64,000 bases of DNA from Gammaproteobacteria bacterium (lineage in GTDB: Bacteria > Pseudomonadota > Gammaproteobacteria > Eutrophobiales > Eutrophobiaceae), in NCBI GenBank assembly GCA_030829985.1, contig JAURNW010000031.1:1-64000 (forward strand). The letters run 5' to 3'. Below are positions 1 through 64,000 of this stretch, piece after piece. Below the pieces are notes generated by a model, which did not search any database, was not told where the DNA came from, and was given only the letters and a program-made list of their open reading frames with translations. Both the position numbers and the translations under genes were made by a program. Numbering within the stretch: the first letter of the stretch is position 1; each line of letters starts with the position of its first letter.

Positions 1-220
1 ACCATGAGCGTTATCATGAATCACTTGATAACCTGACGCCGGCAGATGTGTTTTATGGGCGAGGTGAAGAAATACTCAGTCAACGTGCATTGATTAAACA
101 AAATACCTTGGCACTACGTAAACAGATGCATTACGATAAAAAACACATTAACTAACCCGATGAACCGATCTGTCTCTTAGTTTATGCCGCTCTTTGTCCA
201 AAAGGTTTTGACGACGTACA
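1..220 (+). mobile_element. Right end of an IS3-like insertion sequence (partial)
   Basis: The left part lies outside the window. It contains the C-terminus of an integrase-type transposase (stop at 153-155) followed by about 65 noncoding bases ending in TGTCCAAAAGG...GACGTACA. That looks like an IS3-family right inverted repeat, which usually ends in CA. Coding similarity to a YHS-domain protein begins immediately after base 220, so the IS boundary is placed there. The matching left repeat cannot be seen, so the end point is inferred. Confidence 0.55.
3..155 (+). CDS. Transposase integrase-core C-terminus (partial)
   Basis: An open frame runs from the window edge to TAA at 153-155 and gives about 50 residues. 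They contain HESLDNLTPADVFYGRG followed by a basic, Gln/Arg-rich tail. This is the usual C-terminal end of DDE integrase-core transposases of IS3/IS481 type (family form: RPHESLGYLTPADVYFGRG, then an ILxxRxxIKxxTL helix). Only the end of the rve domain is visible, so whether the element is intact cannot be judged. It lies just upstream of a YHS gene that has lost its start, which suggests the element inserted into that gene. Confidence 0.7.
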   Translation, partial: HERYHESLDNLTPADVFYGRGEEILSQRALIKQNTLALRKQMHYDKKHIN

Positions 221-571
221 GGGGCCATACGGGGTTATGATCCTGTCGCCTATTTTACTGAAGAGCGTCCAGTTAAAGGTTCATCAAAATTCATATCTCA
301 CTATAACGGCGCAGACTGGCACTTTTCCTCGCAGGAAAACAAAGCACTATTTGACAATAACCCTGAACAATATTCCCCTCAATATGGCGGCTATTGCGCC
401 TACGGGCTGTCCAAAGGCTTTGTTGTCTCCTCTGATCCAGCAGCCTTCAGTCTGGTAGATGACAAGTTATATCTGAATTACAGTCTAGGGGTTAGAAAAA
501 CCTGGTTAAAGGATGTTCCGGGAAATATTAAGCGTGGCGACGAAAACTGGCTTGCCAAAAAATACAAATAA
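221..571 (+). pseudogene. YHS-domain protein, 5' end removed by the IS
   Basis: In this frame the sequence reads GAIRGYDPVAYF, then a YHS core with SHYNGADWHFSSQENKALF and PQYGGYCAYG. It ends in the typical C-terminal stretch LYLNYSLGVRKTWLKD before TAA at 569-571. YHS-domain proteins of this kind are small periplasmic proteins of about 150 residues thought to bind metal through the conserved Cys. Here the signal peptide and first 30 to 40 residues are absent. The frame meets a TGA at 209-211, inside the presumed IS end, and no good start codon exists. I read it as a gene whose 5' end was displaced by IS insertion. The remaining domain is intact. Confidence 0.72.
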
Positions 572-610
572 ACTTATACAAAAACATGCTATAAAAACTA
601 GCAGGACTTA

Positions 611-1447
611 TTACTGAACTGATTCATAAGCAATCATCAACCGTTTTCGGCCTGAACCCCATCGATAATCACCGAAGTGTCCGGTTGCTCGTATAACACG
701 ATGGCAAGGAATCAAATATGCCAGTTGGTTTTTTGCAATTGCCGATCCGACGGCTCTTGAAGCTGTCGGTTGGCCTATACTTTCAGCGAGCTGACCATAA
801 CTGAGCAATCTACCAGGTGCTATATTTAAAAGTGCATTCCAGACACGTATTTGAAATTTTGTGCCTTTCACAAAAGCACGTAATGAAATCGCTCGGCTAT
901 TGTCATAATTAAATAATTGACTAACAAGATCATCTGCCAGCGCTTCATTGTTTATAAATTTTGCATTTGGCCACTCCAACTTCATATCAATAATGGCATT
1001 AGTTTCCTGGCCAGGATCCACAAATACAAGACGAACTATCCCACGGGCTGAGCTTGCAACAAGGCATTTCCCAAATGGCGTGAAACTGAAACCATAGTCA
1101 ATAGTAAGACCATCGCCGGCTGCTTTTATTTCACCGGGCGATGCTGCTTCTATGGTTATACATAAATCATGCAGTCTTGATGGACTCGACAAACCCACAT
1201 CATGTGTGACTTCTAATACACTCTTCCCTTTACTCAACATATCTTTAGCATTATCAAATGTCAGATATTGTAGAAATGATTTTGGTGTAACACCGACCCA
1301 GGTTGTGAACTTATGATGAAAATGATGTGGACTTAATCCTACGATGCTAGCAAGAGTTTCCAGCGAAGGTTGCTCGAGGATATGTTTATTAATGTAATCA
1401 ATGACATCTGCCATTTGATTATAATCATTTGAATTTAAATTCATCAC
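611..1447 (-). CDS. Ada-like AraC regulator / O6-methylguanine-DNA methyltransferase
   Basis: 278 residues. The N-terminal part (about 10-105) is an AraC-type double helix-turn-helix (LETLASIVGLSPHHFHHKF...GVTPKSFLQY). The C-terminal part (about 195-278) is a methylated-DNA-protein-cysteine methyltransferase with the active-site motif PCHRV at 247-251 (Cys248) and the preceding GTKFQIRVWNAL helix. The N-terminal zinc-binding Ada domain is absent, so this is the short HTH-MGMT form rather than full Ada. It should remove alkyl groups from O6-alkylguanine by suicidal transfer to Cys248 and may regulate its own expression. It overlaps or abuts the divergent small membrane gene. Domain identity is firm; the regulatory role is inferred. 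Confidence 0.88.
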   Translation of the reverse strand: MMNLNSNDYNQMADVIDYINKHILEQPSLETLASIVGLSPHHFHHKFTTWVGVTPKSFLQYLTFDNAKDMLSKGKSVLEVTHDVGLSSPSRLHDLCITIEAASPGEIKAAGDGLTIDYGFSFTPFGKCLVASSARGIVRLVFVDPGQETNAIIDMKLEWPNAKFINNEALADDLVSQLFNYDNSRAISLRAFVKGTKFQIRVWNALLNIAPGRLLSYGQLAESIGQPTASRAVGSAIAKNQLAYLIPCHRVIRATGHFGDYRWGSGRKRLMIAYESVQ

Positions 1448-1506
1448 ATAAATCTAACATGTCACGTAAATACAACCCACCCGATTCTTGCTGTTATAAT
1501 ACAGCA

Positions 1507-1752
1507 ATGGACCCACGCAAACTCATCACTTTGTTTTTGGCACATGCCAACCAACTTAAATTTAAAAACCTGTTTTTAATTGTAATTACTTTATTTGTGG
1601 TCGATCTCATTATCCCCGATTTTATCCCCTTGATAGATGAGATCATACTGGCGTTACTTGCCATCATTCTTGCCAATTGGAAAGATGAACGTAAACAGGA
1701 AAAGGAAGGTAATTTGATAGAAGGTGAAGTAGTGGATAAGGATGAAAAATGA
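1507..1752 (+). CDS. Small membrane protein, DUF6116-like
   Basis: 81 residues from ATG 1507. An upstream in-frame ATG at 1429 exists but would overlap the divergent Ada-like gene and add an unlikely polar leader. The protein has two closely spaced hydrophobic segments (LFLIVITLFVVDLIIPDF and LIDEIILALLAIILANW) followed by a charged tail. The pattern FxxLFxxxxxLFxxDLxxPDFIPxIDExxLxLxxxxLxxW matches small proteins that I recall as DUF6116. No function is known to me. It is likely an inner membrane hairpin protein. Confidence 0.6.
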   Translation: MDPRKLITLFLAHANQLKFKNLFLIVITLFVVDLIIPDFIPLIDEIILALLAIILANWKDERKQEKEGNLIEGEVVDKDEK

Positions 1753-1817
1753 TATTAACGAATAATCCAGTATGAAAACTGCGATCAGGTGTTATAAATC
1801 AAGATGCCTATTATTCC

Positions 1818-2543
1818 ATGGCTAGCACGATACAAACTATACCATTAGCCAATCTTGCGCTTAGTTTTATCCCCGCGTTTATCGTTATCTATATTCTTTT
1901 CAAATGGTCACTCAATGCCAGTAATGCATTTTATGCCATTGCCCGGATGTTGGCGCAGTTACTGATAATCGGCTATTTTTTAGTTTATATTTTTGAATCT
2001 AAACACGCCGGGGTAATCATTCTGGTCCTGACCGTAATGGTTTTCGCCTCAAGCTGGATAGCACTGGGAACAATTAAAGATAAACGTCGATTGTTATATA
2101 AACACGCTCTGGGCTCTATCGCATTAGGCGGTGGGATAAATTTACTGCTCGTATCGCAATTCGTCCTTATGCTGGATCCATGGTATCAGCCTCAATTCAT
2201 GATCCCATTAGCAGGGATGATTTTTGCGAACTCAATGAATAGCATAAGCCTCTCTATTGAGCGACTAAATGCTGAACTGGTAAGAGACGTCCCATACGAA
2301 CAAGCACGTACTATTGCACTCCAGGCTTCACTAATCCCGATAATCAACTCCTTGTTTGCCGTAGGATTGGTTTCATTACCAGGTATGATGACCGGCCAGA
2401 TTCTATCGGGAGTCTCGCCCCTGATAGCCATTCGCTATCAGATTATGGTCATGTGTATGATACTCGGCTCATCCGGCATTTCCGCTGCCTGTTTCCTAAT
2501 TTGGGTTAAACCTGTATTTGAGAGAAAAACGGACGCTTTATAA
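1818..2543 (+). CDS. FetB-like ABC transporter permease (UPF0014)
   Basis: 241 residues with six or seven predicted membrane segments. Landmarks of the FetB/YbbM family are present: ARMLAQLLIIGYFLVYIFES near 40-60, PLAGMIFANSMNSISLSIERLNAEL around 130-155, and GLVSLPGMMTGQILSGVSPLIAIRYQ near 183-208. In E. coli FetB pairs with the ATPase FetA in iron export and oxidative-stress resistance. No ABC ATPase gene is adjacent here, so the partner must be encoded elsewhere or the protein works differently. Family membership is clear; substrate is inferred. Confidence 0.8.
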   Translation: MASTIQTIPLANLALSFIPAFIVIYILFKWSLNASNAFYAIARMLAQLLIIGYFLVYIFESKHAGVIILVLTVMVFASSWIALGTIKDKRRLLYKHALGSIALGGGINLLLVSQFVLMLDPWYQPQFMIPLAGMIFANSMNSISLSIERLNAELVRDVPYEQARTIALQASLIPIINSLFAVGLVSLPGMMTGQILSGVSPLIAIRYQIMVMCMILGSSGISAACFLIWVKPVFERKTDAL

Positions 2544-2620
2544 ATCCCATCCTGACCCGAATATTTTACATCTAACATATCTCGGACGGTATTGATCCGG
2601 CTTCGATTTCATCAGTCATC

Positions 2621-2670
2621 TACTTAAGCATGACAGACTCTACATTTCCCTAAATAATTACTTAAGTATG
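2621..2670. repeat. Two near-identical TACTTAAG(C/T)ATG repeats before a candidate promoter
   Basis: TACTTAAGCATG at 2621-2632 and TACTTAAGTATG at 2659-2670 are 38 bases apart. The second overlaps a possible -35 (TTAAGT), with TATATT 16 bases downstream, ahead of the gene starting at 2735. Both contain the palindrome CTTAAG. They may be a regulator site. Confidence 0.3.
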
Positions 2671-2734
2671 TTAAAAAATACGCTATATTAGGTTCTCTAA
2701 ATGACAGTTGGATGCCTCTAAAAGGTCTTAAACC

Positions 2735-3079
2735 ATGAATGAAAATCAGTTAAAAACCAAAATATACCTACTCCGTGCTCTGGACACCACTTTGCTACTT
2801 ATCGTTGTAGGCCTTGGTGTTTATGCTGCTTTTTATGCAGAAAACAAGGAAATTATGATCATTGCCTGTCTTGTAGGGCTATTTCTAGTTAATGCCTTGG
2901 GAAGAGCGACTAATAAATCGATTACACTGATGGGCATACAACTTGAAAAACTAAAACGAGAGAAGAAAACGGAAGAACAAAGAACACTGATGAGTACACG
3001 TCATAGCACGCGTTTTTCTACTCGAAGTGGCGCTACAAAAAGTGCTGTTCCAACCGCAAAGCCTAAAACAGATAAATAA
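2735..3079 (+). CDS. Hypothetical membrane protein with basic Ser/Thr-rich tail
   Basis: 114 residues, preceded by an AAGG ribosome site. Two hydrophobic segments (about 14-32 and 39-55) form a hairpin. The rest is strongly basic, with a Ser/Thr/Arg-rich tail that includes STRHSTRFSTRSG. I do not recognise a family. The tail is probably cytoplasmic and disordered and could contact membrane lipids or nucleic acid, but nothing shows this. It stands alone, converging on the thioredoxin-like gene with only 4 bases between the two stops. Confidence 0.6.
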   Translation: MNENQLKTKIYLLRALDTTLLLIVVGLGVYAAFYAENKEIMIIACLVGLFLVNALGRATNKSITLMGIQLEKLKREKKTEEQRTLMSTRHSTRFSTRSGATKSAVPTAKPKTDK

Positions 3080-3083
3080 GCGA

Positions 3084-3644
3084 TTAATTCTTATCCTGTT
3101 TAAATTCAGGCGGCACAACATCAGTCCATTCAATCTGATAACCAGAGCGGTCATCTTTAATAATCTTTTCCAATTGCGTGATTGTCACTACACCATTCAG
3201 GCGTAAAACCAGTTCCCCTGCAGGATTATAAAAAAAAGTAATTGGGATCATATCCACTTTCTTGCCAATCACTTCACCAGCAAGTTTTGCATCGACCATC
3301 AAAACCGGGTACTCAATAAAATAATCCAGAATGAATTCGCTCAACTGTTCTTTATCAGGATATTCAAACGTAGGCCAATCAAGCGTAAGCCCCATGACCA
3401 TCGCGTCTTTTTGATGATGCAGCTCATGAAAATCTATTAATGCGTCCAGCTCAGCACGGCAATAAGGACAAGCTGTACCCCAGACATTCAGTACAAGCCA
3501 TTTTCCCTTCCCAATATAATCACTCAAGGCATAGCGTTTTCCGTCCACACCCTGAAGTATTGTATCGAGTGGCTCTGCTGTCGAAGCATGGGAAATGAAA
3601 AGGATAAAAATAAAAACTATAATTTGTGTTTTTCTTAAGAACAT
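3084..3644 (-). CDS. TlpA/ResA-like periplasmic thioredoxin-fold protein
   Basis: 186 residues. The signal peptide is about 1-23 (cleavage after HASTA). A thioredoxin fold follows with the redox motif WGTACPYC; cysteines are at 59 and 62. A cis-Pro region is visible at DMIPITFFYNPAGELVLRLNG. This layout is typical of TlpA/ResA-type thiol-disulfide oxidoreductases that reduce periplasmic disulfides, often for cytochrome maturation. The CPYC active site is less common than CxPC in the TlpA group. No cytochrome maturation genes are nearby, so its substrate is unknown. Confidence 0.8.
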   Translation of the reverse strand: MFLRKTQIIVFIFILFISHASTAEPLDTILQGVDGKRYALSDYIGKGKWLVLNVWGTACPYCRAELDALIDFHELHHQKDAMVMGLTLDWPTFEYPDKEQLSEFILDYFIEYPVLMVDAKLAGEVIGKKVDMIPITFFYNPAGELVLRLNGVVTITQLEKIIKDDRSGYQIEWTDVVPPEFKQDKN

Positions 3645-3699
3645 AAAATATTAAAACGGCTAATGATTATACCGAGCCTAACATATTAATAATTTATTT

Positions 3700-3855
3700 A
3701 AATTTAAAAAAGAACGGAGGAGAGGGTCCTCCGTTCAAGGTTGAGGAAAAAAATTGATTAACAACTTAAAACTGTTGAGATTACTGGTATCACCTCCTTT
3801 AAAATTATCTCTAGTTAACTCTCTTAAGGATTCCTGAAATCATTGTTTAAATTCT
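3700..3855 (-). ncRNA. Candidate small RNA with an exact Shine-Dalgarno element but no ORF
   Basis: On the minus strand a possible promoter (TATAAA at 3858-3863, TTGGCA at 3879-3884, spacer only 15) is followed by AAAGGAGGTGATACC at 3786-3800. Twelve bases of this are complementary to the 3' end of gammaproteobacterial 16S rRNA. No ATG follows before the terminator at 3706-3736. The only possible peptide before the element is MISGILKRVN (CAT at 3841-3843). I infer a transcript of about 150 nt that may be regulatory or a decayed small-peptide gene. Confidence 0.4.
3706..3736 (-). terminator. Strong rho-independent terminator on the minus strand
   Basis: A perfect 10-bp stem (3712-3721 with 3727-3736) with a 5-base loop is followed on the minus strand by TTTTTTAAATTT. 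No annotated gene lies just upstream on that strand; the nearest stops at 4163. It therefore seems to end a short noncoding transcript. Confidence 0.75.
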
Positions 3856-4162
3856 TGTTTATACAATTGCAAAACAGATGCCAAATCCAACAAATTAATT
3901 CACATTAAAATAAAATGTAAAATCAATAACTTATTAAGTTTTAATTTATTACAAAAATATTACATTTAAAATCTTGCACTAATATTGGTTCGCGCAGCAT
4001 TTAATTAGTGCAGGATTAACTGTTAGAGCACTTCTTGTAGAAAAAAATAGACACTAAAACCAGTCGATGAGCTGAACGCGCAATGCCACGCGGCAAGTTG
4101 AGCTAGAGAGGTTACGGTGATGACGACTTTTTCACATAAAATTCTTATGTGTGTAAAAAATA
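3740..4162. other. AT-rich intergenic region
   Basis: No convincing ORF. Besides the candidate small RNA it holds a 9-bp inverted repeat, TGCACTAAT (3975-3983) with ATTAGTGCA (4004-4012) and a 20-base gap, which could be a hairpin or operator. There is also a short hairpin at 4133-4151 near the stop of the SDR gene. Confidence 0.5.
4133..4151 (-). terminator. Weak hairpin after the SDR gene
   Basis: CACATAA (4133-4139) pairs with TTATGTG (4145-4151) around a 5-base loop, flanked by T- and A-runs. It lies 12 bases past the SDR stop. The stem is short, A/T-rich and lacks a proper U-tract on the minus strand. Confidence 0.3.
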
Positions 4163-4957
4163 TTAGTGACGTAGATTGAGATCCTGGGTTGGTTTAACAA
4201 CCATAGAAAATAATCTGGTATTCAAATTTCTTGGATTTAATCGTGTTAGAAAAAAATTAATCTTATTCATAATACCGGGCACCACAATATTGGTCTTACC
4301 CAGTTTACTTAATGCAATATCAACAACCACATCGACATCCATAGTTATCAGTTTTGTAATACTTGAAAATTCTGCTAATTCGGTACGTGTTAGTCCAGGA
4401 CACAGAGCCATCACATCGATATTGTAATCCTTTAACTCAGTATTTAAAGCCTCGGAGAACATCAGATCATAGCCTTTTGAAGCAGAGTAGTTGCTCCAAC
4501 GTGAAATTGCAGCGACTGATGTCAATGAGGACAAGAATATCAATGCGCCTTTATTTCGTTCTTTCATTTTATTACCCAATCCATGAGTCAAAATAAGAAA
4601 CGATTTACAGTTTGTGTTTAACAACCTGATCTCATCTTCCAGATCATTATCAAGAAAATTGCCGGTATTTAATATTCCTGCATTATTCACTAACATTCCT
4701 ATCGCTAAATCTTCTACAGCTGTAACCACACCTTTTGTCTCATCTTCATCAGACAAGTCTGCACAAACTACACGCGTTTCAATATTAAAACTTGTGGACA
4801 GTTCATTCGCTAATGCTTCCAACCGTTCCTTACGTCTGGCGACTAAGACAACATTCATTCCAGCGGCCGCTAATCGTCGACTAAAAACCTCACCAATTCC
4901 GGAAGAGGCTCCCGTGACTAATGCCCACTCTCCATACGCTGTTTTCAGATCTTTCAT
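4163..4957 (-). CDS. Short-chain dehydrogenase/reductase (SDR)
   Basis: 264 residues, a classical SDR. The cofactor loop TGASSGIG is at 15-22, NNAG at 91-94, the catalytic Ser in SSLTS near 143-146 and YSASK at 157-161 (Tyr157, Lys161). The Arg-Arg after the second strand (VARRKERLEAL) favours NADPH. The C-terminus ends in a hydrophobic PGIMNKINFFLTRLNPR stretch, as in DltE-like members that act on membrane-associated or lipid substrates. It begins 31 bases after the restored stop of the frameshifted yceI, so the two probably share a transcript. Substrate unknown. Confidence 0.85.
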   Translation of the reverse strand: MKDLKTAYGEWALVTGASSGIGEVFSRRLAAAGMNVVLVARRKERLEALANELSTSFNIETRVVCADLSDEDETKGVVTAVEDLAIGMLVNNAGILNTGNFLDNDLEDEIRLLNTNCKSFLILTHGLGNKMKERNKGALIFLSSLTSVAAISRWSNYSASKGYDLMFSEALNTELKDYNIDVMALCPGLTRTELAEFSSITKLITMDVDVVVDIALSKLGKTNIVVPGIMNKINFFLTRLNPRNLNTRLFSMVVKPTQDLNLRH

Positions 4958-4988
4958 ACCGACTCCCGTTAATAAAATAATGCTTAAA

Positions 4989-5557
4989 TTATTTCTTTAT
5001 ACCTTCAATCGAGAAAAACAAATCCAGCTTTTGGGATGCCGGGCCAAGATCTTTAAGAATCCCATAATCAACCAAGGCAATTTCTGTTGTACCTTCAAAG
5101 CCTGCACGATAACCACCCCAGGGGTCATTACCCTCACCTAAATAAGTCATATAAAAGTAATCGGTCTGGTGACTCCACGTAAGGTGAAATCACCTTTTAA
5201 CTCACCCGACCCGTTTTCATTCATAGCAAAGGAAGTGCTGACGAAGCTGGATTGTGGAAATTGCTCAACATCAAGAAATTCATCACTTCGTAGATGTTCG
5301 TCTCTTTTGGCATGATTGGTATCAACACTACTGGTATTAATCGTAACGTTTATTTTAGATGCGCTTATATTATTTTTGTCATAAGTAAATTCACCATCGA
5401 AATCATTAAATCGGCCCCATAACCAGCTATAGCCAAGATGCATAATCCTGAACTGTATAGACGCATGCATACCTTTTTTATCTATCACATACTCATCAGC
5501 CATTACCGGGCTTGAAAAGAGGCTTAATACCAATAGCACAACAGACAATACTTTCAC
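4989..5557 (-). pseudogene. YceI-family periplasmic protein, frameshifted
   Basis: The intact frame from GTG 5557 gives 136 residues with a signal peptide (cleavage after VMA) and the YceI core (YVIDKKGMHASIQFRIMHLGYSW...). It stops early after GVTRPITFI. From about 5151 to TAA at 4989-4991 another frame continues the family's expected end: [20 protein letters not shown], an [15 protein letters not shown] segment and FFSIEGIKK. Adding one base after ACTTTT would join the parts as PITFDMTYLGEG and give about 190 residues, the normal length. YceI proteins are lipocalin-like periplasmic carriers of isoprenoid-type lipids. A one-base deletion or a base-calling error explains the break. Confidence 0.85.
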
Positions 5558-5616
5558 CGGAGAATCTCTTTTTTATTGATGGTTTTTATGACACGCGTCA
5601 ATATCGTATCTTTATC

Positions 5617-5632
5617 TTAAAACGAGTTTTAA
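5617..5632. promoter_or_regulatory. Palindrome upstream of yceI
   Basis: TTAAAAC-GA-GTTTTAA is a 7-bp inverted repeat centred about 67 bases upstream of the yceI GTG. It has the look of a dimeric regulator's operator for the yceI-SDR unit. No regulator is identified. Confidence 0.35.
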
Positions 5633-5731
5633 CTGTAGCACAAACAGCCACTTTCTCTATAAATACCATTACTGCCGATTTAAGACCAAACTGACCACAA
5701 TGAGGTTATCGCCCGTATTATTTTGATCTTA

Positions 5732-5745
5732 TTGATTTTGATCAA
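5732..5745 (+). promoter_or_regulatory. FNR/ANR box at class II promoter position
   Basis: TTGAT-TTTG-ATCAA matches the FNR consensus TTGAT-N4-ATCAA exactly. Its centre (5738.5) lies 41.5 bases before about 5780, the start expected if TAATAT at 5768-5773 is the -10. That is the standard class II FNR arrangement. The gene downstream is the macro-domain protein at 5813. Confidence 0.65.
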
Positions 5746-5812
5746 CGTAATGCTTTTTCGAAATTCATAATATATGGGCATAAGAATTAATAACCTCAAA
5801 CAAGGAATAATT

Positions 5813-6298
5813 ATGCTATATCAAGTTAGTGGCGATATCTTAAAAACAAAAGCACAAGCGATAGCTCACGGTATTGCAGCGAATGACCCGATGAATCAGG
5901 GTCTGGCACTATCATTACATGAAAATTACCCCTCTATGCATAAGGACTTTCATCATTGGTGCCATCAAAACCACCCAAAACCGGGTGATGCCTGGATATG
6001 GGGAGGCGCCAATTCCGTCCGTATCATCAACCTCCTTACACAAGAGGGTAATTATGAACACGGCTCAAAACCCGGCAATGCTACGATTAGTAATGTTAAT
6101 CATGCCTTGCGCGCCTTGGTCAAAATAATCGAAAAAGAAAACATCACCTCGCTGGCAATCCCCCGCCTTGCGACAGGCGTCGGCGGTCTTAAATGGGATG
6201 ATGTATTGCCATTAATCGAAGAACGTCTGGGCTCACTCGAAATTCCAATTTATATCTACACCGAATTTCATGCCGACGTACAGGCAAACGAACCCTGA
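5813..6298 (+). CDS. Macro-domain protein (ADP-ribose binding or processing)
   Basis: 161 residues from ATG 5813, preceded by AAGGAATAATT. An upstream in-frame ATG at 5774 would fall before the inferred transcription start and is less likely. Macro-domain features are GDILKTKAQAIAHGIAANDPMNQGLA (ligand-binding loop), GDAWIWGG, and IPRLATGVGGLKWDDV (second phosphate-binding loop). Related proteins bind ADP-ribose or O-acetyl-ADP-ribose or remove ADP-ribose from macromolecules. A perfect FNR box upstream suggests expression under low oxygen. It is a single-gene unit; the exact ligand is not evident. Confidence 0.85.
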   Translation: MLYQVSGDILKTKAQAIAHGIAANDPMNQGLALSLHENYPSMHKDFHHWCHQNHPKPGDAWIWGGANSVRIINLLTQEGNYEHGSKPGNATISNVNHALRALVKIIEKENITSLAIPRLATGVGGLKWDDVLPLIEERLGSLEIPIYIYTEFHADVQANEP

Positions 6299-6354
6299 GC
6301 TACAGGGCAATCTTCTTTCTCGGTGAAGTTCATAGCGTCAAACTAATTGAATTG

Positions 6355-6711
6355 TTATTCGATATCAGACCAAACAGCAAATTCATTGCCGCTCGGTTCA
6401 GCAAAGTGAAACCGGCGGCCACCGGGAAAGGAGAATATCGGTTGCAGAATCGTGGCGCCCGCCTCTTCGACTTTGGCTAGCGTCTGGCTTAAATCATTAC
6501 TGTAAAACACAATCAACGCACTGCCATGCTTCGCCGACGCCGATAAATTCGCGCGAAAAAAACCACCATCAATGCCTTCATCCGAAAACGCCGTGTAATC
6601 CGGACCGTAATCCACAAAAGACCAGCCGAATACCTTGCTAAAAAACGCCTTCGTCGCTTCAAGATCCTTTGCCGGATATTCAACGTAATTTATTTTTTCA
6701 TGTACATTCAT
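6355..6711 (-). CDS. VOC-family (glyoxalase-like) protein
   Basis: 118 residues forming one vicinal-oxygen-chelate module pair: KINYVEYPAKDLEATKAFFSKVFGW at the start, GGFFRAN in the middle, and a second betaalphabeta unit ending in GGRRFHFAEPSGNEFAVWSD. The ending Glu-Pro-x-Gly-Asn-Glu pattern is common to the family. These small proteins include lyases, dioxygenases and antibiotic-binding proteins, so the sequence alone does not give a reaction. It begins 20 bases after the gltBD terminator and is probably transcribed separately. Confidence 0.85.
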   Translation of the reverse strand: MNVHEKINYVEYPAKDLEATKAFFSKVFGWSFVDYGPDYTAFSDEGIDGGFFRANLSASAKHGSALIVFYSNDLSQTLAKVEEAGATILQPIFSFPGGRRFHFAEPSGNEFAVWSDIE

Positions 6712-6730
6712 AAAAACACCTCATAAAACA

Positions 6731-6755
6731 AAACTCCCGCATATAGCGGGAGTTT
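6731..6755 (-). terminator. Rho-independent terminator after gltD
   Basis: AAACTCCCGC (6731-6740) pairs perfectly with GCGGGAGTTT (6746-6755) around ATATA. On the minus strand it is followed by TGTTTTATG. It lies 133 bases past the gltD stop and just before the VOC gene. Confidence 0.75.
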
Positions 6756-6765
6756 TACTTTATTA

Positions 6766-6795
6766 CTGGATACCGGATCAAGTCCGATATGACGG
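6766..6795. repeat. REP-like palindrome
   Basis: CTGGATACCGGATCAAGTCC and the following GATATGACGG resemble the dispersed intergenic element TGGATTCCGGATCAAGTCCG-GAATGACG found in many Proteobacteria. The core is CGGA-TCAAG-TCCG. It lies between the gltD stop and its terminator. Confidence 0.5.
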
Positions 6796-6887
6796 TATGG
6801 CGTTACACCGGGCTGGCAAGGTCGCTCTCTGATATCCATATCATCGCGACACTTGTGCATCCATGCACATCGTCAAATATGAATCAC

Positions 6888-8330
6888 CTATACAGGTGAT
6901 GGTAGATCTGTATCACCCATTAGGTATTTATCAACCGCTGCTGCCGCACTTCTTCCTTCTGCAATTGCCCATACAATCAAACTCTGGCCATGTTGCATAT
7001 CGCCAGCGACAAACACCCCTTCTACATTTGTCTGCCAGTTTTCCTGCCAGACGTTGGTGCGGTCGTTTAGATCGACACCGAGTTGTTCAACCAGACCTTC
7101 TTTTTCTGCACCCGTAAAACCCATTGCCAGAAAAACAAAATCCGCTTTTAACATTTGTTTGCTGTTTGGTACGTCGTTGAACTGCATACGTCCAGCTTCG
7201 CGTTGTATCTCTACCTTGGTTAATTCGAGTTCGGTTAAATTACCGTCTGCATCGCCATGGAATTTTTTCGTTTGTACTGAATAAACGCGTTCGCCACCTT
7301 CTTCGTGCGCCGAGGCTGTACGAAAGATAAACGGCCATTGTGGCCATGGATTATCATGTGCGCGTTTTTCGGGAGGTTGCGGCATGATCTCTAATGAAGT
7401 TACTGAAGCAGCACCTTGTCTGTGCGAGGTTCCGATACAGTCGGCACCGGTATCACCACCGCCGATAATGATCACGTGTTTACCTTTTACATTGATCAAT
7501 TCTTCTTCAGGAATAGTATCGCCCATGCACAAACGATTTGCTTGCGGCAGGAATTCCATTGCCTGATAGATACCTTTTAACTTACGACCAGGAATCGGCA
7601 AGTCGCGTCGTGCGCTGGCACCACCACATAAGACTAATGCATCAAATTGTTTCTTTAATTCATTCGCATCGATGTCGACACCAATATGCGTACCCGGTTT
7701 AAAGGTTACGCCTTCTGCTGCCATTTGATCCATACGACGATCAAGACGACTCTTTTCCATCTTGAATTCAGGTATGCCATAACGCATTAAACCACCGATA
7801 CGATCATCTCGTTCAAACAAGGTCACATCATGTCCTGCGCGCGCGAGTTGTTGCGCAGCAGCCATACCTGCCGGACCTGAACCAATCACACCGACTTTTT
7901 TGCCGGTTTTCTTTTCCGGGATTTCAGGTTTAATCCAACCGTTTTCCCAGGCCTTATCAATAATGGACAGTTCGACGGCTTTAATCGTTACCGGATCATC
8001 GTTGATACCAAGCACGCAAGCGCCTTCGCACGGCGCCGGACATAAAGTGCCGGTAAATTCAGGGAAATTGTTCGTGGCATGCAAGCGTTTGATCGCATCT
8101 TGCCATTGATCGCGATAGACCAGATCGTTCCAGTCCGGAATCAAGTTGCCTAATGGACATCCTTGATGACAAAACGGGATACCACAATCCATACAACGCG
8201 AGGCTTGTTCCTTTAACGGAGCAACCGGCCAAGGCTGCATGACCTGTTTCCAGTCTTTCTTACGTTCCGCTACCGGTCGGTAAGGTTGCTTGGCTCTGGC
8301 GTGTTCTATAAATCCGGTTGGTTTACCCAT
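6888..8330 (-). CDS. gltD: Glutamate synthase (NADPH) small subunit
   Basis: 480 residues, the usual length. The N-terminal region carries the cysteines that bind the [4Fe-4S] clusters ([17 protein letters not shown] and [12 protein letters not shown]). An FAD-binding GxGxxG ([29 protein letters not shown]) and an NADPH-binding fold ([21 protein letters not shown]) follow. GltD passes electrons from NADPH to GltB, which makes two glutamates from glutamine and 2-oxoglutarate. Its start overlaps the gltB stop by 8 bases, which suggests translational coupling. The operon ends at the hairpin at 6731-6755. Confidence 0.97.
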
Positions 8331-11300
8331 GTGCTGCCTCCATCACGGCATCATCCACGGATGTGCCTTCTGCTTTTGCCTTCTTGATCGCTGCTAGCAC
8401 ACGCTTGTAATCCTTCGGCATAACTTTTATAAATTTTGATTGATATTTGCTCCAGTTGTTGAGGATATTCTTCGCAACTGCGCTTTGTGTGTAATCTGCA
8501 TGTTTGGTTAGTAATGTTTTTACTGTGACCAAATCTTCATCTTCATCCAATGAATCCAGATCGACCATACCTTGATTGCAATGGACTTCAAAATCACCCG
8601 CTTCATCCAGAACATACGCTATGCCACCAGACATACCGGCAGCAAAGTTTCGACCTGTTTTGCCAATGATAACAACGCGTCCACCGGTCATATATTCACA
8701 ACCATGATCACCGATACCTTCGACCACTGTATTGACACCACTATTACGAACACAGAAACGTTCGCCGGCGATACCACGAATATAAGCTTCGCCCTGAGTC
8801 GCACCATAGAGTAGTACATTACCTACCAATATATTTTCTTCGGCAACAAAGCTGGAATGACGTGGCGGATAAACAATAATCTTACCGCCGGATAAACCTT
8901 TGCCAAGATAGTCATTGGCATCACCTTCCAGGGTTAAGGTCACACCCTTAGGGATAAATGCACCAAAACTCATACCGGCCGATCCATTGAAATGAATGTT
9001 GATAGTATCTTCAGGCAAACCTTCCGCGCCGTAGCGCTTGGTAATGTTATAACCGAGTATCGTGCCTACGGTTCGATTGGTATTCAGAACCGGCAGGATA
9101 ATATCAACAGGCTTTTTGCTTTCCAACGCTTCCTTACATAATGGCAAAATTGTTGTTATATCCAATGACTGTTCCAATCCATGGTCCTGTTTTTTAACAC
9201 AATGAAATGCATCGCCTGGACGAGGAACCGGTTTCAAAAGGATATTTGAGAAATCCAATCCAGCCGCTTTCCAATGATTTACGGCTTTCTTTGTTTCTAG
9301 TCTATCGACTTGCCCTACCATTTCATCAATGGTTCTGAAACCTAGCTCAGCCATATATTCCCTGACTTCTTCAGCAATATACTTAAAGAAGTTTTCAACA
9401 AATTCCGGGCTGCCGCCAAATTTCTTTCTGAGTTCAGGGTTCTGTGTGGCAACACCAACAGGACAGGTATTTAAATGACAGACTCGCATCATGATGCAAC
9501 CCATGACGACCAGAGGTGCCGTAGAGAAACCAAATTCTTCTGCGCCGAGAAGTGCGGCTATCACGACATCACGTCCGGTCTTTAACTGACCATCAGTTTG
9601 GACGACGATACGATCACGTAATCCATTCATGACTAACACTTGTTGTGTTTCAGCCAGACCCAGTTCCCATGGCAAACCAGCATGTTTTAGTGAGCTGATT
9701 GGAGAAGCGCCGGTACCACCATCGTAGCCTGATATCAGTACTACATCGGAATGTGCTTTAGCCACACCCGCTGCAACAGTTCCTACACCAACCTCAGCAA
9801 CAAGTTTCACATGAATACGTGCTTCCGGATTTGAATTCTTTAAGTCATGGATCAATTGCGCCAGATCTTCGATCGAGTAGATATCATGATGTGGTGGTGG
9901 TGAAATAAGCCCAACACCCGCAGTCGAATGACGCACCTTGGCAATCCACGGATAGACTTTGGTGCCCGGTAATTGTCCACCTTCACCAGGCTTCGCACCT
10001 TGCGCCATTTTGATTTGTATATCATCGGCATTCGCCAGATATTCACTGGTAACACCAAAACGACCAGAAGCAACCTGTTTAATCGAGCTGCGGCGTAAAT
10101 CACCATTGGCATCCGGTGTAAAACGATCAGGGTCTTCACCACCTTCACCGGTATTCGATTTACCACCAATGCGGTTCATCGCAATGGCTAATGTTTCGTG
10201 TGCTTCTTTACTAATAGAACCGTAAGACATCGCACCGGTTGAAAAGCGTTTCATGATGCTTTCAATCGGTTCAACTTCATCTAACGGAATAGATGTTTTA
10301 TCTTGCTTGAATGCAAACAAACCTCTCAAGGTAGCAAGATGTTCATTTTGATCATCAACTAATGAAGTATATTCCTTGAAGATTTTGTATTGCCCTGAAC
10401 GGGTAGCATGCTGAAGCTTAAAAACGGTATTAGGATTGAACAGATGATATTCACCATCACGCCGCCACTGATACTCACCACCCCATTCCAGATCAGGTCT
10501 TTTGACCGGGCGATCAGGAAAGGCATTGTGATGACGTTTGCTCATTTCTTTTGCAACGACATCAATACCAATACCGCCGATACGCGATGCAGTTCCAGTA
10601 AAATATTCTTCGACAAATTCTTTATTCAGACCAATTGCTTCAAACACCTGTGCACCACAATACGATTGCACCGTTGAGATACCCATCTTGGCCATTGTTT
10701 TGGTCAGGCCTTTGCTTACAGCCTTGATAAAATTCTTTACCGCTTTCTTGTGTTCCATCTCTGGAAGGTGGCCTTTACCGATTAAATCACCCAAGGATTC
10801 AAACGCGAGGTAAGGGTTCACTGCGCCTATACCATAACCAATTAGTACTGCGAAGTGATGCACTTCTCTGGGTTCACCTGACTCAAGGATTAAACCTATG
10901 CGGGTACGTTTACCGTTGCGGATTAAATGATGATGCACACCGGCCGTTGCTAATAAGGCAGGAATCGCCGTTTTATGCTGGTCTATTCCACGATCCGACA
11001 AGATGACATTAGTAAAGCCATCATCAATAGCCTTATCGACTTCTAAATAGACGTCTTCTAATGCCTTAGCCAATCCTGCGCCATCTTCCGCGACGGGATA
11101 TAAGATAGAGACTGTCCTGGTTTTAAAACCGGGTAAGTTTACATCCCGTATCTTGGCCAGCTCTTCATTTGTAATGATAGGTGTGCTGAGTTTTATGCGT
11201 CGACAACTTTCAGGTGAAGGTTTTAATAAATTACCTTCAGGGCCGATCGTGATAGCTACCTGAGTTACGAGTTCTTCACGTATGCCATCCAAAGGCGGGT

Positions 11301-12879
11301 TGGTAACCTGGGCAAACAACTGTTTGAAATAATCGTATAACAGACGTGAACGATCCGATAATACAGCCAACGCTGCATCTGTACCCATAGAGCCAGTCGG
11401 CTCTAGCCCTTTTGCTGCCATCGGTGCCATCAAGATTCTTAAATCTTCATGTGTATAACCAAAGGCTTGTTGACGTTGTAATAAGGTGTCCGGATCTGAA
11501 CCATGAATCTGTTTTGGATCAGGTATTTTTTCAATCGGCATCAGGTTCTGTTTTAACCATTCGCCATAAGGGTGCTCTTTTGCAAACTGATCTTTTAATT
11601 CTTCATCACCAATGATGCGCCCTTGCTTGGTATCGACCATAAAAATACGGCCAGGATGCAGCCGTTCTTTTATCTTTACGTTTTCAGGAGCAACTTCCAG
11701 GACACCTACTTCCGACGCCATGATAACCATGTCGTCTTTAGTGACGTAATAACGTGATGGCCTTAAACCATTACGATCCAGTACCGCTCCAATCACTTCA
11801 CCATCAGTAAATGCGATTGATGCCGGGCCATCCCAGGGCTCCATTAACGAGGCGTGGTACTCGTAAAAAGCCTTACGATCCTCATCCATCGTTTCATGAC
11901 CAGACCATGCTTCAGGAATCATCATAAGTACTGCGTGCGGTAACGGACGACCCGCCATGTGTAAAAATTCCATGACGTTATCAAATGTCGCTGAATCACT
12001 GCCGCCTTCTATAACAACCGGGAATAATTTTTTCAGATCATCGCCAAACAAATCTGATTCGCACAAAGATTCACGTGCGCGCATCCAGTTTGCGTTACCG
12101 CGTGAGGTATTGATCTCGCCGTTATGTGCAACATAACGGAACGGGTGTGCTAAACGCCAGGCGGGGAAAGTATTGGTTGAAAATCGTTGGTGTACTAATG
12201 CCATTGCTGACTCGACATCAGGGTCGTTAATATCGGGAAACATCGGCTCGATCTGTTCACCGGTTAACATGCCTTTATAGACAAAGGTGCCATAGGATAA
12301 TGAGGGGACATAGAACAGTTTCTGTTCTGACATATCCGAACCCCAGATCGCATTTTCCACGCGCTTACGGATAACATATAGCTTGCGATCAAATGCCTCG
12401 GAATTGAGACTGTCATTTTTTCCTATAAAGATTTGTTTGAATGTTGGCTCACCATCTTTTGCAGTGGGGCCTAGTGTTGAGTCATCTATTGGCACATCGC
12501 GCCAGCCTAATAAGTGCTGTCCTTCTTCTTCGACTACTTTTTCAAATATTTCCTGACAACGTTTTGACTGAGCCACATCGACAGGAAGAAAAACCAATCC
12601 TGCGCCATAGCTTTCATAATCGGGAAGATCAAAACCAATTTCCTTACACACTCGCAGGAAAAATTTATGTGGTTTTTGAATCAATATGCCAACACCATCG
12701 CCGGTATTTTCCTCACAGCCACAGGCGCCACGATGTAATAAATTCTTTAAAATTGTTAATGCATTTTCGACAATCGCGCGTGATTTTTGACCTTTGATGT
12801 TAACCACAAAGCCGACGCCACAGGCATCGTGTTCAGTGGAAGGGTCATACAAACCCTGTTGCTCTGGTGCTTGCTTCAT
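8323..12879 (-). CDS. gltB: Glutamate synthase large subunit
   Basis: 1518 residues, full length. The short propeptide ends before Cys20 ([10 protein letters not shown]), the N-terminal nucleophile of the class II glutaminase domain. After the central domain comes the FMN-binding synthase domain ([29 protein letters not shown]) and the 3Fe-4S cysteines ([15 protein letters not shown]). The C-terminal glutamate-synthase beta-helix (GxxxGxxxxGGxI repeats) runs to about residue 1450. It is the main ammonia-assimilation enzyme together with glutamine synthetase. The 5' leader is about 170 bases from a good sigma-70 promoter at 13056-13084. Confidence 0.98.
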
Positions 12880-13055
12880 ACTGAATTCACTCTTCTATAA
12901 TGTTAGGTTTACTAGCTTTGTGCTTGCACATAAGCATGAAACTGATTCGCGGAGATAGCCAGGGAGTCACTTCCAAGAAAACCCTTGAAATCCTTAATTT
13001 TCTTATAATTTTTTTACACGCACACTTACCCCCCAATAATTCACGAGGGGAAAGG

Positions 13056-13084
13056 ATTATAATAAAGCGCCCTGTTTATGTCAC
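13056..13084 (-). promoter_or_regulatory. Sigma-70 promoter of gltBD
   Basis: On the minus strand GTGACA (13084-13079) and TATAAT (13061-13056) are separated by exactly 17 bases. The predicted start lies about 170 bases before the gltB ATG, so the leader is long. It contains a G-run and C-run (CCCCTC...GGGGGG) that could form a hairpin. Confidence 0.6.
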
Positions 13085-13123
13085 GGTGCAACATAAGATT
13101 GTCATAGGCACTCTTTTAAACAG

Positions 13124-13188
13124 ATTTTAGCGTATTTTAGCGTTATTTATATGCATATAACGGTTATTTAGCGATTATATGCGCATAT
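13124..13188. promoter_or_regulatory. Clustered palindromes and direct repeats upstream of the gltB promoter
   Basis: ATTTTAGCG occurs at 13124-13132 and 13134-13142 (10-base phase), with ATTTAGCGA at 13167-13175. Two perfect palindromes follow: TTATATGCATATAA (13147-13160) and ATATGCGCATAT (13177-13188), with centres 29 bases apart. All lie 40 to 130 bases upstream of the promoter, as an activator or repressor array would. Confidence 0.4.
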
Positions 13189-13227
13189 TAGGTGCATTTT
13201 CACGAGACTTCTTTAAGATTAATATTT

Positions 13228-14631
13228 CTATTTTAGAAGGTCTTTAATGCTTCCAACTGTTCTAGGCCATGGTGCCATCAATTTTGCCCTGCTTGGGAGG
13301 GTGTCTATTGCGGCAAGTGCTTTATCCCGATCATTGTAAAGCCCATATACTAACACATGCCAATCCTTGCCTTTATTTGATGTAGTGAAAGCTATTATCT
13401 GTTCTTCATTGCGATCGAACGATTTAAGGTAGAGCTTGATAGTGTCTTTTTCATAGGCGCCAATTAACTGTAATACATATTTCTCCGGGTCCTGCTTGCT
13501 TAACCACTCAATATCATGAACCGGGGTATCTGATTCAACACTGCTACTGTCTTCTACAGTCCTGGCAAGTTGAGAATCTGATTCCGCTACGACACTTTGT
13601 AATTGCTCATTATTAACGGCAACTATATTAGTGTTGTTATTATCTGTTTCTATTTCTGGAACTTCCGATGCGGATACTGCTTCTGTCGTGACTGATTCTG
13701 GCATCACATGCATATCAACATCACTTATTTTCTGATTATTATTCTTTTTTATTTCGGGCAAGCTTAATTTGATTGTTTGCTTCTTAGCCTCGTCTTTAGA
13801 AGGTTCGAGCAACAAAAATGTGACGCCAACAGATAAAAATAATAAACACAGAGCTGTAACTATTATCAATTTAGTTTTTAATAATGATGATGCTGTATTC
13901 AGTAAAGTTTTTGACTCGCCTGCTGAATTATTTTTTGCCGGATCATCCAGGTATTGCGCACATAGCGTATTAATTCTTCCTGGCATTCCATGTGAAATCC
14001 TGTGTATTTGCTGGATAGTTTTTTCATCAAACACTTTTGTTTCTGATGCCCCGTCTTCAGGATATCGATTATGTATATATTGTTCGGTTTGTCTTTCACT
14101 CAAACTTGGCATATCAATAATATGCATATCAAGAGCATCATCAACAATACCAAGCTGTTTAAGCCGGTCCAGAAATAGAGGATCACAAAACAGACAGAAA
14201 TTAAGCACAGCGACAGAATTTGACTCTGTTAATATTTCAAATAAAACACTAACCAATTCATCGTTAAAAACATCTACATCATCAATTAGCAACACAGGGA
14301 TTTGTTGATTTTTTTCACATCGCTCTAATAGTTCATTTAAATCACTTTGACTATACGACGAATTTTTTGATTCATCTTTAATATCACCAATTACCGCCTT
14401 GAAAATATCATTTTTACCTGTCCTGGAATTAACGACCAGTTTTTTAATCAACAGGTTTTTATTTTGCTGGCGCGATAATTCTTCATGCAGGGTAGATTTG
14501 CCAGACTCATGAACGCCTTTAACAATGATTAGATGATTGCTGTGCTCTAACAGATGCGATATTAACTCAACACGATGCATCAACTCTGGCGTTAAAAAAT
14601 TGAAACTATTCTGTTGGTCTTGTTGTGTCAT
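13228..14631 (-). CDS. damX: DamX-like AAA ATPase with SPOR domain
   Basis: 467 residues. The N-terminal AAA domain has Walker A GVHESGKST (39-47) and Walker B VLLIDDVDVF. One membrane segment is at about 254-275 (LIIVTALCLLFLSVGVTFLLL). An acidic Ser/Thr/Asn-rich periplasmic linker follows, then a C-terminal SPOR domain (about 382-467, starting YVLQLIGAYEKDTIKLY and ending near RAKLMAPWPRTVGSIKDLL). SPOR domains bind glycan strands lacking stem peptides at the division septum. The position next to aroKB and gltBD matches the Pseudomonas and E. coli damX loci. The cytoplasmic ATPase is ExeA/GspA-like; its cellular role is not settled. Confidence 0.85.
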   Translation of the reverse strand: MTQQDQQNSFNFLTPELMHRVELISHLLEHSNHLIIVKGVHESGKSTLHEELSRQQNKNLLIKKLVVNSRTGKNDIFKAVIGDIKDESKNSSYSQSDLNELLERCEKNQQIPVLLIDDVDVFNDELVSVLFEILTESNSVAVLNFCLFCDPLFLDRLKQLGIVDDALDMHIIDMPSLSERQTEQYIHNRYPEDGASETKVFDEKTIQQIHRISHGMPGRINTLCAQYLDDPAKNNSAGESKTLLNTASSLLKTKLIIVTALCLLFLSVGVTFLLLEPSKDEAKKQTIKLSLPEIKKNNNQKISDVDMHVMPESVTTEAVSASEVPEIETDNNNTNIVAVNNEQLQSVVAESDSQLARTVEDSSSVESDTPVHDIEWLSKQDPEKYVLQLIGAYEKDTIKLYLKSFDRNEEQIIAFTTSNKGKDWHVLVYGLYNDRDKALAAIDTLPSRAKLMAPWPRTVGSIKDLLK

Positions 14632-14683
14632 ATTGTTGAAAAACTTTTACATATAAACAGCTTTTTTAAGTAAAGATATATTT

Positions 14684-15829
14684 CTAAACAGCACCTGAAA
14701 TCCTCTCAGCTTCCGAAAAAGCAAAACGATCCGTCATTCCTGCAATATAATCAGCGATAATTCTTGTGACCGCATTTTTATCATCAGAATCTTTATTTCT
14801 GCTTATGTTATGTTGTGTCTCGTTTGTGAGTAAGCTCGGGTTGTTCATATAAGCATCAAATAATAAACCGACTGTTTCTTTTGCTCTATTAGCCATCGTT
14901 TGAACACGTTCGTGTTGATATAAATTTATTCGTAAATATTTTTTTAATTCTTTATGCATCACATCGGTTGCATCGCTCATTTTAATCAATGTCACGCCAC
15001 ATTTTCTTACCTCATCAATATCTATAGGCCGAACCGAGTTAATCATTTCTTCACTGGTCGTTATAAGATCGCTCACAAGAAAATTTATCATCCTTCTAAT
15101 TATCTCGTGGCGTAAGCGACTATCTGATAAATCAGGCCACTTTTTAATTACACTGTCATAGTGACTACTAAATATTTCACAACTCCTTAGATCATCAATT
15201 TCCAGCAACCCTGCTCTGAGACCATCATCTATATCATGATTATTGTATGCAATTTCATCAGCAATGTTTGCAATCTGGGCTTCTACACCTGGTCTTTCAT
15301 TATTGATAAACCTGGCCCCTAACTCGCCTAATGTTTGTGCATTAATTCTTGAGCAGTGTTTTAGAATTCCTTCTCGTGTTTCAAATGTTAGATTTAGTCC
15401 GGGAAAACTTGCGTAACGTTTCTCAAGTTGATCAACTATTCTGATTGACTGGAGATTATGTTCGAAACCACCATAATCACGCATACAGGCATTTAATGCA
15501 TCCTGGCCTGCATGGCCAAATGGTGTATGACCTAGGTCGTGGGCTAAACAGATTGCTTCTGTCAAATCTTCATTTACATTCAATGCTCGTGCAATTGTTC
15601 TGCCTATTTGAGCCACTTCAATTGAATGAGTCAGACGAGTACGAAACATATCGCCTTCATGATTTACAAAAACCTGGGTTTTATATTCAAGACGTCGGAA
15701 TGCGGATGAATGAATTATACGATCACGATCACGCTGATACTGGTTACGATAGGCAGCTCCATCATCCTGATGAACTCTACCTTTAGTGTTATTGGAATTT
15801 GCAGCATAGACCGCAAGCTCATTTACCAC
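14684..15829 (-). CDS. dgt: dGTP triphosphohydrolase-like HD enzyme
   Basis: 381 residues from GTG 15829, chosen because GAGGAG lies 6 bases upstream. A TTG at 15847 would add six residues and overlap aroB. The HD metal site is RTRLTHSIEVAQIGR ... CLAHDLGHTPFGHAG, followed by EHNLQSIRIVDQLE. SAFRRLEYKTQVFV near the start is the dGTPase signature. Such enzymes cleave dNTPs to the nucleoside and triphosphate and so help control nucleotide pools. The gene sits between aroB and damX, inside what is an aroKB-damX operon in relatives, and seems to be co-transcribed with them. Confidence 0.88.
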   Translation of the reverse strand: MVNELAVYAANSNNTKGRVHQDDGAAYRNQYQRDRDRIIHSSAFRRLEYKTQVFVNHEGDMFRTRLTHSIEVAQIGRTIARALNVNEDLTEAICLAHDLGHTPFGHAGQDALNACMRDYGGFEHNLQSIRIVDQLEKRYASFPGLNLTFETREGILKHCSRINAQTLGELGARFINNERPGVEAQIANIADEIAYNNHDIDDGLRAGLLEIDDLRSCEIFSSHYDSVIKKWPDLSDSRLRHEIIRRMINFLVSDLITTSEEMINSVRPIDIDEVRKCGVTLIKMSDATDVMHKELKKYLRINLYQHERVQTMANRAKETVGLLFDAYMNNPSLLTNETQHNISRNKDSDDKNAVTRIIADYIAGMTDRFAFSEAERISGAV

Positions 15830-15839
15830 ACTTAACTCC

Positions 15840-16919
15840 TCATTCAAGAAAATGGTTAATTGTTTCCGTTAATGCCTGCTCAGTATAGTCTGCCGTAATA
15901 GTCGCTTGTCCAATATCACTCAATAAAATCAAGTATAAAATTCCATCGCGGGATTTTTTATCTACCTTCATATTTTCCAGCATTTGCTTAAGCTTAATAT
16001 CTTTATGAATTTTAATTGGTAATTTTGCCCGAACTAACAACCGCTTAATCCTGTCTACCTGCTCCTGTTCTAATAAACCCAGACGCATTGATAAATCTGC
16101 TGCCATGAGCATGCCGCAACCGACGGCTTCACCATGTAGCCAGTGTTTATAGGAGAGACCAGTTTCAATCGCATGCCCGAATGTATGTCCGAGGTTCAAT
16201 GTGGCTCGCACACCAGACTCTCTTTCATCTTGCGCGACTACTTCAGCTTTATTTATACAGGATCTTTCAATGGTATAAATTAGAGCTTTATTATCACGTT
16301 GTATCAGTAGGTCGATATTGTTCTCAAGCCATTCATAAAATTCTCTATCTCTTATCAAACCATATTTGATAACCTCGGCGAGACCGGCAGAAAACTCTCT
16401 ATCCGGCAAAGACGATAGCACCGAGGTATCTGCTAAAACAGCAGATGGCTGGTAAAATGCCCCAATCATATTTTTACCCAACGGATGATTTACCGCTGTC
16501 TTTCCACCTACTGATGAATCTACCTGGGCAAGCAATGTCGTAGGTATTTGTATGAACTTTACTCCTCGTTGATAACATGCAGCAACGAACCCTGTAAGAT
16601 CGCCTATTACACCGCCGCCTAAAGCTATCAACATGCAGGTACGATTAAACTTTTTCTCCATCAAACGACTGATTATCTGATTAAAACAATCAAGTGACTT
16701 GTAGCTTTCGCCATCGGGCAATACTAAAACGTCATAATCCAGGCCGGCAAGATTATTTACTATTGATTTGAGATACAGGGGTGCAATAGTTTCATTAGTC
16801 ACTACCAGTACTTGATGACTGGTAATCTGTTTATCAATTAATTCTTTATCAGCAAGGATAGAGTCTCCAATATAAATTGGATAACTACGTTTACCAAGGT
16901 CAACTTCTATAACTTTCAT
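15840..16919 (-). CDS. aroB: 3-dehydroquinate synthase
   Basis: 359 residues from ATG 16919; a TTG three codons earlier is less likely. NAD-binding features are LPDGESYKSL, ALGGGVIGDLTGFVAACYQRG and IPTTLLAQVDSSVGGKTAVN. Zn-binding residues are the Glu in AEVIKYG and His in NLGHTFGHAIE and WLHGEAVGCGM. It converts DAHP to 3-dehydroquinate, the second step of the shikimate pathway. Its start overlaps the end of aroK by 20 bases, and dgt follows 11 bases after its stop. Full length. Confidence 0.97.
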   Translation of the reverse strand: MKVIEVDLGKRSYPIYIGDSILADKELIDKQITSHQVLVVTNETIAPLYLKSIVNNLAGLDYDVLVLPDGESYKSLDCFNQIISRLMEKKFNRTCMLIALGGGVIGDLTGFVAACYQRGVKFIQIPTTLLAQVDSSVGGKTAVNHPLGKNMIGAFYQPSAVLADTSVLSSLPDREFSAGLAEVIKYGLIRDREFYEWLENNIDLLIQRDNKALIYTIERSCINKAEVVAQDERESGVRATLNLGHTFGHAIETGLSYKHWLHGEAVGCGMLMAADLSMRLGLLEQEQVDRIKRLLVRAKLPIKIHKDIKLKQMLENMKVDKKSRDGILYLILLSDIGQATITADYTEQALTETINHFLE

Positions 16920-17433
16920 TAGTTTCAATCAGATTTATTATTTTCTGTATTATTTGCTTAATACTCATTTTATCAGTATCTATAATTTCATCAGCCATTG
17001 AAATGTATATAGGTTCTCTCTCACTTAATATTTTTTTAATTTGTTCCAGACGATTCTGACCTTGTAACAATGGCCTCCTTTTATCGCCTGCAGTTCTTTT
17101 ATGTAGCATCTCAGGCCTGGATTTGAGATAAATAATATAACCATTCTTCTTTAGTACCTGTCTGTTTTCAGGCTGCGTCACAGCTCCGCCACCTGTCGAC
17201 AAAACTATATTATCCAGTAAGACCAGCTCTTCTATTATCTGGGATTCACGTTTTCTAAATCCTTCTTCACCTTCAATTTCGAAAATTAAAGATATATTTA
17301 CGCCTGTACGTTGCTCAATTTCATGATCAGAATCATAAAACTTATGAGATGTCTTTTTTGCCAATTGACGTCCAATAGTGGTTTTTCCAGCACCCATTGG
17401 GCCTATCAGGATTATGTTATTAAGTTTGCTCAC
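16900..17433 (-). CDS. aroK: Shikimate kinase
   Basis: 177 residues from GTG 17433. P-loop GPMGAGKTTIG is at about 11-21. DSDHEIEQRTG binds shikimate, followed by EGFRKRES and the LSTGGGAV loop. The lid carries KRRPLLQ. It phosphorylates shikimate at the 3-position. A terminator (17495-17528) separates it from pilQ, so unlike a simple pil-aro read-through operon it may have its own promoter; TATAAT is at 17480-17485 on this strand, right beside the hairpin. Confidence 0.96.
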   Translation of the reverse strand: MSKLNNIILIGPMGAGKTTIGRQLAKKTSHKFYDSDHEIEQRTGVNISLIFEIEGEEGFRKRESQIIEELVLLDNIVLSTGGGAVTQPENRQVLKKNGYIIYLKSRPEMLHKRTAGDKRRPLLQGQNRLEQIKKILSEREPIYISMADEIIDTDKMSIKQIIQKIINLIETNESYRS

Positions 17434-17494
17434 TCTGTGACAATCGAACTTTCTGCGTTAAACATTTCTAGTATTGCAGATTATAGAAAAACAA

Positions 17495-17528
17495 AAAGGG
17501 ATGATACCCAAAATGGGTACATCCCTTT
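17495..17528 (-). terminator. Terminator between pilQ and aroK
   Basis: AAAGGGATGATACCC (17495-17509) pairs with GGGTACATCCCTTT (17515-17528), with one bulge. On the minus strand a TTGTTTTTC run follows. It lies 26 bases past the pilQ stop and ends the pilMNOPQ transcript. Confidence 0.8.
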
Positions 17529-17553
17529 AATGATGTAACAGTTATTATTGTTA

Positions 17554-19662
17554 TTAAATTGTCAGGCTGTCTTTCAGGATTTTCGGCGTAATGAAAATCA
17601 ACAACTCACTTTTAGAAGTATCTGTCGCTGTTCTCTTGAATAGAAAACCAACATAGGGAAGGTCGCCAAAGAAAGGTGTTCTGTCTACAGATTTTCTATC
17701 TGATGATGTATAGACACCACCGAGAACAACTGTTTCACCATTTTGCACCAGAACCTGTGTTGTAACACTGCGTGTATTAATTGCAGGCACGCCATTTACG
17801 ACTGTTGCGCTAACCGTGTCCTGATTCACTTCTAAATCCATGATGATACGGTCATCAGGTGTAATCTGCGGGGTTACCCGTAAACTCAAAGTCGCATCCT
17901 GGAAAGAGGTACTGGTGGCACCACTTGACGATGCTTCTTGATATGGAATTTGCACACCTGACTCGATTAGAGCTTCATTCTGATTAGATGTAATTACACG
18001 TGGGCTCGCTATGTCTTCACCGCGACCTTCTGCTATCAATGCCGACAATTCAAGCTGCAACAAGTATGATCCTACTTTACCGACTGCTAATGCTAATGAG
18101 GCAGCATCACTCGGTAAAGCGGGCAAATCTACAATATAATTCTCATTTGTCCCGTCATTAAACGATGTTGTACCGCCATAATTTACACTTCCGGAATTAC
18201 CACCACCAATCGCAACGAAAGGATCAGCAGCGCCATTCTCACCTATTGTAGGTCTATCAAAGGTGCCTTTTTTACTGTGTTTACTGTAACCAAAACGTAC
18301 ACCAATATCTTTAGCAAATGTTTCATCGGCATTAACAATGCGCGACTCGATCAAGACCTGACGTATAGGCACATCAAGTTCTGATATTAGACCTCTCACT
18401 GCTTCAAGACTACTAGAAACATCCTGAATAATAAGTGTGTTTGTTCTTGCATCAATTGAAACATTACCGCGTTCAGACAGAAGATTGTTTTCATCTGCTT
18501 GTATCAAACCCATCAAATCAGCAGCATCTGCATAGTTTATCTGCACGAACTCGGTCCTTAATGGCGCTAATTCTTCGACTTGTCGACTGGTTTCAAGCTC
18601 CAATCGCTCACGTGCGGCAAGTTCTTCTGAAGGAGCGACCATAATAACGTTGCCTGTAGTTCGCATACCTAATCCACGAGATTTCAGAATAATATCCAAC
18701 GCCTGATCCCATGGTACATTTTTCAATCTTAATGTTACATTACCTGAAACAGCATCACTGGTAACCATGTTCAGGCCGGTAAAATCAGCGATCAACTGTA
18801 ATACCGCTCTTACTTTAATACTTTGGAAATTTAAAGATAAACGTTCACCGGTATATCCAAACTTATCTTTCTTTTGCTCGTCTTTTTCATCTTTGGTTAA
18901 TGGTTTGAATTCAATTGTATATTGGTCTTCAGATTGATATGCCAAATGATCATAGTCTTCTGTAACAGCACTGATAGTCATCTTCACGTTATTGCCATTG
19001 GCAACGGTATCTATCTCTTTTACTGGCGTTGCAAAATCAATGACATCCAGCTTTCTATCTAGATTAGCTGGTAACTGAGCATCAAGAAAATTGATAACCA
19101 CCTTACCTGCTTCGACACCCATATCTATGGGAACAGATGGGTTAGATAGCTTGACAATAACCCTGCCTTCACCGTTTTCACCTCTACGAAAATCTATATC
19201 TTCTATACTCGCCGTCGATAACATTGATGATGTCCCCGAGCTACCAGTATTTGTTGAATCCATAGAGCTTACGCCGCTATCAAGATTCAAAACGACCGAA
19301 TTCCCCTCGACACGCATATCATATGAAACTGAACGAGTTAAATTGATAACGACTCGCGTTCTTCCTGCAGCTTCGACAGCACTTAAACTATTTGCCATTC
19401 CTATACCGATAGTCTGTGACTTGTTTGCCAAGTTTAACGATGTATTTGGAAAATCAATCGCAATCCTGGCCGGGTTATCAATCGTAAAATTCAGAGGATC
19501 CGCGGGCAATGCATCTGACAACATCAGTTTAATTTGTACACGTTCTCCCGGTAATGAAGCAAAACTGACATCATCCAATGAAATTGCATATGCAGATGAA
19601 CTTATTAACCCCAGAACTGCTATTAGCGATACACGTGTTAGCTTTTCTAATTTAGTTATCAT
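17554..19662 (-). CDS. pilQ: Type IV pilus outer-membrane secretin
   Basis: 702 residues from ATG 19662, which has AAGGG 10 bases upstream and opens directly into a signal peptide ending SSAYA; an upstream ATG at 19710 would add 16 poor leader residues. Two AMIN domains (about 25-250) bind peptidoglycan. A secretin/TonB short N domain follows (LSLNFQSIKVRAVLQLIADFTGLN), then an N1-type domain with ERLELETSRQ and FVQINYADAADL. The C-terminal secretin barrel carries SGVQIPYQEASSSGATSTSF and ends in GDLPYVGFLFK and ELLIFITPKI. It forms the gated pore through which the pilus emerges. It is the last gene of pilMNOPQ. Confidence 0.95.
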   Translation of the reverse strand: MITKLEKLTRVSLIAVLGLISSSAYAISLDDVSFASLPGERVQIKLMLSDALPADPLNFTIDNPARIAIDFPNTSLNLANKSQTIGIGMANSLSAVEAAGRTRVVINLTRSVSYDMRVEGNSVVLNLDSGVSSMDSTNTGSSGTSSMLSTASIEDIDFRRGENGEGRVIVKLSNPSVPIDMGVEAGKVVINFLDAQLPANLDRKLDVIDFATPVKEIDTVANGNNVKMTISAVTEDYDHLAYQSEDQYTIEFKPLTKDEKDEQKKDKFGYTGERLSLNFQSIKVRAVLQLIADFTGLNMVTSDAVSGNVTLRLKNVPWDQALDIILKSRGLGMRTTGNVIMVAPSEELAARERLELETSRQVEELAPLRTEFVQINYADAADLMGLIQADENNLLSERGNVSIDARTNTLIIQDVSSSLEAVRGLISELDVPIRQVLIESRIVNADETFAKDIGVRFGYSKHSKKGTFDRPTIGENGAADPFVAIGGGNSGSVNYGGTTSFNDGTNENYIVDLPALPSDAASLALAVGKVGSYLLQLELSALIAEGRGEDIASPRVITSNQNEALIESGVQIPYQEASSSGATSTSFQDATLSLRVTPQITPDDRIIMDLEVNQDTVSATVVNGVPAINTRSVTTQVLVQNGETVVLGGVYTSSDRKSVDRTPFFGDLPYVGFLFKRTATDTSKSELLIFITPKILKDSLTI

Positions 19663-19731
19663 GGTTTTGTAACCCTTGAAATTAAATGTAATTCTATTAT
19701 TGGTAACCATTTTTAATACCTCGCAATCAGA

Positions 19732-20301
19732 TTACTCTTCTACAAGAGCAAGTGCTGCCTCCCGTTCTTCCCAACGACCATTGCTATCCTGAACAATCTC
19801 TCTGAGCTCAATTCGGTCTTCGTAAATATTTATAATCTTGCCTATGTTTACCCCGAGATAGTTACCTACACTTACGCGGTGAACCACGCCGTCAGGATCT
19901 AACACAATCCCCCAGTTATTGTTTTCATTGTCTAGTGTTCCGACCATACGTAAACTGTCTAATTCGAATTGCTCAAGTTCTTCTCGATTACGATTTCGAA
20001 TTTCACGCTCCATCTCTTCTGTTAGACCATCATCAACAGAGCCTTCTTCAATTTCCGGCTTTTCGAGCACATAAAATAATTTAAATGGATTTCGTGCGTT
20101 AGCTTGACCCGACTGGTAAGCATAAGCTTCATAAGGCTTTATTTCTGGTAATGGCTCTATACGTCCGCCAGGTCTTGCCATTATCTCAGCAACATTATTC
20201 TCAATATCACTAATATCTTTTGAGACACAAGCCGTAAGCCCGGTAATAAGAGATAGGCAAAAAACTGTTCTAACATGTCTATTTATTTTTAATTGAGACA
20301 T
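19732..20301 (-). CDS. pilP: Type IV pilus lipoprotein PilP
   Basis: 189 residues from ATG 20301, four bases after the pilO stop. The longer frame from 20349 would overlap pilO and spoil the lipoprotein signal. The lipobox LTAC follows a short hydrophobic stretch (FCLSLITGLTAC). The C-terminal beta-domain (LRMVGTLDNENNNWGIVLDPDGVVHRVSVGNYLG) is typical. PilP is an inner-membrane-anchored lipoprotein that links the PilMNO platform to the PilQ secretin. The AYQSGQANARNPF segment resembles the part that binds PilN/PilO. Confidence 0.93.
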   Translation of the reverse strand: MSQLKINRHVRTVFCLSLITGLTACVSKDISDIENNVAEIMARPGGRIEPLPEIKPYEAYAYQSGQANARNPFKLFYVLEKPEIEEGSVDDGLTEEMEREIRNRNREELEQFELDSLRMVGTLDNENNNWGIVLDPDGVVHRVSVGNYLGVNIGKIINIYEDRIELREIVQDSNGRWEEREAALALVEE

Positions 20302-20305
20302 AATG

Positions 20306-20908
20306 TTAATTCTCTTCTTCAAGTGCACGATACGTTTTTGCAATTGCATTCATCTGAAGTTTCGGAACACTACTGCCTTTATCACCTTTGATGGCTGTAA
20401 TAGCGATATCATGCGTAGTTACAATTCTAGGCAATGCAGCTATACCACTAACGAATTCACCAAATTGGTGATAATCACCTACAACAGAAATTTTGATTGG
20501 TAATTCAGCATAAAATTCTCTTGGTGCTTCGCCGCCAGGCTGAAACAATTTAAATTCAAGCCCGGCACCTAAACCTGTTTGAGAGATATCTATTAGTAAG
20601 CCTGCAACTTCAGTTTTGTTAGGTAATTGACGCACCATGTCACCAAAGTTTTGCTCCATTTCTTTCATCTGTTCTTTCAGTGCTTCCAGATTAGCTGCTT
20701 TCTTTTGCCTAACATCAAGAACGCCTAATTGGTCTTTCTCCTTTTTTTCCAAAGCAGCCAATTGCTCGCGCTGTGTTGTTATATCAAAGTGCCAACCCGC
20801 GTAAACTATCGCAGCAAATACGATGGCAAATAACACCGCCTTAACAGGCATTGGCCAAACACCCGGATTATTAGGATCTAGATTATTCAGATCATCAATA
20901 AAGCTCAT
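20306..20908 (-). CDS. pilO: Type IV pilus inner-membrane protein PilO
   Basis: 200 residues. A short cytoplasmic N-terminus (LNNLDPNNPGVWPMPVK) is followed by one membrane segment (about 23-42), a coiled coil (about 45-95, LAALEKKEKDQLGVLDVRQKKAANLEALKEQM broken into heptads) and a ferredoxin-like domain with LLIDISQTGLGAGLEFKLFQPG. PilO pairs with PilN to hold the assembly platform. The ATG overlaps the end of pilN by 4 bases. Confidence 0.94.
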   Translation of the reverse strand: MSFIDDLNNLDPNNPGVWPMPVKAVLFAIVFAAIVYAGWHFDITTQREQLAALEKKEKDQLGVLDVRQKKAANLEALKEQMKEMEQNFGDMVRQLPNKTEVAGLLIDISQTGLGAGLEFKLFQPGGEAPREFYAELPIKISVVGDYHQFGEFVSGIAALPRIVTTHDIAITAIKGDKGSSVPKLQMNAIAKTYRALEEEN

Positions 20909-21471
20909 GCGTCTCCAGCCTCCGCCTTAGGTATTACCTGTGAAAAGGTAAGAGTAAAACTATTGACCGGCTTATCACCCGCAGCGTTTGACTCCTTGAT
21001 AACTTTCAGATTTGGATTTGCTAACCATTGAGAACTTTCCAGCTGCCTCATGAATGATGAAACACGTGCATTAGACTGCGCCAAGCCATCTATTGTTATT
21101 GTTGTGCCTTTCTGAGAGATGCTTGATACGGTCACTCCCTCAGGAAGACTGTTAATAATTTCGTCAAAAAGCCTGACAATCAGAGGGCGGTTACCCTGTA
21201 ATTGTTCAATCGCTCGCATGCGTGACAGCAATCTTTCTTTCTCTTTTTCAAGTTGTTTAATCTCTGCAATCTTTTTGTCAACTGCTGCAATATTCTTCTC
21301 TACATGCGCGATTCGTGTATTTTGTACTTCTATTAATTGGACATGGTAAAAATGCCCTGCTCCCCAAACCACGACAGCCAAGGCCGCGACAATCATGAGC
21401 ATAATTAAAAACTGAGTTTGTAATTCCTTGCGTCTAGTCTCACGCCAGGGGAGTAAATTGATTGTTGACAT
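20905..21471 (-). CDS. pilN: Type IV pilus inner-membrane protein PilN
   Basis: 188 residues from ATG 21471, which overlaps the pilM stop as TAATG. The upstream frame from 21501 lies inside pilM. The N-terminus MSTINLLPWRETRRKE is the conserved segment that docks into PilM. A membrane helix (about 22-42), a coiled coil (about 45-90) and a ferredoxin-like periplasmic domain (ITIDGLAQSNARVSSFMRQLESSQWL) follow. It carries the pilus platform signal from PilM to PilO. Confidence 0.94.
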   Translation of the reverse strand: MSTINLLPWRETRRKELQTQFLIMLMIVAALAVVVWGAGHFYHVQLIEVQNTRIAHVEKNIAAVDKKIAEIKQLEKEKERLLSRMRAIEQLQGNRPLIVRLFDEIINSLPEGVTVSSISQKGTTITIDGLAQSNARVSSFMRQLESSQWLANPNLKVIKESNAAGDKPVNSFTLTFSQVIPKAEAGDA

Positions 21472-22532
21472 TAGCCATCCCCGCTCAGCGCCAAACCACA
21501 TGCAATCAACATGGCCGGGGCATCATTAGTAAGACTATCCGTCTTAATTTTTGATGCTACGGCCATATTTGCAAAAGGATTGGCAATCATTGTCTTCACA
21601 CCCAGCTTTGATTCAACTAATTCAGCTATACCAGGTATTGATGCACATCCACCTGCGAGAATAAGCACATCAACATCACTAATTTGACTCGATGCATAAA
21701 AAAACTGTAAGGCTCGCCCAATCTGGGAAGCCATATTTTCTTTGAATGGTTCTAATACTTCAGGCTCATAATTATCAGGAAGACCGCCCTGTCTCTTGGC
21801 CAATCCTGCTTCCTCATAAGACAACCCATATCTACGTTGAATGTCTTCAGTTAACTGCGCGCCACCAAATGACTCTTCACGTGAATAAACAATTTTCATG
21901 TTTTCCATGACGCTGAATGTGGTAACTGCAGAACCAACATCAGCTACTGCAATTGCTTCAGCAGAAATGCCCGCGGGAAAATCATTACTCATTAATGCAA
22001 TCGTATTTTCAATTGCAAATGATTCGATATCGACAATCTTTGCTGTCAATCCACCTAACTCTATTGAAGCAACAACATTATCAACTACTTCTGTACGCGA
22101 AGCAGCAAGTAAGACATCGACTCTATCTGCACCTTCCTCAGCTTCACCAATCACCTCAAAATCCATAGCGACTTCATCAAGTGGGAATGGAATATATTGG
22201 TCTGCCTCTATTTGAATTTGACTTTCCATCTCGTCGTCTGAAAGACCCGATGGCATACTGATGATCTTTGTAATAACAGAGGATCCTGCGACGCAGACTG
22301 CGGCATTTTTAGTACGTGTGCCTGACTTTTTCACAGCACGCGCAACAGCCTCGCCGACTTGCTCAATATCGTTTATAGTCTTGTCGGAGACTGAATTAGG
22401 TGGGAGAGCCTCTACTGCATAACTTTCCACACGGTATTTGTTGCCACTGCGGCTTAGTTCAAGCAACTTTATTGCAGTAGCGCTTATGTCGACGCCTAAT
22501 ATTGGAACTGACTTTTTATTAAACGAAAACAC
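21471..22532 (-). CDS. pilM: Type IV pilus cytoplasmic actin-like ATPase PilM
   Basis: 353 residues from GTG 22532 with AAAAGGA upstream. The FtsA/actin-like fold shows ILGVDISATAIKLLELS (phosphate 1), SADVGSAVTTFSVMENMKIV (phosphate 2; begins AVADVGS) and ILAGGCASIPGIAELVES (adenosine). The VDIE and QIEADQYIPFPLDEVAMDFEV stretch is characteristic of PilM. It binds the N-terminal tail of PilN at the membrane and starts the pilMNOPQ operon, which is divergent from mrcA. Confidence 0.95.
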   Translation of the reverse strand: MFSFNKKSVPILGVDISATAIKLLELSRSGNKYRVESYAVEALPPNSVSDKTINDIEQVGEAVARAVKKSGTRTKNAAVCVAGSSVITKIISMPSGLSDDEMESQIQIEADQYIPFPLDEVAMDFEVIGEAEEGADRVDVLLAASRTEVVDNVVASIELGGLTAKIVDIESFAIENTIALMSNDFPAGISAEAIAVADVGSAVTTFSVMENMKIVYSREESFGGAQLTEDIQRRYGLSYEEAGLAKRQGGLPDNYEPEVLEPFKENMASQIGRALQFFYASSQISDVDVLILAGGCASIPGIAELVESKLGVKTMIANPFANMAVASKIKTDSLTNDAPAMLIACGLALSGDG

Positions 22533-22593
22533 TATTTTTTCCTTTTGAAGTAATTAGTTATATGCCATATGTTTAACACAACATTAACTTACT

Positions 22594-22690
22594 TTGGCTA
22601 CTATAGCTATAGCCAAGAGAAATTTAAAAAACAATCAGTTTTTAGGGTTTTTTAACGTAAAACATTCAAATTTACATTTTCGTTAAAAAA
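22594..22690. promoter_or_regulatory. Inverted repeats in the pilM-mrcA divergent region
   Basis: TTGGCT (22594-22599) and AGCCAA (22611-22616) flank a TATAGCTATA palindrome. Further right TTTTTTAACG (22648-22657) and CGTTAAAAAA (22681-22690) form a 10-bp inverted repeat with a 23-base gap. Either could be an operator shared by the two divergent genes. Confidence 0.35.
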
Positions 22691-22708
22691 ACAGAACATA
22701 TAGGGTAA

Positions 22709-25243
22709 TTGGGATATTATTCACACAAGATGTTGCGTTTTCTTTTTAATTTTCTTCTATCAATAATGATTTTAGGCATAGTTACGGTCGTAATTGTGTC
22801 CTGGTATGTGCTGCCTAACCTGCCTGAAATCGATTCATTGAAAGATGTGAAACTGCAAGTTCCCTTACGGGTTTACAGCGCAGATTTATCACTAATTGCA
22901 GAATTTGGAGAAAAGCGTCGTACTCCTATAAATATAGAAAACGTCCAACCACAATTAATTCATGCTTTTCTTGCCGCGGAAGATGATCGGTTTTATGTGC
23001 ATCCCGGAGTTGACTGGCAAGGAATTGTCAGAGCTGTTTACGCCTTAATTAAAACAGGTTCAAAGAAACAAGGCGGCAGCACTATAACAATGCAAGTTGC
23101 TCGAAACTTTTTCCTTAGCCGAGAAAAAACTTACCTCAGAAAATTAAATGAAATATTTCTCTCATTTAAAATTGAACATGAACTGAGCAAGGATGCCATT
23201 CTGGAGCTTTATCTTAATAAAATATATTTAGGGCAAAGGGCTTATGGCGTCGCTGCTGCAGCTCAAGTTTATTATGGCGTAGATATCAACTCATTAAGCT
23301 TACCTCAAATAGCAATGATTGCCGGATTACCCAAGGCACCTTCTACAACCAACCCAATAACTAATCCAGAACGAGCGCTAGCGAGGAGGAACTATGTATT
23401 ACAAAGAATGTTATCGCTCTCATATATAACTGAAGATGAATACAAAGTAGCTACTAGCGCTCCGACCAGTTCATCATTGCACAACGCAACGATTGAACTT
23501 GAAGCGCCCTACGTTGCAGAAATGGTTCGTAGTGATTTAACCAAAGAACAAGGTGATGCAGCCTATAGTAGTGGGTTACGAGTAACTACAACCATTCGTG
23601 ACAAAAACCAGAATGCTGCTAATCAGGCACTAAGAAATACGTTGCTCGCTTATGATATACGATACGGCTATCGTGGACCCGAACATCACATAGAAGAAAT
23701 ACAGACAAAAACTGAAGAAGAAATTGAAGCTCTACTTGAGAGCTTTCCAACACTCGGTAATTTGTACCCGGGTATAGTAACCAGCGTGAATGAACAATCC
23801 GTCAGTGCCTACATTAGCGGTATCGGACAAGTTGAAATCAATTGGGAAGGATTAAAATGGGCGCGAAAATACATCTCGGAAAATCGTAGAGGCGGCGAAC
23901 TCAAAACCGCTGGAGAAATATTATCCTCCGGAGATGTCATACGCTTACTCGAAACCGAAACGGGTGATTGGGCACTTTCACAAATTCCTGATGTGGAAGG
24001 TGGATTAGTTTCTTTATCTCCTCATGATGGTTCAATACTTGCTCTGGTTGGTGGATTCGATTTCTATAAAAATAAATTCAACCGAGTTACACAGGCAAGA
24101 CGTCAGCCGGGCTCAGGGTTTAAACCATTTATTTATTCGTCGGCATTAGAAGCAGGTAAAACTGCTGCAACTATTATTAATGATGCTCCTATAGTCTTTG
24201 ATGATCCTGGTATTGAAGACGACTGGCGACCTGAAAACTACAGTCGCAAAAGTTATGGACCTACACGGTTGAGAGTTGCATTGACGCATTCGCGCAATCT
24301 TGTATCTATCCGTTTACTACACGCAATCGGGGTTCCTTTTGCACTCGAACATATCCAAAATTTTGGTTTTGATGTAAACCAATTACCACACAATCTATCA
24401 TTGTCGCTCGGCAGTGCTGAAATTACGCCTTTGGAGCTTGCTCGGGGATATAGCGTATTTGCTAACGGCGGATTCCTTATTGATCCTTATTATATAAACC
24501 AGATTAAAACCTACAATGATGAAATAACTTTTCAGGCGAAACCTCCGGTTGTATGCAGTGATTGTAAAGATGATGAACCACCTACATCTACGGAGATTAA
24601 TGAAGAAGATGATTTATCCACTTCTATAGTGGATGAGGGTATAAACCTGCCTTCAGTTATAGATAAAGAAATAGATTCTATTCAAAGTGAAACAGAAACG
24701 CTTTCGTTAGAAGAAGAAATGGAAAACATAGAAAATTTATATGCGCCTCGTGTCGTTGATGCACAAAACATCTGGATAATGAATTCAATAACAAGAGATG
24801 TCATAAAACACGGTACAGGAAGACGCGCATTACAATTAAAACGCAATGACCTTTCCGGCAAGACAGGAACAACCAATGATCAACATGATGCATGGTTTTC
24901 CGGATTTAATTCAGACATTGTCACTATATGTTGGGTTGGCTTTGACAAATTCCAGCCGCTCGGCAGTAGGGAAACAGGAGCAAGTGCGGCATTACCTATG
25001 TGGATTGATTACATGAAGGTTGCGCTTGAGGGCATGCCGGAAGCAATAATGGAAAGACCAGAGGGACTGGTGAATGTTCGTATTGATCCTGAAACCGGGC
25101 AACTTGCCAACGCTAATAATCCTGATGCAATATTCGAAGTATTCAGAAGTGAAAATACACCAAAAAGCGTAATGGAAACAAAACAACCCGACATTTTCAC
25201 ACAAAGCGATGAAACCATAACCATCCCTGAACAATTATTTTAA
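22709..25243 (+). CDS. mrcA: Penicillin-binding protein 1A (class A, bifunctional)
   Basis: 844 residues from TTG 22709; ATG 22730, which starts MLRFLFNFLLS, is a plausible alternative. A membrane anchor (about 8-30) is followed by the glycosyltransferase domain (EDDRFYVHPGVDWQG, QGGSTITMQVARNFFL, KIYLGQRAYGVAAAAQVYYG). An OB-like insert (about 320-400) and the transpeptidase domain follow: SGFKPFIYSSALE, the SRN motif in THSRNLVS, and SGKTGTTND. Between about 610 and 680 lies an acidic Glu/Ser/Thr-rich insert preceded by CSDCKDDE. It polymerises and cross-links peptidoglycan. Divergence from pilMNOPQ is the Pseudomonas ponA arrangement. Confidence 0.95.
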   Translation: MGYYSHKMLRFLFNFLLSIMILGIVTVVIVSWYVLPNLPEIDSLKDVKLQVPLRVYSADLSLIAEFGEKRRTPINIENVQPQLIHAFLAAEDDRFYVHPGVDWQGIVRAVYALIKTGSKKQGGSTITMQVARNFFLSREKTYLRKLNEIFLSFKIEHELSKDAILELYLNKIYLGQRAYGVAAAAQVYYGVDINSLSLPQIAMIAGLPKAPSTTNPITNPERALARRNYVLQRMLSLSYITEDEYKVATSAPTSSSLHNATIELEAPYVAEMVRSDLTKEQGDAAYSSGLRVTTTIRDKNQNAANQALRNTLLAYDIRYGYRGPEHHIEEIQTKTEEEIEALLESFPTLGNLYPGIVTSVNEQSVSAYISGIGQVEINWEGLKWARKYISENRRGGELKTAGEILSSGDVIRLLETETGDWALSQIPDVEGGLVSLSPHDGSILALVGGFDFYKNKFNRVTQARRQPGSGFKPFIYSSALEAGKTAATIINDAPIVFDDPGIEDDWRPENYSRKSYGPTRLRVALTHSRNLVSIRLLHAIGVPFALEHIQNFGFDVNQLPHNLSLSLGSAEITPLELARGYSVFANGGFLIDPYYINQIKTYNDEITFQAKPPVVCSDCKDDEPPTSTEINEEDDLSTSIVDEGINLPSVIDKEIDSIQSETETLSLEEEMENIENLYAPRVVDAQNIWIMNSITRDVIKHGTGRRALQLKRNDLSGKTGTTNDQHDAWFSGFNSDIVTICWVGFDKFQPLGSRETGASAALPMWIDYMKVALEGMPEAIMERPEGLVNVRIDPETGQLANANNPDAIFEVFRSENTPKSVMETKQPDIFTQSDETITIPEQLF

Positions 25244-25259
25244 TTAGCATATTATTTCA

Positions 25260-25862
25260 ATGCGTCTTACTGCCGATGACCGTATAAGAAAAAACATCGC
25301 TCATGAAGCTGCCAAACTGGTTGCTTTGGAGGGATTTGAGGATTTTTTACTGGCAAAAAAAAAGGCTGCTCAACAATTAAACATTACTAACAAACGTTTG
25401 CTGCCCAGCAACAGTGAAATTGAAATTGCTTTAATTGAATATCAATCACTTTTCCATAATGACAAACAGCAGCAAACAATTTATGAATTCAGAAAAATAG
25501 CCTGCAAGACAATGTTATTACTGGAAGAATTCAATCCTCGATTGGTTGGCTCCGTATTGACAGGTACCGCAAATGAAAATTCTGAATTAATAATTCATGT
25601 TTTTTCTGAAACGCCTGAGTTTGTTTCTCTTTTTCTTGAAAATAACGGCATACCTGTAACAATTTGCGAACGACGCTTGAAAGTAGAAAAGAAAAATCAT
25701 ACTTACTTTACTGCTTTCAAGTTTATTGCTGGAAATATAAACATCGCTCTCATAATCTTGCCACCAGTGTTTCTAAAAAATGCGCCATTTGATCCAATAA
25801 CACAACGACCTATGAAACGTGCGTCCTTACGTGACCTGAAAAAGCTTCTTGATGATCAATAA
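25260..25862 (+). CDS. Conserved hypothetical, possible nucleotidyltransferase fold
   Basis: 200 residues, 16 bases after mrcA and before priA. The first 50 residues look helical and resemble an N-terminal HTH (AAKLVALEGFEDFLLAKKKAAQQL). The middle has NPRLVGSVLTGTANENSELIIHVFSE, where GS followed by acidic residues recalls the start of a nucleotidyltransferase domain, but the usual GSxARG...DxD pattern is incomplete. The C-terminus is basic (QRPMKRASLRDLKKLLDD). I have seen similar proteins annotated only as nucleotidyltransferase-like. Activity is doubtful without the second Asp pair. Confidence 0.55.
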   Translation: MRLTADDRIRKNIAHEAAKLVALEGFEDFLLAKKKAAQQLNITNKRLLPSNSEIEIALIEYQSLFHNDKQQQTIYEFRKIACKTMLLLEEFNPRLVGSVLTGTANENSELIIHVFSETPEFVSLFLENNGIPVTICERRLKVEKKNHTYFTAFKFIAGNINIALIILPPVFLKNAPFDPITQRPMKRASLRDLKKLLDDQ

Positions 25863-25877
25863 GCCCATTTCAAAAAG

Positions 25878-28088
25878 ATGATTGCACAACCATTGATCTT
25901 ACGTGTTGCTATAGCAACACCATTAAGACGTCTATTTGACTATCTGCCAGCAGATACAACTGAAGTAAAAAATTTACAACCAGGCATTCGAGTAGTGGTC
26001 CCATTTGGCCGACGTAAAGATATAGTTGGTGTCGTGGTATCGATCGGCAATAAGAGCGAACATCCGCAACACAAATTAAAAAAAATTAATAATATTATTG
26101 ATGATGAACCCATATTCAACAATAGACACCTTGATTTACTCATATGGGCAAGCAATTACTACCACTACCCAATCGGAGAGGTAATTTTTACTGGGTTGCC
26201 ATCTTCATTAAGAAAAAATAACACTATTAATGAGTTCAATGAACAAGTCTGGTACTTAACAGAAAAAGGCATTGCAACAGATCCCAACCTCATCAAGAAA
26301 GCGCCTAAACAGGCACAAATATTAAATTATCTACAACAAAGAAAAACACCCGTTAGTGAGTCTGAGATTAAGACCATTTACGACAGATCAAAGCAATCCC
26401 TGCTCGCGCTTAAATCTAAAGACCTGATCCAAAGTGGCACTGAAAATATTACCGATAGCGTTATTAAAATAAATAAAAGTCTATTCAAATTAAATAAAGA
26501 TCAGGAATATGCAAGCAATCAAATACTAAACAGACTTGAAAGTGATTCGGTATTTTTACTGGACGGGTTAACTGGTAGCGGCAAAACAGAAGTTTATATG
26601 ACATTAATGGAATCAGTCATAAAAGCCGGGAAACAGTGCCTGATTTTGTTACCCGAAATTGGCCTGACACCTCAACAGATACAACGTTTTAGAGATCGTT
26701 TTGAAGTCAACATTGCGATACAACATTCGGGGTTGTCGGATGCTGAACGCACCCAATATTGGCTCAATGCCAGATCTGGAAAAGCAAAGATTGTAATTGG
26801 AACACGTTCCGCTATCTGGACACCATTAGCTAACCCGGGCCTGTATATTATTGATGAGGAACATGACCTGTCCTATAAACAGCAGGATGGGTTTCGCTAT
26901 TCAGCCAAAGACATGTTGATTACCAGAGCAACCAGAGACAGGGTTCCAGCGATTCTGGGTTCGGCGACACCTTCATTGGAAACACTTTATAACGTAGAAA
27001 AAAATCGTTACAAACATCTGATATTGTCCACCAGAGCTGCAAATGCAAAACCGCCAAAATTCCGTCTGTTAGATATACGCGGGAAAAAAATGCACGGTCC
27101 TTTATCACAAATGCTGGTGGATGAAATCACAATGCATCTGGCTAATAAAAATCAGGTCTTATTATTTTTGAATCGGCGGGGATACGCAGTACATTTATAT
27201 TGTCATTGCTGTGGATGGAAAGCTGAATGCGGCCGTTGTGAACTTCCTTATACCTATCATAAAGCTATGAATCGACTGGTATGTCACCATTGCGATGTTA
27301 TTAAACCGTATGTCAAAAACTGCCCTGATTGTAGTGAACCATTATTGTTAATGGGACATGGGACTGAACGCATAGAAGAAGTCCTCGCTACACTCTTTCC
27401 CAAAGCAACCATTTCCAGAATTGATCGCGACACAACACGCAAAAAAAATGCAATGCGTGACTATCTGGAGGAAATACAATCCGGAAAAACCGATATAATG
27501 ATTGGTACACAAATGTTGGCTAAAGGACACCACTTCCCAAATGTAACACTTACTGGCATTGTCGATGCAGATCGAGGACTATTTTCAACTGACTTTCGCG
27601 CCAGCGAGAGACTGGCGCAACTTTTTATGCAGGTCAGTGGTCGAACTGGCAGAGGGGTTAAGGAAGGTACTGTCATTGTGCAAACCTACAACCCGGAATA
27701 TCCGCTGTTTCAACAACTGATTAAAGATGGATATAATAATTTTTGTAATTCTCTTTTACAGGAAAGGAACCATTCATCTTTACCACCATATTCCTACATG
27801 GTGTTTTTAAGGGCCGAGGCAAACAATGTTAATGATGTTAAACAATTTATAAATAACGCCGCTATGCAATTAAAACAAATAACAAATAATGCATTACTGT
27901 TATTCGGACCAATCCCTGCGTTGATTGAAAAACGAAGTGGGCGTTATCGTTATCAATTAATTATTCAATCATCTAATAGAAAAGCGTTACATACGCATCT
28001 AGATAGTTGGCTGGAAAAACTCGACCATATTAGAGGCTCAAAAAAAGTACGATGGTCATTAGATGTTGACCCTCAAGACATGGCTTAA
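25878..28088 (+). CDS. priA: Primosomal replication protein N' (helicase)
   Basis: 736 residues, normal length. The N-terminal 3'-DNA-binding domain (RVAIATPLRRLFDYLPA, PGIRVVVPFGRRKDIVGVVV) is followed by the helicase core with Walker A DGLTGSGKTEVY, DEEH box IIDEEHDLSYKQQ and SATPSLETL. The zinc-binding insert carries cysteines in CHCCGWKAECGRCE, VCHHCD and NCPDCSEP. Motif VI is QVSGRTGRG. PriA reloads the replisome at stalled forks. Neighbouring argS and the SPOR gene match the order in Pseudomonas. Confidence 0.97.
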   Translation: MIAQPLILRVAIATPLRRLFDYLPADTTEVKNLQPGIRVVVPFGRRKDIVGVVVSIGNKSEHPQHKLKKINNIIDDEPIFNNRHLDLLIWASNYYHYPIGEVIFTGLPSSLRKNNTINEFNEQVWYLTEKGIATDPNLIKKAPKQAQILNYLQQRKTPVSESEIKTIYDRSKQSLLALKSKDLIQSGTENITDSVIKINKSLFKLNKDQEYASNQILNRLESDSVFLLDGLTGSGKTEVYMTLMESVIKAGKQCLILLPEIGLTPQQIQRFRDRFEVNIAIQHSGLSDAERTQYWLNARSGKAKIVIGTRSAIWTPLANPGLYIIDEEHDLSYKQQDGFRYSAKDMLITRATRDRVPAILGSATPSLETLYNVEKNRYKHLILSTRAANAKPPKFRLLDIRGKKMHGPLSQMLVDEITMHLANKNQVLLFLNRRGYAVHLYCHCCGWKAECGRCELPYTYHKAMNRLVCHHCDVIKPYVKNCPDCSEPLLLMGHGTERIEEVLATLFPKATISRIDRDTTRKKNAMRDYLEEIQSGKTDIMIGTQMLAKGHHFPNVTLTGIVDADRGLFSTDFRASERLAQLFMQVSGRTGRGVKEGTVIVQTYNPEYPLFQQLIKDGYNNFCNSLLQERNHSSLPPYSYMVFLRAEANNVNDVKQFINNAAMQLKQITNNALLLFGPIPALIEKRSGRYRYQLIIQSSNRKALHTHLDSWLEKLDHIRGSKKVRWSLDVDPQDMA

Positions 28089-28091
28089 GTT

Positions 28092-28754
28092 ATGAGCAAT
28101 TTCATGAAAGTGCCACAACGAATAGTTTTTATCCTGATGGCTTCATTAATATGGAGTGTGTCACTTGCATCGACAGGTCTGGATGTAAAGATTAGTAGCG
28201 AGATTGACTTCATCGACGTCAAACATAATGGCAAGGTAGTCAGAATCCAGCGGGCGCAGTCGATAATTAACACCATCAACCCGGACTACGCGAAAACCTC
28301 CAGGAAATGCCCTCCATTTTGTATACAACCAGGCAAACTCGCAGAAGGCGTCGAAACAATCGCAGAACTTGAAGTACTTGGTTACTTAAAGCGCATTGCT
28401 AATGGCGACAATTCCGTCCTGGTTATTGACTCGCGTACCGAAGACTGGGTAAAAAAAGGCACTATACCAGGATCAATAAACATCCCATGGCCCCGGTTGA
28501 AGCCAGAAGCAGGCGCTGATCCATTTAAAATTGCGGATATACTGGAAAATAAATTCGGTGCTATAAGTCTTGAGGGCTTATGGGATTTTTCCAATGCCAA
28601 AACTCTCATTCTTTTCTGCAATGGCCTATGGTGTGGGCAATCACCTTCGAATATTAAAACCCTGCTAAGATTCGGATATCCTGCTGAAAAAATTAAATGG
28701 TACCGTGGGGGTATGCAAGACTGGGAAAGCCTTGGCTTAACTGTTATTAAATAA
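28092..28754 (+). CDS. Periplasmic rhodanese-domain protein
   Basis: 220 residues. A signal peptide (cleavage near SLAS, about 27) precedes a short N-terminal part with CPPFC (73-77). The rhodanese domain (about 85-220) has VLVIDSRTEDWVKKGTIPGSINIPW and an active loop LFCNGLWCGQS with the likely catalytic Cys176. Rhodaneses move sulfane sulfur. The extra CPPFC and Cys181 suggest redox chemistry rather than simple cyanide detoxification, but this is inference. It starts 3 bases after priA, so the two are co-transcribed. Confidence 0.8.
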   Translation: MSNFMKVPQRIVFILMASLIWSVSLASTGLDVKISSEIDFIDVKHNGKVVRIQRAQSIINTINPDYAKTSRKCPPFCIQPGKLAEGVETIAELEVLGYLKRIANGDNSVLVIDSRTEDWVKKGTIPGSINIPWPRLKPEAGADPFKIADILENKFGAISLEGLWDFSNAKTLILFCNGLWCGQSPSNIKTLLRFGYPAEKIKWYRGGMQDWESLGLTVIK

Positions 28755-28823
28755 ACACCGTTATACCTTCTCCTTGTCAGTTAAAAACACTAGAATGTGT
28801 GACTTTTTTTGAGACGGTCCAAA

Positions 28824-30569
28824 TTGAAAAAGCAAATTCAAGCCTTACTACTTCAATCTTTAACGGCATTACAGGCAAAACAAATTTTACCGATCAGTGA
28901 TCACGTTGAAATTAAGATAGACAATTCACGTGGTTCAGAACATGGTGATTTTGCATCTAATATTGCATTGATGCTGGCAAAACCTGCAAGATCCAACCCG
29001 CGAGAGTTAGCGCAAAATATAATTGCGCACTTGCCTGAGTCTGACCTATTAGATCACGTTGAAATTGCCGGCCCAGGATTCATCAACTTTTTCCTGAAAG
29101 AAACCGCTCATCAGGCTATCGTTGCTGAAATTCTGGATAAAGGCGATCGATATGGCGATTCTGATATCGGCGCTAACATTCCAACACTGGTAGAGTTTGT
29201 TTCGGCAAACCCAACCGGGCCTCTGCATATTGGACATGGTCGTGGTGCAGCATATGGAGCTGCTGTTTCCAGTTTATTGAAGAAAACCGGATTTGATGTC
29301 AGTTGCGAATATTATATAAATGACGCAGGACGACAAATGGACATCCTCGCAGTCAGCGTCTGGTTACGTTACCTGCAACATTGCGGCACAGACATTCCCT
29401 TCCCTGACAATGCCTATCAGGGTGATTATATAAATGATATCGCTATCAAATTACACAACGATCATGCAGAAAAGTTCATTGTTAATTCTGACAATCTGTC
29501 GGCACTGTTTAAAGAAGAAGATGCCGAGCTAAGAATTGACGGTTTGATCAAATATTGTATTACCCAACTCGGAGATGAAACGTACAGAATTGTATTCGAT
29601 GCGGGGCTCTATTCAATATTGGCTACGATAAAAGATGATCTGCTAGGATTTGGTGTCGAATTTGATAACTGGTTTTCAGAACGTTCCCTGGTAAGTAATA
29701 ACACAGTCGACCAGTGCATAGAGAAACTAACCGAGCAGTCGTGGATATATGAAAAAGACGGGGCACAATGGTTTCGTTCCAGTGAACTAGGCGATGAAAA
29801 AGATAGGGTATTAATAAGGGAAAATGGTCAGGCAACCTATTTTGCATCTGATATTGCATACCACCTGTCAAAGATAGAACGCGGTTATGAAAAGATTATA
29901 GACATATGGGGCGCTGACCATCATGGATACATTGCCAGAGTAAAAGCATCCCTACAGGCACTCGATCAATCACCGGAAAAACTTGAAGTTCTTCTGGTTC
30001 AGTTCGCAACACTTTACCGTGGCAAAGAAAAGCTACAAATGTCTACTCGCTCAGGTGAATTTATCACCTTGAAAGAACTTCAGGATGAAGTAGGTAAAGA
30101 TGCTGCCCGCTTTTTTTACATCATGCGAAAAAGTGAACAACATCTGGACTTTGATCTGGAATTGGCTAAATCAGAATCAAGCGATAACCCGGTATACTAC
30201 ATACAATACGCACATGCCAGAATCTGCAGTGTGTTTAGACAAATGCCGGATAAAGGCTATGCTTATAATGAAGCAGATTCCCTGAAAGACTTATCCACCC
30301 TTATTGAACCTCATGAAATCAAACTACTGGCGATGCTTGCCAGATATACTGATGTAATAGAGAATGCCGCCACTACGTATGAACCTCATCAGCTGGCCTA
30401 CTATCTAAAGGATCTCGCAAATGATTTTCATACCTATTACAACGCAAACCAATTTTTAGTTGAAGATGACGTAATTAGAAATGCGCGTCTGGCCTTAATA
30501 GCGGCGACCAAACAAGTATTACAAAACGGGCTCTCTCTATTGGGCGTAAGTTCTCCAGAGGTAATGTAG
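28824..30569 (+). CDS. argS: Arginyl-tRNA synthetase
   Basis: 581 residues from TTG 28824 (GAGACGG six bases upstream); another TTG at 28809 would add five residues. The N-terminal Add-1 domain is followed by the class I signature FVSANPTGPLHIGHGRGA, and EKLQMSTRSGEF stands for the KMSKS-type loop. The C-terminal DALR anticodon-binding domain includes YIQYAHARICSVFRQ and ends LLGVSSPEVM. It charges tRNA-Arg. The stop overlaps the next start as TAGTG. Confidence 0.97.
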   Translation: MKKQIQALLLQSLTALQAKQILPISDHVEIKIDNSRGSEHGDFASNIALMLAKPARSNPRELAQNIIAHLPESDLLDHVEIAGPGFINFFLKETAHQAIVAEILDKGDRYGDSDIGANIPTLVEFVSANPTGPLHIGHGRGAAYGAAVSSLLKKTGFDVSCEYYINDAGRQMDILAVSVWLRYLQHCGTDIPFPDNAYQGDYINDIAIKLHNDHAEKFIVNSDNLSALFKEEDAELRIDGLIKYCITQLGDETYRIVFDAGLYSILATIKDDLLGFGVEFDNWFSERSLVSNNTVDQCIEKLTEQSWIYEKDGAQWFRSSELGDEKDRVLIRENGQATYFASDIAYHLSKIERGYEKIIDIWGADHHGYIARVKASLQALDQSPEKLEVLLVQFATLYRGKEKLQMSTRSGEFITLKELQDEVGKDAARFFYIMRKSEQHLDFDLELAKSESSDNPVYYIQYAHARICSVFRQMPDKGYAYNEADSLKDLSTLIEPHEIKLLAMLARYTDVIENAATTYEPHQLAYYLKDLANDFHTYYNANQFLVEDDVIRNARLALIAATKQVLQNGLSLLGVSSPEVM

Positions 30570-31159
30570 TGCCGCGTGATTATAAAAACATTAAACCTAA
30601 AAAACCTGAACCGCTTGTACAGCGCTTCAGTGGTGCGCTTTCCTTTATAACAGGATTAGCACTGGGATTATTTTTCGCAGTCATTGTCTATTTTCATGAA
30701 CACAGCGCGACAATAGAAAAAAATAATCCGTTGCTCGTAAATGAGCCAGTACATGACAATGAAATTATTGCAGACAGTGAAAATAAAGCTCACCTTCCCG
30801 AACCACAATTTGACTTCTATAAAATATTACCCAGCAAAGAAATCAATATTTCCGAATGGGAATCAATCGAAGAAGACACCCCTGTTGTTAAACAGGAAGA
30901 AGAAGATAAGCCCGTAATGTTTGTGCTACAGGTTGGCTCATTTAAGGAATTTAGCGCTGCTGATGAAATAAAAGCCAAACTTGCCATGATGGGCGTCACT
31001 GCTGATATCCAACGCGTAGTCATAAATGGCCAGGATGTCCGTCATCGCGTCAGAATTGGACCCTACAAAAATAGTGAGAAATTAAAACATGATCGCGACA
31101 CATTATTAGCTAATGATCTGGATTTCATGCTACTAAAATTAAAGATGGAAGATATATAA
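30569..31159 (+). CDS. SPOR-domain membrane protein (FtsN-like)
   Basis: 196 residues starting at GTG 30569, which overlaps the argS TAG. A basic cytoplasmic N-terminus (PRDYKNIKPKKPEPLVQRF) precedes one membrane helix (about 23-43), an acidic linker and a C-terminal SPOR domain (about 111-190, MFVLQVGSFKEFSAADEIKAKLAM ... RHRVRIGPYKNSEKL). The layout is that of FtsN, a divisome activator that binds denuded septal glycan. The argS-SPOR order is also found in Pseudomonas, but there hslVU follows and here it does not. Confidence 0.85.
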   Translation: MPRDYKNIKPKKPEPLVQRFSGALSFITGLALGLFFAVIVYFHEHSATIEKNNPLLVNEPVHDNEIIADSENKAHLPEPQFDFYKILPSKEINISEWESIEEDTPVVKQEEEDKPVMFVLQVGSFKEFSAADEIKAKLAMMGVTADIQRVVINGQDVRHRVRIGPYKNSEKLKHDRDTLLANDLDFMLLKLKMEDI

Positions 31160-31189
31160 GTAACTTATATCACGTACTCACATCTCTAC

Positions 31190-31295
31190 TGGAGCGGGTG
31201 ATGGGAATGACCGCCATGGATGGATGCAATTGCCAGTGCGAACACCCACATTCTCAGCTTGGGAAGCTGATGTTCTGCCATTGAACTACGCCCGC
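31190..31295 (-). tRNA. tRNA-Gly(CCC) gene with about 32 extra bases in the T-arm
   Basis: Minus strand. Acceptor GCGGGCG, D-arm GTTC-AATGGCA-GAAC, anticodon arm TCAGC-TTCCCAA-GCTGA (anticodon CCC) and variable GAAT closely follow E. coli glyU. The T-stem GTGGG/CCCAT is recognisable, but the loop between its strands is 39 bases instead of 7. The 3' side is CACCCGC-T-CCA with CCA encoded. Acceptor position 6-67 is a C-A mismatch, where the usual form would be CGCCCGC. The gene is either a decayed tRNA, one with a removable insert, or one affected by recombination in the T-arm. GGG codons could be read by tRNA-Gly(UCC). Confidence 0.7.
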
Positions 31296-31612
31296 AAATT
31301 GCCCCATTTAAAACCATGAAGGACACTAATAAACGCTTATTTATTGCAATTAAATAAGAAGTTGAAATTTAGACTCATTATTAAAATAATCCACACGTTT
31401 AGAGCGTAATTTAAAGTGTCACTTATATACGATTTTAGTGTACTATTTACACAGAGAATGTGGGCTAAGCTAATGATAAGTCTGAAAATAAGGTTTTTAG
31501 TTTAATTACCCACAACAACTATATCCCAGTTGTAAATAATAAAAATCAAAGGGTTACTTAGGCTTTATAAGCTTACTTCTAATATAAAAAGGGAAAAGGA
31601 TAGAACCTCAAA
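31296..31612. other. Intergenic region before the response regulator
   Basis: No ORF is convincing. CTTATTTA (31336-31343) and TAAATAAG (31351-31358) form an 8-bp inverted repeat, 41 bases before the tRNA-Gly start on the minus strand, possibly within its promoter. The plus strand ends in AAAAAGGGAAAAGGATAG before ATG 31613, a good ribosome site. Confidence 0.4.
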
Positions 31613-32005
31613 ATGAGCGACGAAAAACAAACAGTAGTTGTAGTAGACGATAATGCTACTGTTCGAGCGCTGTTCGAGCGTAGCACGGAAGATCTGTCGC
31701 TCGATTTATTCAGTTTTGGTTCAGCTGACGCTGCGATGGAATATCTCACAGAGAATAAACCAAACCTCTTATTCCTCGATATTATTATGCCTGATAAGGA
31801 TGGCTTAACTTTCTTGTCTGAGTTAAGAAAGCTACCTCTACATCGCGATACCTCTGTGATTATGATTACTTCAAAAGATTATGCGCAGGATCGAACCGTT
31901 GCCAACGAGCTAGGGGCATTGGAATTTATTACCAAACCGATGCCAATGCGTGCAATTACAGATATAATCACAAATTATATTAACAAAGAAAATCCTTACA
32001 ATTAG
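31613..32005 (+). CDS. Single-domain response regulator (CheY-like)
   Basis: 130 residues, only a receiver domain. The acidic pocket is at 12-13 (VVDD), the phosphoacceptor is Asp56 (LLFLDIIMPDKDG), the switch Thr is at 86 (MITSK) and Lys108 lies in FITKP. There is no output domain, so it must act by binding a partner. It starts 13 bases before the metallo-beta-lactamase-fold gene and is probably co-expressed with it, which suggests a phosphosignalling pair. No histidine kinase is adjacent. Confidence 0.9.
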   Translation: MSDEKQTVVVVDDNATVRALFERSTEDLSLDLFSFGSADAAMEYLTENKPNLLFLDIIMPDKDGLTFLSELRKLPLHRDTSVIMITSKDYAQDRTVANELGALEFITKPMPMRAITDIITNYINKENPYN

Positions 32006-32018
32006 TACATAATAACGC

Positions 32019-32930
32019 ATGGCAAAGTCCTATCTCCGTTTTTGGGGCGTACGTGGATCGTATGCTGCACCATTTCCAACACATCTAAAGGTTGGCGGCA
32101 ATACCTCCTGTGTTGAGGTAAATGTCGATGATCATGTGCTCATCTGCGATGCAGGTACAGGCATTATTCCACTCGGAGATAAACTTGCCAGAGAGGGTAA
32201 AAGCAAGGATTTACTAATTATACTGACTCACTATCACTGGGATCATATCTGCGGCCTGCCTTTCTTCGTCCCCGCATTTATCCCTGACTGGAAAATTAAT
32301 TTCTTTGGCCCGGGCGAATCCGTACAGGAAATGAAACAAAAGCTTGATTCTCAAATGCAGGCGCCTTATTTCCCGGTAGGAACAGAGACCTGGATGGCTA
32401 AAATCAATTATGTTAATCCCAGAGAAACCAAGCTGGCCAATGGCCCAATTGAGGTCAGCTACTACAGCGTGCATCACCCGGGTGTTACCTACGGGTACAA
32501 AATCAAGGCTGGCAATAAAACCATTATCTATGTCTCTGATAATGAATGTCAGTTTCTTGACAAATCAATCAAGCAAAAGATGACTGAATTCAGTGTAGAA
32601 GAACAGGAAATGTTTGAAGCAATGAATCGGGAAGAATATGAATATGAATTAACCAATATTCAAGGTGCTGATATTCTTATTCATGACGCACAATACACTC
32701 CTGAAGATTATGAAGCCAAGCGTGGTTGGGGCCATTCATGCTATGTCGACGTAGTTAATTACGCAATTGACGCGAAAGTTAAAGATTTATATCTATATCA
32801 CCATGACCCTTATAACGATGATGATGCAATCGACAAGATACACGAAAAATGCAAAGTTATTATTAAAGAGCGCGGAGCATCATTAAAATGTCATATAGCG
32901 CGTGAAGGTTTGGAAATCGATCTCGATTAA
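32019..32930 (+). CDS. Metallo-beta-lactamase-fold hydrolase
   Basis: 303 residues. The metal-binding motif THYHWDH is at 70-76. Further metal ligands are probably His in YYSVHHPGVTYGY, Asp in DILIHDAQYT and His in WGHSCYVDVV. The start RFWGVRGSYAAPFPTHLKVGGNTSCVEV is a signature of a group of stand-alone MBL proteins (phosphodiesterase PdeA/YhfI-like). The 31613 receiver domain is directly upstream. Likely a cyclic-nucleotide or phosphodiester hydrolase, but the substrate is not evident. Confidence 0.82.
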   Translation: MAKSYLRFWGVRGSYAAPFPTHLKVGGNTSCVEVNVDDHVLICDAGTGIIPLGDKLAREGKSKDLLIILTHYHWDHICGLPFFVPAFIPDWKINFFGPGESVQEMKQKLDSQMQAPYFPVGTETWMAKINYVNPRETKLANGPIEVSYYSVHHPGVTYGYKIKAGNKTIIYVSDNECQFLDKSIKQKMTEFSVEEQEMFEAMNREEYEYELTNIQGADILIHDAQYTPEDYEAKRGWGHSCYVDVVNYAIDAKVKDLYLYHHDPYNDDDAIDKIHEKCKVIIKERGASLKCHIAREGLEIDLD

Positions 32931-32973
32931 TTATAGCAACGTGCTCTTCTGAATAGCTTCATTGTTACATACT

Positions 32974-33171
32974 ATGGATCTTCTGCTTAATGGTGAACCT
33001 TTCTCTTTAGGTCAAACTAAAACCATCGCAGACTTAGTCATAAGTCTTGAGCTGGATGGCAAATTTGCAATTGAATTAAATCAAACTATCATCCCCCGAA
33101 GTGAATATACAACTACAACATTGCATGCAGGGGACCAGATTGAGATAGTCCAGGCCATCGGCGGTGGATAA
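32974..33171 (+). CDS. thiS: Sulfur carrier protein ThiS
   Basis: 65 residues from ATG 32974; a TTG at 32962 is a less likely start. A ubiquitin-like fold ends in IVQAIGGG with the C-terminal Gly-Gly needed for adenylation and thiocarboxylate formation by ThiF. It delivers sulfur for the thiazole half of thiamine. thiG follows 18 bases later. No TPP riboswitch is visible ahead of it, unlike many thi operons. Confidence 0.92.
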   Translation: MDLLLNGEPFSLGQTKTIADLVISLELDGKFAIELNQTIIPRSEYTTTTLHAGDQIEIVQAIGGG

Positions 33172-33189
33172 AAATATCTAAATTTAAAC

Positions 33190-33981
33190 ATGGCTAATAC
33201 AAAAACAGACACCATCTCCATAGCAGGTATTGCTTACTCTTCCAGACTTTTGGTAGGAACAGGCAAATATAAAGACCTGGAAGAAACGAAAAACGCTATT
33301 GAAGCCAGCGGTGCACAAATCGTTACCGTAGCAATTCGTCGATCTAATATTGGTCAAAATAAGGACGAGCCTAATTTGTTAGATGTTATCTCACCCGACA
33401 AATATACAATTTTACCCAATACGGCTGGTTGTTATGATGCTGAATCGGCTATCAGGACATGTCGTTTAGCCCGTGAATTAATGGACGGGCATGATTTGGT
33501 TAAACTTGAAGTTCTCGGTGATGAAAAGACACTGTTTCCAGATATACCGCAAACGCTTGATGCCGCAATACAACTAGTAAAGGATGGCTTCAAGGTTATG
33601 GTGTATACGTCTGACGATCCAATTATGGCTAAACGGTTTGAAGATATCGGTTGCGTTGCAGTGATGCCGCTAGCGGCTCCAATCGGATCAGGACTCGGGA
33701 TTCGGAACCCCTATAATATTCGCACAATTGTCGAAAATGCCTCTGTTCCTATCCTGGTTGATGCTGGTGTAGGCACTGCATCAGATGCAGCTATCGCGAT
33801 GGAATTAGGTTGTGACGGTGTTTTAATGAATACCGCCATAGCTGAAGCCAGAAATCCAGTTTTGATGGCAAGTGCCATGAAAAAAGCAATCGAAGCCGGT
33901 CGAGAAGCGTATCTGGCAGGAAGAATGCCGCGACGTGCATACGCAAGTGCATCTTCCCCCATTGATGGTCATTTTTTCTAA
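33190..33981 (+). CDS. thiG: Thiazole synthase
   Basis: 263 residues. [25 protein letters not shown] opens the TIM barrel, with a conserved VTVAIRR strand. [15 protein letters not shown] and [16 protein letters not shown] are standard. The Schiff-base lysine is in LVKLEVLGD. The phosphate-binding end is [15 protein letters not shown] and [18 protein letters not shown]. It makes the thiazole phosphate from DXP, glycine-derived dehydroglycine (or tyrosine-derived imine) and ThiS thiocarboxylate. It pairs with thiS upstream; trmB follows after 42 bases. Confidence 0.96.
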
Positions 33982-34023
33982 ACTTTTTATAGTACTTAAT
34001 CTCCGTATTATCAATTATCTTTC

Positions 34024-34725
34024 TTGAAAGTAAATCCAACAAAAAATAATACCATTCGTAGTTATGTTAAACGCGAAGGTAGGCTAACGGCTTCTCAAGA
34101 AGTTGCTCTGGATACCTATTGGGACAAACACGGTATAGATTTCAGTCATGTCGTGATTAATCTGGAAGAATTATACAAACGACGTGCACCTCTGGTTCTG
34201 GATATCGGGGTTGGCACTGGCGATACTACTCATACCCATGCCTTGGCCCATCCGGAAAATAACTATCTGGCAATAGAAGTTCATCGACCAGGCGTAGGAC
34301 AATTACTCAACAAAATAGAGTCAAATAATTTAACTAATATCAAGATAAGTAACGATGATGTCCTCGATGTATTGCAGGAGCAGATACCGGATGATTCTAT
34401 AACGCAGGTATTTATTTTTTTTCCGGATCCCTGGCCAAAAAAACGGCATCATAAACGTCGACTCATAAATAAACCATTAATTGATTTAATAAAGAAAAAA
34501 ATTAGAGCGCATGGACGATTGCACATTGCAACGGATTGGCAAGCCTATGCCAAACATATACAGAAATTGTGTGACGCAGATCCCCAATTAATAAGCCTTG
34601 CAGGAAATGATGGCATTTCTTGCCCCAGACCAGAGTGGCGCATCAATACTCGTTACGAGTCTCGTGGCTTACGGTTACAACATAACGTCTGGGAATTTTG
34701 TTACGGCTTTTCCAGGAATACCTAG
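34024..34725 (+). CDS. trmB: tRNA (guanine-N7)-methyltransferase
   Basis: 233 residues from TTG 34024. The Rossmann SAM site is LVLDIGVGTGDTTHTHALAHP, and YLAIEVHRPGVGQLL carries the conserved Glu. FIFFPDPWPKKRHHKRRLI is the TrmB signature. RYESRGLRLQHNVWEFCY lies near the C-terminus. It makes m7G46 in tRNA. The end overlaps the convergent HAD gene by 4 bases. Normal length. Confidence 0.95.
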   Translation: MKVNPTKNNTIRSYVKREGRLTASQEVALDTYWDKHGIDFSHVVINLEELYKRRAPLVLDIGVGTGDTTHTHALAHPENNYLAIEVHRPGVGQLLNKIESNNLTNIKISNDDVLDVLQEQIPDDSITQVFIFFPDPWPKKRHHKRRLINKPLIDLIKKKIRAHGRLHIATDWQAYAKHIQKLCDADPQLISLAGNDGISCPRPEWRINTRYESRGLRLQHNVWEFCYGFSRNT

Positions 34726-35381
34726 AACACAAGATCCTGAAATGAATGAATCGCGGCAAATTCTTCCGTTTCCTGTTCAGGGTTTTGGCTATCGGGTTTT
34801 GCTATTGTCAGCAGGTTTTTAATTCCAAACTCTCTTGCAGCCCTTAAGACAGTCAAGTTATCGTCAATCAATATAGTTTCATCGCAATTGAAAGGAACCT
34901 CAATTTGAAGTTTTTTCCAAAACATTTGATCTTCCTTTGCATGGCCTATGGCATGAGAACTAATAATTCGATCAAAAAAATTATCTATTTTTGTTTTATC
35001 CGCTTTCATCTTGATTAGGTTCTGGTGCGCATTAGTCACCATAATCACTGAATAATTTGAATCCTCCAAACGTTCAAGAAACGATTCTGCATGCGGGCGA
35101 TATTTTATTAAATGTTCAACATCTTCTTTCAATTTTAAAACATCAAATTTTAATCGTTCTGTCCAAAAATCCAGACAGTACCAGGAAAGCGTTCCTGCTT
35201 CTTTCGTATACCAGTCATGTAACTGCGCTTTAGCAACAATTGCATCCATGTTATTTAATTTAGCCCATTGTTTGGGTAAATATTCCTGCCAGAAAAAATT
35301 ATCAAAATATAAATCGAGCAAGGTACCGTCCATATCCAACAAGACAGTTTTAATTGAATTCCAGTTAATATCGGGTTTCAT
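34722..35381 (-). CDS. HAD-family GMP/IMP nucleotidase (YrfG-like)
   Basis: 219 residues. The HAD nucleophile loop is LLDMDGTLLDLYFDNFFWQEYLPKQWA, whose long WxxxxP stretch is characteristic of YrfG. Motif II is VIMVTNAHQ, motif III Lys lies in MKADKTKIDN or AIGHAKED, and motif IV is ILIDDNLTVLRAAREFG. YrfG hydrolyses purine nucleotide monophosphates. It is divergent from cysQ (32 bases between starts) and convergent with trmB. Confidence 0.85.
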   Translation of the reverse strand: MKPDINWNSIKTVLLDMDGTLLDLYFDNFFWQEYLPKQWAKLNNMDAIVAKAQLHDWYTKEAGTLSWYCLDFWTERLKFDVLKLKEDVEHLIKYRPHAESFLERLEDSNYSVIMVTNAHQNLIKMKADKTKIDNFFDRIISSHAIGHAKEDQMFWKKLQIEVPFNCDETILIDDNLTVLRAAREFGIKNLLTIAKPDSQNPEQETEEFAAIHSFQDLVF

Positions 35382-35413
35382 GTAATTTCAAGATAGGTAG
35401 AATAGTTTAGTCA

Positions 35414-36255
35414 ATGACTAAGGATAACAAAGCAACCCCCATGTACGAAATTAAACATCAAGATTTGTCAGGCCTTTTATCAGATATCACAGATATTTGT
35501 CATGTTGCCGGTAAAAAGATACTGGAAGTTTATGAAACTGATTTTACTGTGGAAAATAAAGATGATAATTCACCACTCACATTAGCCGACATGGCGGCAC
35601 ATAATATAATTTGTGAACACTTATCATCGGTAACCCCTGACATACCCATACTATCCGAAGAATCGTCTCATATAAGTTTTGATGAAAGACGACACTGGAA
35701 TCAGTATTGGCTGGTAGACCCACTCGATGGAACGCGCGAGTTTGTTAAACGCAATGGCGAATTCTCGGTCAATATTGCCTTGATTGAAGGTCAAAAATCC
35801 ATACTTGGCGCGATCTATATCCCGGTGTCCGGAATTGCTTACACGGCTTGCCTGAATCACGGCGCTTATAAACATGAAAAAATGGAAGCAAAACCAGGAT
35901 ATATGTAAAGAAAACTAACGCCGATAAGATTACTATCGCGGGAAGCCGATCGCATGGTAGTAAAAAACAAAGTGTCTTTATTGAAAAACTGAATAACCCC
36001 GAGATTCTTGCTATCGGTAGTTCATTAAAATTTTGTCTGGTAGCGGAAGGCAAGGCGGATATCTATCCACGCTTTGGACCAACATCAGAATGGGATACCG
36101 GTGCGGCACAAGCAATTGTTGAAGAAGCAGGTGGCGTCGTTGTAGATATGAACTTCAATCGACTCGAATACAATGCCAAGCCATCAATACTTAACCCGGA
36201 ATTTCTAGTAATTGCAGATACAGAATTTAATTGGCAACACTATATCGACAACTGA
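35414..36255 (+). pseudogene. cysQ: 3'(2'),5'-bisphosphate nucleotidase, frameshifted
   Basis: The first frame (164 residues) has the inositol-monophosphatase fold's EESSHISFDERRHWNQYWLVDPLDGTREFVKRNGEFSVNIALIEG, with the WLVDPLDGT metal loop. It stops at 35906-35908. A second frame continues to TGA at 36253-36255 with ITIAGSRSHGS, AEGKADIYPRFGPTSEWDTGAAQA and VEEAGG, the rest of CysQ. Adding one A to the A6 run at 35877-35882 makes one frame reading KNGSKTRIYVKKTNADK and about 280 residues. CysQ removes PAP from sulfate assimilation. A homopolymer error and a real deletion are equally possible. Confidence 0.85.
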
Positions 36256-36273
36256 CACACGCGTACAGAATTT

Positions 36274-39200
36274 CTAACGTCGGGTGTCCAGTTTGAGCGT
36301 AACATTCACTACCTCTGTATCAGCATTATCACTAACAAGTTCATCCGAGTATGTCACACGATCTGTTAATGAAGCTTCGGTTCCGGTTACGTAGTCAATA
36401 ATCGCCCTGGCACGATCACCAGCCAGTGAATCAAGCACAGACTGGCTGATATCTTTCGCTGCAATTTCCGTTAGTCGTTGAAACAAACTGCTGTAATAAA
36501 TCTTTTTTGCTGCTGCATCATCTTCTGTCTTGTCACCTATAACCGATTCTTGCAATTTAATCCGTATTGCTTCATCAAGGCGCTCATCTGCCAGATCAGC
36601 TATTGTTTCCTGCACCTCAGGATCGGAATAATTTAGCGGAATTTGTTCTTTTTCAGTGATCTTACTAATAATTTCAATCAACGATTTTTTAGCCAAGGCC
36701 TTACTGTCACGCGTCTTATCATAGACACCGGAAACAATTAGTAATAAAGCCGGGCGATCCAGTAATACCTTGGAGATAGTCGATAATTTCTCCGCTTCGG
36801 GAGGCGCGATCTCTGTTTTACCAGGAACAAACTGAATAAATTTAAGCTCGTCGCCAGACATGCCAAAAAGAGAACCAATAAATTTAAATGGGGCCGTCAC
36901 AATACCGCCAAGCAGATTACCGATCGCCTTTTGAATGACTGCGTTAATCTCGAATTCAGGGCTGTTCAAATCACCTTTTATAGGGAGCTTAATATCAATT
37001 TTGCCGTTATCATCTTCCAATAAACTAATTGCCATATCGAGCGGCAAATCCATGGCATCAGGACTTTCAACTTCTTCTCCCAGTACCAGACTTTCCAACA
37101 CAATATTATTACTACCGTCCAGGTTATTGTTGGCAATCTTATAATCCAGCGTTAAAGATAAACTCCCGGATTTAATCTTTCGTCCGGCAAATTTTGCTGC
37201 ATAAGGAGAGAGGCTGTTGGTGCTAATATTTTTAAACACCATGTTAATCTGGCTTTGTTTACGATAATCAAATGGCTGCAACTCACCTTTTATTGCAATA
37301 GAACCGAACTCATTGACCTGTCCATTAAGCTCAAGTGATGTATACCGTTCAGGATCTGAATTCAGACCTGCTGCAGTTCCCGTTAGCTCATGCATTTTCA
37401 CTGAAAACTGGGGCGTCATACTTAAATCTGCAAAATCCATATTCCCCTTATCCAAATCGATACGCTCCAATGACAGAGTGTAAGTTGATTCAAAATCTGC
37501 ATTCTCCTGTTCCGAATTGTTGCTTTCGCTGTTTGCAGATTTAAATGCATTCAACAGGTTCAGATTTTTCTGCTCATCAATATGCACATTGGCATAGGGA
37601 CCGGAAAGTTTCGTCTGCTTAATATTTATATTAAGCGGAGAGGACGTAAAACCAAGTCCAGCTATGGTCACAGCTTCAACAGCGATCAAACGACTATCAT
37701 CACTCATATCATTAAGTTGCAGATTAATTAAACCTGCTTTGGCATCTCGTATTGAAAGGCCATTTTTTCCAGCGGCATTGCTTATATGCCCATTGAAATT
37801 GAATATGCCTGAAGCCAGTGAAACATTTGTAAAATTCTTAAGATATGGATTCAAATAGGTAAAATCTATTTCACTCAATCCAAGCTCTAATTCCATGTCA
37901 GTTGATATAAGTGCTACCCAGCCTGCCAATGATAACTCACCACGTTCATTTATGACTGCATTAATACTCAGATCAGTATGCACCTGATCATCATTAGATA
38001 TATTAGCTGCTTCTAATTTAATATCGTGCAGATAATGTTGGACACTGGTACCAGACGAGTTGTCAGTGAGTTTAATATTGAAACCCTGAGTAGTAAGTTT
38101 ATCTAATTTAAATTGAATCGGGCTTGCCTCCTCAGAGGTGCTATTCTTTTCTTCTGCGTCAGAATCTGCGGGGATCAATTGCAATACATTTAATACACCG
38201 GTTTTATCCAGCGTAAGATTTATATTCGCGTCATCTAATGTTAATGATGTCAGAGCAACGCTCGACTGAGAGAGATCAACATCTGCTGATTTCAATACTA
38301 TCTCTTTCAGGCTCAGCAATTGATCCAGCTGCTCTGGCAGAGCAGAATTAAATAGCGCCAGTGACGTTTGTGCCAGATGCAATTCACCAAGTTCAATATG
38401 AAAAGCTGCGGGACTCGTTTCTTCACCAGCGTCTGATTTATTCGCATCATTGCCTGCTATTTTAAATTCAGGCAACATCAATTGACCTGCCGTATCAGTT
38501 TCAAAAAGGTAATGGTTGTCCACTAACTCAACCTTACCTATAACAATATGTTTGGTATTACCATCAAACTTAATTCCGCCAACAGTTGCCCTGTCGAGCT
38601 GACCTAATGCTGCCATACCATTACGCGGCGCAAAGACTAGCTTATCAAGCTTAATAGCAGATAACGTTAAACCAACAGATTCAATATCATATTCAATATC
38701 AGAAAATGAAATGTTGGCAAGATCAATCAGCGGTTCAGATTCTTGAGTCGATGCATTTAAAGTAACTAAAGAAATAGAATTAACACTAGCCGTAAGATCA
38801 GAGCTTGAATAGCGAACATCATTTAAATTCAACTCTTTCAATGACAGTGACATCTTTGTCAAGACATCCTCAATAGAAAGGTCTTCCACTTTAATGCTGG
38901 TATTATCTATATTAAATGAAATATTACCTTCATTGTTTGAAACCAGTTTGTAGGAACCACTGATAGCTGCACTACCTCTCTGTATTTCTACAGGCAACAT
39001 ATCTTTTCCCCATCTATTGATAGTCGCTGCAGATAAGTCAGCGATCTGAAATTGTCCAACAGACATCAATGGCGTTAAAGATAAAGTGCCTGTCAGTTTA
39101 GCCCTGGTGTTTTTATCCAGATCCAGATCGATCTGATAGTTACCTTCCTCATTTGCAAAAGTACTGATGCTTGAAAACTCAAGATTAATATCTTTAACCA

Positions 39201-39714
39201 AAGATTGTATTGATTGCTCTTTCGAGTAATCAACTATCAAAACACTTCCCTGCTGAATTGCTGTCGATTCAAAAATAAAATTTAGCGCAGGATCATCACC
39301 ACTATCAGAATCCGTAGCGGGTAATTCACTCAACAGGTGATCCAGATTCATACTGCCTGTTTCATCAATTATCAATTCAAGGCGTGGTTCATTAAGTCTA
39401 AGGGTTGATACTACCAGCGTCTTTTTAAGCAGTTGATCTAAATCAATATTGATATCCAGTTCTATAAGACTGGCTATTGGGACCTGATTTTTTTCTTTCA
39501 GCGCAATATTGTCTGCGCGTAAATGAAATGTAAAAGGGTTGAAATAAATTTTTTCAATGACGAGTTCACGTTGCAATTGCTTCGAAACATATTCGCCTAA
39601 TGCTTTGTTGGCATACCAGGGCAATACCATAAAACCAACAACGCCATATAAAATAAATAGCGAAACCAGTATTACAGAACCTATCTTTGTTTTTTTATTA
39701 ATTTGAATCGACAA
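36274..39714 (-). CDS. DUF748 (AsmA-like) membrane-anchored protein
   Basis: 1146 residues. A single N-terminal helix (about 12-35, VILVSLFILYGVVGFMVLP) anchors a very long beta-rich periplasmic part. The start WYANKALGEYVSKQLQRELVIEKIYFNPFTFHLRADNIAL is the DUF748 signature. Related AsmA-like proteins form a grooved beta-sheet bridge thought to carry phospholipid from the inner to the outer membrane. The C-terminus (about 960-1146) has an RLAEEAEKLSTISKVLLDRPALLLIVSG-type helix-strand region that resembles an OmpA-like fold. Its 3' end faces cysQ. Confidence 0.85.
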   Translation of the reverse strand: MSIQINKKTKIGSVILVSLFILYGVVGFMVLPWYANKALGEYVSKQLQRELVIEKIYFNPFTFHLRADNIALKEKNQVPIASLIELDINIDLDQLLKKTLVVSTLRLNEPRLELIIDETGSMNLDHLLSELPATDSDSGDDPALNFIFESTAIQQGSVLIVDYSKEQSIQSLVKDINLEFSSISTFANEEGNYQIDLDLDKNTRAKLTGTLSLTPLMSVGQFQIADLSAATINRWGKDMLPVEIQRGSAAISGSYKLVSNNEGNISFNIDNTSIKVEDLSIEDVLTKMSLSLKELNLNDVRYSSSDLTASVNSISLVTLNASTQESEPLIDLANISFSDIEYDIESVGLTLSAIKLDKLVFAPRNGMAALGQLDRATVGGIKFDGNTKHIVIGKVELVDNHYLFETDTAGQLMLPEFKIAGNDANKSDAGEETSPAAFHIELGELHLAQTSLALFNSALPEQLDQLLSLKEIVLKSADVDLSQSSVALTSLTLDDANINLTLDKTGVLNVLQLIPADSDAEEKNSTSEEASPIQFKLDKLTTQGFNIKLTDNSSGTSVQHYLHDIKLEAANISNDDQVHTDLSINAVINERGELSLAGWVALISTDMELELGLSEIDFTYLNPYLKNFTNVSLASGIFNFNGHISNAAGKNGLSIRDAKAGLINLQLNDMSDDSRLIAVEAVTIAGLGFTSSPLNINIKQTKLSGPYANVHIDEQKNLNLLNAFKSANSESNNSEQENADFESTYTLSLERIDLDKGNMDFADLSMTPQFSVKMHELTGTAAGLNSDPERYTSLELNGQVNEFGSIAIKGELQPFDYRKQSQINMVFKNISTNSLSPYAAKFAGRKIKSGSLSLTLDYKIANNNLDGSNNIVLESLVLGEEVESPDAMDLPLDMAISLLEDDNGKIDIKLPIKGDLNSPEFEINAVIQKAIGNLLGGIVTAPFKFIGSLFGMSGDELKFIQFVPGKTEIAPPEAEKLSTISKVLLDRPALLLIVSGVYDKTRDSKALAKKSLIEIISKITEKEQIPLNYSDPEVQETIADLADERLDEAIRIKLQESVIGDKTEDDAAAKKIYYSSLFQRLTEIAAKDISQSVLDSLAGDRARAIIDYVTGTEASLTDRVTYSDELVSDNADTEVVNVTLKLDTRR

Positions 39715-39738
39715 GATGATGTAACATTTTTACGTGAA

Positions 39739-39814
<76 letters not shown>

Positions 39815-39914
39815 ATTGAATTGTGATGCGCAAAAAAGACGCGTATTAAACCGGTCTCGGCGCCTTTCGTCAAGCTGAGGTTTATATCATGCACGATCTT
39901 TAATGAACGGCATG

Positions 39915-40187
39915 TCATTCCTCTGGCGCATTGAATTCTTTAGGCTTCTCTGAACCGCCGCCAAAGAAGAACTTTTCCATCTCTTCTTCGAGGAATTTTC
40001 GGGCTTTAGGCTCTATCGGTGTCAAACGGTACTCATTGATCAACATCGTCTGATGTCCTAACCACATTTTCCAGGCTTCCTTGGAAACCTGCTCATAGAT
40101 GCGTTTTCCTAATTCGCCCGGGTATGGCAACGTAGCCAAACCTTCAGCTTCTTTATCGAGCTTGACACACTGTACATTACGACTCAT
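39915..40187 (-). CDS. yggX: Fe(II)-trafficking / oxidative damage protection protein
   Basis: 90 residues, the full family length. The start [26 protein letters not shown] contains the conserved Cys7, and [32 protein letters not shown] follows. YggX protects Fe-S clusters from oxidative damage and assists iron traffic. It overlaps the end of mutY by 11 bases, an arrangement (mutY-yggX) also found in E. coli. Confidence 0.96.
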
Positions 40188-41253
40188 TTAAAACAGTCCT
40201 CTTACTATTATTTAAATCTTCCAAAATAGACACAACCGGTGCCGGGAAACCCAGCTTGCGATCACCATCAGGCTTTAACCATATTGATAGTTTTGCATCA
40301 TTTAGCTTGTTTGTCTGTCCTTTTAGCCTGATATGAACCGGTTTTATCAACAGCTGAAAATGACTAAAGGTATGTTTAACACTTTTATATTCAATCTTGT
40401 TTTCAATCGTATAACCATATTGTTGCGCTAGGGAGCTCTCGACAGATTGCTCGCCAGAAAACTCTGGGAAACACCAGAGCCCACCCCAGATACCCGCCGG
40501 GGGTCGTTGCTCAAGTAAAATCTCTCCCCTGCTATTTTCAATGATAGCAAATATAGTTTCACGATGAGGCAATTTGACTTTTGGTTTTGATCCTGGAAAG
40601 TCGTGTTGTCTTGCTGTCTTGAAGGCGAAGCAATCATCATTCAATGGGCAATGTTCACAATCTGGATTACGGCGAGTACACAATGTTGCCCCCAGATCCA
40701 TGATTGCTTGTGTATAGTCACTCGAACATTTATGCGGCGTGTGTTGTTCAGCATAAGACCAGAGCGTGGATTCAACATCTTTCCTGCCGGGCCAACCTTC
40801 AACACCGTAATAACGACTTAATACCCGTTTAACATTACCATCCAGGATGGCTTTTCGTTGTTCACAGGCTAAGGACAATATTGCGCCTGCGGTAGAACGA
40901 CCTATACCCGGCAAACTCATTAAACCCTCTACTGTGAACGGTAGTTGACCTTTATATTGATCAACAATTATGCCTGCGGCTTTATGCATATTGCGGGCAC
41001 GTGCGTAATAACCCAGACCTGTCCAATGATGTAATACTTCATCCCGCTTTGCTTTTGCCAGAGTCGCGACATCCGGAAAACTTTCAATAAACCGATTGAA
41101 ATAGGGGATGACCGTTGTTACCTGCGTCTGTTGTAACATGATCTCGGATACCCAGACTCGATAAGGCGTTCGCTCAAGCTGCCAGGGCAGATCATGCCGA
41201 CCATGTTGGCTAAACCAGACTAGTAGCCGATCTGAAAATTGATCGTCGAGCAT
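40177..41253 (-). CDS. mutY: A/G-specific adenine glycosylase
   Basis: 358 residues. HhH-GPD fold: [24 protein letters not shown] with the catalytic Glu38, [32 protein letters not shown] with the catalytic Asp, and the 4Fe-4S loop [17 protein letters not shown]. The C-terminal NUDIX-like domain (about 225-358) recognises 8-oxoG. It removes adenine mispaired with 8-oxoguanine. It is followed by yggX in the same transcript and preceded by asmA by 12 bases. Confidence 0.96.
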
Positions 41254-41265
41254 GTTCCTTCGTAA

Positions 41266-44200
41266 CTAAAACAATTTATCAAATAATTTTTTAGCACCTT
41301 CATTAATCAAATCATCTACTGGGTCTGCCGGTTCTGCTGGCGCTTCCTTGGCAGGTTCGGTTGTTTGCTGTTCAGCCGGTGCTACCTGTTGTTGTGGCGC
41401 TGGGGCTGTTTGCTGTTCTGTTGGTGCTGGGGCTGGCGCCGGGGCAGCTTCTTTTTTCAAGCCGGGGATTTTAATACCAAGCTTGTCCAGTTTATCGCCA
41501 AGAGCTTCCTGTACTTTTTCTTGTACAGCACCTTTCAGTAATACCTTGGCAATCTCGCCCGCATCAGGCACGCATTTCTTATCAGCGATCTTACCGCGAC
41601 ATTGAATAGGCAGGCTATGTCCTCCAATATTATATCGCTCGGTACCTTCTGTAAGACTTGATGCGTCGCTTTCAGCCTTTAAATCATATTTCCATGTTTC
41701 ATCATTAAGGTTGATAAGCATGCCTTTACCCGTGACCTTAAACCCGGATGCCGACATTAAAAAATCATCATTATCAACAATGCCATTTTTTATTTTCAAT
41801 GTGGCCGTTAGTGCGTTGAATGTAGTGTCGCCTTTAGTATTGAACGTACTAAAACGTTTAGATTCAATCATCACTTCGAGCTGTCGTAGTGCACTAGCGA
41901 TATCCACTCCTTTTAATACACCATTATTAAATGCTATATCACCGCTGCCAGACAATCTGCTTTTCAAGGCATTGGTATCAGCACCAGAAGAATTCAATGA
42001 CAGCTTAATATTAGCTTCACCCAAGAGGTCTGCCTTACCAGTGACATCGGTTAACAATGGCTCCGTTTGAACACCGGTAAGACTGGTGTTTATCGTTAAC
42101 TTCGGTTCTTTGCCTTTTGCATCAAGATAGATATCTCCTGCATAAGCACCTTGATATAACTTCGCAGCGATTGGCGCCAACTTGATATCTCCCTTGTCCG
42201 CTCTAATGCTGAGTTCCATATCAGTCAACTTCGCATTCGATATCACAAACTCGCCCATGACAAAGTCACCCTTAATCTTAATCGCACGCAGGGTTTCCAC
42301 CGGGATCTCCGTAGCAACTCCGGCGGCGACCGCTTCGGGCGTTGCAACTTTGGTCTTTTTAGCATCCGTTGCGGGCGGCAGATAACGATCTGCGTTTAAT
42401 TTATCTACCCCTAAACCAAACTCGATATCCAGTGGTGACATACTCTTAAAGTTGATATCACCTTGTAACCTGGTTTCGTCTAATTCGGCTTTTAGCCCTT
42501 TTAAAGAGATACTTTTTCCGGTTCCACTAAATGATGAAACAAAGGCAACCCGTTTCAACACTTTAGGATCCGCTGTAATTGGGACCTCTTGATTTAAAGT
42601 CTTCATTAATTGGCGTAAATCGAAGGGCGCAACTGCTATATCACCCGAAAGGGCCGGTTCAGTTTTAAAATTAGTTGCCTTGACTGCACCTTTCACGTCC
42701 AGACCCAAACCAGCAATACTAAAACTGCTTAACTCAAATATTTCCTTTTCCAGATTAATGTTTGAATCGGCTTTAACTGATAGCTTGACCGGAGAATTGG
42801 GAATCTTCTTGCCGGAAAAAACCGCGTCCAGTGAAAATGGTTTCAAGCTGAGGTTGTTGGTATTACCGTTAATACCTGTATTGAGGTCAATCGACTGTAG
42901 TACCTCTGCCAGATCGGCCTGACCAATCGCAATTAATAAAGGCTTCGGCGTCTCGCTTGTCACACTGAACTTGCCACCCATGTTGCCATTGGATTTCTGT
43001 ATATTGTCACCTTTCAGATTGGCGCCCACTTTAAAACCTAAGGCATTGGCATCAAGTGACGGCAAATCGATCTTGCCCGACTTCATATCAAAGTTAAAAC
43101 GAGTATCAATATTAAATTGTTTGTCTTTAATTTTGCCAAGATCCTTTGCCAAAACAGGCAAGCCACTATCTTTAGCCTGAAACGCACCGGCAATTTGTAA
43201 GAGCATTGGCAAATCAGGACCATTTGCCTTTAACTCACCACTGATTGAAGGTGTATCACTATTCACCTGTTTAGCGTTTAATTTAGCTGTTGTAGCAAGC
43301 CCCAACGCCTTGATCGACAAGGTAGGAATATCGACCGAACCTGTTTTTAGATCCGCATCAAAATCTGTATTTATATCGAAAGATTTTGGTGCTGCGCTAA
43401 GTTGTGTTGATAATGATTTTAAATCCTGTTTTCCATCACCGGTTAATTGAGCGGCGATCTTGATTAACGCCGGCAAGTCAGGACCACTTGCATTTAGTTT
43501 ACCCTTTGCCGCAGGCGTATCTGATTTCACGTTACGAGCTGTTATTTGTGCCTTAATTGTATTACCCAGCAAGTTGATATCCAATTTACTAATATCAACA
43601 TCATTTCTATTCATATCAGCATTGAATGAGGTACTTAACTTAAAGGTCTTATCCGACATGGTAGCCAACTGACTAGCCAACGGTTCAATTTCTAATATCT
43701 TGAACAATTGCGGGAAATCTTTTCCGTCGACATCGATATTGCCGATCACCTGTGGTTTGCCGGACAATATCTCGGCAGCTTCAATATCACCTTTAATCAC
43801 TGTATCAAAAGCGCTTAATACAAGTTGTTTGATGTGCGCGGTTTCTTTATTTACATCAATATTAATCTCGGAACTAAATTTAATGACCGTCTGTCCGCCT
43901 GGAATTTCCTTTCCTTTAACATTTGCCTCAAATACCATCGGACTCAATGTCAGGACGTCACCACCATCAGCGTAGGCGACTGTACCTTTAAACTGCATTG
44001 CCGAGGATAGCGCGGGCTTTGTCGCAGACGCATTCAAGGAAGCAGTAATATCGATTGGCTCACCCAGTTTTAATTCGCCAGTACTAATGTTTGCATTAGT
44101 GATGTGGTATTCCAGCTCTTGCTGCATGTCCTGCCAATGGATATTGGCATCTTTTATATCTATTCCACCGAGCACTAAAGCGGCTAATGGCATACCACCG

Positions 44201-44628
44201 TCTTTACTGGCGGGTTCTTCTGTTTTGGGTTTAACCAAGTCATCCCAGTTAGTGGCCCCTTTTGCATTTTTTGCCAGATTAATGGTTGCGCCATGTAATA
44301 TCAGCGTGTCCATTTCTAATTCTTTTCTCAACAATGGCAATAATTTTGCGCGAGCCTTGATTGTTTTAGTTTGCAGGAAGGGCGCTTTGCCAAAACCATT
44401 GGCATTGCTCAATGTCACACCTTCAATGTCGAGACCTAACCAGGGATAAAACGTAAGATCAATATTGCCGTCTATACTCAGGTCGCGACCGGTTTCTTCT
44501 TTAACTTTTTTAGCGATAGTATCTTTATAATCATTTGGATCGATGTACGCTAATGTTATAGCCGCTGCACCAATAACGATGATGCCTAACACACCAAGTC
44601 CAAGAATCAATTTAATCAGAAATTTCAT
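41266..44628 (-). CDS. asmA: AsmA-family protein
   Basis: 1120 residues. One N-terminal helix (about 5-28), then the AsmA start TLAYIDPNDYKDTIAKKVKEETGRDLSIDGNIDLTFYPWLGLDIEGV, which matches the family closely. Long beta-repeats follow, with four tandem units containing KANGPDLPxLLKIA-type motifs. The C-terminal AsmA_2 domain (GSGDIAFNNGVLKGVDIASALRQLE) leads to a tail rich in Ala, Pro and Gln. AsmA-like proteins probably move phospholipids or shape outer-membrane assembly. It is longer than E. coli AsmA (617) because the middle has more repeats. Confidence 0.9.
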   Translation of the reverse strand: MKFLIKLILGLGVLGIIVIGAAAITLAYIDPNDYKDTIAKKVKEETGRDLSIDGNIDLTFYPWLGLDIEGVTLSNANGFGKAPFLQTKTIKARAKLLPLLRKELEMDTLILHGATINLAKNAKGATNWDDLVKPKTEEPASKDGGMPLAALVLGGIDIKDANIHWQDMQQELEYHITNANISTGELKLGEPIDITASLNASATKPALSSAMQFKGTVAYADGGDVLTLSPMVFEANVKGKEIPGGQTVIKFSSEINIDVNKETAHIKQLVLSAFDTVIKGDIEAAEILSGKPQVIGNIDVDGKDFPQLFKILEIEPLASQLATMSDKTFKLSTSFNADMNRNDVDISKLDINLLGNTIKAQITARNVKSDTPAAKGKLNASGPDLPALIKIAAQLTGDGKQDLKSLSTQLSAAPKSFDINTDFDADLKTGSVDIPTLSIKALGLATTAKLNAKQVNSDTPSISGELKANGPDLPMLLQIAGAFQAKDSGLPVLAKDLGKIKDKQFNIDTRFNFDMKSGKIDLPSLDANALGFKVGANLKGDNIQKSNGNMGGKFSVTSETPKPLLIAIGQADLAEVLQSIDLNTGINGNTNNLSLKPFSLDAVFSGKKIPNSPVKLSVKADSNINLEKEIFELSSFSIAGLGLDVKGAVKATNFKTEPALSGDIAVAPFDLRQLMKTLNQEVPITADPKVLKRVAFVSSFSGTGKSISLKGLKAELDETRLQGDINFKSMSPLDIEFGLGVDKLNADRYLPPATDAKKTKVATPEAVAAGVATEIPVETLRAIKIKGDFVMGEFVISNAKLTDMELSIRADKGDIKLAPIAAKLYQGAYAGDIYLDAKGKEPKLTINTSLTGVQTEPLLTDVTGKADLLGEANIKLSLNSSGADTNALKSRLSGSGDIAFNNGVLKGVDIASALRQLEVMIESKRFSTFNTKGDTTFNALTATLKIKNGIVDNDDFLMSASGFKVTGKGMLINLNDETWKYDLKAESDASSLTEGTERYNIGGHSLPIQCRGKIADKKCVPDAGEIAKVLLKGAVQEKVQEALGDKLDKLGIKIPGLKKEAAPAPAPAPTEQQTAPAPQQQVAPAEQQTTEPAKEAPAEPADPVDDLINEGAKKLFDKLF

Positions 44629-44647
44629 TTAATATTTACCCGCGTAA

Positions 44648-46036
44648 TTATTTAATTTGCTTTTTAAGTCGTTTAATTGCCGCCTTGACCTGTTTTGGCG
44701 CTGTTCCGCCGATATGATCACGAGCAGAAACCGATCCCTCAAGTTCTAATACCGCATATACATCCTCTTTGATGACCTTACTAAATTTTTGCAGTTCTCT
44801 CAGTGTCAGCGATGGTAAGTCTTTATTATTCTGAATAGCGTACTGAACAGTTTTTCCAACAACTTCATGTGCATCCCTGAAAGCCAGACCATTCACCACT
44901 AAATAATCGGCAAGATCCGTCGCCGTCGCAAACCCAGCTGCTGCTGCCTTATACATAGTCTCTCTATTGACGGTAATGGTAGGGATCAAGCCAGCATAGG
45001 CGATTAAACACATTTTCACTGTATCTACTGCATCGAACAAACTCTCCTTATCTTCCTGATTATCTCGGTTGTAGGCGAGCGGTTGAGCCTTCATCAAGGT
45101 CAGTAAAGCGGTCAAATCACCATAAACCCGGCCTGTTTTACCTCTCACCAGTTCAGGGATATCAGGATTTTTCTTTTGCGGCATGATCGATGAACCCGTA
45201 CACCAGGCATCACCAAGATCAATAAAACCACTCGCCTGCGACATCCAGATCACCAATTCTTCAGAAAATCGAGAAAGGTGCATCATGATTAGACTCGCAG
45301 CCGCCGTAAACTCTATCGCAAAATCACGATCACTTACCGAGTCCAGTGAGTTTTGTGTAACACCGTCAAAACCAAGTGCTTCAGCAACCATTTTCCGATC
45401 AATTGGATAGCTGGTACCCGCCAGCGCCGCAGAACCCAAAGGCAATAGATTAAGTCTTTTTCGACAATCCAGTAATCGGGATCGATCACGTAACAGCATC
45501 TCGGCCCAGGCTAATAAATGATGGCCAAAAGTGACAGGTTGTGCCGACTGCAAATGAGTAAAACCCGGCATAATGGTGCTGGCATGCTCGGATGCCAGCT
45601 CCAATAAAGCCTTTAATACAGCGTTAATCTGTACACAGACAAGATCAATTTCACTACGCAAGTACAAGCGAATATCAGTTGCGATCTGATCATTTCGCGA
45701 ACGCCCGGTATGCAATTTTTTACCGACATCTCCGATGCGTGCCACCAGCGCTGTTTCGATATTCATATGCACATCTTCGAGCGATGTTTGCCATTGAAAC
45801 TTGCCCGCGTTGATATCCAGCTCAATTTTTTTCAAGGCAGAGATAATCTGGATGCTTTCTTTTTTTGAAATAACGCCCACTTTCGCCAACATCGTCACGT
45901 GAGCTATTGAACCCATGATGTCATAATGCGCAAGTCGTTGATCATAGGAGACTGATTCGGTGAATTGTTCTACAAATTCATCTGTTGGGGTCGTGAATCT
46001 ACCGCCCCAGGGCTTTTCTGTGTTTTTTGAGGTCAT
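44648..46036 (-). CDS. argH: Argininosuccinate lyase
   Basis: 462 residues, normal length. [32 protein letters not shown] at the N-terminus, [19 protein letters not shown] in the middle, [23 protein letters not shown], and the fumarase signature [19 protein letters not shown]. It cleaves argininosuccinate to arginine and fumarate. It is transcribed toward asmA (19 bases between) and is divergent from algZ, as in Pseudomonas. Confidence 0.96.
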
Positions 46037-46110
46037 TTCAGTGTTTTTGAGTTTAATTTTTTGCAGGCAACAGTATAACTTATGCTAAACCTAAAACAGC
46101 CGATTTTCAG

Positions 46111-47160
46111 ATGCCAAAATTGAACGGACAGGATAAAACCAGCTTTCTACCGAATTTTTGCAGTGCAGAAGCGCTGTTTATCGTCGTTTTGAGTGCTGAG
46201 TTGCTGGCAATGGTCTTAACGCTTGCATTACCTCTCTATAAAGAAGGCTTATTATTCGATTTGGCAATGAACTCTCTATTCATTCAATGGATCGCTATCA
46301 CCTGTGTTGGTCTGCTGTGCATACTCAAACGCTACATAGCCACTCTGACAGAAAAAAAAGCGGCGGCTTTTAGTTATCTATTAATACTATTGGTTTCATT
46401 CATTATCACAGAAATAGCCTGGTGGTCTTTGTATGCCTACCCTGATCGAGTCATCCCGGATCAAAAACTTCACAGTCTTTTTCTGATACGCTCCCTGGGT
46501 ATTTCAGCCATCGTGGGCGCCATTGTATTACGCTACCTCTATGTACAACATCAGTGGCGTAAGAATATTGAGACTGCCGCCATGTCGCGTTATCAGGCAC
46601 TACAATCAAGAATACGGCCTCACTTCTTGTTCAATTGCATGAACACTATTGCTAGTTTGACTCGTAAGTCACCTGAACTAGCCGAACAATCTGTAGAAGA
46701 CCTGGCTGATTTATTCAGAGCGAGTTTACTTGAACCTTCAGAACTCTATGAAATCGCTGATGAATGGAAACTATGTAAACACTATCTCCGTATTGAAGGG
46801 CACCGCCTTGGAGACAGGTTATCTGTGGAATGGGAAATCGATTCCCTGCCTGATGATGCGTTAATCCCACAGTTAAGCCTTCAGCCCTTACTTGAGAATA
46901 CAATCTATCATGGGATAGAGAGATTGCCGGAAGGAGGCACTATATCCATACGAGGTAAATTTAAAGATAACAGGCTAGAAATCACTTTTAGTAATCCAGT
47001 GCCTGATGGTATTGAAGATACACATAAGGGCAATAAACTGGCACAGGAAAATATACGCCAACGATTAATCACGGTCTTTGGGAAAGACAGTGACTTGTTG
47101 ATTGAAAACAAAGATGACCATTACAAAGTAACGGTGAGTCTGCCATATAAACGCTTATGA
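46111..47160 (+). CDS. algZ: AlgZ/FimS-like sensor histidine kinase (LytS type)
   Basis: 349 residues. Four predicted membrane segments (about 20-155) precede the His_kinase domain with ALQSRIRPHFLFNCMNTIASLTRKSPELAEQSVEDLADLFRA, the PHFLFN motif of LytS/AlgZ kinases. The ATPase domain has LQPLLENTIYHGIERLPEGG (N box) and QENIRQRLITVFG. It overlaps the next start by 4 bases. The argH-algZ-algR order is that of Pseudomonas, where AlgZ and AlgR control alginate, type IV pili and virulence. This kinase may therefore act on the pil genes at 17-22 kb, but this is inference. Confidence 0.85.
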   Translation: MPKLNGQDKTSFLPNFCSAEALFIVVLSAELLAMVLTLALPLYKEGLLFDLAMNSLFIQWIAITCVGLLCILKRYIATLTEKKAAAFSYLLILLVSFIITEIAWWSLYAYPDRVIPDQKLHSLFLIRSLGISAIVGAIVLRYLYVQHQWRKNIETAAMSRYQALQSRIRPHFLFNCMNTIASLTRKSPELAEQSVEDLADLFRASLLEPSELYEIADEWKLCKHYLRIEGHRLGDRLSVEWEIDSLPDDALIPQLSLQPLLENTIYHGIERLPEGGTISIRGKFKDNRLEITFSNPVPDGIEDTHKGNKLAQENIRQRLITVFGKDSDLLIENKDDHYKVTVSLPYKRL

Positions 47161-47891
47161 AAATATTAATCGTCGACGATGAAACGCTTGCGCGAGAAAG
47201 AATGCACAGCCTTGTGTCCGAACTCTATCCTGAGGTCAATATTATTGAAGCCCGCAATGGGATAGATGCCCTTGATAAAATATCTACGCAAATGCCGGAA
47301 ATTGTTCTGTTAGATATACGTATGCCGGGCATGGATGGACTTGAAGTTGCCAATCATTTATTACAGTTCTCATCACCCCCGGCGATAGTCTTCACAACCG
47401 CATATCAGGATCACAGCTTGAGTGCCTTTGATGCAAATGCCGTTGACTACCTGCTTAAACCAATACGAAAAGAGCGATTAAAAGTTGCAATTGAGCGAGC
47501 TACAATCGTTAGCCAATCAAAATTAGCATTACTAAACAAATCAGAAAAAACAAGTACTGCCCGAACACATCTTAGCGCTATGGTTCAGGGCAATATACGA
47601 TTACTGTCGATTGATAATATCTATTACCTTAAAGCAGAACAAAAATACGTCACAGCCGCCTGGCCAGAAGGAGAACTATTGATCGATGAACCGCTGGTGT
47701 CGCTAGAAACTGAATTCAAGGATCATTTTATCCGCATACATAGAAATGCATTGGTCGGAATAAAGTATATCGAGGGTCTAACAAAGACGGCCGACGGACA
47801 ACACACCATCAAACTACTGGGTATGCCAATTGAGTTAACTGTCAGTCGTCGCCATTTTGGCGATGTAAAAAAAATTATCAAACAACGTTGA
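47157..47891 (+). CDS. algR: AlgR-like LytTR response regulator
   Basis: 244 residues. Receiver domain: ILIVDDETLARERM (acidic pocket 7-8), Asp53 in LLDIRMPGMDGLE, Thr in FTTAYQDHS and Lys104 in DYLLKPIRKERL. A LytTR DNA-binding domain (about 140-240) has IYYLKAEQKYVTA and FIRIHRNALVGIKYIEGL. It overlaps algZ by 4 bases and converges on gshA with a 14-base overlap. Confidence 0.87.
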   Translation: MKILIVDDETLARERMHSLVSELYPEVNIIEARNGIDALDKISTQMPEIVLLDIRMPGMDGLEVANHLLQFSSPPAIVFTTAYQDHSLSAFDANAVDYLLKPIRKERLKVAIERATIVSQSKLALLNKSEKTSTARTHLSAMVQGNIRLLSIDNIYYLKAEQKYVTAAWPEGELLIDEPLVSLETEFKDHFIRIHRNALVGIKYIEGLTKTADGQHTIKLLGMPIELTVSRRHFGDVKKIIKQR

Positions 47892-49173
47892 TGATTTCAC
47901 GCGCGGCGGCCAATAAGGCTAATCTCGCAATAACGCCATAAGTATAAAACCGGTTCTGATGACAATCCGGATCCTGATTTGGATCGGGCGAAATACAACA
48001 ATCTTCAAATGCCAATGGCTCGAAGCGCATCCCTGGTGCATTCAAATTCTGACTTGATGAACGTTTGGCATGTACACGATAAAAACCACCCACAACTTGA
48101 TGGCCTAACATATATACCACCGGTTCCGCGACAGTACCGTCCTCACCCCATTTTTCATGGGTATAGACGCCTTCCTGAATAATCACCTTGGTGACTTTTT
48201 GTCCTTCTTTGGTGGTCGCCATTTTTGTGCGCTCTTTGCGATTCAGTGCTGCAATTTCGTCCGCATCATATATCGTCATAACACCCATGCCATAGGTTCC
48301 GGCATCTGCTTTGACCATTACAAATGGTTTGCACTTGACGCCATGTTTATCATATTTGGTTTGTATAGCCGTTAATAAAGCGGCTACATTTTTCGATAAA
48401 CAATCGACACCTTCACGCTTCATAAAATCTACTTCACCACAATTACGAAACATAGGATCGATCAACCACGGATCAATATCTATTAACTCGGAAAATTCCT
48501 GTGCAACCTGCTGATAAAATGTGAAGTGATTGGACTTTAAACGCGAGGACCAGCCTAGAGCGGTCGGCGGAGTAATGACTTGTTCTATACCTTTAAATAT
48601 TTCAGGCTGGCCTGTCGCAAGATCATTATTTAAAACAATAAGGTCCGGATTAAAGTCTTCCAGAAAGACCCTGTTTTGATCGCGCTGCAGCGGCTCCAGC
48701 AAAACAGATCGCGAAGACTCAAGCTCAATTTTCATAGGGCCATCCAAATCAGGCATTAAACTCCCAACGCGAACTTCAAATCCCGCCTTTTCTATTATTG
48801 ATTGCAGGCTGGCAATATTTTCCATGTAAAACAAATTACGAGTATGGTTTTCCGGGACTAGCAATATTTTATCAATTGGCACGGCTATGGATTCAACTGC
48901 CATTTGTACGGCATGAATACATAATGCTTCGAATGAAGGATTGAGATTATTGAAACCTGCCGGAAACAAGTTGGTATCTACCGGCGCTATTTTATATCCG
49001 GCGTTACGTAAATCGACAGAGGCATAAAAAGGGGCCTGTGTTTCACGCCACGCATTTCTAAACCAGGCCTCAATCACTATCTGATTATCCAGCATTAAAC
49101 GTTCAAGGTTCTGGAAAGGCCCTGTTAAGGCAGTTGTCAGATGAGGAACCGTGCTTGTTTCATTCAAAGTCAT
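47878..49173 (-). CDS. gshA: Glutamate-cysteine ligase (proteobacterial GshA type)
   Basis: 431 residues. It matches the Acidithiobacillus-type GshA family rather than the E. coli or plant type: WFRNAWRETQAPFYASVDLRNAGYKIAPVDTNLFPAGFNNL at the N-terminus, CKPFVMVKADAGTYGMGVMTIYDADE, and DGTVAEPVVYMLGHQVVGGFYRVH. It should catalyse the first step of glutathione synthesis. No gshB is adjacent. Its end overlaps convergent algR. Confidence 0.9.
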   Translation of the reverse strand: MTLNETSTVPHLTTALTGPFQNLERLMLDNQIVIEAWFRNAWRETQAPFYASVDLRNAGYKIAPVDTNLFPAGFNNLNPSFEALCIHAVQMAVESIAVPIDKILLVPENHTRNLFYMENIASLQSIIEKAGFEVRVGSLMPDLDGPMKIELESSRSVLLEPLQRDQNRVFLEDFNPDLIVLNNDLATGQPEIFKGIEQVITPPTALGWSSRLKSNHFTFYQQVAQEFSELIDIDPWLIDPMFRNCGEVDFMKREGVDCLSKNVAALLTAIQTKYDKHGVKCKPFVMVKADAGTYGMGVMTIYDADEIAALNRKERTKMATTKEGQKVTKVIIQEGVYTHEKWGEDGTVAEPVVYMLGHQVVGGFYRVHAKRSSSQNLNAPGMRFEPLAFEDCCISPDPNQDPDCHQNRFYTYGVIARLALLAAAREIINVV

Positions 49174-49236
49174 TTTAAATCAATTCTATTGTTATGTGAT
49201 TATAGGACGTTCATATCATATTGGTATCAAATGCTG

Positions 49237-49968
49237 TTAATTCAAGTCTCCCCATAACTGTTGTGCATTACTCACTGCTGCAACAACAGCCGTTTCAGTT
49301 CTCAGTATCCTTGGGCCCATACTGATAGATATACAACCTTTTTCTTCAGCCAGTTTAACTTCATGTTCGCTAAACCCGCCTTCAGGACCAACAATCAAGC
49401 TTAGTTCATTATTCTGGACATCGATATCTAACAGTGAATGCTGACTTGCCGGATGCAATATTAGTCGCTTCATCGGTGTATCAAGTTCCAGCCATTCGGT
49501 AAAGGCAAGTGGTTTTTGGAGGCGCGTTAGTTTATTTCTACCACACTGTTCTGAAGCACTGATAATGATATTTTGCCAATGCGTCAATTTGTTTTGTACA
49601 CGGCTATCCTCCAGCTTCACATTACTGAATTCAGAGATAACCGGAATTATACTGGACACACCGAGTTCAACTGCTTTTTGAATCGAAAAATCCATGTGCT
49701 GACCTCGTGCTACAGCCAGACATAAAGTGATATTCAGCGGCGATTCATTTTCTATTTGAATTGATTTTAAAAGTTCAATCTGCGCCGATTTTTTTGTTAT
49801 CTCAATAACTCTTGATTCATACTCACTACCAAGACCATTAAACAGTTTTATTGATCCACCAGCCCGCATCCTCAGCACATTGGAAATGTAATGAGCCTTG
49901 TCACGCGGCAAAAGAATGACTTCGCCACTGGATAACGGCATATCAATAAAAAGTCTTGGAATACGCAT
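49237..49968 (-). CDS. rsmE: 16S rRNA m3U1498 methyltransferase
   Basis: 243 residues, normal length. N-terminal PUA-like part: LPRDKAHYISNVLRMRAGGSIKLFNGLGSEY. The SPOUT knot contains KAVELGVSSIIPVISEFSNVK, SEQCGRNKLTRLQKP and LSLIVGPEGGFSEHEV, with SMGPRILRTETAVVAA binding SAM. It methylates U1498 of 16S rRNA. In Gammaproteobacteria it often neighbours gsh genes, as here. Confidence 0.95.
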   Translation of the reverse strand: MRIPRLFIDMPLSSGEVILLPRDKAHYISNVLRMRAGGSIKLFNGLGSEYESRVIEITKKSAQIELLKSIQIENESPLNITLCLAVARGQHMDFSIQKAVELGVSSIIPVISEFSNVKLEDSRVQNKLTHWQNIIISASEQCGRNKLTRLQKPLAFTEWLELDTPMKRLILHPASQHSLLDIDVQNNELSLIVGPEGGFSEHEVKLAEEKGCISISMGPRILRTETAVVAAVSNAQQLWGDLN

Positions 49969-50087
49969 TTATAATCTTTATAAAATTTCGTTATTACTAC
50001 CACTAAGAATGAAAGGTTCTTAAAAAGTTAATTGCCTTTCTGCTATGATTATACCTGTCACTTACTAATGGTTATAAATTATTTGCT

Positions 50088-50399
50088 ATGCAACAAGCCA
50101 AGTTTTCACCTGGTCAAATTATTCATCATCGAAAATTCGATTATCGCGGCGTTATATTTGATATAGATGCTGTATTTAATGGTACCGACGATTGGTATAA
50201 TACAATAGCCAGGTCTAATCCGCCGAAAGATGAGCCCTGGTACCATGTTCTGGTAGATAATTCTCAACAAACTACTTATGTAGCGGAAAGGAATCTTGAA
50301 GCGACTGATTCAATAACTCCAATTACTCACCCGCTGATTAATCACTTTTTTATAAACTTTGTCGACGGACACTACAATCAAAAACACACCACCAACTGA
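50088..50399 (+). CDS. hspQ: Heat-shock protein HspQ
   Basis: 103 residues. KFSPGQIIHHRKFDYRGVIFDIDAVFNGTDDWY and PWYHVLVDNSQQTTYVAERNLEAT are the YccV/HspQ signature (hemimethylated-DNA-binding-like fold). In enterobacteria HspQ is a Lon specificity factor. A sigma-32 promoter is not clear upstream. The next gene follows after 6 bases, so they are likely co-transcribed. Confidence 0.93.
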   Translation: MQQAKFSPGQIIHHRKFDYRGVIFDIDAVFNGTDDWYNTIARSNPPKDEPWYHVLVDNSQQTTYVAERNLEATDSITPITHPLINHFFINFVDGHYNQKHTTN

Positions 50400-50405
50400 T
50401 TTAAA

Positions 50406-50855
50406 ATGATTAAGAACTTAAAAGACTACTTTGAAACTTTATTTATCGGGAATGCCGATGGGGAGACCTCTCAAGAAAATACTGTTGAACTAGCAACTGC
50501 TGTTTTATTGATAGAAATAGGTCTGGCTGATGATCATTTCCACCAGGAAGAACGAGACACAGTAAAAAATGTATTAACCGAACACTACAAACTGAGTAAT
50601 GAAAAGATTGAAGAACTGATTGGCCTGGCAGAAAACGAAGTTGATCATGCAGTGTCATTACATGAATTTACTAAACTTTTAAACAACTCCCTATCCATGG
50701 CTAGCAAAATAAATATTATAGAAAGTTTGTGGCATGTAGCTTATGCCGATGCTGTACTTGATAAATACGAAGAATATTACATTAGAAAAATTGCAGACTT
50801 GCTCTATATCTCACACACAGATTATATAAAGTCTAAACTAAAAGCAGCGAGCTAA
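50406..50855 (+). CDS. TerB-like (DjlA N-terminal-like) protein
   Basis: 149 residues, all helical. ATAVLLIEIGLADDHFHQEERDTVKNVL and SLWHVAYADAVLDKYEEYYIRKIADLL are two typical acidic TerB repeats that may bind metal (Asp/Glu-rich helix starts). These proteins are often labelled tellurite resistance, but the function outside ter clusters is unknown. It follows hspQ closely. Confidence 0.8.
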   Translation: MIKNLKDYFETLFIGNADGETSQENTVELATAVLLIEIGLADDHFHQEERDTVKNVLTEHYKLSNEKIEELIGLAENEVDHAVSLHEFTKLLNNSLSMASKINIIESLWHVAYADAVLDKYEEYYIRKIADLLYISHTDYIKSKLKAAS

Positions 50856-50862
50856 TCTATGC

Positions 50863-51324
50863 TTATATTTTGGGCCTTGGAGTAAGCAGTAAATTTATCA
50901 ATTGATCTTCCAGTTCAATGCGGGTGGTTAATTCTTCTCCCAACATTGATAAGTCTTCCTCGAAATTATGTAGTTCGTTTTCGTTATTTTCCGGGTTATA
51001 TTTTTCATCGAAAGCTAAAGCAATTTCTGTTGTCTGCTCAATACGCGGATATATCTGCGCTGCAAGTTCAATCACTGCCTTTCGGCGTTCATTTCCTTCT
51101 GCGATTCTTTGGTAAAGCCCAAAATGCCCTGCCGCAATATAATCAACCAGGACCTGGTTAAACTCTTCAAGATCTGCAACAGACTTAACACACCCGTTTT
51201 CGGACCCTTCTACCGAGACTTGTAACAATAACGACAACAGCTGGTTTCGTTCCGTTAACATCTCCTGGATCAGCTGGTTACTACTGGCACGTCGCTCCTG
51301 AGTATCTCCTGTTTGTTCTTTCAT
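50863..51324 (-). CDS. Rsd/AlgQ-family anti-sigma-70 regulator
   Basis: 153 residues, mostly helical. QLIQEMLTERNQLLSLLLQVS, then LEEFNQVLVDYIAAGHFGLYQRIAEGN, is the Rsd/AlgQ core, and IEQTTEIALAFDEKYN is the following helix. Rsd binds region 4 of the housekeeping sigma factor and frees RNA polymerase for others; Pseudomonas AlgQ affects alginate and siderophores. It converges on the TerB gene with 7 bases between. The local presence of algZ/algR strengthens the identification. Confidence 0.8.
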   Translation of the reverse strand: MKEQTGDTQERRASSNQLIQEMLTERNQLLSLLLQVSVEGSENGCVKSVADLEEFNQVLVDYIAAGHFGLYQRIAEGNERRKAVIELAAQIYPRIEQTTEIALAFDEKYNPENNENELHNFEEDLSMLGEELTTRIELEDQLINLLLTPRPKI

Positions 51325-51546
51325 ACTTCTATAATGCCACGACCAGCCCGCCCTTCAACGTTCCTGGCCGACAAAATCCTCCTACATTTAGATAATAAGC
51401 TTAACTCACTGATACTCTGCTCTTTTTATGCTACTAGTACCAGATTGACTATATTTTTTAAAATCTGTTTCGGCTAAACTCCCAAGAATAATAATAATTA
51501 TCCATATACCAGTATTACCCGATTTGAGAAAACCACGATTAAAACA

Positions 51547-52995
51547 ATGGAAATACCCGGTTATAAAATAGAGAGAGAGATCGGTAAAGGGGGGATGGCG
51601 ACAGTTTATCTGGCCATACAAGAATCCCTGAATCGTTCTGTTGTTCTCAAAATTCTCGACCAAACCAACCGTGCTAGCGGCAGCGATATGACTCAACGCT
51701 TTATAGACGAAGGTCGGATAATCGCGTCTATGCATCACCCGAATATAGTCACTATATTTGATATTGGCGTGGCAGGTGAGGAACTTTACATCTCCATGGA
51801 ATATGTTCATGGCGGCGACTTAAAAAAACGAATGCAGTCTCATGTAACGCCGAAAACCGCGCTTGATATAGTAGCTAAAATTGGCTCTGCACTGGGTAGT
51901 GCGCATAATCATAATGTGATACATCGAGATGTTAAACCGGCAAACATACTTTTCCGTGATGAAGATACGCCTTTACTCACTGATTTTGGTATTGCCAAGC
52001 AAACCGACACGGAGATGGATCTGACCTCTACCGGAATATTTCTTGGTAGCCCAAATTATGTCAGTCCTGAACAAGCTGATGGCATGCGAGTAGATGGTCG
52101 TTCAGATATATATAGTCTCGGCTGTATATTTTACGAGATGTTGACCGGCTACAAGCCATATCATTCCGATTCTGTGATTGATATTGTAATTCAACATAAG
52201 ACTTCGCCAGTACCAACATTGCCGGACAACCTTTCTGTTTATCAGCCATTACTAAACCAGATGATGGCTAAAAACCTTGATGAACGATTCCCCAATGCTG
52301 AAGCTATGTTAATGAATGTTAAAAAACTTCAGGCTGTGGTCGATAACGAACAATTAGTTACCGATTTTGACGTTACCGGTCAAAGCGACGAAAAACCAGG
52401 GACTAAAAAGAAGACAATGCTGGTACTAATGGTCCTATTAGCTTTTTCTGCAACCTTCTTCTTTGGTCTTCAGTTCGTTGATATAAAGCTTAAATCTTCT
52501 ACTGTAAAAATTGACAAGATATCAACTAATACGGTTTTACCAACAACAACTACAACAAGTGGTAATCTCGCAGAACAGACTTTAGAAACTATTCAAGCTG
52601 AAACGATTAACAATGAACCCGAAACGGAAGAGCCTGCGCCACAAAAACAACCTGTATCAGAAGAAGTAACGAGTGCTCTGGCATGGCTAGGGAAAAAAAG
52701 TCTGGATGAATACAAACTGACGTATCCGGAAAAAGATAACGCTTACTATTATTTTTCCCGATTACTGGAACTGCAACCTGATAACCAAAAAGCCTATGAC
52801 GGGATACTGGCGATTGCTGAACGTTATGCAATCCTTGCTGAACGCTCTTTGGCTAATAACGAGATGGATAAAACACAAAGTTACATAAACATCGGTCTGC
52901 AAATAAACCCTCAAAACGAAGCTTTACTCTCGTTGAAATTACTATTGCCCAACCAGAAAAGCGGTTTTTGGCAAACACTTAAATCATTATTTTAA
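51547..52995 (+). CDS. Membrane-anchored Ser/Thr protein kinase
   Basis: 482 residues. The Hanks-type kinase domain (6-262) has the glycine loop IGKGGMATVY (12-21), Lys35, HRDVKPANILF (126-136; Asp128, Asn133) and DFG 146-148. One membrane helix is at about 291-311. A Ser/Thr- and Glu-rich linker precedes a helical C-terminal part (about 375-475) that looks like TPR units (YYYFSRLLELQPDNQKAYDGILA, and INIGLQINPQNEALLSL). The C-terminal part is presumably periplasmic. All catalytic residues are present. It opens the unusual 51.5-64 kb region. Confidence 0.9.
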   Translation: MEIPGYKIEREIGKGGMATVYLAIQESLNRSVVLKILDQTNRASGSDMTQRFIDEGRIIASMHHPNIVTIFDIGVAGEELYISMEYVHGGDLKKRMQSHVTPKTALDIVAKIGSALGSAHNHNVIHRDVKPANILFRDEDTPLLTDFGIAKQTDTEMDLTSTGIFLGSPNYVSPEQADGMRVDGRSDIYSLGCIFYEMLTGYKPYHSDSVIDIVIQHKTSPVPTLPDNLSVYQPLLNQMMAKNLDERFPNAEAMLMNVKKLQAVVDNEQLVTDFDVTGQSDEKPGTKKKTMLVLMVLLAFSATFFFGLQFVDIKLKSSTVKIDKISTNTVLPTTTTTSGNLAEQTLETIQAETINNEPETEEPAPQKQPVSEEVTSALAWLGKKSLDEYKLTYPEKDNAYYYFSRLLELQPDNQKAYDGILAIAERYAILAERSLANNEMDKTQSYINIGLQINPQNEALLSLKLLLPNQKSGFWQTLKSLF

Positions 52996-53011
52996 ACATA
53001 TAAGAACTTAA

Positions 53012-53575
53012 CTATTCCCCTGCTTCACCCAAACTCTTTTTAGCAGATTCTGTTTGTGATTTCTCCCAATCAGCAATCATCGCGCGTAACTCGTCTTACA
53101 GATTCGTTTTTGCACTATCCTCGTTTTTATCTTCAGCCTCGTCCTGCTTAGCTGCTGCCTCAGTCTCATTGTCTAGCATTTGATCTAACGGCTCTTCTTC
53201 TATAACTCGCGTCTTGAGTTCGTCAGATTTTTTTGGTTTTTCTTTGACATATTTTTGCTTCAATTCAAGAGCCTTGGCATTCTTTTTCCTGGCGTCTTCT
53301 CTGTCTTGTTCGACCAAAACAAAAGCCTGCTGTCTTAATTGATTACGTACTTCATCATCAACCTCAATAGCAGTGTCATCGATTAAGCGCCCATTATCAA
53401 AGACAAATACTCTGGGGCCAGCTCCCGGGCTTCTATACCAAACCGGCGGCTTACCCGACAGGTGCGTTGTGCCAGAATCCGATTCCGTCCACTGATACAT
53501 ACGTGCATAAACGCTGCCGCTGATGACTACAAATAGCGCCAATAGAATTTGTGTGATAATTTTTAGATGTCTCAT
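53012..53575 (-). pseudogene. Small secreted DUF4124-like protein with an in-frame stop
   Basis: The first 159 residues run from ATG 53575 to TAA at 53096-53098. A signal peptide (cleavage after SVYA) precedes a DUF4124-like start (MYQWTESDSGTTHLSGKPPVWYR) and PRVFVFDNGRLIDDTA, then an acidic Lys/Glu-rich helical tail. Directly after the stop the same frame continues without interruption to TAG at 53012-53014 with DELRAMIADWEKSQTES. The natural reading is NLQDELRAM..., so the TAA probably replaces CAA. Either a nonsense mutation has shortened the protein or the base is wrong. Function unknown. ABC ATPase gene lies just upstream. Confidence 0.7.
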
Positions 53576-53616
53576 GAACTATAAGTATATTCTAATTAGC
53601 CCTGGTTTCTAGACCT

Positions 53617-54354
53617 TTAAAGGTTCGCAGTAGCGCCTATACATCTCAAATAGGCTTGCTCAAGACTCTCTGCCTGAAAATCCTGACAACATTGTGCTGG
53701 TGTACCGTTAAAAAACACCTTGCCATCATGCAGGATAATAATCCGGTCACAAATACTCTCCACATCTGCTAATAAGTGTGTGCTGAAAAAAAGCGTTGTG
53801 CCCATCGCTTTTAAATTAATTAAATGGTTCTTCAAATATGCGCGTGCTTTTGGGTCGAGGCCGCTCATAGGCTCGTCAAATAACATCATAGGTCGTTGAC
53901 TCAAAAAACAGGCCGCTAAGCCTAGTTTTTGTGCCATACCTTTAGAAAACTGCCGGACCGATTTTTTTAATGCAGATAGTTCTAAATCCAATATATTGAA
54001 TAATTCCTCAATACCCTCTTTTGTAGACTCAACCTGATTCAGTTCGCCCATATAGGAAAGGAAACTTTCTCCGGTTAGATAATACGGCGGTATAAATTTT
54101 TCTGGTAAAAATGAAAGGGATTCACGTGATGATGTTTGATTATGAGATTTGCCAAAGATTTCAATTTTGCCGGAATCAAACGAAATAAAATCAAGCACTG
54201 ACTTTATCAGCGTTGTTTTCCCAGCACCATTAACACCTACCAAACCAATATACTCACCTTGGTCAATAGATAAATTTATATCCTTGAGCACAACATGGTC
54301 ACCATAGCGTTTGTTTAAATGCTCAATCTCTAGTGCTGAATTTGAATTGCTCAT
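53617..54354 (-). CDS. ABC transporter ATP-binding protein (ABC-2 type)
   Basis: 245 residues from ATG 54354. A start at 54417 would sit inside the terminator hairpin of the upstream prepilin gene. Walker A GVNGAGKTT, signature QFSKGMAQKLGLA, Walker B PMMLFDEPMSGLDPKA, and H-loop FFSTHLLADVE are intact. The family is that of ABC-2 exporters (NatA/NosF-like). Its likely partner permease is at 57579-58352, with a prepilin, a cyclase and a TPR gene between. The substrate is unknown. Confidence 0.88.
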   Translation of the reverse strand: MSNSNSALEIEHLNKRYGDHVVLKDINLSIDQGEYIGLVGVNGAGKTTLIKSVLDFISFDSGKIEIFGKSHNQTSSRESLSFLPEKFIPPYYLTGESFLSYMGELNQVESTKEGIEELFNILDLELSALKKSVRQFSKGMAQKLGLAACFLSQRPMMLFDEPMSGLDPKARAYLKNHLINLKAMGTTLFFSTHLLADVESICDRIIILHDGKVFFNGTPAQCCQDFQAESLEQAYLRCIGATANL

Positions 54355-54406
54355 AACTGTTTGTTCAAATACTTCTCTTCTAACTGCCAAATTATCCGCT
54401 AATAAA

Positions 54407-54428
54407 AATGCCCGCATAAGCGGGCATT
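54407..54428 (-). terminator. Terminator after the 54.5-kb prepilin gene
   Basis: AATGCCCGC (54407-54415) pairs perfectly with GCGGGCATT (54420-54428) around ATAA, followed on the minus strand by TTTATTAGC. It lies 28 bases past the prepilin stop and shows that the ABC ATPase start is not at 54417. Confidence 0.8.
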
Positions 54429-54455
54429 GTTTACTTTATTACAGTGTACTCTCGA

Positions 54456-55232
54456 TTAATATACAAAAACCTGCGGGCAATCCTGAAAGTCATCAAAGAT
54501 GTCATAGATATCAGTCACTGCTTGAGTACCAGCAGCATTTGCAGGTCCAGTCGCCGCTGTCGCTGTCGAACAGGTTGCATACGAAGGAGCAAATTCAATT
54601 CCATCAAAAGTAGTACCGCCACCCGTAACAGTCGCGGCATCCGTCAATCTTAGTACGCCGGTATTTGGTAAGCCGTCATCTACCTTGACATCCAATTCTC
54701 TTGCAATTGTAACAGGGACATTTCGTCCCATATGTAAATTCAGTCGGATGGAGGCCGTTCCGGTATAACCGGCATTACGAGTCAAAACTAATGCACCGTT
54801 AAATGCATTAGAAGGCCCTACACGAGTTGATTTATAAGCAGCTTCACTATCTGGAACAGCAGTCGCTGGAGTAAAGCCGCCGCCTAAAAATTGTGACTTA
54901 GCGAGCTGCTCCCAAACTGCCGCAGCTTCCTCGAGCGTATTGTCCAATTGTCCATTGCCAGCTAGAGGAGAAGCTGCAACAGGCAGATTGACGGTTACGC
55001 CCATGGCCTGAGAAGCAGCCACAGATCCAAAATCACCCGGAACCTGACGATAACGATCTATAAACCCGTAATAAGCAGCTTGTATGCCTGAGTTCTGATC
55101 AGCGAGATTACGTACGCGAGCACTATTAATTAATTCCTGGCCTTTAAGAATACCGCCCAGAAGTAATCCAATGATTACCACTACGATCGCAATTTCGACC
55201 AGGGTAAAACCTTTCTGCTTATTAATTTTCAT
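54456..55232 (-). CDS. Type IV prepilin-like protein
   Basis: 258 residues with GGAG before ATG 55232. The class III leader KINKQKG ends before FTLVEIAIVVVIIGLLLGGILKG, with Glu at position +5, so PilD-type prepilin peptidase should cleave and methylate it. The helix continues INSARVRNLADQNSGIQAAYYGFIDRYRQVPGDF. The C-terminal domain is Thr/Ala/Gly-rich with a cysteine pair (ATCSTATAA and DDFQDCPQVF). It is too large for a major pilin and fits a minor pilin or pseudopilin. It ends at its own terminator. Confidence 0.88.
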   Translation of the reverse strand: MKINKQKGFTLVEIAIVVVIIGLLLGGILKGQELINSARVRNLADQNSGIQAAYYGFIDRYRQVPGDFGSVAASQAMGVTVNLPVAASPLAGNGQLDNTLEEAAAVWEQLAKSQFLGGGFTPATAVPDSEAAYKSTRVGPSNAFNGALVLTRNAGYTGTASIRLNLHMGRNVPVTIARELDVKVDDGLPNTGVLRLTDAATVTGGGTTFDGIEFAPSYATCSTATAATGPANAAGTQAVTDIYDIFDDFQDCPQVFVY

Positions 55233-55539
55233 TTTATTTCTCCGTTTAAGCTATAACTGCTTTTGCTCTATACAATGCATATAGCATACCAACAATGTAT
55301 CTTATTGTTTAATATATAAATATTGTATAAACCTAATGTGATTTATTAAAAATTGTGATGATTATCTAGCAGTAGTGTCAAGATCTCGACATTTAGTGCC
55401 AAAATATAGGTGTCCGTATATTGAATATTTAAAAATTATTAAGTTTGGCAAAAAATCGTTCGACTGGATAAGATTAGCTTCGGCGGATATATCGCCCTCA
55501 ACTATTAAAATAAGAATAAATAATTATTTTCCTACATAA
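55233..55539. other. Divergent promoter region of prepilin and cyclase
   Basis: AT-rich, no ORF. For the cyclase TTGGCA (55445-55450) and TAAGAT (55469-55474) are 18 bases apart. For the prepilin the minus strand has TTGTTG then TATAGA with 17 bases between, about 40 bases upstream of its ATG. No sigma-54 site is evident. Confidence 0.35.
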
Positions 55540-56787
55540 ATGAAATTACCTGAATTAACAAAAACCACCATTATAAAGTGCACTGTTATATTCACGGTCT
55601 TTATGGTGTTCCTCTCAGCCGCTATTGGTTTAGTTGAAATTACTATCTCAAATGACTCAATAATTAATATTAGTAGCAGTCTGACTAGCCAGGAGAACAA
55701 CTACAACCTTTCTATTGATCAGCTTATTAAATCTAAAGGATTTGTTTTTCTAATGATATCCGGGCTGGTTTTGACAATCGCATTACCAATGTTAACCCCA
55801 ATAAAGGCCTTTACACTTACATTCCTGATGATAATTATGACCATAGGCACTGGTTATACGTTTCCCGATGCTGGATTAATTCCAATGGAATATTGTTTAT
55901 TAACCATATTGGTTATTTATATGATGAACATATTGGTAAGTTATTTCATTGAAATACATTCCAAACAACAGTTAATGGAAATATTTGGAAAATATGTCCC
56001 TCCACACCTGGTAAAAGAATTAAGCCAATTACCAAATGACGTATCATTAGCAGGCGAAGCAAGAACACTAACTGTGTTCTTTTGTGATCTGCAGGATTTC
56101 ACCAGCATCTCTGAACAATTAAACCCAATACAACTAAATAAATTACTCAATGAGTATTTCACGGTAATGACCGAGATACTGTTCAAACATGAAGCGACCA
56201 TCGACAAATATATTGGTGATGCAATTATGGCTTTTTGGAATGCGCCGATAAAACAGGAAAGACATGCGCAACTTGCCGTTGAAGCCGCGATGGAGATGGA
56301 CAAGGCGATTAAAGAACTAGCCAGGAAATTTATTAGCCATGGCTGGCCTGGCCCCTCAATGGGAACAGGCGTTAACACGGGGCGCGCAAACGTCGGCAAT
56401 ATGGGATCAAAATACCGTATGACCTATACGGCAATTGGTGACGCAGTAAATCTGGCCTCGCGTATAGAGTCACTGACAAGAACCTATCGTGTCCCCATCA
56501 TAATTAGCGAACATACCTATAAAGAATTAAGTGGTATAACATGCAGGGAGCTTGATCAGGTACGCGTCAAAGGGAAACATCAACTGACACGCATATACCA
56601 GCCTCTTTGTTACGATGCCGAAATTACAACCGCATTAAAAGAAAAACTTATTATTCATGCGGAAGCAATGGAACTTTATTATTCCGGAAAGGAACAGAAC
56701 GCATGTCGTTTGTTTAAAGAATTATACGAAAAGGATAAAAGCGATAAATTCTACAAAGCCATATTGAAAAAAATAATGGCCGTATAA
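55540..56787 (+). CDS. Membrane class III adenylate/guanylate cyclase
   Basis: 415 residues. Four membrane segments (about 10-32, 68-84, 90-104, 117-137) are followed by a linker with FGKYVPPHLVKELSQ and the cyclase domain (about 172-370): metal Asp183 in FFCDLQDFTSI, Asp227 in IDKYIGDAIMAFWNAP, MGTGVNTGRANVGNMGS and AIGDAVNLASRIESL. Substrate-binding Lys223 suggests adenylate cyclase, but this is not decisive. There is no CHASE2 or HAMP domain, so the sensor is the membrane part. A short helical tail follows. It is encoded on its own between two minus-strand genes of the pseudopilin/ABC cluster. Confidence 0.88.
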   Translation: MKLPELTKTTIIKCTVIFTVFMVFLSAAIGLVEITISNDSIINISSSLTSQENNYNLSIDQLIKSKGFVFLMISGLVLTIALPMLTPIKAFTLTFLMIIMTIGTGYTFPDAGLIPMEYCLLTILVIYMMNILVSYFIEIHSKQQLMEIFGKYVPPHLVKELSQLPNDVSLAGEARTLTVFFCDLQDFTSISEQLNPIQLNKLLNEYFTVMTEILFKHEATIDKYIGDAIMAFWNAPIKQERHAQLAVEAAMEMDKAIKELARKFISHGWPGPSMGTGVNTGRANVGNMGSKYRMTYTAIGDAVNLASRIESLTRTYRVPIIISEHTYKELSGITCRELDQVRVKGKHQLTRIYQPLCYDAEITTALKEKLIIHAEAMELYYSGKEQNACRLFKELYEKDKSDKFYKAILKKIMAV

Positions 56788-56846
56788 ATTAATGATGTCT
56801 GGCAGATCTTTAGTCAGATACTCCCATCCCTGGCATTCATTACTTA

Positions 56847-57566
56847 TTATTTTTGGCGTTCTTCGATTTCATTTAGTCTTTGCAGCAGAAAAGCCCTTTG
56901 CCCTTTATCTTTTAATTCACCGCTATCAAGTAATCCACCAATTAGAACCTTTGCGCTCTCTAATTCACCCATGTCTTCTAAAACAAATATCTCCATCTGC
57001 CTGGCCCAATATGGCACATTTTCACCGGCCGCGTACTGGCGTAAAAGTCTTGCGCATTGCAGCGCAAGTTGCTGGTCTTTAATTCGATGCTTGGCAATAT
57101 AAACTGCATGCGCCATAAACTGCCATCGCTCGTTTGGTTTTTCCATGAATTTTTCACTGACATAACGAATCATTTTTCTTTGTTTATTTTCATCCGAAAC
57201 TTCAGCATAAAATCTGATAGCCGCTAATAATGGGTATTGAATTTTATTATCAAGCGCCAGAATCAAATCCAGCCATTGGCTGACCCGGTCGTAATCAAGT
57301 TCCTTCAGTGGAATGCTAAGTCCAGGCTGATTATCAAATGCCTGTAACCACAACATCACCCATTTTGCTGCGCTAATACTATCGTCAAGACTAACAAGCC
57401 TGATAATTAAGTCGTTGGGAGGCGCAGATAACGCCTGGCGCCTTACCTGGAAACTCGAAAAAGACGAATGCCAAACACATTGCAGAATGAAACTTGCTAT
57501 CAATACAGACCACAACCATTTTGGGACGATGGAAATATCGCGTGTATTTTTTATGAAAAGCTTCAT
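56847..57566 (-). CDS. TPR-like membrane protein beside the ABC permease
   Basis: 239 residues. One N-terminal membrane helix (about 14-33, PKWLWSVLIASFILQCVWHS) and then a helical repeat region. AVYIAKHRIKDQQLALQCARLLRQYAAGENVPYWARQMEIFVLEDMGELESAKVL contains two TPR-like helix pairs. I do not recognise the family. It begins 13 bases after the permease stop and is likely co-transcribed, so it may be an accessory part of the exporter. Confidence 0.6.
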   Translation of the reverse strand: MKLFIKNTRDISIVPKWLWSVLIASFILQCVWHSSFSSFQVRRQALSAPPNDLIIRLVSLDDSISAAKWVMLWLQAFDNQPGLSIPLKELDYDRVSQWLDLILALDNKIQYPLLAAIRFYAEVSDENKQRKMIRYVSEKFMEKPNERWQFMAHAVYIAKHRIKDQQLALQCARLLRQYAAGENVPYWARQMEIFVLEDMGELESAKVLIGGLLDSGELKDKGQRAFLLQRLNEIEERQK

Positions 57567-57578
57567 TTCAAAATACAG

Positions 57579-58352
57579 TTATAATTCTTTGCGATATAAA
57601 TCAAACAAAGCGACAAAAGAAATAAACGTAATATAGATCAATGTTTGAGCAATAACATGGCTGATGCTTCCAATTACCTCTACATCATATATAAGCCATT
57701 CTGTTAGCGTAAACCGATACAGATCGGGAATAACATAGGCGATAGTATTTAATAATCCATTTATGAATTTATTGCCCATTGATCCAATTCCAATAATAGG
57801 CGAGCTACTGATCAACTGAATCGCTTCCATTGATCGGGACAGAATATAAAAACCAATAACAATGCTGAAAGAAATGGTTATGTTGCTAAACGAAAATAGA
57901 CAAAGAAAACTCAAGGATATAATAATCAAAAGCTCACAAAATAATGAGAAACTCCAGAAAAAAGCAAGGCTTGGCGAAACATAAAAACTTAAACAACAAA
58001 AACACAAGAAAGAAATAAGCAGAGCAACACTGGAAAAACCGGCAAATTTTCCAAAGTAATATGATGAGCGAGGAACCGGGTGAGACAGTATTAATTCGAA
58101 CCCTTTGTCATTAAACTCCCTAACCATACTTGTTATCACGAATAAACCAACGGTAAACACGGAAAATAAGCGTAGTGCTGAAGCAAGTATCGCTGCCTGC
58201 GTTGCAGAACTCTCAGTAATTGCAAGTTCACCAACAAATAATGATATAAGAAAGAAACCAAAAACACCGGCAAACATTAATAGCAAAAATTTATCCCGGA
58301 CTGCCTCCCAGATAGAGTACTTGGCGATTGTAAGTAATAGAGACTGATTCAT
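57579..58352 (-). CDS. ABC-2 type transporter permease
   Basis: 257 residues with six predicted membrane segments. The N-terminus IAKYSIWEAVRDKFLLLMFAGVFGFFLISLFVG and the later REFNDKGFELILSHPVPRSSYYFGKFAG are typical of NosY/ABC-2 permeases; the latter is the cytoplasmic coupling region. It probably pairs with the ATPase at 53617-54354. It precedes the TPR-like gene and diverges from the sensor kinase (70 bases). Confidence 0.8.
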   Translation of the reverse strand: MNQSLLLTIAKYSIWEAVRDKFLLLMFAGVFGFFLISLFVGELAITESSATQAAILASALRLFSVFTVGLFVITSMVREFNDKGFELILSHPVPRSSYYFGKFAGFSSVALLISFLCFCCLSFYVSPSLAFFWSFSLFCELLIIISLSFLCLFSFSNITISFSIVIGFYILSRSMEAIQLISSSPIIGIGSMGNKFINGLLNTIAYVIPDLYRFTLTEWLIYDVEVIGSISHVIAQTLIYITFISFVALFDLYRKEL

Positions 58353-58422
58353 GGTATAAGACTATTCTTTACTGGTTAAGTCTGAGCTAATATATCAAAA
58401 AACTGACATCGCAAGGCTATTT

Positions 58423-60096
58423 GTGTACAGATTTCTAAATAAATTATCAGAAAAAAAAGAACTGTTCGTTCTTGTAATGATGTTGGAAATGCTACATCTC
58501 TCAATTTGGGTAGATTTTGGTAGCACCATCTCGCGTTCTTTTATGCTCAGTCACCTCGGGCTTTTTTTACTATGGCAACCCGTTTGGCGTGGCAATGAAA
58601 AACTGAGCATTGATAATGCAATTCTATTTTCTGTATTTACATTCTCACTAACAGTCTGGCTAAATTCATGGTTGTTATTTTTCTGGCTGGTTTTACTCAT
58701 TGGCTTTATTAGCGGTCGTGTTACAGCTAACAGGAATGAAAGAGCACTCTATATACTGGCATCAGGCTTTCTCATTCTGGAATTATTTTTTGCCAGCGTG
58801 CCCGGTTTGATTCAAATTAATATTGAATATAACTATATATTCAACGCTATTTTACCTTTATTACCACTCCTGATATTGCTATTCCCAAGCAACTCGGAAA
58901 ATCCTCAATTGCATGTTGTGGATTTTATACACGCTATCACAACATCGTTGTTTACCAGCCTGGTCGCAATGGGCACATTATTAAATATGTTTCTTAGCGA
59001 ATCGTCATATTTTGCTGCCTTGACCCAAACCACTTTAGTCATCGGTGGGTTCATTCTCTGTATTAGCTGGTTATTAACCTCACAAACCAGATTTAGTGCG
59101 CTTAGTCAGCTATGGTCAAACTATATGTTAAATATAGGCACTCCATTCGAGGAATGGCTGTCTGACCTATCAAAAGCAAGTGAGCATGATCTTTCGCCGG
59201 ATGAATTTCTACTTGAAGCAATGCATGAGCTTATCAAGCTTTCATGGATCTCGGGAATCAGATGGAAAGTAGATACTACTGTTTACGATATTGGCGATAC
59301 TACAATCAATCAAATTGAACTGACGGAAATTGATTTTAAAATAACCCTTTATACCTATAGTCCGGCGGGTGCTTCATTAAAACTACACAGTAGTTTATTG
59401 ATTAAGTTATTACATAACTTTTATATTAACAAACAAAGAGAACAGGAATTAACCCGGCAAGCACATCTCAAAGCAATATACGAAACAGGCGCACGAATTA
59501 CTCACGACATTAAAAATCTATTACAGTCTTTACAGGCTATCACCAGCATTATCTCTCACGATACAGATCCAGCCGATGCTATCGTGTCACAGCAAGTATT
59601 AAAAAAACAATTACCGCAGTTAACGCAACGATTACAATTAGCGTTAGATAAACTACAAACGCCACAAATTCATGAATGTGAAGAAGTCTATCTAAAGGAT
59701 TGGTGGGACGATCTCCAAAAAAGAAATGTTCATAATCAAATCTTATTTCAAGCTGATCTCCATGGTGACCCAACGATACCGATTGATTTATTTGATAGCG
59801 TTGTTGACAACTTATTAGAAAATATACAGACCAAAAAATATAATGAAGGCGATCTAGTTATCACTATTAGCCTGGTGTGTAATAATGACAATCTTGTTTT
59901 AAGCGTATGTGATTCTGGCAGCATGATACCAAAACATATTTCAAAAGATTTATTAGCCAATGCCATAAATTCTGATAATGGTCTGGGCATTGGCTTATAT
60001 CAGGCCAATAAACATGCCGAGATGTTTGGATACACTTTAAGACTGGTCAACAATCAGCAGGGTAGGGTTTGTTTCGAATTATCGTTGAATAATTAG
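58423..60096 (+). CDS. Orphan membrane sensor histidine kinase
   Basis: 557 residues from GTG 58423. The first 220 residues hold about eight hydrophobic segments. A GAF-like part (about 240-335) precedes the dimerisation helix with His361 in GARITHDIKNLLQSLQ. The ATPase domain has DSVVDNLLENIQTKKY (N box), LSVCDSGSMIPK and DNGLGIGLYQANKHAEMFG. The design recalls PEP-CTERM/exosortase PrsK-type kinases. No response regulator is adjacent. Its stop overlaps the convergent prepilin gene by 4 bases. Confidence 0.85.
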   Translation: MYRFLNKLSEKKELFVLVMMLEMLHLSIWVDFGSTISRSFMLSHLGLFLLWQPVWRGNEKLSIDNAILFSVFTFSLTVWLNSWLLFFWLVLLIGFISGRVTANRNERALYILASGFLILELFFASVPGLIQINIEYNYIFNAILPLLPLLILLFPSNSENPQLHVVDFIHAITTSLFTSLVAMGTLLNMFLSESSYFAALTQTTLVIGGFILCISWLLTSQTRFSALSQLWSNYMLNIGTPFEEWLSDLSKASEHDLSPDEFLLEAMHELIKLSWISGIRWKVDTTVYDIGDTTINQIELTEIDFKITLYTYSPAGASLKLHSSLLIKLLHNFYINKQREQELTRQAHLKAIYETGARITHDIKNLLQSLQAITSIISHDTDPADAIVSQQVLKKQLPQLTQRLQLALDKLQTPQIHECEEVYLKDWWDDLQKRNVHNQILFQADLHGDPTIPIDLFDSVVDNLLENIQTKKYNEGDLVITISLVCNNDNLVLSVCDSGSMIPKHISKDLLANAINSDNGLGIGLYQANKHAEMFGYTLRLVNNQQGRVCFELSLNN

Positions 60097-60839
60097 GGCA
60101 AGACTTCTGCTTTCACCATTCTGCTTTTTAACACAAAAGGTGAAAGCCAGTGAATCATATCATCGTAATAGGTTGCCGCCGTTAGATTATAGTCCATATC
60201 GACAAACCTAATATCTCCATCTGTATTTTCAAGCTCGTTGCAGGAAGTCGCTGTCTCGTTTCCTTGAGAATAAATGACTGCGGGCACATCACTCGCAATA
60301 TTTGATATTGCAGTGCCACAAGCATCACCCGTATCTTGTATGATGATACCTGCCGTTGTACAAATCGAAAAAGAAGCATTTGCGGTCGCTGGAGCACAAC
60401 CCGTTTCAACATCTATATCAGCAAAGGCTTCATCAACTTGATATCTCAATGTGTTTCCCCATGGGTCTGTACCACCCACGCCTAATGTCACCCAGGGCAA
60501 ATTGCCTTCAGCATTCGTCGTTACTCCCACTGCACAACCATCGCCTATACCTCCATTAGATTGGTCTTCAATACCATCATTAATAACATTCCCGCCAGCA
60601 CTACAGGCAGCTGCTGCTGCTCCAAGCGGACAATCCGGACAAGGTAGACGACCATTAACAATGGCAAAGCCTATCAGAGTCTCTTCAATTTCATCATATT
60701 GTTCATCGAGCGTTGATCTTCTCGATTGCTCTACGCTTGTCGCCATAGGGGTTAAAATACCGGCGAGCAATAGCCCCACAATAAACAGGACTATTGCCAA
60801 TTCAATCAAGGTAAAACCATTTTTATTAATGTTTAACAT
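60093..60839 (-). CDS. Type IV prepilin-like protein, LPCP type
   Basis: 248 residues. Leader LNINKNG before FTLIELAIVLFIVGLLLAGIL (Glu at +5), so it is a prepilin peptidase substrate. The helix is followed by EETLIGFAIVNGRLPCPDCPLG and GNLPWVTLGVGGTDPWGNTLRYQVDEAF. GRLPCPD and LPW..LGV..DPWGN are shared with a set of large gammaproteobacterial pseudopilins. Several cysteines are present (CPDCP, AAACSAG, GDGCAVG, GCAPA, SICTT, DACGTA, TSCNEL). It follows the giant prepilin by 19 bases and is probably co-transcribed. Confidence 0.88.
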   Translation of the reverse strand: MLNINKNGFTLIELAIVLFIVGLLLAGILTPMATSVEQSRRSTLDEQYDEIEETLIGFAIVNGRLPCPDCPLGAAAAACSAGGNVINDGIEDQSNGGIGDGCAVGVTTNAEGNLPWVTLGVGGTDPWGNTLRYQVDEAFADIDVETGCAPATANASFSICTTAGIIIQDTGDACGTAISNIASDVPAVIYSQGNETATSCNELENTDGDIRFVDMDYNLTAATYYDDMIHWLSPFVLKSRMVKAEVLP

Positions 60840-60858
60840 TCCAGATAGTTAATCAAGG

Positions 60859-63800
60859 TTAAGGTTCAACAACACGAACCTGATCATTAAATGTGTTCGT
60901 TGTAAATTGTTCTTGGAAATTATCATCACTTGCATCACAGTTTTCAGATTCATAATACTCGTTAATATCACCATTAGCTCGGTTCTGTGGGACAAAGACT
61001 GGGGCTAAATCAACACAATTATTATCTAGTGTTGTATTAATCTCCATACCTGCAGCTATAACCAGTGCATTATTATTGTTACTGTTTACTTTTGGAAGAC
61101 CGGTATTATTGTCCAGTCCATTTATGGTTAAGCAATTTGCCCCGGGACAAGCGCCAACAACAACTGGTGCATCAGCGGCGCTATAGGCAACATAGATCAG
61201 TTTATGCCAATCATTATTGATAAACCAGTCAGGTATAGCATCATTTATTTCGTTTAAATATAACTCTATATTACTGACACGGAGATTACCGCTACTTAAA
61301 GCTGTCGGCGTAAACGCTGCAGTTCCGACTACGGTTGTTTCATCTTCTTGATAATCTGTAATAGAGATTAGAGGAATACCCGCATTACCCGAAAAGTTTA
61401 CAGCCGTAGAAACGGTGGAACAGCCAGCACTGTAACCTAGACAAACATCTCTTACCCTTTCTTCTGTGATGGTTTTTGTTGCCTGATTACCTTTAAACTT
61501 CGCATGGAATAAATGTTCACGTGAATAGACATAATCATAATAGACTGTATAGGGAGCCCCCCACCAAAAGTCTAGTTGAGCGGGACCGTATAAAGTAGCT
61601 CCTATTCGAGTATTCGTAAGAAATGTAATTTCACCAAAAGCGCCAACATCATTTTCAACTATATCGCCTAATTCTACTCCGTCATCAACAAAGGTTGCAC
61701 TAGCATCGTCAAGGTAGGCGATGCCGCCAGCCTCAAACTTATTGTCAACCCTTGCGGTCTGTGAATTGGCAGCAGGCATTACTCGATAATACTCACCATT
61801 ATCAAAATCAGGATTGGTGCCCGATGTATAGTTATCTGCAGTTAACTGAGTTTCGCTAGCGACACTTTCGATCACGAATTGTTGCGGTTGATAAATACGA
61901 TAACTATCGCCGGGCCTAAATTCTATTGGCGTTGAACTTTCACCAATATAACTCTCGGCAACCAATGTATCGACGCCTTCTTTGTCTGCAAGAATAGCCT
62001 GAATTTTTCCAACACCCAGCTCAGCCTCTAATGTTTGATTCTGAACCAAATAACTATAACGCTCATAAATACTGAAATCCGCACTTGCGTCATACATGGT
62101 TGGTTCCGTTCCAATTTGATAATCGTCCCCGGCTTCGAATATATTGTCTGACCCGCCACTGAGTGATGTGACCGTGACTTGAGTAGCTGTCACCGAATCA
62201 ACAATACCGCTGGAACCATCCGTCGTATTAAAAACCGTATCGCCGACAGTAATGTTTACGTTTAGAAAATCATTATTGGTATCTTGTAAAGTAAGCGTGG
62301 TTGGCGCACCTGTGATCGTACCACTATTACCTGCATCTACCATACCTGAAACGACCAGTGTTTCGTCATCATAATTTTGTGCGATATCACCTCGTTTCAC
62401 CAAGTTTGTATTGAACAAAGCTGCGCTATCAGTAATAACGTCCGTGTTACTCCCGGAGGTGAGATTACCGGATATATTCACAAAGTCTTTAAGGCTGGCA
62501 AAGCAATCTACTATCTCCGGTATTATCCAAATACAAGTACCTACAGTGTCATCAAATGATTCCGAGCCACTGATTACATAATTGGTCATATAGTTTGGTA
62601 GAAGGCTTGAGTTTGTCACAACAATATCTGTTGCATTTGCCGTAAAAAACCAATCAAAATTCAGGGCTGTTTTAAAAGGCTCACCGACTTCATGCATACC
62701 CAAAACACCTTCACGTATACCGCTTGTGGAACTAAACCTTGGAAGCGAATAATTATCTCCATTGATAAACTGATTATTTGTGCCAAACAACAATGAATCG
62801 ACTGTTAGTGTAGTAGCTGTAATAGCAGTTATTCGGCCTATCGAACCGTCCGTTATATTTTGAATCAACTCTCCTGCTTGCACACCCATTGCAATAAAAT
62901 TTTTATTTGCGTCTATTAGCTGAGTAGCAGCTGTTGCTGTTGCTGATCCATAATTACTACGTATCTGATAGATATTATTCAATTGGAATAAATTATCTGC
63001 GCCACCGCTTAGTCCATTTACTTCGATAGAATTTGTTGAAATAGATTTAATAATGGCTGATGAACCATCAGAAATATTATCGACGATATCGCCAATTGCG
63101 ATGCCAATATTATTCAAGTTTCGGCTATTATCATTCAACGTATCGTTATCGCCGGTAGATGTTGCAGTACCCGACAATACCGTTGGGGTAGCGGCGGGCA
63201 TAACAACATACTCATCGTCTACATCAAAATCATTATCTGTTCCTAATGCAAGTCCTGTGATGCCGAGCACGTTTGCTGCAACAGAACTGACAGCACCTAT
63301 AGAACCGTCAGTAAGATTGTAAACAACATCACCTATAGCAACCCCGCGGGTGACAAAATTATTATCGTTTGCATTTAACACAGTCGACCCGCTTCCTGCA
63401 TCCGCAGTACCCGTTAATTTGCGCGCTACTGCCTTTGGATCGGCAAACGGCGATAACCATGGATACGCACCATGGCTTGCTTTATATGTCTCAAGCACCA
63501 GCTTGACTTCGCCCAACACCCGTTTTTCAATTACTGCCATTAATTCCTGTCGGGTGATAGAAATCACCCGATCATTAAAATCAGTAAAATCTGTGGCACT
63601 TGGATCGATTGAAATAAAATCGAGGTCTAAATCATTATTTTCAGTTTCAAGGTAGTTTGAAATTTCAGTCAGAATATTAGTATCGGCTGGATCCCTGGAT
63701 TGATTTCCAATTGGCGCGCCGGGGGCAATAATAACAGCGACAATATCATTGTTGCCATCGACGCTCAGTTGTCCTTCTGTTTCACTATTCAATGGCTCGA

Positions 63801-64000
63801 GTTTGGGACTGTTTCTAAAATTATCAGATAATGCATACCACAGCCTTGCCCCGCTTCCATCTCTTAATTCTGACATTTCCAGCGTTTCAAATGGAAAACG
63901 ACCAATTGTGGTATTTCCTCCCGACGAACATTGACCTGCATCAGTATCACCATCGTTATCTCTATCAGGACAGGGCAGATAACCTGGACCAAAATCAGAG
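60859..64000 (-). CDS. Giant prepilin-like protein with tandem repeats (N-terminus beyond window)
   Basis: At least 1046 residues; the frame is open to the window edge, so the ATG at 63876 is not the start. The visible beginning SDFGPGYLPCPDRDNDGDTDAG, then RFPFETLEMSELRDGSGARLWYALSDNFRN, matches the body of LPCP-type pseudopilins. After AYPWLSPFADPKA a run of about 70-residue repeats starts, GVAIGDVVYNLTDGSIGAV...GLALGTDNDFDVDDEY. The prepilin body resumes at GIREGVLGMHEVGEPF and is broken again by further repeats. It is paired with the 60093 prepilin. Role unknown; the repeats look like beta-structure used for binding or spacing. Confidence 0.82.
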   Translation of the reverse strand, partial: SDFGPGYLPCPDRDNDGDTDAGQCSSGGNTTIGRFPFETLEMSELRDGSGARLWYALSDNFRNSPKLEPLNSETEGQLSVDGNNDIVAVIIAPGAPIGNQSRDPADTNILTEISNYLETENNDLDLDFISIDPSATDFTDFNDRVISITRQELMAVIEKRVLGEVKLVLETYKASHGAYPWLSPFADPKAVARKLTGTADAGSGSTVLNANDNNFVTRGVAIGDVVYNLTDGSIGAVSSVAANVLGITGLALGTDNDFDVDDEYVVMPAATPTVLSGTATSTGDNDTLNDNSRNLNNIGIAIGDIVDNISDGSSAIIKSISTNSIEVNGLSGGADNLFQLNNIYQIRSNYGSATATAATQLIDANKNFIAMGVQAGELIQNITDGSIGRITAITATTLTVDSLLFGTNNQFINGDNYSLPRFSSTSGIREGVLGMHEVGEPFKTALNFDWFFTANATDIVVTNSSLLPNYMTNYVISGSESFDDTVGTCIWIIPEIVDCFASLKDFVNISGNLTSGSNTDVITDSAALFNTNLVKRGDIAQNYDDETLVVSGMVDAGNSGTITGAPTTLTLQDTNNDFLNVNITVGDTVFNTTDGSSGIVDSVTATQVTVTSLSGGSDNIFEAGDDYQIGTEPTMYDASADFSIYERYSYLVQNQTLEAELGVGKIQAILADKEGVDTLVAESYIGESSTPIEFRPGDSYRIYQPQQFVIESVASETQLTADNYTSGTNPDFDNGEYYRVMPAANSQTARVDNKFEAGGIAYLDDASATFVDDGVELGDIVENDVGAFGEITFLTNTRIGATLYGPAQLDFWWGAPYTVYYDYVYSREHLFHAKFKGNQATKTITEERVRDVCLGYSAGCSTVSTAVNFSGNAGIPLISITDYQEDETTVVGTAAFTPTALSSGNLRVSNIELYLNEINDAIPDWFINNDWHKLIYVAYSAADAPVVVGACPGANCLTINGLDNNTGLPKVNSNNNNALVIAAGMEINTTLDNNCVDLAPVFVPQNRANGDINEYYESENCDASDDNFQEQFTTNTFNDQVRVVEP
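61540..61737 (-). repeat. Degenerate repeat of the giant prepilin
   Basis: Codes for DDGVELGDIVENDVGAFGEITFLT and following residues ending WWGAPYTVYY (residues 714-779 counted from 63876). It keeps the GD-V-N and the final (A/D)xYxV positions but lacks the DGS turn. Confidence 0.55.
62113..62319 (-). repeat. Repeat of the giant prepilin
   Basis: Codes for NITVGDTVFNTTDGSSGIVD and a following unit SLSGGSDNIFEAGDDYQI. It is one of the best-kept copies. Directly before it lies a half copy (LVKRGDIAQNYDDETLVVSG). Confidence 0.75.
62740..62949 (-). repeat. Repeat of the giant prepilin (third of three in a row)
   Basis: Codes for MGVQAGELIQNITDGSIGRI and LLFGTNNQFINGDNYSLP. It is followed by resumption of the prepilin body. 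Confidence 0.75.
62959..63171 (-). repeat. Repeat of the giant prepilin (second of three in a row)
   Basis: Codes for IGIAIGDIVDNISDGSSAII and GLSGGADNLFQLNNIYQI. The spacing to the neighbouring copies is about 75 to 80 residues. Confidence 0.75.
63199..63411 (-). repeat. Repeat of the giant prepilin (first of three in a row)
   Basis: Codes for RGVAIGDVVYNLTDGSIGAV and GLALGTDNDFDVDDEYVV. It begins straight after LTGTADAG, where the homologous short prepilins continue without it. Confidence 0.75.

Follow-up and report, generated by a model that had tools for sequence, protein, structure and literature searches.

A tRNA-Gly(CCC) gene with a truncated double-hairpin repeat in its T-loop, probably in decay, in a marine gammaproteobacterium

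Double-hairpin elements occur in the mitochondria of Allomyces. Repetitive hairpin-forming elements (RHE) are present in sponge mitochondria (PMC2800124), and Rickettsia palindromic elements (RPE) occur inserted in the genes for tmRNA and RNase P RNA (PMC2229807). RPEs and the mitochondrial hairpin elements are the closest known kinds to the repeat described here, termed E. As with RPEs, E is small, palindromic, gene-free and interspersed, and is found inside a structured RNA gene. RPEs, however, measure 105-146 bp whereas E has about 53 bp and two hairpins, an informal comparison gave no sign of a sequence relation, and the host of E is the T-loop of a tRNA gene that looks inactivated rather than a tmRNA or RNase P RNA gene. 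With the mitochondrial double-hairpin elements and RHE, E shares two adjacent hairpins, multiple copies and a mobile appearance. Those elements are organellar, and sponge RHE keep their helices and vary in their loops, whereas the first helix of E varies in sequence with compensation.

REP/REPIN repeats, which like E are short bacterial palindromes in many copies, are paired with RAYT transposases (PMC3116915, PMC3733652). E lacks the GTAG/CGTC ends typical of REP, and just one of 12 genus genomes has the Y1 transposase (PF01797); mobilisation of E by a RAYT is therefore disfavoured. An interrupted T-loop is also known from the red alga C. merolae, in which T-loop introns include one at position 55/56 of the same isoacceptor, tRNA-Gly(CCC) (PMC3978253). 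Such algal and archaeal T-loop introns are of the BHB type and are cut by a tRNA endonuclease (PMC3978253), an enzyme that is absent here. Searches of the open-access literature, of which the coverage was incomplete and which gives no proof of novelty, found neither E nor a T-loop insertion in bacteria described.

The interrupted gene and its insert

The window, that is, the whole 64,000-nucleotide stretch of DNA analysed here, contains the gene at 31295..31190 on the minus strand (Table 1). The initial annotation described a gene for tRNA-Gly(CCC) in which the T-loop has 39 bases, the acceptor a C-A mismatch and CCA is encoded, and a reading of the sequence bears this out. On the minus strand the gene reads GCGGGCG TA GTTC..GAAC A TCAGC TTCCCAA GCTGA GAAT GTGGG (39-nt loop) CCCAT CACCCGC T CCA. 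All pairs of the D, anticodon and T stems are formed, the sole non-pair of the acceptor is C6-A67, and the CCC anticodon, the D arm and the encoded CCA are all present. The 5' part of the gene is 90-98% identical to the corresponding part of tRNA-Gly(CCC) in relatives. A functional tRNA-Gly(CCC) would have a 7-nt T-loop and fully paired acceptor and T arms, in place of which the window gene has the 39-nt loop and C6-A67. The Rfam tRNA model (RF00005) matches only with the T arm jumped, and ARAGORN makes no tRNA call at this gene, an oversight that is a caution for annotation.

Table 1 Features of the locus in the window.
Feature	Coordinates	Strand	Basis
SPOR-domain-like (FtsN-like) gene (putative product), syntenic left neighbour	30569..31159	+	same order in genus members
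T-stem 3' strand, acceptor 3' strand, discriminator T, encoded CCA	31190..31205	-	sequence reading
TT, 3' remainder of the T-loop	31206..31207	-	comparison with intact genes
31-nt insert CACTGGCAATTGCATCCATCCATGGCGGTCA, E lacking 22 internal nt between CCAT repeats	31208..31238	-	equals E of G006 minus 22 nt
TGTTCG, 5' remainder of the T-loop	31239..31244	-	comparison with intact genes
5' part: acceptor 5' strand, D arm, anticodon arm (CCC), variable region, T-stem 5' strand	31245..31295	-	RF00005, 35.7 bits
Response-regulator-like gene (putative product), syntenic right neighbour	31613..32005	+	same order in seven genus members

The 39-nt loop is composed of TGTTCG, the insert and TT. The normal T-loop is TTCGATT; the 5' remainder TGTTCG has two bases more, two related species (G007 and G009) have TATTCG at this place, and the A of ATT on the 3' side is common to the loop and the end of the element. 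For the first 31 bases of the loop (GTTCGCACTGG...CCATGGC) the window has a single occurrence, against a chance expectation of 0. The insert exactly equals an intact copy of E from a related genome (G006:C27, L070/L286; CACTGGCAATTGCATCCATGCATTGCCAGTATTTCCGCCATCCATGGCGGTCA) minus GCATTGCCAGTATTTCCGCCAT, the 22 bases between two CCAT repeats. The intact copy forms two hairpins (-17.9 kcal/mol as DNA, z -6.4). The deletion takes away one arm of each of them, so that the 31-nt remnant no longer folds; its folding is no better than that of its shuffles.

The window genome (2.17 Mb, 38 tRNA matches) contains normal genes for tRNA-Gly(UCC) and tRNA-Gly(GCC). Since tRNA-Gly(UCC) can read GGG by wobble, this codon is readable without tRNA-Gly(CCC), as the initial annotation had argued; across ten window genes, 10.6% of all glycine codons are GGG.

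The double-hairpin repeat in the family

E is a gene-free interspersed repeat of about 53 bases with two hairpins and the ends CACT and GTCA/G. A regular-expression search found 22 copies, 21 of the 53 family genomes and 10 of the 18 genera contain E-like matches, and the ends of the window insert recur in intergenic repeats across the genus. Among 16 ungapped copies, eight of the nine pairs of the first hairpin are changed on both sides. Over the whole structure there are 39 double-changed cells against 11 in shuffles, and none of 500 shuffles reaches 39. Selection on the hairpin could account for this covariation, as could quasi-palindrome correction during replication. A family of covarying double-hairpin repeats comes to light at intergenic sites and, here, in a tRNA T-loop.

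Being multi-copy, interspersed and hairpin-forming, E has the properties of a small palindromic mobile repeat (RPE/MITE-like), and its sequence record suggests mobility. Orthologous sites are empty and filled, respectively, in the tRNA T-loops of G003 and of G007 and G009. A second site carries E in G007:C36 and none at the orthologous position of G009:C63; in about 140 kb of aligned contigs of these two genomes this is the one clear empty/filled pair apart from the tRNA. No clear target-site duplication is visible by eye at E, no enzyme for its movement was found, and a search for transposases of the Y1 family gave none linked to E. The window genome itself has an array of several different small hairpins, with ATCCAT or ATGGAT at the apex and one E-like unit among them, after a terminator-like hairpin (L095, G000:C9:88500-91000, at about 1120-1320).

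State and history of the gene in relatives

Public genomes with a related locus are metagenome-assembled gammaproteobacteria under the labels Thiotrichaceae or Legionellales; G000 denotes the window genome and the other G-numbers related genomes of the family. Conservation in the genus extends to the order SPOR gene, (kinase gene), tRNA-Gly(CCC), response regulator, and synteny of the SPOR-like gene was seen in G001, G003, G004, G005, G006, G007 and G009. In most genus members (L087, L088, L089, L093) the SPOR gene and the tRNA are separated by the Ser/Thr-kinase-like gene, of which the C-terminal part is cNMP-binding-like; it is absent from the window genome (31160-31190), and only a remnant is present in G006.

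At this locus the T-loop of G007 and G009 is interrupted at the site used in the window, by an insert that is longer but has the same ends. The T-loop is normal, with 7 bases, in G003 and G006, whereas G001, G004 and G005 lack tRNA-Gly(CCC). Because the interruption is shared by two independently assembled species, G007 and G009, an assembly error, which comparison with relatives could have revealed, is rejected. The interrupted genes score 35.7, 37.8 and 32.2 bits with the Rfam tRNA model, compared with 66.0 and 69.8 bits for intact genes, and these are the lowest tRNA scores in the interrupted genomes checked. Each of the three interrupted genes (G000, G007, G009) contains a stem mispair, of which the intact genes compared have none, and that of G009 has lost its CCC anticodon. 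From sequence comparison, these mispairs and the loss of the anticodon appear to form a pattern of relaxed selection. The intact, interrupted and absent states, side by side in one genus, mark a route to losing a spare isoacceptor tRNA.

The history of the locus is more complex than a single event. In trees built from 4 and from 9 proteins, G000 falls outside G006, and G006 outside G003, G007 and G009 (support 87% in the first tree and 100% in the second). Support for joining G003 with G009 is only 72-79%. The intact genes of G006 and G003 fall among interrupted lineages, and one simple insertion is therefore insufficient. Either the T-loop was hit more than once, or a single old interruption was later undone in some lineages, with the tRNA restored. 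In G006 a relic of E, with GGTTCG just before it, lies downstream of the intact tRNA at a position that corresponds to E of G009, as judged by the common 3' flank. The spacer of G006 was also considered as a decayed second tRNA copy and rejected, the local alignment being no better than shuffles. In G015 the right-hand junction of E and T-arm is found downstream of a tRNA with a normal T-arm. G022 has a tandem pair of tRNA-Gly(CCC) genes, one of them with its T-loop interrupted by a repeat that is unrelated to E and is matched 10 times in the G022 genome. After the interrupted copy comes the 3' T-arm sequence of the tRNA in inverted orientation (CCCATCACCTGTGATGGGAATCG; L018, G022:C22). In G019:C15 (L007), the 3' end and flank of an intact tRNA-Gly(CCC) recur about 190 bp downstream of it, in a manner that resembles an att-site duplication, and in G021:C1 two tRNA-Gly(CCC)-like matches, at 1595388 and 1598800, are 3.4 kb apart.

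Explanations of the interrupted T-loop

It is highly probable that a dispensable tRNA-Gly(CCC) gene had its T-loop invaded by the ~53-bp E, that the element was later cut to 31 bases, and that the gene is now decaying. E, gene-free and double-hairpin, would have entered the loop of the redundant gene between G57 and A58, at the T-arm hairpin apex, presumably through a template switch in replication or something akin to transposition. Slippage between the two CCAT repeats would then have removed 22 bp; the tRNA gene would have lost its function, and gene and element would both decay. The identity of the insert, the normal loop of other relatives, the multi-copy and palindromic nature of E and the mispairs in all interrupted copies support this directly. 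Since tRNA-Gly(UCC) reads GGG, the product of the interrupted gene is presumably non-functional and not under selection. Because the window gene has, apart from the insert, only a single disabling change, and retains CCC and its D and anticodon arms, it may have been inactivated very recently or retain residual function. Decay, one of the fates initially proposed, agrees with the extra mispairs, the lowest tRNA scores, the loss in relatives and the presence of tRNA-Gly(UCC). A decaying gene is thus the most likely reading rather than a new kind of tRNA, and for a tRNA-like RNA with a new use, another of the proposed fates, no support was found.

Continued use of the gene, with the insert cut from the transcript or the 39-nt T-loop tolerated, is very improbable. 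The intact T, D and anticodon stems of the window gene, its retained CCC and CCA and the C. merolae introns would be in keeping with it. However, a profile search for the tRNA splicing endonuclease (PF01974) with positive archaeal controls found none in the window genome, which disfavours a BHB intron. The Rfam intron models give no match to the insert at E-values up to 1, and 31 nt in a T-loop contrast with the catalytic core of more than 200 nt, typically in the anticodon loop, of a group I intron, so that the initial dismissal of such an intron holds. Splicing is unlikely because the insert consists of 31 unstructured bases, there is no tRNA endonuclease gene, and all three interrupted genes contain mispairs; the anticodon is lost in G009, and close relatives do without the gene at this locus. 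Removal of the insert, as once suggested, is disfavoured accordingly. Nor is there much to commend the footprint of a tRNA-targeting integrase island in place of a small repeat, which we regard as a slim chance. Integrases classically target the 3' ends and T-loops of tRNA genes, the 3' ends are duplicated downstream in G019 and G015, and in G006 an intact 3' half is followed by GGTTCG and the E relic. In the window, on the other hand, the tRNA end has no direct repeat, its sole other good match in the genome being the normal tRNA-Gly(UCC). A second tRNA 3' end is found only in other relatives, inspection of ORFs beside the gene noticed none that is integrase-like, and E accounts for all the inserted bases. 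The recombinase scar of the initial annotation thereby gives way to a truncated interspersed repeat without duplicated tRNA ends, while its notion of the T-loop as a preferred target gains some support from relatives in which this loop is interrupted, in one case by an unrelated repeat.

Invasion of the T-loop by E could be refined, rather than replaced, by the idea that E inserts by recognising hairpin loops and that the T-arm was picked for its structure; this is possible but doubtful. In G007 and G009 the hairpins of E have longer interiors that contain further repeats of the genus. At 17 distinct sites, the copies of which are not all independent, a 28-nt module B has complementary flanks (mean stem 4.6 bp compared with 2.6 bp for shuffled flanks, a value as high being reached by none of 300 shuffles), and B therefore sits in hairpin apices. 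The T-loop of G022 with its different repeat and the covariation of the E hairpins point the same way. Against this, most copies of E are outside any obvious hairpin loop, the tRNA events are few, and template switching can also yield complementary arms. Module A shows no flank complementarity and was rejected as a hairpin-apex inserter. Loop targeting by E itself is accordingly a lead, not a result. Rather tentatively, the tiny gene-free hairpin elements of the family may enter the loops of other hairpins, nesting in one another and in the T-arm of tRNA-Gly(CCC), guided by structure and with no known transposase, the tRNA gene being reversibly lost and restored. If the preference for loops is real, structure-guided insertion of tiny repeats becomes directly testable.

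Two apparently orthologous intergenic sites, L117 (G009:C62) and L118 (G007:C38), differ by a third hairpin module that seemingly lies inside a hairpin loop. A separate family of long-palindrome repeats (GCCACAGAGAACACAGAGG...CCTCTGTGTTCTCTGTGGC) is present in G009 (C75 at about 69415; C11 at about 1669 and 26986) and missing from the orthologous sites of G007.
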